Shown piece after piece: positions 1-18,404 of a stretch of DNA of 18,404 bases (positions are counted from its first letter, which is position 1; each line of letters begins with the position of its first letter). The notes under the pieces are model-generated. The model was not told the origin of the DNA, did no database searches, and saw only the letters and a list, made by a program, of their open reading frames with translations. A program made the translations under genes and the position numbers. This DNA comes from a bacterium (GTDB taxonomy: Bacteria; ARS69), in contig JALGZR010000104.1 of NCBI GenBank assembly GCA_025774805.1, positions 1-18,404 of the forward strand, in the 5' to 3' direction.

Positions 1-1
1 C

Positions 2-175
2 TGGGGGATCAACGCCTGCGCGACGGTGTAGATCTCGGTGGTCGCGGTATCGTTAAAAATGACCCTCGGATTCAACCGGGCCATGCAGATCGGGGCGGTC
101 GTCTACCTCGTCGGATGGCTGATCTTCCTGTTCAGCCAGGGACGGCGGAGCGGAGAGGCACCGCCCTCGGCGTGA
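2..175 (+). pseudogene. C-terminal remnant of a small membrane protein (Yip1-like tail?), interrupted by TAG
   Basis: Frame 2 reads WGINACATV, then TAG at 29-31, then about 47 residues with a strong hydrophobic segment (IGAVVYLVGWLIFLF) and a short charged tail ending at TGA 173-175. The last 38 codons can start at ATG 59, but I see no convincing Shine-Dalgarno there. The pattern of two hydrophobic helices joined by a basic turn (KMTLGFNRA) resembles the last two helices of Yip1-type membrane proteins, and the TAG falls where a Trp (TGG) would be natural. The gene begins outside the window, so it could be a real gene broken by one transition, a sequencing error, or chance. The family assignment is a weak guess. 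Confidence 0.3.
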
Positions 176-190
176 GCTTCCACTTCAGGT

Positions 191-460
191 GTGAAGCTTC
201 ACCACGGAACCACTCGATCGGCAAGAGAGTCTCGGCAAGACGGTTCCTGTCTCTGGATCTACACGTGGGTGAACGGAAACGAGGAGGCCCAGATCCGCCT
301 CCGCGGCAAGACCCTCGGAACGGGGCGGGTGGACTGGCAGATGCGCGTGTCGAGCACGGTCGAGGGATGGGACCGGGAGCTCTGGTTCAGGGGCGAGACG
401 TGGTACGAGGGAGACGGCGGATCCTGGGTGTTCCGAACCCTCGCGATCGGAAGAGCCACC
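191..460 (+). pseudogene. Probable decayed coding fragment, unknown function
   Basis: Frame 2 from ATG 191 contains a stretch that reads like real protein: WIYTWVNGNEEAQIRLRG, then a Trp/Arg/Glu-rich section (VDWQMRV, RELWFRGETW, GGSWVFR). It has the alternating polar/aromatic look of a small secreted beta-rich protein. No stop occurs in this frame until about 1189, deep inside ileS, so the frame cannot be intact as it stands. A strong hairpin at 463-486 suggests that the original transcript ended near 460. There is no clear ribosome binding site at 191 and no family that I recognise. It may be a gene that lost its stop and start context, or a fragment from an assembly error. Confidence 0.28.
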
Positions 461-462
461 GG

Positions 463-486
463 CCGCCCGGGAGAGATCCCGGGCGG
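463..486 (+). terminator. Perfect 10-bp GC hairpin with GAGA tetraloop
   Basis: Arms CCGCCCGGGA (463-472) and TCCCGGGCGG (477-486) pair perfectly around a GNRA-type GAGA loop (473-476). The sequence after it is TCTCCTCCTC, pyrimidine-rich but not a clean T run. It lies between the decayed fragment and ileS. The likely role is transcription termination or transcript-end stabilisation for the upstream unit. As a classical Rho-independent terminator it is imperfect because the U tract is weak. Confidence 0.5.
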
Positions 487-554
487 TCTCCTCCTCGGAG
501 GCCGGCCCGGATCGGGCGTCGACCCTTGCCCCGTCCCTGTCTCGGGCGTCGGCC

Positions 555-570
555 CCCGGGATCTCCCGGG
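555..570 (+). terminator. Short CCCGGG/CCCGGG hairpin followed by TTT
   Basis: Arms CCCGGG at 555-560 and 565-570 flank an ATCT loop and are followed by TTTCCCC. It sits between the stronger hairpin at 463-486 and the putative ileS promoter. It could be a second, weaker stop signal insulating ileS. CCCGGG is self-complementary and such sites are common in GC-rich DNA, so chance is possible. Confidence 0.2.
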
Positions 571-599
571 TTTCCCCATCGCCCTCCGCCTGCTATCGT
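571..599 (+). promoter_or_regulatory. Candidate ileS promoter with extended -10
   Basis: TTTCCC at 571-576 and TATCGT at 594-599 are separated by 17 nt, and the -10 is preceded by TGC, giving an extended -10 (TGCTATCGT). The -35 match is poor (3 of 6). It would give a leader of roughly 75-80 nt before the ileS start. I looked for the conserved T-box sequence often found upstream of Gram-positive ileS genes and did not see it. Confidence 0.3.
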
Positions 600-683
600 C
601 TCGGACTCGCGGCCCCGACCGTCAGAACGGCCGCGGCCGCGGAGAGGACCCGAACGCCCCGCGGAGCCTCGCCGAGGAGAGCC

Positions 684-3600
684 ATGCCGTTCCGCAAGAT
701 CGAGCCGAAGACCGACTTTCCCGCCCTCGAGCGGGAGATCCTCGGGTTTTGGGACGAGTCGAAGGCGTTCGAGGAGCTTCGCGCGATCAACGCCGGCAAG
801 CCTCGCTGGTCGTTCCTGGACGGACCGATCACCGCCAACAATCCCATGGGCGTGCACCACGCGTGGGGGCGCACCTACAAGGACGTCTACCAGCGCTACC
901 ACGCGGCGATCGGGCGGGAGCTCCGCTACCAGAACGGTTTCGACTGCCAGGGTCTCTGGGTCGAGGTCGAGGTCGAGAAGGAGCACCGCTTCACGTCCAA
1001 GCGGGACATCGAGGCGTTCGGCGTCGACCGGTTCGTGGAGGAGTGCAAGGCCCGGGCGAGGAAGTTCGCGGCGGTCCAGACGGAGCAGTCCAAGCGCCTC
1101 GGTTACTGGATGGACTGGGACGACTCCTACTACACGTTCTCCGACGACAACAACTACGGCATCTGGGCGTTCCTGCGGAAGTGCCATGAGAAGGGGCTGA
1201 TCTACAAGGGCTCCGACGTCATGCCCTGGTGCCCCCGGTGCGGGACCGGGATCAGTCAGATGGAGATGACCGAGGGATATCGCGAGGTCGGCCACCCCTC
1301 GATCTTCGTCACGTTCCCGCTCCGTGACCGACCCGGGCAGAGCCTGCTCGTCTGGACCACGACGCCCTGGACGCTGACCTCCAACGTGGCGGCCGCCGTC
1401 CATCCGGACACGACGTATGTCCGGGTCCGGGTCGGGGACGAGTCCTGCTGGGTGGGCAAGGCCCAGTTCGAGAGCCCGAGATCGCATCCGATCGCGGAGC
1501 GTCGCCCCGATCTGCCGGAACTCATGGCGATCTCCGCGCTCTTCCGGAACCGGGGTCCCTGGACGATCGAGGAGGAAGCTCCCGGATCGACGCTGGTCGG
1601 CCTCGCCTACGACGGTCCGTTCGACCACCTCGAGGGAGCGAGCGAGGCTCCCGGAGCGCACCGCGTCATCGCCTGGGACCTGGTCAGCGAGTCGGAGGGA
1701 ACCGGCATCGTGCACATCGCGCCCGGCTGCGGGAGCGAGGACTACGAGCTCGGCCGGGAGCACGACCTCCCCCGGATCGCTCCCCTGCTCGAGGACGGAA
1801 GATTCGGTCCCGGTTTCGACGCGCTCACCGGCAAGCGGTTCGACGAGGTGCCCGACGATGTGATCGAGGATCTGAAGCGTCGGGGACGTCTGTTCGCGCG
1901 GGAGACCTACCACCATCGCTACCCGCACTGCTGGCGTTGCCGGGCGGAGCTCGTCTACCGGCTCGTCGACGAGTGGTTCATCGACATGAGCTGGCGCGAG
2001 GAGATCATGGACTCCACCCGCTCCGCCCGCTGGATTCCGGAGTGGGGGATGGAGCGCGAGCTCGACTGGCTGCGCAACATGGGCGACTGGATGATCTCGA
2101 AGAAGCGCTACTGGGGTCTCGCGCTTCCCATCTGGGAGTGCGGGGATTGCGGCCGGTTCGAGGTCATCGGCGGCCGGGAGGATCTCGAGGCCCGGGCCGT
2201 GCGGGGCTGGGAGGAGTTCGACGGCCACTCTCCCCACCGCCCGTGGATCGACACGGTGAAGATCCGCTGCGAGGGGTGCGGGAACGAGGAGGTCTCCCGC
2301 ATCGCCGACGTCGGGAACCCCTGGCTCGACGCCAGCATCGTCTCGCTCACCACGATGGGGTACTTCTCCGACCGCGAGTACTGGGAGAAGTGGTTTCCCG
2401 CCGACTTCGTGGTGGAGGCGCTGGCCGGACAGTTCCGGAACTGGTTCTACGCGCTCCTGGCCGTCAGCACGATGATGGTCGGCAGGTCCCCGTTCAAGGT
2501 GCTCAAGGGACACGGCCTCGTCGTGGACGACGAGGGCAAGCCGATGCACAAGTCCACCGGCAACGCCATCGCGTTCGACGAGGCGGCCGAGGACATCGGG
2601 GTTGACGTGATGCGCTGGCTGTTCGCGTCGACTCCCCCCGAGCGCAATCTGCTGTTCGGCCCCGTGCACAGCGACGAGGTACGCCGCGAGGTCATCCTCC
2701 CCTGGTGGAACGTATATGCGTTCTTCTGCAATCTCGCCCGCGTCGACGGGTTCGATCCCCGACGGCACACGGCCGAGGAGAGTGAGCGATCCCTCCTCGA
2801 CCGGTGGGTCCTCTCCGAGCTCCACCGCGTCGTCGGGGGCGCGCACGAGGCCTATTCGGAGTTCGACGTGGCCCGCCTCTGTGTCCGGGCCCACCGGTTC
2901 ATCGAGAAGCTCAGCACCTGGTACGTGCGTCGATCGCGGCGACGCTTCTACGGAGAGGAGTGGACCGCCGACAAGAGGGCGGCGTACTCGACGCTTTACG
3001 AGGTTCTCACGACCTTCAACCGGGTCGTGGCCCCGATCCTGCCGTTCATGTCCGAGAGCATGTACCAGAACCTCGTGGCCGAGCAGGTTCCCGATTCGCC
3101 GCGGAGCGTGCACCATGTTCCGTTCCCGGCCGCGCGACCGGTGGTCGTCGACGACGCGCTCGGGGCCAGGGTCGACGCGCTGATCCGCATCGTCTCGCTG
3201 GGCCGCGCGGCCCGCAAGGAGTCGCGGCTCAAGGTCCGCCAGCCGCTGGCGGAGCTGATCGTCGTGACCCGGGACCCGACGGAGAGGGAGGCGATCGAGG
3301 TCTTCCGGGAGCACGTCCTCGAGGAGCTCAACGTGCTTCGGGTCACGCTGCGGGACTCGGGGAAGGGGCTCGTCACGCACGAGGTCGCGGCCGACATGAA
3401 GAGCCTGGGGCCGAAGCTCGGTCGTGCCGCGCCCGCCGCCAAGGAGTCGATCGCCGGACTCGACGCGGGGAAGGTGAGCGCCGCCTTCGACTCGGGCGAA
3501 CGGGTCTCGATCCTCGTCGAGGAGGCCGAGATCGAGCTCGAGTCGACGGACGTCCGGATCGCCAAGCGTTACGCCGAAGGCTGGGCCGGCGCGGACGGGG

Positions 3601-3911
3601 GAGCCACCGTCGTCCTCGTGGACACCCGGATCACACCCGAGCTCCGGCGCGCGGGACTCGCCCGCGAGATCATCCGCCACGTCCAGAACCTGCGACGGGA
3701 GGCGGCCCTCGATCTCGGCGATCGGATCCGGATCGCCGTCGTCACCGACTCCCCCGACATCCGCGAGGTGGTCGGCGAGCACGGCGACGCGATTCGCCGG
3801 GAGATCCTGGCCGAGGAGATCCTCTGGTCCCCTCTGCCGGGGGAGCCCGTCCGCCGGGCCGTCGACATCGGGGAGAGCCGCCTCGACCTGGAGCTGATCA
3901 AGGTCGGGTGA
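684..3911 (+). CDS. ileS: Isoleucine--tRNA ligase, type-2-like with GXHH signature
   Basis: This cytoplasmic class I synthetase charges tRNA-Ile with isoleucine and proofreads valine. The start ATG follows GAGGAG at a good distance. The protein has 1075 residues, longer than the roughly 940 of E. coli-type IleRS. The first signature motif is altered: residues 56-59 read GVHH rather than HxGH, within PMGVHHAWGR. The second signature is KPMHKSTGN at 619-627 in place of KMSKS. The CP1 editing domain shows the Thr-rich WTTTPW at 224-229 and GCGSED with the editing Asp at 353. Cys pairs at 183/186, 416/419, 486/489 and 529/532 suggest zinc knuckles. The anticodon-binding domain begins after about residue 690. 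No C-terminal Cys cluster is visible, as expected for type 2 enzymes. It stands alone, with a 354-nt gap downstream. Confidence 0.97.
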   Translation: MPFRKIEPKTDFPALEREILGFWDESKAFEELRAINAGKPRWSFLDGPITANNPMGVHHAWGRTYKDVYQRYHAAIGRELRYQNGFDCQGLWVEVEVEKEHRFTSKRDIEAFGVDRFVEECKARARKFAAVQTEQSKRLGYWMDWDDSYYTFSDDNNYGIWAFLRKCHEKGLIYKGSDVMPWCPRCGTGISQMEMTEGYREVGHPSIFVTFPLRDRPGQSLLVWTTTPWTLTSNVAAAVHPDTTYVRVRVGDESCWVGKAQFESPRSHPIAERRPDLPELMAISALFRNRGPWTIEEEAPGSTLVGLAYDGPFDHLEGASEAPGAHRVIAWDLVSESEGTGIVHIAPGCGSEDYELGREHDLPRIAPLLEDGRFGPGFDALTGKRFDEVPDDVIEDLKRRGRLFARETYHHRYPHCWRCRAELVYRLVDEWFIDMSWREEIMDSTRSARWIPEWGMERELDWLRNMGDWMISKKRYWGLALPIWECGDCGRFEVIGGREDLEARAVRGWEEFDGHSPHRPWIDTVKIRCEGCGNEEVSRIADVGNPWLDASIVSLTTMGYFSDREYWEKWFPADFVVEALAGQFRNWFYALLAVSTMMVGRSPFKVLKGHGLVVDDEGKPMHKSTGNAIAFDEAAEDIGVDVMRWLFASTPPERNLLFGPVHSDEVRREVILPWWNVYAFFCNLARVDGFDPRRHTAEESERSLLDRWVLSELHRVVGGAHEAYSEFDVARLCVRAHRFIEKLSTWYVRRSRRRFYGEEWTADKRAAYSTLYEVLTTFNRVVAPILPFMSESMYQNLVAEQVPDSPRSVHHVPFPAARPVVVDDALGARVDALIRIVSLGRAARKESRLKVRQPLAELIVVTRDPTEREAIEVFREHVLEELNVLRVTLRDSGKGLVTHEVAADMKSLGPKLGRAAPAAKESIAGLDAGKVSAAFDSGERVSILVEEAEIELESTDVRIAKRYAEGWAGADGGATVVLVDTRITPELRRAGLAREIIRHVQNLRREAALDLGDRIRIAVVTDSPDIREVVGEHGDAIRREILAEEILWSPLPGEPVRRAVDIGESRLDLELIKVG

Positions 3912-4116
3912 GGTCGGCTGTACATCTCATTATCTTCAGCGGCACCGGCGTCACTCCCCGGGGAGAATTGAAATCCCCCTTCATCACAGAGGGCGAAGGC
4001 AGCGGACGAGGACACCATGCGGCAATGAACCCTCGATTCCATTCTTCACTGAAACGGCGCCAGAGGGGCTGACGTCCGACATACGACCCTCCGATTGTGT
4101 ATCATCGCAATTCCGC

Positions 4117-4146
4117 TTGGAGCACCGGCCCTCGTGCCGCTAAACT
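4117..4146 (+). promoter_or_regulatory. Candidate promoter of kinase 1
   Basis: TTGGAG (4117-4122) and TAAACT (4141-4146) are separated by 18 nt, each matching the sigma-70 consensus at 4 of 6 positions. The predicted transcript would carry a leader of about 110 nt that includes the purine tract at 4164-4196. Both boxes are modest matches. Confidence 0.3.
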
Positions 4147-4254
4147 CACGCCAGGCCCTCTCCGGGGAAGGGAAGGAAAGGAAGGGAAAAGGGGGACGAA
4201 GGCAAAGGGGATTTCGCGAAGGGGTGAGCGCTCTTCCGGACCGAGTCCTCGATC

Positions 4255-4260
4255 AGGAGG
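4255..4260 (+). promoter_or_regulatory. Shine-Dalgarno AGGAGG that fixes the kinase 1 start
   Basis: A perfect AGGAGG lies 5 nt before ATG 4266. The reading frame is open further upstream to a TTG at 4095, but that extension encodes low-complexity Lys/Arg/Gly sequence from the purine tract and has no ribosome binding site, so 4266 is preferred. Confidence 0.8.
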
Positions 4261-4265
4261 CGGTC

Positions 4266-7121
4266 ATGGCATCGATGCGACCCCGGCAGCCCGTGTGGTC
4301 CCCGGCCCCGGGGAACGGCGGAGGATCGGACGCCCCCCCCGATCCACCTCTCGAACCGGAGGACGAGACCCTCACCCGGGAGGTAGAGAGTAAGGTCCGA
4401 TCCCCCGGGCCGGACCGCCGGGGATCGCCCGAGCGTGTCGGCCAGTACCACATCAAGCGCGTGATCGCCTCGGGAGGGATGGGCGTCGTCTACGAGGCGC
4501 TCCAAGAGAAGCCCCGCCGTTCCGTCGCGCTCAAGCTGATGAAGCCCGGCATCGTTTCTTCCACGGCGCAGCGGCGATTCGAGTTCGAAGCGCAGCTCCT
4601 CGCGCGTCTCCACCACCCCGGCATCGCGCAGATCTACGAGGCGGGTACCCATCTCGAGGGGGACACGTCGACGCCTTACTTCGCCATGGAGTACATTCCG
4701 GGCGCCCTTCCGATCACGGAATACGCCACGCGCAAGAAGCTCGGTGTCCGCGAGCGCCTCGACCTCTTCCGGCAGGCGTGCGATGCGGTGCACCACGGGC
4801 ATCAGAAGGGAATCATTCACCGCGATCTCAAGCCGGACAATGTGCTCATGGATTCGCGGGGACGCGTGAAGATCATCGACTTCGGGGTCGCGCGGTCCAC
4901 CGACTCCGACATGGCGTTCACTACGATGCAGACCTCGGTGGGGCAGCTCCTCGGAACGCTTCAGTACATGAGCCCGGAGCAGATCCATGGGGATCCGAGC
5001 GACATCGATACTCGCAGCGACGTCTACTCGCTCGGGATCATCCTCTACGAGCTCCTGTGCAACGCCCTTCCCTACGACGTGAGAAGGTCCTCGATGCTCG
5101 AGGCGACTCGCGTCGTTCAGGAGGACCCGCCCCGGCGGCCGAGCACGGTCGATCGGCGGCTGAAGGGCGACGCGGAGACGATTGTCCTCAAGGCGCTCGA
5201 GAAGGATCGCGATCGCCGGTATCAGTCAGCCTACGGGTTGAGCCAGGACATCGGACGGTTCCTAATGGGAGAGCCCATCGTCGCGCACGCCCCGAGCCTG
5301 TTCTACCAGGTCAGGATCTTCGCTCGGCGGCACAAGCCGCTCCTGGCCGGGGTGCTCGGCATCTTCGTCTCGCTGGCCGCCGGAATCGTGGTCTCCACGA
5401 CCCTTTACTTTCGCGCGGAGTCCGCCCGCAAGGCGGCCGACGTCGAACGGGATCGAGCCTTGGAGGCCGAGGAGAGGACGCGGGTGATCAACGATTTCCT
5501 GCTGAGCGACCTGCTCGGGGCGGCCGATCCGGAGGAGGCTCAGGGTCGCGAGATCACCGTGAACGAGGTGGTTCGATCCGCGGCACGCGAGGTCGGCACT
5601 TCGTTCTCCGACCGGCCCGGTCTCGAAGTCCCGATTCGGATCACCCTGGGCGAGCTCTTCCTCCAGCTCGGACAGTACGCCGAGGCGCAGGAGCAGATCG
5701 AGGCGTCGGCGAACCTCTCGTTGGAGAAGTTGGGAGACGAGGACGTGCGCACTCTCGAAGCGGTACGAGCTCGGGCCGGTCTCTTTGCGGAGACCGGCGA
5801 TGACGAGAACGCCATTCCGATCTATCGGGACGTCCTCGAGAAGCAGCGTCGGATCCTCGGCGATCGTGCCCCCTCGACATTAAAGACGATTCACGACTTG
5901 GGAATCACGCTCATGCAGTCGGGCGCGCTGGAGGAGGCCGAACCCATTCTCCGAGAAGGCCTGGAGGGGCGACGCGAGGTCCTCGGGGAAGGCCACGAGG
6001 ACACCATCGAATCCATGCTGGGGCATGCCGACGTGATCAGCTACCTGTGGGGTCAGTCCCTGGACGAGGCCTTCGCGGAGAGCGCGGTGAGGGAGTACGA
6101 GGAAACGCTCGCCGCTTGCGACCGGTACCTCGGGGGGCGGCACCCGGTCACCCTCGTCTGCCTGAACAACTTCGCCAGCACTCTGTGGAAGATGGGGAGA
6201 CCCGAGGAGGCCGCACCGATGTTCCGCCGCGGCATCGAAGTGGAACGGGTCGTGCATGGAGACGACCATCCCTACACCCTCATTGCGCTCCATAATCTCG
6301 CCCTCCTGCTTCTGAGGCTGGGGGAGACGGAGGAACCCGCGGACCTCTTCCGCGAATCCGTTGCCGGTTGGCGTCGACGTCCCCCCGACCGCCGGCGTTT
6401 TCTCACGACGAACGGCTACGCGGAGTACCTGATTACGCAGGGAAAGGCGGCGGAGGCGGAGTCCCTCTTGGCTGAAGAGCTCGTCGTGGCGGATGAATTC
6501 CTCGGACTGGACGACTCCGGCACCCTGAGGATCGCGGTGAACCTCGGGTGGGCCCTTCGTTCGCAGGGGCGCCTCGCCGACGCTGAGCCCTACTACCGGC
6601 GAACGTTGGAGGGTAGGGAGAGATCGCTCGGTCCCGATCACCAGTACACCCTCCGGGTGATGGCCCAGCTCGGGAATCTGATCAGCCAGCGGGGCCGACA
6701 CGAGGAGGGGGAGCGGCTGGCGCGCGAGTCTCTCGACCGGGCGCGAGGCGCGCTTCCGGCGGGACACTCCCAGCTCGCCTCGATTCTCGAATACCTCGCA
6801 CAGATTCTGCTGGACACGGACCGACCCGCCGACGCCGAGCCGCACCTCGACGAAGCGCTCGCCATTCGAAAGGAGAAGGGCTCGCCGGTGCAGATCGCGG
6901 AGTGCGAGAGCCTCCTGGGCGCGTGCTTCACCCGACTGGAGCGCTTCGCAAAGGCCGAAGAGCTGCTCGTCCGGGCTTACCGGGTCATTCATAAAGACCG
7001 GGGAGAAGGGTACTTCACCCGGAGGCTCGTCCGGCAGCGAATCACCGACCTCTGCGAACAGATGGGAGAGCCCGAGCGCGAGCGGGAGCTTCTCGCTCGG
7101 ATCGAGGTCGCAGGATCCTAG
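4266..7121 (+). CDS. Membrane Ser/Thr protein kinase with C-terminal TPR array
   Basis: This 951-residue PknB/Hanks-type kinase should phosphorylate Ser/Thr on unknown partners. About 60 Pro-rich, probably disordered residues precede the catalytic domain. The glycine loop is GGMG at 70-73, the ATP-binding Lys is K90, the catalytic loop is HRDLKPDN with D187, the DFG motif is at 205-207, and GTLQYMSPEQ closes the activation segment. All catalytic residues are present, so it should be active. One membrane helix follows at about 358-382, then a juxtamembrane coiled segment. From about residue 440 to the end there is an array of 42-residue TPRs of the kinesin-light-chain type (for example LGEGHEDTI, HPVTLVCLNNFA, HPYTLIALHNLA). 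Topology predicts kinase inside and TPRs outside, suggesting a receptor or scaffold. The gene converges on the DUF2723 gene. The partner is unknown. Confidence 0.93.
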   Translation: MASMRPRQPVWSPAPGNGGGSDAPPDPPLEPEDETLTREVESKVRSPGPDRRGSPERVGQYHIKRVIASGGMGVVYEALQEKPRRSVALKLMKPGIVSSTAQRRFEFEAQLLARLHHPGIAQIYEAGTHLEGDTSTPYFAMEYIPGALPITEYATRKKLGVRERLDLFRQACDAVHHGHQKGIIHRDLKPDNVLMDSRGRVKIIDFGVARSTDSDMAFTTMQTSVGQLLGTLQYMSPEQIHGDPSDIDTRSDVYSLGIILYELLCNALPYDVRRSSMLEATRVVQEDPPRRPSTVDRRLKGDAETIVLKALEKDRDRRYQSAYGLSQDIGRFLMGEPIVAHAPSLFYQVRIFARRHKPLLAGVLGIFVSLAAGIVVSTTLYFRAESARKAADVERDRALEAEERTRVINDFLLSDLLGAADPEEAQGREITVNEVVRSAAREVGTSFSDRPGLEVPIRITLGELFLQLGQYAEAQEQIEASANLSLEKLGDEDVRTLEAVRARAGLFAETGDDENAIPIYRDVLEKQRRILGDRAPSTLKTIHDLGITLMQSGALEEAEPILREGLEGRREVLGEGHEDTIESMLGHADVISYLWGQSLDEAFAESAVREYEETLAACDRYLGGRHPVTLVCLNNFASTLWKMGRPEEAAPMFRRGIEVERVVHGDDHPYTLIALHNLALLLLRLGETEEPADLFRESVAGWRRRPPDRRRFLTTNGYAEYLITQGKAAEAESLLAEELVVADEFLGLDDSGTLRIAVNLGWALRSQGRLADAEPYYRRTLEGRERSLGPDHQYTLRVMAQLGNLISQRGRHEEGERLARESLDRARGALPAGHSQLASILEYLAQILLDTDRPADAEPHLDEALAIRKEKGSPVQIAECESLLGACFTRLERFAKAEELLVRAYRVIHKDRGEGYFTRRLVRQRITDLCEQMGEPERERELLARIEVAGS

Positions 7122-7128
7122 CCCGCAT

Positions 7129-7142
7129 CTCTCACCAGGCTC
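7129..7142 (+). repeat. Left copy of a 14-bp inverted repeat flanking the DUF2723 gene
   Basis: CTCTCACCAGGCTC occurs here, and its exact reverse complement occurs at 9439-9452. The two copies lie in the gaps on either side of the 7207-9423 gene. A match of this length somewhere in 18 kb is not statistically rare, so the interest is only in the placement. Confidence 0.4.
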
Positions 7143-7206
7143 TGCTCCGGCAGCGGCAAAGCCGCGCCTGACTTCGCCGTCGCGGCACTCCTCGGGAACC
7201 TCGACT

Positions 7207-9423
7207 CTATGTGCCGTCCGCTGAAGAGTCGTCGGGAGGCAGACCGGCGTCTGCCCGTAAGGCCGGCGGCCCGAAGGCGGCTCTACGCTCCAGCGCCTCG
7301 AGTCGCCGCTGGACCTCCGCTCGGCCCGCCTCTCCTCCGGTCTCCGGTCCGGGGCGCAACGCGTCGAGGAGGACCCGCGCGATCTCCGTCCCCGGGTCGA
7401 GCCGGAGCGCGGTCTTCGCTTCCCTGACCGCCTCGGCCCATCGCTCCGATTTCGCCAGCACGATTCCTCGGACGGCGTGGAACTTCGGGTGGTCGGGTTC
7501 CGCCACGAGCAGGCTGTCGAACGCCGCCAGCGACTCCGTCAGCCGGCCCGCCCGGGAGTGGTGGATCGCGAGATGGTAGCGTGTCATGACATCTCCGGGG
7601 TCCAGGGCGAGCGCTTCGGCGAATCTCGCGAGGGCGGAGTCGCGCTCGCCGAGCTCGAGGTAGGCGACACCGAGGAGGCGCAGCATCGAAGCGATCCGAT
7701 GCGCCCGTGCGCTCGCCTCGTCGTAGCAGGCCAACGCCTCGCTCCGCTGCCCCTGCTCGTGCCGGTATTCTCCGGCCCGAAGCCACATCGTCGCGGCGAG
7801 CAGCGTCTCGTGGTAGTCGTCCGGGTCGGTGTCGGGCACGAGGAGCGGCTCGGGATCGATCGGCAAGGGCGGCTCGCCGGGCCGGAGGAACTGCGCGACA
7901 AGCCCCCGCCGGACGAAACGGCACCCCCGGATTCCTCCCAGCCCGATCGGTTCGGTGTAGAAGATGGGGACGTCCGGATCGGCGAAGGCGATATCGAGCT
8001 CCCGGGCCAGACGCGTCCGCCCTTGGTCGGGGCGGGACCGCTTCGCGAAGTCCGCCCCGTAGGCCTCGAGGAAGAGGTTGAGCGAGCAGTCCGTGAGCGT
8101 CACGTCCGGTCGGAGACCCTGCGCTCGATGAAAGTAGCCGAGAAGAAAGGTTTCGTTGTCGCCGATTGCGTAGAGGCGGGCCTCCGGCGGCAGCGAGCGG
8201 AGCACGGTCTCGGCGTACACGGCCCCCACGGTGGATCCGCTCCGATCGCAGACCGAGTGATTGCGGGCCCAAAGAAGCGCGGGCGGAAGAAGCGTGAACG
8301 CCGCCGTCGAGATGAGCGCGAGAGCGCGGCGTCCTCCGAACCACCTCGACGCGAGTCGGTCCAGGAAACCCACCCCCGTCCCGCACAACAGGAACGAGGC
8401 CATCACCGCGGTCAGAAAGTAAGGTTCCGCCACGGAGCGGTCGCGAAAGGTGTCCGAATAACGAATTGCCACGGCGGTGGCAGGCCCGGAGAGGACAAAG
8501 AAGAGGGCGAGCCACGCCGCGCGACCGGCGTGTCCCGACCGGTGGAGCCCAAACAGTCCGATCGCCCCGATCCCCAAGAGGGGCCCGGGCACGCTCTCGC
8601 CGAGGATGTCGAAGAAGATCCGCAGTCGATCGATCCACGTCGCGTCCACCTCTCCCTGCCCCACTCCCCCGTACTGGACTCGGAACACGTGGTCGAGGAA
8701 GTCGGCGAGCGACCGGAATCCTCCCCAGGAGATCTCCGGTCCCGCGCTCCATCGCACGGGGAGGTACAGATACGTCGTGAGCCCGAGAAGGAAGAGCCCG
8801 AGCATCGGCAGGGGGAGGCGGATCGCGGGGGGGAACCCTACTCCCGCGAGACGTTTCGACAGCAGGGCCAATCCTGCGACCGGGAGCGCCGCGAGCAGGA
8901 CGAAGGGGTGGTTGGCCGTGCCGAGACCGAGCAGGTAGACGGCGAGCAGGAGCAGCCCGGGCCGGCCCCGGCGGCCGGCCACGGCGGCGACCAGGGCCGC
9001 CGCGGTCATGAAGAGGTTGAGCGCGTAGACCTCGGAAATGACCGACTGCGCCCAGACCTCGCGGCTCATGGCGAATGCGAGGGCCACGCCCGCGGAAACG
9101 GCCACCCGACCGGTGAGCATGCCCAGGAGCACCGACACGAGGCCCGCCGCCCCCGCGGCGCACACCGCCGAGAACAGGTTCAGGGCGGGAGCGGGGTCAC
9201 GGACCGATGCGAGGGTCGCAAGCCGCCCGAGCAGCGTCCAGAGTGGGTAACCGGGTGGATGTGCGATCCCGAGGGTCGAGGCGGCGAGGGCGAGCTCCCC
9301 CGAGTCGCCGGTGTAGGCGGTCGGGCAAAGTGTCGGGAGGTATGCCAGCAGTGCGAAGCACGCGGTCCCGAGGAATCCGAGCGCCAGCGGGATCCGCCCC
9401 GGCTCGTTCCCATCTCTTCTCAT
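7207..9423 (-). CDS. DUF2723 GT-C-type membrane protein with TPR tail
   Basis: This 738-residue multi-pass membrane protein starts at ATG 9423 behind GAGGA. The DUF2723 hallmark TGDSGE (38-43) and GIAHPPGYPLWTLLG (52-66) follow the first helix. About ten hydrophobic segments run to about residue 385, including LGLFLLGLTTYLYLPVR. A soluble segment with IGDNETF (D422, N423, E424) and RPDVTL is also typical of the family. From about residue 545 to 690 there are TPRs (LGVAYLELGERDSALARF, ALALDPGD). DUF2723 proteins are related to GT-C glycosyltransferases, and eukaryotic TMEM260 of this family O-mannosylates proteins. By inference this one may transfer sugar from a lipid carrier to extracytoplasmic proteins. 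D40 and E43 are plausible catalytic acids. It lies 70 nt downstream of the M28 peptidase on the same strand, probably in the same transcript. Confidence 0.88.
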   Translation of the reverse strand: MRRDGNEPGRIPLALGFLGTACFALLAYLPTLCPTAYTGDSGELALAASTLGIAHPPGYPLWTLLGRLATLASVRDPAPALNLFSAVCAAGAAGLVSVLLGMLTGRVAVSAGVALAFAMSREVWAQSVISEVYALNLFMTAAALVAAVAGRRGRPGLLLLAVYLLGLGTANHPFVLLAALPVAGLALLSKRLAGVGFPPAIRLPLPMLGLFLLGLTTYLYLPVRWSAGPEISWGGFRSLADFLDHVFRVQYGGVGQGEVDATWIDRLRIFFDILGESVPGPLLGIGAIGLFGLHRSGHAGRAAWLALFFVLSGPATAVAIRYSDTFRDRSVAEPYFLTAVMASFLLCGTGVGFLDRLASRWFGGRRALALISTAAFTLLPPALLWARNHSVCDRSGSTVGAVYAETVLRSLPPEARLYAIGDNETFLLGYFHRAQGLRPDVTLTDCSLNLFLEAYGADFAKRSRPDQGRTRLARELDIAFADPDVPIFYTEPIGLGGIRGCRFVRRGLVAQFLRPGEPPLPIDPEPLLVPDTDPDDYHETLLAATMWLRAGEYRHEQGQRSEALACYDEASARAHRIASMLRLLGVAYLELGERDSALARFAEALALDPGDVMTRYHLAIHHSRAGRLTESLAAFDSLLVAEPDHPKFHAVRGIVLAKSERWAEAVREAKTALRLDPGTEIARVLLDALRPGPETGGEAGRAEVQRRLEALERRAAFGPPALRADAGLPPDDSSADGT

Positions 9424-9438
9424 GACGTTCCTCGCGAC

Positions 9439-9452
9439 GAGCCTGGTGAGAG
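9439..9452 (-). repeat. Right copy of the 14-bp inverted repeat
   Basis: Reverse complement of 7129-7142. It lies in the 70-nt gap upstream of the DUF2723 start, just ahead of its ribosome binding site. No promoter or terminator of note is otherwise visible in this gap. Confidence 0.4.
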
Positions 9453-9493
9453 GCGCAGCCTAGCATGCATCGAGGCCTGCCGTCGGGAGCGGC

Positions 9494-11803
9494 TCACCTT
9501 CGAAGGACCACCCTCTGCGTCTGCCGAAACGCACCCTCCTCGATCCGATAGAAGTAGACTCCGGACGCGACGGCCTCGCCGGTTCCGTTCCGACCGTCCC
9601 AGCGGACTGTGTGCCGCCCGGGTCCCTGGGGGCCGTCCACGAGGCCCCGGACCAGGCGGCCGGCGACGTCGTGGACCGTGAGTCGAACCGGAGTCGCGTG
9701 GGGCAGGTCGTACGCGACGCGGACGGTGCCCGAGGAGGGGCTCGGGAAGGGACGGTGGAGCCGCACTGTGGACGGGGAATCGCCCGCGGGGGGCACGACC
9801 ACGGTCGCGGCCGTGTCCACTCCCGCCACGGCCGCGACGGTGGACACTGCGATCCGGGTGACGTTCGCGATCAGCGGGATGTCGAGCAGACCGAGCGTGT
9901 CGCCGATCGTGTGATGCTGTGCCGGAGGGGGATCCCAGCTCTGGATGCCGACGATCGCGTCGAACCCCGCCGCCCAGAACGAGGCGTGGTCGCTCCAGGT
10001 GCAGGTCGGGCAGTGCCAGTGGTACGTCGTCAGGTCAGGAGCGTAGGCCGCGGCCATCGTGTGAGCGATGGACCCGAGCCATTCGGAGTCGTCGTTCGAG
10101 AAGATCCGGAAAAAGGAATCGTTCCATCCGACGGAGTCCAGATTGAACACGCCGACGATGGGAGTCCCCTGAGCCAGGGCTCGTGCAGCGTACGCCTCGC
10201 TTCCCAGAAGCCCGATCTCCTCCCCCGTGAAACAGACGAGCTTGACGGTTCGTTCGTAGCGCGCCCGGCTCAGATGGCGGGCGGACTCGAGGATCGCGGC
10301 GATGCCGGATCCGTTGTCATCGGCTCCGGGAGCGAGCTCTCCCGGATGCGGCCAGTCGGAGATCGAGTCGTAGTGACCGACGAGGAGGACCTCTTCCTCC
10401 GGCCGGTCTCTCCCCGGGAGAGTCGCCACGACGTTGGCCCAGCCGTCAGGGATCGTGACCTCCCGCTGCTCCCAATTGGCGCCGCCGTCGGTCGTCCTGA
10501 AGAGAACTGCGCTCAGGCCGGAGATCCAGACGACATTCTCCGACGCCGCGTGAACGCGCTTCAGGATCACGTTCGGGATCGGGCTCGACTGGGGCGTCCA
10601 GGTGCTCCCCGCATCGGTGGTGTACAGGATGGTGCTGAAGTCCCCGACGACCCAGCCGGTCGTGGCGTCGACGAACGAGACGCCGTTGAGATCGAATGCC
10701 GTTCCGCCCGTCTGCGCGATCCACGTGGCCCCCCGATCGGTCGAGTGGATCAAGCTCCCGGCGTCACCGACCGCCCATCCCGAGTCCCCGACGAAGACGA
10801 CCCCCCGGAGTTTCTCGACCAGACCGCTCACGACGGGGCCCCAACTCGATCCTCCGTCGGTCGTTCGCAGCACGAGTCCGGACACGCCCGTGACGACGGC
10901 CTCGGTGTCCGAGAGAGCGTCCACGTCGAGGAGGGTCGAGGTCGTTCCGCTCACCTGGTCGGTCCACGTGACTCCGCCATCCGTGGTCCGCAGAATGACC
11001 CCATTCTTGCCGACCGTCCATCCCGTGCCGCTGGAGCGAACGGAGACTCCGCGCAGGTGATCCGTGGCGCTGCTCGTCCGGACCATCCACTCCAATCCCC
11101 CGTCGTCGGAGGTGGCGATGAACCCGAGATTCCCGACGGCGACGACACGAGTGCCCGTGACCCGGTCGAGATCTCTCACGGTATCGGTGTAGTTCTCGAT
11201 TCCTTCGCGTGTCCGCTCCCAGGACGTCCCGTCCGTCGAGCGGAGAATGCGTCCCCGCCCTCCTCCCCAGAGCATCTCCCCCGTCGGCAGGACGAGAATC
11301 GGCTCCAGACTGAAAGGGAAGTTGAGGTATTGCATCTCGATGTCGTAGCCGTAGGAGTCGAAGGCCCGGCCCAGGAACTCGGCAGCATGCTCGGCCCCGA
11401 TCCCCGTCGTATAGCGAGACACGATCGTTACCGATCCCCAGTCGAAGGTGACCGGAGCTTCGCCGGTCAGCTTCTCGAGAAACGCGTAAATCGAATCCTC
11501 GTCCACTCGAGCGACCATCGAAGCGACGATCGAGTCCGCGGCGGACTCGGCGGGGGCCGGCGGACGAGGAATCGGAACGGCGTCCGCGGGGGTCGTTCGA
11601 TCGGTCTCGACTCCCGGCAGCGGGTCGGCAGGCGACGCGGTCGTCGAGGCGTGCACGAATCCCGGAACGGCAACGGTGGCGAGGATCAGCGTAAGACCCG
11701 CGCGCAGAAGGAGCGCGACCCGGGACGACGCGATGCCGGAATCGCGCGACGAGACGTCCGAAGCCCGGCGTGGATTCGCTCCAGGCAGAGGATCATCATG
11801 CAT
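9494..11803 (-). CDS. Secreted M28 metallo-aminopeptidase with embedded Asp-box propeller and FlgD-like C-terminus
   Basis: This 769-residue exported protein starts at ATG 11803 with GAGGGGG upstream. A hydrophobic signal segment spans about 28-52 and is preceded by an unusually long N-region. The M28 zinc site is complete: H477 (GHYDS), D496 (GADDNGSG), E528 as general base and E529 (FTGEEIGLLGS), D556 (NLDSVGW) and H606 (SDHASFW). Between the N-terminal part of the peptidase fold (about 100-165) and the catalytic core (about 450 onward) lie seven repeats of about 41 residues. Each has an Asp-box-like TTDGGxxW, with Trp at 195, 239, 280, 321, 361, 402 and 444, as in YCF48/BNR propellers. Residues 683-769 form a FlgD-like/type IX-style C-terminal domain (DVAGRLVR, WDGRNGTGEAVASGVYFYR). 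It probably releases N-terminal residues from peptides at or outside the surface. It has its own promoter. Confidence 0.92.
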   Translation of the reverse strand: MHDDPLPGANPRRASDVSSRDSGIASSRVALLLRAGLTLILATVAVPGFVHASTTASPADPLPGVETDRTTPADAVPIPRPPAPAESAADSIVASMVARVDEDSIYAFLEKLTGEAPVTFDWGSVTIVSRYTTGIGAEHAAEFLGRAFDSYGYDIEMQYLNFPFSLEPILVLPTGEMLWGGGRGRILRSTDGTSWERTREGIENYTDTVRDLDRVTGTRVVAVGNLGFIATSDDGGLEWMVRTSSATDHLRGVSVRSSGTGWTVGKNGVILRTTDGGVTWTDQVSGTTSTLLDVDALSDTEAVVTGVSGLVLRTTDGGSSWGPVVSGLVEKLRGVVFVGDSGWAVGDAGSLIHSTDRGATWIAQTGGTAFDLNGVSFVDATTGWVVGDFSTILYTTDAGSTWTPQSSPIPNVILKRVHAASENVVWISGLSAVLFRTTDGGANWEQREVTIPDGWANVVATLPGRDRPEEEVLLVGHYDSISDWPHPGELAPGADDNGSGIAAILESARHLSRARYERTVKLVCFTGEEIGLLGSEAYAARALAQGTPIVGVFNLDSVGWNDSFFRIFSNDDSEWLGSIAHTMAAAYAPDLTTYHWHCPTCTWSDHASFWAAGFDAIVGIQSWDPPPAQHHTIGDTLGLLDIPLIANVTRIAVSTVAAVAGVDTAATVVVPPAGDSPSTVRLHRPFPSPSSGTVRVAYDLPHATPVRLTVHDVAGRLVRGLVDGPQGPGRHTVRWDGRNGTGEAVASGVYFYRIEEGAFRQTQRVVLRR

Positions 11804-11833
11804 GCTGCCATCCCCCTCGAGGCAAGCAACACC

Positions 11834-11863
11834 ATTATCTGCTCAGGATAGCAGAAATGCGAA
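11834..11863 (-). promoter_or_regulatory. Promoter of the M28 peptidase gene
   Basis: On the minus strand TTCGCA (11858-11863, 4 of 6) and GATAAT (11834-11839, 5 of 6) are 18 nt apart. The implied transcription start gives a leader of about 24 nt to ATG 11803. This makes the peptidase gene, and probably the DUF2723 gene behind it, a separate unit from the kinase 2 locus. Confidence 0.5.
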
Positions 11864-11908
11864 CCGCCGTTCCAACCGGGGCTTCGAGATGAATCCCATT
11901 TCGTCGAT

Positions 11909-11924
11909 AGCGTGCCTTCACGCT
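11909..11924 (-). terminator. Small hairpin after the kinase 2 TPR region
   Basis: Arms AGCGTG and CACGCT pair around a 4-nt loop, 12 nt past the stop codon on the minus strand. No T run follows, so this is at best a weak or Rho-assisted stop or a 3'-end hairpin. Confidence 0.25.
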
Positions 11925-11935
11925 CGACCCCCGGG

Positions 11936-14266
11936 TCATCGAGGCGCGTCGCCCTCCGGATCGGCTTCCGGCGGCAGGACGGCGCTACCTCCCGAGCTCT
12001 CTCGCACGGTTCGCAGGTCGTCCGCAATCCGACGGTCGCCCGGCCGAAGCGCGGCCGCCATCTCCAGGAACGGGAGAGCGGTTCGGAGGTCCCGCTCTTT
12101 GATGTGGGCCAGGCCGAGGGTGTGCTGGGGGAGAGGAGCAAAGGGAAGGTCATCCACCCATTCGTCCGTGGGATCGGTTGGGGGAGGCTCGCGTTCCGCC
12201 TGTCGTGCCAGGTCGACACCGGCGGCAAGATCCAAGTCCCCGGCCACGAGAATCCATCCGAGCAGGGCTCGGCTCAGGAATGTCGGATCCCGCCTCAGCG
12301 CTTGCTCCGCGTACCGTCGGGCCTCGGTATACTGCTCCTGCTCGCTGAACAGATAGCCCAGCTCTCGAAGCGTTTGGGGATGGCCGTCGTCGATCCGCAG
12401 CGCCGTTCGGTACCAACTCTCGGATTCCGTGTAGTCTCCCTGTCTGAGATGAAGCCGCCCCATGCCCCGGAGGGCGTCCAGGTCCTTCGGTGCCACCTCC
12501 AGGACGGTCTCATACTCCCGTCGAGCGGCGTCGTGGCGGGACATCGATTCGTACAGGGCAGCCAGCCGGGAACGCGTGTCCAGGTTGCCCGGGACGAGGG
12601 AGAGGGCCCGTCGATAGAGCTCCTCGGCTCTCCGGGTCTCACCGGCTCGCTGATAGTGACCGGCGCAATCCGCCAGAAGGCGATGTCTGTCCAGCCGCAG
12701 CGCCCCGATATTGTAGGCGTGTTCCAGAACGCTGTCCGCTTCCGCATAGCGCCCCGACGAGACGAGAGCCTCCAGGAGGCTGGTGTAGGACAACGCGGCG
12801 GAAGGATGACTCTCGATTCGCCGGCGCGCCATCTCGATCGCCTGCTCGATCTTCCCCGAGTACAGGTACGAGTAGGACCGCTCCGACAACGCGCCGATGT
12901 GACCGGGCTCGACAGCCAGCGCACGATCCGCGTAGAGTCCTGCGCTTTCATACTCGCGCCGAAGATTGGCGATGCTGGCCAACTCGGCGTTGATGCTCGG
13001 ATCTCCGGACGATGTTTCCAGAGCTTCGGCTCTGCGAAGCAGGATCTCGGCCCGATCGAGATGAAGATTGGTCTTGTGGATGAATGTCGCTTTGAGAAGC
13101 AGATCGACCTTCCCGGCGGGAGAGGGAATGGCGTCCACGCCAACGTCGAGGGCACTATCGGCCTCCGACAGCCGAAAGGCGCTCACGAGCGAGTGGACCA
13201 ATTCACCGTGCCGGCGCGGCTCTTGGGGCCTCATCTCGACCAACTTCCTGGCGTACTCGATCGCCCGGTCCCACTCCCGGTCGGCCATGGCCAAGTACCA
13301 TAATCCCCCCAGACACCATGAGCTGAGAGGGTTCAGCTCCAGGCCTTTCTCCCAGACTTCCCGGGCTTCCTCATACTTTTCCTGATTGAAGAGCGCGTCT
13401 CCGAGCTGCGCGAAGATCCGGTAGTCGGTAGTCTCGGGGTTGTAAGCCAGTGCCTGTCGCGTATAGAGCTCGGACTTCACCTGATCTTCGATGCGATTGC
13501 ACGCCAGGCCCATGTGATAGTAGAGCGCTTGCAGGTCTCCGGGCGCCTTGTGATGAAGCAGCGCCTGCTGCAGGGTCAGGTCGATCTGGGCCGAGTCTCC
13601 CCTGCCGATGGCCGCTTCCACCATGTACCGGTACCCCATGGGGCTCTCGGGCCGGATCGTGATCAGGGCTCTGGCCATTTCTTCGACCTTGCGGTATTCC
13701 CGGGCCGGCAAATGAATGTTTACGACTTCTCGATAGGGGAGTACGAACGCCAGGTCGAGATCGATCGCCTTCTGAAAGGCCGCGAGAGCCTCATCGTATT
13801 TCATGGCGCTTTCGCTCGAATACGCCAAGCCCAACGCAAAGTGGATCTCCTTGTCGTCCGGGAATCTGTTCGCCAGGTCCTTGTGGATCGCCAGTGCGTC
13901 GGTGAATCGACGATCGATCAGAGCCAGAGCTCCTTCCGCCAGTAACCTCTCCCGCTCCGTCGTGTATCGCTTGTTGTCCAGGATTCGTGCGATGGACGCC
14001 CGACCCTGCTGAGTTGAGACATCGTCGGACCACCACTGGGCGATGGCCATCCAGTAGTACGCCTGGTTGAAGGTCGGATCGATCTCCACGGCGCTCCGGA
14101 ATTCGGCGATGGCTGATGCGAGAGCGGAGGCGTATAGAAGATCCATCCCCGCCAAGTAGTGCCGATAGGCCTCCATCGACGTGGTCGTCTTCTCCCGAAC
14201 GGCAATATCGAAGCGGAAGGCCGAGATCCTCCCGGATCTGATCCGACAGACTGTCGACCAAGTCAT
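11936..14266 (-). CDS. TPR half of frameshifted kinase 2
   Basis: This open frame encodes at least a dozen tandem TPRs (AEFRSAVEIDPTFNQAYYW, YEEAREVWEKGLELNP, YTEARRYAEQALRRDPTF) ending at TGA 11936. The first about 20 codons from ATG 14266 are an out-of-frame reading of the preceding kinase gene. Real homology seems to begin near FDIAVREK at about 14212, which should follow the kinase protein's SDQIREDLGLPLR. There is no convincing ribosome binding site at 14266, so independent translation is doubtful. In related kinases the TPRs form the extracytoplasmic C-terminus. If joined to the kinase half by removing one base, the product would be about 1237 residues. Some expression by internal initiation cannot be excluded. 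Confidence 0.8.
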   Translation of the reverse strand: MTWSTVCRIRSGRISAFRFDIAVREKTTTSMEAYRHYLAGMDLLYASALASAIAEFRSAVEIDPTFNQAYYWMAIAQWWSDDVSTQQGRASIARILDNKRYTTERERLLAEGALALIDRRFTDALAIHKDLANRFPDDKEIHFALGLAYSSESAMKYDEALAAFQKAIDLDLAFVLPYREVVNIHLPAREYRKVEEMARALITIRPESPMGYRYMVEAAIGRGDSAQIDLTLQQALLHHKAPGDLQALYYHMGLACNRIEDQVKSELYTRQALAYNPETTDYRIFAQLGDALFNQEKYEEAREVWEKGLELNPLSSWCLGGLWYLAMADREWDRAIEYARKLVEMRPQEPRRHGELVHSLVSAFRLSEADSALDVGVDAIPSPAGKVDLLLKATFIHKTNLHLDRAEILLRRAEALETSSGDPSINAELASIANLRREYESAGLYADRALAVEPGHIGALSERSYSYLYSGKIEQAIEMARRRIESHPSAALSYTSLLEALVSSGRYAEADSVLEHAYNIGALRLDRHRLLADCAGHYQRAGETRRAEELYRRALSLVPGNLDTRSRLAALYESMSRHDAARREYETVLEVAPKDLDALRGMGRLHLRQGDYTESESWYRTALRIDDGHPQTLRELGYLFSEQEQYTEARRYAEQALRRDPTFLSRALLGWILVAGDLDLAAGVDLARQAEREPPPTDPTDEWVDDLPFAPLPQHTLGLAHIKERDLRTALPFLEMAAALRPGDRRIADDLRTVRESSGGSAVLPPEADPEGDAPR

Positions 14267-15650
14267 GGACGTCCATCCCGTCGATCCGTTGCGACCGGAC
14301 GATCTCGCCGCTGCCGACGTCGATCAACTGGCAGGTCAAAGTCCATTGTCCCTCGAACCGCATGATGGCGCCGTCGAGCATCAGGCTGGCGCCCGCGCGC
14401 CTCGCGACTTCGGCGGCCACCTCTTCGTCAATCCGGACTCGGTGCGTGTACCCCAGCTGCTTCTGCAGATCAAAGAGTCTCTGACTGCTGAGCACACGCA
14501 GAGAAGAGACCTCGGACAAATCGGTGATCACCAGTTCCTGCAGGATCTGTCCGAGTCGATCGGCGTCCTCGGGATCGGCCAAATTGTCGAAGCCGAGGAC
14601 TGCGAGTGCCTTCGTATCGATCCCTGCGCGCTGCTGTCCACCGCCTGGGCGGATGTCACGCCAGACCATCACGGCCCAGGCGACTGACGCGACCACAACG
14701 GTACCGACGGTCCACGCGACCCATCGAGGCCGCTTGGGACCGCGGTCGAGCCGGCTCGTCGACTTCTCGGTCTCGAGGATCTCCGCGCGAACGGCCGCCA
14801 GGTCACGAAGCAGATCCTCCATCCTCTGGTCGCGATCTGCCGGGTCTTTGGCGAGGCAGCGGTCGACGATCCTCCGGAGGCCCCGCGGGTAACTGCCGAC
14901 GTCCGAGAGGGGCCCCGGCGCCTTGTTGCAGATTGCGTGGAGGAGCGCCCCGGTGGACTCCTCCCAAAAGGGGAGCCGGCCGCTGAGCATCTCGTAGAGG
15001 ATGACGCCGAGCGACCAGATGTCCGTCCGGTGATCGACGGCTCTTCCTTCGGCTTGCTCCGGGGACATGTAGGCCAGGGTGCCGGGGACGGTTCCCTCAC
15101 CCGTGAGCGACGTATGGTCCGGCAGCTTGGCGATCCCGAAGTCGAGGATCTTCACTTCATCCCGTTCGGTGATCATGATGTTCGCGGGCTTGATGTCGCG
15201 ATGAATGATTCCTTCATCATGGGCACGGGCCAGCCCCTGACCAATCAACATCGCGATCCTGACGGCCTCGGATGGTTCGAGGGGACCTCGCCGAATCCGG
15301 GCGAGCAGGGTCTCCCCCGGGCAGTACGCCATGCAGATGAACAGCTGCCCGTCGTCCGTCTCGTCGATCTCGTGGATCGTACACACGTTGGGGTGATCGA
15401 GAGCGGAGGCCGCTCGGGCCTCTCTCACAAAACGTTTCCGACGGTCGTTGTCGTGGGTCATTTGGGGAGGAAGGAATTTCAGGGCGACGATGCGCTCGAG
15501 TCTCGTGTCCTCGGCTTCGTAAACAACTCCCATGCCCCCTTGTCCGATCTTCCGGAGAAGACGGTACCTGCCGATGACCTCGGGAGGGTCGGACGGGGGT
15601 GGAGAGCGGCTCGCCTCCGCCGAATCGGGTCGAGACGTCTCGTCAGTCAC
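13791..15650 (-). CDS. Ser/Thr kinase half of frameshifted kinase 2
   Basis: This is a PknB-type kinase preferred from GTG 15650, which has GGAG 8 nt upstream. An in-frame ATG at 15806 has no ribosome binding site, and a promoter lies between the two. In GTG numbering: glycine loop GQGGMG near 37-42, ATP Lys K58, HRDIKPAN with D152, DFG at 170-172, GTLAYMSPEQ in the activation segment, and a membrane helix about 310-330. After the helix comes a TolB-N/FlgO-like region (AVLGFDNLAD, LRVLSSQRLFDLQKQLG, LMLDGAIMRFEGQW), common in kinase- or cyclase-TPR receptors. Sense coding ends near GLPLR (14208). The last about 140 codons to 13791 are the wrong frame of the TPR region and look non-native (Arg/Gly/Ser-rich). 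As assembled, the product keeps an intact kinase but lacks its TPRs. Confidence 0.85.
   Translation of the reverse strand: MTDETSRPDSAEASRSPPPSDPPEVIGRYRLLRKIGQGGMGVVYEAEDTRLERIVALKFLPPQMTHDNDRRKRFVREARAASALDHPNVCTIHEIDETDDGQLFICMAYCPGETLLARIRRGPLEPSEAVRIAMLIGQGLARAHDEGIIHRDIKPANIMITERDEVKILDFGIAKLPDHTSLTGEGTVPGTLAYMSPEQAEGRAVDHRTDIWSLGVILYEMLSGRLPFWEESTGALLHAICNKAPGPLSDVGSYPRGLRRIVDRCLAKDPADRDQRMEDLLRDLAAVRAEILETEKSTSRLDRGPKRPRWVAWTVGTVVVASVAWAVMVWRDIRPGGGQQRAGIDTKALAVLGFDNLADPEDADRLGQILQELVITDLSEVSSLRVLSSQRLFDLQKQLGYTHRVRIDEEVAAEVARRAGASLMLDGAIMRFEGQWTLTCQLIDVGSGEIVRSQRIDGMDVHDLVDSLSDQIREDLGLPLRYCRSGEDDHVDGGLSALLGGDGSSIRLRSRISHRRIPERRGDRSDLQPGVLLDGHRPVVVRRCLNSAGSGVHRTNPGQQAIHDGAGEVTGGRSSGSDRSSIHRRTGDPQGPGEQIPGRQGDPLCVGLGVFERKRHEIR
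14200..14235 (-). other. +1 frameshift junction inside kinase 2
   Basis: The kinase frame reads DQIREDLGLPLR up to 14208, while the TPR frame continues with DIAVREKTTTSMEAY from 14209. Moving between them needs a skip of one base, so the sequence carries one extra base (or lacks two) here. The local minus-strand sequence CTTCCGCTTCGATATT has no homopolymer run and no stop codon at the shift site, which argues against a classic programmed slip. Confidence 0.75.
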
Positions 15651-15949
15651 CTGGTGCACTCCGCGTGGCCGGAGGGCGGATCCCTGTAAGATTACACCAG
15701 TTCGGACCTTTGAGCAGTCGACGTTTCCGGGAAGTTCGCAACTCCGGTTCGCGTGCGCGGCCTGCGCTCCGCTGATGTTCGTGTCGAGACGAATCGGCCG
15801 AGACATGGGGCGGGAGAATCACGCGATGCTCCCTCATCTGTCTGGGTCAACGTGCCGGAACAACGGGTGAAGACACCGACCGGCCGAGAGAAGAGCGCTG
15901 GAGCTCACTTCCTTCGGTGGACGGCGGCGATGACGACGGGCGACTGCCG
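15651..15949 (-). other. 299-nt intergenic region, pyk to kinase 2
   Basis: I see no gene here. It contains the kinase 2 promoter at 15691-15696 and a stretch that is open in the kinase frame up to ATG 15806 but lacks coding character. No clear terminator for pyk is visible. Confidence 0.55.
15691..15696 (-). promoter_or_regulatory. -10 box of kinase 2 promoter
   Basis: Minus-strand TGTAAT matches TATAAT at 5 of 6 positions and lies about 40 nt before GTG 15650. The -35 is weak: TCGACT at a 19-nt spacing is the best I see. Its position inside the longest open frame supports the internal GTG start. Confidence 0.4.
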
Positions 15950-17398
15950 TCAGGATCTGTCCACGACGTCCGCCACTCCCCCATCCCCGACCGTCACGAT
16001 TCTGACCAAGTTCGTGCATCCCGGCCGATGCAACGGCAACCCCGCCGTCAGTACCGCCCGGTCCCCCGCCTTCAGATGCCCCTCCGCAAACGCCGCCGTC
16101 AACGCCTGCCTCTCTAGCTCCTCCGCGTCGTCCACCGGTGCCACCCGCAACGGCACCGCCCCCCATACCAGCGCCAAGGCCCGCCACGTCTTCTCCTCCC
16201 CCGTCAATGCCAGGATCGGCTGCCGCGGCCGGTACTTGGCCACGAGCCGCGTCGTCGAGCCGCTCTTGGTCAGCGTGAGGATCGCGGCGGCGTCCACCGC
16301 GTCGGCGGTCTGGCAGGCGGCGCGGGCCGCCGCCTCATCGATGTCCAGCGCCGCGTGCGTGTCGTAGCGGGCGCGCCACTCCCGGTAGGGGAACATGGCC
16401 TCGGCGGCGCGGGCGATGCGGTCCATGGCGCGCACGGCGGCCACGGGGTGGTCGCCCACGGCGGTCTCCTCCGAGAGCATCACGGCGTCGCTGCCGTCGA
16501 GGATGGCGTTGGCCACGTCGGAGACCTCGGCGCGCGTGGGGCGCGGGTTGTCGACCATGGAGCGCAGCATCTGGGTCGCGGTGATCACGGGGCGGGCCTC
16601 GCGGTTGGCGGCGGCGATCAGTTGCTTCTGGATGGACGGGACCTCCTCGAAGGGGATCTCCACGCCCAGATCTCCGCGGGCCACCATCACGGCGTCCACC
16701 TCCGCGAGGATCGCCGCGTAGTTGTCGATGCCGAGCCGCTGCTCGATCTTGGCCACCAGGGGCGCGTCGCCGCCGTGACGTGCCATGGCCGCCGCCGCGG
16801 CGTGCACGTCCGCGGACGTGCGCACGAAAGACAGCGCCACGTAGTCCACGCCGCTGGCCAGGCCCAGGGCCAGGTCGGCCTCGTCCTCGTCGTCCAGGAT
16901 GGGCGCGCCGATCGTGCCGCTCGGTAGGTTGATGCCCTTGTGAGAGCTCAGCTCCCCGCCCACGATCACCCGGCAGATGATGTCCGGGCCGTCGATGCGC
17001 TCGACGCTCAGCTCGAGGGCGCCGTCGGCCAACAGCAGCGCGTCTCCGGGCGTCACGTCGCGCGGCAGGTTCTTGTAGACCAGGCCCACCTCGGACTCGT
17101 TGCCGGGCACATCGCGCGCCGTGAGGGTGAAGATCTGGTCGTGACGGAGCTGGACGGGCTCATCGGCGAAGGCGCCGATGCGGACCTTCGGCCCCGCCAG
17201 GTCCTGGAGGACCGCTACCGGCCGACCCACGCGCGCGGCCACGTCCCGCACGCGGACGATCAGCTCCCGGTGGAACTCGCGCTCGCCGTGGGAGAAGTTC
17301 AGTCGGACCACGTCCACGCCGGCGGCGAGCAGCTCCGCGAGGACCGGTTCCTCCCACGTGGACGGGCCCAGAGTGGCGACGATCTTGGTGCGACGCAC
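15950..17398 (-). CDS. pyk: Pyruvate kinase
   Basis: This glycolytic enzyme converts phosphoenolpyruvate and ADP to pyruvate and ATP in the cytoplasm. The 482-residue length fits the bacterial enzyme without an extra C-terminal PEP-utiliser domain. The start is GTG 17398, set by a perfect AAGGAGG 5 nt upstream. Visible active-site residues are R32, N34 and S36 (VRLNFSHG), DLAGPKVR with D66 and K71, the HKGINLPSG segment at 153-161, the VAKIEQ pair K217/E219 that holds the catalytic Lys and a metal ligand, the metal ligand D243 in MVARGDLGVEI, and T275 in ITATQML. The C-terminal allosteric domain is present (TKSGSTTRLVAKYRP). It is monocistronic as far as can be seen and is divergent from the GntR gene 236 bp away. 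Confidence 0.97.
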   Translation of the reverse strand: MRRTKIVATLGPSTWEEPVLAELLAAGVDVVRLNFSHGEREFHRELIVRVRDVAARVGRPVAVLQDLAGPKVRIGAFADEPVQLRHDQIFTLTARDVPGNESEVGLVYKNLPRDVTPGDALLLADGALELSVERIDGPDIICRVIVGGELSSHKGINLPSGTIGAPILDDEDEADLALGLASGVDYVALSFVRTSADVHAAAAAMARHGGDAPLVAKIEQRLGIDNYAAILAEVDAVMVARGDLGVEIPFEEVPSIQKQLIAAANREARPVITATQMLRSMVDNPRPTRAEVSDVANAILDGSDAVMLSEETAVGDHPVAAVRAMDRIARAAEAMFPYREWRARYDTHAALDIDEAAARAACQTADAVDAAAILTLTKSGSTTRLVAKYRPRQPILALTGEEKTWRALALVWGAVPLRVAPVDDAEELERQALTAAFAEGHLKAGDRAVLTAGLPLHRPGCTNLVRIVTVGDGGVADVVDRS

Positions 17399-17409
17399 GA
17401 AAGCCTCCT
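17399..17409 (-). promoter_or_regulatory. Shine-Dalgarno fixing the pyk GTG start
   Basis: Minus-strand AAGGAGG is followed by CTTTC and then GTG. The spacing is ideal, and no upstream ATG would give a better N-terminus than RRTKIVATLGP. Confidence 0.8.
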
Positions 17410-17421
17410 TCGCGGCGCATC

Positions 17422-17450
17422 ATGCTAGCGGCCCGGCCTCCGCGCAACAA
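17422..17450 (-). promoter_or_regulatory. Candidate pyk promoter
   Basis: On the minus strand TTGTTG (17445-17450) and TAGCAT (17422-17427) are exactly 17 nt apart, matching 3 and 4 of 6 consensus bases. The implied leader is short, about 15-20 nt, just long enough for the AAGGAGG site. Confidence 0.4.
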
Positions 17451-17573
17451 CGGTCCTCCCGGCCCGTGATCCGGGACCTCCGCGTCGCTTCCGCAAATCA
17501 TCCGGATTCTGTTCTCCCGAGGGTCCATCTCCCCTTACGACAGCCACGACAACCGACCGCCGCCCAGAGCCCC

Positions 17574-17602
17574 TTGACTCTGACGCGCAATGGCGCTATA
17601 GT
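17574..17602 (+). promoter_or_regulatory. Near-consensus sigma-70 promoter of the gntR-type gene
   Basis: TTGACT (17574-17579, 5 of 6) and TATAGT (17597-17602, 5 of 6) are separated by 17 nt. It is the best promoter in the window. Transcription would start near 17609, so an ATG at 17608 cannot be the normal start. Confidence 0.8.
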
Positions 17603-17605
17603 TCT

Positions 17606-17619
17606 ATATGTCACCATAT
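17606..17619 (+). promoter_or_regulatory. Dyad overlapping the transcription start, candidate operator
   Basis: ATATG and CATAT arms flank a 4-nt TCAC spacer immediately after the -10 box. The site covers the predicted start point and would block transcription when bound. YtrA-type GntR proteins commonly repress their own operon through such dyads, so self-repression is the natural inference. Confidence 0.5.
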
Positions 17620-17634
17620 CGCAAAGGCAGGACC

Positions 17635-18066
17635 GTGCAACTCCACATCGTCCCGACGCACGAGGTCCCCATCTATCGCCAGATCATGGACCAGATCCGC
17701 GACGCGGTCGCCACGGGGCACGCCAACGTCGGCGCGAAGCTCCCCTCGCACCGGGAGCTGGCCGCGCAGCTCGTCATCGCGCCGCTCACCGTCAAGAGGG
17801 CCTACGAGGAGCTCGAACGGGAAGGTCTGCTCGAGACCCGGCGAGGCCTCGGGACCTTCGTTCGCTCCGAAAGCGGCGACCCCCTTGCCGCGGAGCGACG
17901 CCGGGAGCTCCTGCGCATGGACGCCAGGCGCCTGCTCCAGCGGGCGCGACTCGCCGGCGTGAGCCTCACCGATGTCCTGAGGCTCCTTCGCGAGGTCCAT
18001 CGCGAGGTTCGGCAGGAGCGTTCGGGAGCTTCCCCCACCGGGACCCCTCGCACCCTGTCGCATTAA
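17635..18066 (+). CDS. GntR-family transcriptional regulator, YtrA-like
   Basis: This 143-residue DNA-binding protein is preferred from GTG 17635, 25 nt after the predicted transcription start, with AAGGCAGGA just upstream. An in-frame ATG at 17608 lies at the transcription start. Residues about 12-76 are a winged helix typical of the family: VPIYRQIMDQI, KLPSHRELAAQL, TVKRAYEELEREGLL, then the wing GLGTFV. The C-terminal about 65 residues are short and helical, as in the YtrA subfamily, which lacks the large FadR/HutC effector domains. YtrA-type regulators often sit with ABC transporter genes. None is visible here: the neighbours are divergent pyk and a prepilin-like gene, so its targets are unknown beyond probable self-control. 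Confidence 0.9.
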   Translation: MQLHIVPTHEVPIYRQIMDQIRDAVATGHANVGAKLPSHRELAAQLVIAPLTVKRAYEELEREGLLETRRGLGTFVRSESGDPLAAERRRELLRMDARRLLQRARLAGVSLTDVLRLLREVHREVRQERSGASPTGTPRTLSH

Positions 18067-18089
18067 GCAAAGAATTTTCTATCCGTATG

Positions 18090-18105
18090 CTTACCCGAAG
18101 GTAAG
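18090..18105 (+). terminator. Hairpin after the gntR-type gene
   Basis: CTTACC and GGTAAG arms pair perfectly around CGAA, 24 nt past the stop codon. On the opposite strand the loop reads TTCG. There is no T tract after it on the plus strand, so termination would need Rho or other help. Confidence 0.35.
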
Positions 18106-18182
18106 GGTAATCCTCCACGGTTGGTAATGCCGCACGAAGCAGACCGCTTCCCGCCCCTTCTCTCGCCCAAGATCGCCTCACG

Positions 18183-18199
18183 TTGCCAACGATCGGCAA
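18183..18199 (+). promoter_or_regulatory. Dyad upstream of the prepilin promoter
   Basis: TTGCC and GGCAA arms flank a 7-nt spacer, centred about 40 nt before the sigma-54-like site. It could be an activator site for the prepilin gene, but the arms are only 5 bp. Confidence 0.25.
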
Positions 18200-18230
18200 G
18201 GGATTTTCGCGAGCAACCGTCAGCTCACCC

Positions 18231-18246
18231 TGGCATAGAAATGGCT
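18231..18246 (+). promoter_or_regulatory. Sigma-54-like -24/-12 promoter of the prepilin gene
   Basis: TGGCATAGAAATGGCT has GG and GC dinucleotides at the spacing of the TGGCAC-N5-TTGC consensus, with three mismatches in the less strict positions. Transcription would begin about 20 nt before ATG 18277. Pilin genes are often sigma-54 dependent, which fits the gene downstream. Confidence 0.45.
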
Positions 18247-18276
18247 CTTCGCCTTCGCATCCGAGGGGAATGAGCC

Positions 18277-18404
18277 ATGAAACGGAAAGGGATTCGAGGC
18301 TTCACCATGATGGAGCTGATGATCGTGATCGGGATCATCGGCCTCGTCCTCGCGGCGTCCTGGGGAAACATCCAGAGCATTCTGCGTCAGCAGCGGCTCA
18401 CGGG
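18277..18404 (+). CDS. Type IV prepilin-like protein (N-terminus only, runs off window)
   Basis: Forty-two codons are visible from ATG 18277, preceded by GAGGGGA. The N-terminus has a short basic leader, MKRKGIRG, followed by FTMMELMIVIGIIGLV. This is a class III signal: prepilin peptidase would cut after G8 and methylate F9, and E13 is the conserved Glu at +5 of the mature protein. The hydrophobic helix then leads into NIQSILRQQRLTG. Major pilins, minor pilins (FimT/GspH-like) and type II secretion pseudopilins all share this start. The Arg/Gln-rich helix right after the hydrophobic segment would suit a minor pilin or pseudopilin, but the missing globular domain is needed to tell. Confidence 0.85.
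   Translation, partial: MKRKGIRGFTMMELMIVIGIIGLVLAASWGNIQSILRQQRLT

Follow-up and report, generated by a model that had tools for sequence, protein, structure and literature searches.

The DNA stretch analysed here (the window, 18,404 nucleotides) encodes a type 2 isoleucyl-tRNA synthetase (IleRS2) in which the HIGH and KMSKS regions, the textbook signatures of class I synthetases, are both rewritten, together with the GWDxHGLP and DQxRGWF motifs. All 100 homologues that we classed in the same clade have the four changes together, each combining MH(K/R) with (G/A/C/M)xHH. The explanation that we regard as likely is that of a housekeeping IleRS2 with four jointly rewritten motifs and predicted insensitivity to mupirocin, the gene for which has replaced the resident ileS across phyla.

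The protein scores about 686 bits (685.6–686.1) against the IleRS model TIGR00392, over the curated equivalog cut-off of 621.4, and 563.1 and 515.4 bits against the MupA and MupB models (NF000257 and NF000258), under their exception cut-off of 1900. A reading made from the sequence alone had judged the length of the protein and its lack of C-terminal cysteines to fit type 2. Both points held: in the 1075-residue enzyme the last cysteine is residue 733, and the type 1 zinc cysteine cluster is absent from the C-terminal domain, which matches DUF5915 (Table 1). The editing domain keeps TTTPWTL and HxAP...D (His344 and Asp353), and the editing motifs are intact in 98 to 100 of the 100 clade members.

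Table 1. Coordinates of ileS and of its diagnostic segments in the window.
Feature	Residues	Position	Strand	Evidence
ileS, type 2 isoleucyl-tRNA synthetase, 1075 aa		684..3911	+	TIGR00392; Pfam PF00133/PF08264/PF19302; tree; AlphaFold2 model
DGPITANNPMGVHH, remodelled HIGH region (D/EGPPxANG...HxGH in others)	46-59	819..860	+	Alignment
GVHH, in class I HXGH column	56-59	849..860	+	164-row alignment, codons, regular expression
GFDCQGLW, for GWDxHGLP; His to Gln at 89, Pro to Trp at 92	85-92	936..959	+	Alignment; Q89 in 100/100 clade members
HIAPGCGSED, editing-site segment	344-353	1713..1742	+	Conserved; His/Asp pair in 100/100 clade members
GQFRNWF, for DQxRGWF; one residue inserted after conserved Glu (Glu578)	582-588	2427..2447	+	Alignment
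PMHKS, in class I KMSKS column	620-624	2541..2555	+	Alignment; MH invariant in 100/100 clade members
C-terminal DUF5915 domain, without Cys	876-1072	3309..3899	+	Pfam match and Cys positions

The codons at positions 849–860 (GGC GTG CAC CAC) encode Gly56, Val57, His58, and His59, and a 164-sequence synthetase alignment places them opposite HIGH of Escherichia coli K-12 IleRS (L119) and HTGH of MupA (L120). The alignment thus bears out the sequence-only reading that GVHH replaces the class I HxGH motif, an observation that also stands after a regular-expression search over the entire window protein, which found no HxGH and no K(M/L)SK at any position. All 100 clade members have His58 and His59, and 97 of them have Gly at position 56, so GVHH is not a product of chance or sequencing error. 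Across the same 100 sequences, the residue at position 56 is G, A, C, or M. Clade members L012, L014, and L165 read CVHH, MLHH, and AVHH, so that the first motif position is not restricted to Gly or Ala, and Cys and Met go past the published G/A. The GXHH motif in IleRS2 and its link to mupirocin are already published and hence not new (main text of PMC10485003), and a variable position 56 beside an invariant His58 lends support to the view put forward there that the third-position histidine is what counts.

The sequence-only reading was silent on the changes to KMSKS, GWDxHGLP, and DQxRGWF. In the window enzyme PMHKS stands where KMSKS is expected, and His58, His59, Gln583, Met621, and His622 are invariant among the 100 clade members, a set drawn from the 80 best loci among 159 candidates and from sampled genomes. 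Each of the 100 homologues with GXHH and MH(K/R) has Gln at position 89, and the Asp of the DQ pair is replaced by Gly in 96 and by Glu in four. Because the four Glu-bearing members (L073, L081, L097, and L151), which read EQIRLWF without the insertion, form an early branch of the clade, the sequences suggest an order of change in which GXHH, Gln89, MHKS, and the loss of the Asp came first, with the inserted residue and GQFRNWF arising later. The main text of PMC10485003 does not discuss changes in KMSKS, DQ, or GWDxHG, and a literature search returned no papers on MHKS in IleRS or on the KMSKS motif of Planctomycetes IleRS.

In trees of IleRS sequences built with the motif columns excluded, sequences with GXHH and MHKS form a monophyletic clade (support 100) that is sister to the other type 2 IleRS (support 99). 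Archaeal and type 1 IleRS fall outside the type 2 group, with type 1 separate at 99, and the wider join that includes the divergent type 2-like L179 and L184 has a support of 90. The window enzyme therefore groups with type 2 as had been proposed, and a placement with type 1 IleRS was rejected. The tree calls for three changes of GXHH and four of MHKS. GXHH enzymes of the other IleRS2 branch (L090, L092–L096, L098, and L121 from Nonomuraea) retain KMSKS and DQxRGWF, and MHKS is also found in IleRS from Asgard-group archaea (L173–L175 and L181) and in one type 1 IleRS (L191). MHKS is therefore a recurrent change that is not specific to the GXHH clade, and we dropped the notion that it is exclusive to it.

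The best 80 loci come from Planctomycetota, Chloroflexota, Fidelibacterota, Bathyarchaeota, Pseudomonadota, Acidobacteriota, Myxococcota, Armatimonadota, and others, mostly as metagenome-assembled genomes (MAGs). Eight of the 80 are from archaeal MAGs, seven of Bathyarchaeota and one of Thorarchaeota; single MAG occurrences could reflect binning errors. The three archaeal clade genomes that we searched contain no other IleRS above E 1e-60, and their further matches of about 240 bits appear to be ValRS. Among 385 other genomes, sampled mainly across families, the clade motifs occur in 19 (~5%), counted from motif tables as 18 loci above E 1e-200 and one truncated locus (L097). L191 (G401:C110), from the genome of L040, is a natural type 1 IleRS with HLGQ and TMHKS that occurs alongside an MHKS-clade IleRS2. 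According to the main text of PMC10485003, replacement of the fourth His of HIGH by Gln is reported only for laboratory-selected mupirocin-resistant Staphylococcus aureus.

Alteration of highly conserved catalytic residues at four motifs could mean that the protein is no longer an isoleucyl enzyme but one for a different amino acid, or a paralogue with no part in translation. We consider this very improbable, as neither the window genome nor 23 of the 25 other clade genomes examined has a second recognised IleRS (the genomes of L040 and L065 have an additional type 1 IleRS), the window genome carries separate ValRS-, LeuRS-, and MetRS-like genes, the editing motifs are intact, and the score passes the IleRS equivalog cut-off. 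The sequence-only reading had called this the only visible IleRS, and the genome, from a bin that is 96% complete, indeed has a single full ileS. The best reading of these sequences is that the window gene encodes the housekeeping IleRS2 of the cell, presumably as a working enzyme.

A second contig of the window genome (C110, 53.8 kb) ends in another ileS start (L193) that is 96% identical over 51 amino acids, which looks like a strain allele from a bin containing two strains. Compared with this contig, positions 1–843 of the window lack two stretches of ~520 and ~340 bases, and with them the greater part of a lipoprotein-like ORF that lies upstream of ileS, a difference due either to strain heterogeneity or to an assembly effect. 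The phylum is represented in the genomes examined by five from one family, the window genome and four others. Three of the four carry a major-branch GVHH IleRS2 that is 33–36% identical to the window enzyme, while in the fourth (82% complete) no IleRS2 of that kind was found. Because the other genomes of the family carry a GXHH IleRS2 unlike that of the window, ileS appears to have been exchanged across lineages, and horizontal transfer has probably replaced one GXHH IleRS2 by another in the window lineage. The words 'without acquiring mupA' in the sequence-only reading hold in substance, since mupA encodes a different, HXGH type 2 enzyme, but the window gene itself looks horizontally acquired.

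The same observations could arise if the contig were mis-binned and its IleRS belonged to another organism. Bin contamination is 5.06%, the IleRS2 differs from those of the same-family genomes, and the pyruvate kinase on the contig matches other lineages more closely, at 60%, than it does the family, at 47%. Against this, the best outside matches of a TMEM260-like/TPR protein 3 kb downstream of ileS are in same-family genomes (44–49%), with all others far weaker, the 96% complete bin has no other ileS, and the second contig carries its own allele of the same ileS start. The contig thus seems to be rightly binned, and we think mis-binning unlikely. The pyruvate kinase (15950–17398, minus strand), for which the 60% match is in an unrelated genome (G055), may also have been horizontally exchanged. 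Elsewhere in the window, a Ser/Thr kinase ORF and a TPR ORF (11936–15806, minus strand) overlap in different frames at ~13791–14266 and look like one kinase–TPR gene broken by a frameshift near 14215, whether real or a sequencing error. A second kinase–TPR protein is encoded downstream of ileS (4209–7118, plus strand), and positions 9497–11803 (minus strand) encode an M28 peptidase that looks secreted and has YCF48-like BNR repeats and, at its C-terminus, a FlgD-like domain.

An AlphaFold2 model calculated from 22 clade sequences has a mean pLDDT of 88.7 and a pTM of 0.79. Its best structural matches in the PDB are Priestia IleRS2 (PmIleRS2; 8c9d, 8c8v, and 8c8w), ahead of yeast IleRS, Thermus thermophilus IleRS2, and all type 1 entries, and the best PDB sequence match is, by a small margin, the GVHH mutant of PmIleRS2 (8c8w). 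Confidence is lower around residues 81–90 and near the motifs, and for this reason we do not interpret the rebuilt loops at the atomic level. In the published mechanism, the third-position histidine assumes the role of the first His and clashes with mupirocin (main text of PMC10485003). Following this mechanism, His58 would perform the transition-state role of the first HXGH histidine, a substitution that the displaced helix tip of type 2 enzymes would make workable. The bulky side chain would also fill space required by the nonanoate tail and ring of mupirocin, and the drug would thereby be excluded. The KMSKS loop on the opposite side and the DQ loop next to the ribose have been rebuilt too, probably as a matched set from which the ATP pocket forms anew around His58; His622 and Lys623 may stand in for KMSKS functions. 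Such a matched set is not a requirement of GXHH, as the major-clade GXHH enzymes manage without MHKS. The gene would then have spread between phyla, replacing the resident ileS, which could account for its patchy distribution.

It is also possible, though we lean against it, that the four motifs reflect a general redesign of the active site that has nothing to do with mupirocin, affecting ATP or ribose handling, the balance of tRNA-dependent editing, or substrate fidelity, with mupirocin resistance, if any, as a by-product. The clade occurs in Planctomycetota, Chloroflexota, Fidelibacterota, Bathyarchaeota, and other groups, many of whose habitats presumably offer no evident exposure to mupirocin, the changes extend to the DQ loop and GWDxHG, beyond the drug-contact positions, and MHKS recurs in HXGH enzymes that lack GXHH. 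However, the third-position histidine is the proven block to mupirocin in other IleRS2 (main text of PMC10485003), and the three changes of GXHH on the tree amount to at least two gains, or a gain with reversals, which fits repeated selection; both points are compatible with a general redesign as well.

The link between GXHH and extreme mupirocin resistance, which the sequence-only reading had invoked, is real and published. As set out in the main text of Brkic et al. 2023 (PMC10485003), a G/AXHH motif occurs in two clades of type 2 IleRS and is tied to hyper-resistance. The enzymes measured were IleRS2 from Deinococcus radiodurans and Streptomyces griseus and mutants of Thermus and Priestia IleRS2. 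The two natural G/AXHH enzymes have mupirocin Ki values in the mM range, with that of DrIleRS2 (ALHH) being 6.6 mM and 823-fold lower after restoration of HVGH; introducing GVHH into Thermus or Priestia IleRS2 raises the Ki about 200-fold or more, and IleRS1 with GXHH is inactive (main text of PMC10485003). The window enzyme has this mark of hyper-resistant IleRS2 in its HXGH column. Two of the mupirocin contacts of IleRS1 are missing from its side chains as well, with Gly62 in the Asn70 column and Leu612 in the column of Phe586 (HGF). In a docking study of the T. thermophilus IleRS2 pocket, the contacts include Asp553, Gln554, Lys591, Met592, and Ser593 (PMC8282855), and three of these five residues differ in the window enzyme, where the homologous columns include Gly582, Pro620, and His622. 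By analogy with the measured enzymes, the window enzyme is probably intrinsically insensitive to mupirocin. Judging from the text of PMC10485003, the tested hyper-resistant enzymes sit in the other IleRS2 branch, and the prediction is thus an extrapolation across a deep split to a sister clade in which KMSKS and DQxRGWF are also rewritten, changes that could shift mupirocin binding either way. Our literature search found no assayed enzyme of the window clade and nothing on Bathyarchaeota IleRS and mupirocin.

We tentatively propose, as an idea that may well prove too broad, that a cross-phylum IleRS lineage, archaea included, carries out essential isoleucine charging with a co-inherited, full rewrite of the main class I catalytic motifs, including a third-position catalytic His and replacement of the central Ser of KMSKS by His. 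If true, this would represent another way of carrying out class I aminoacyl-adenylate chemistry, one that brings immunity to mupirocin with it. A stable clade with four rewritten motifs would offer natural enzymes with which to probe the limits of active-site rebuilding and the role of drug immunity. Environmental bacteria, and some archaea, may widely be insensitive to mupirocin by nature, with a housekeeping ileS that mupA and mupB models would miss.

Several known systems resemble the window enzyme in part. The tested G/AXHH IleRS2 enzymes share with it GXHH in the HIGH column, the type 2 fold, and the C-terminal domain (main text of PMC10485003), but KMSKS and DQxRGWF, which GXHH enzymes of that branch retain, are PMHKS and GQFRNWF with its insertion in the window enzyme, which also has GFDCQGLW. 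MupA, the plasmid-encoded IleRS2 of Staphylococcus, is likewise type 2 and linked to mupirocin resistance. In contrast to the window enzyme, to which it is 31.7% identical, it belongs to a different branch and has HTGH with canonical KMSKS and DQTRGWF. The archaeal enzymes L173–L175 and L181, from the phylum of the Thorarchaeota genome, share the change of KMSKS to (E/P)MHKS, but have HLGT in the HIGH region and an intact DQ, and fall outside the type 2 clade. A further parallel is a minor IleRS2 clade with GXHH at its ancestor (node 747), for which Planctomycetota and Chloroflexi are named as under-sampled (main text of PMC10485003). Matched by description only, it resembles the window clade in being a deep sister of other IleRS2 with GXHH, and the window clade is dominated by Planctomycetota and Chloroflexota with Fidelibacterota. 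The main text of that paper mentions no archaeal members, such as the window clade has, and its figures or supplement may show the KMSKS change. In the window enzyme a known hyper-resistance motif thus stands within a sister branch of IleRS2, whose much wider rewrite of the active site goes undiscussed in the main text of PMC10485003.
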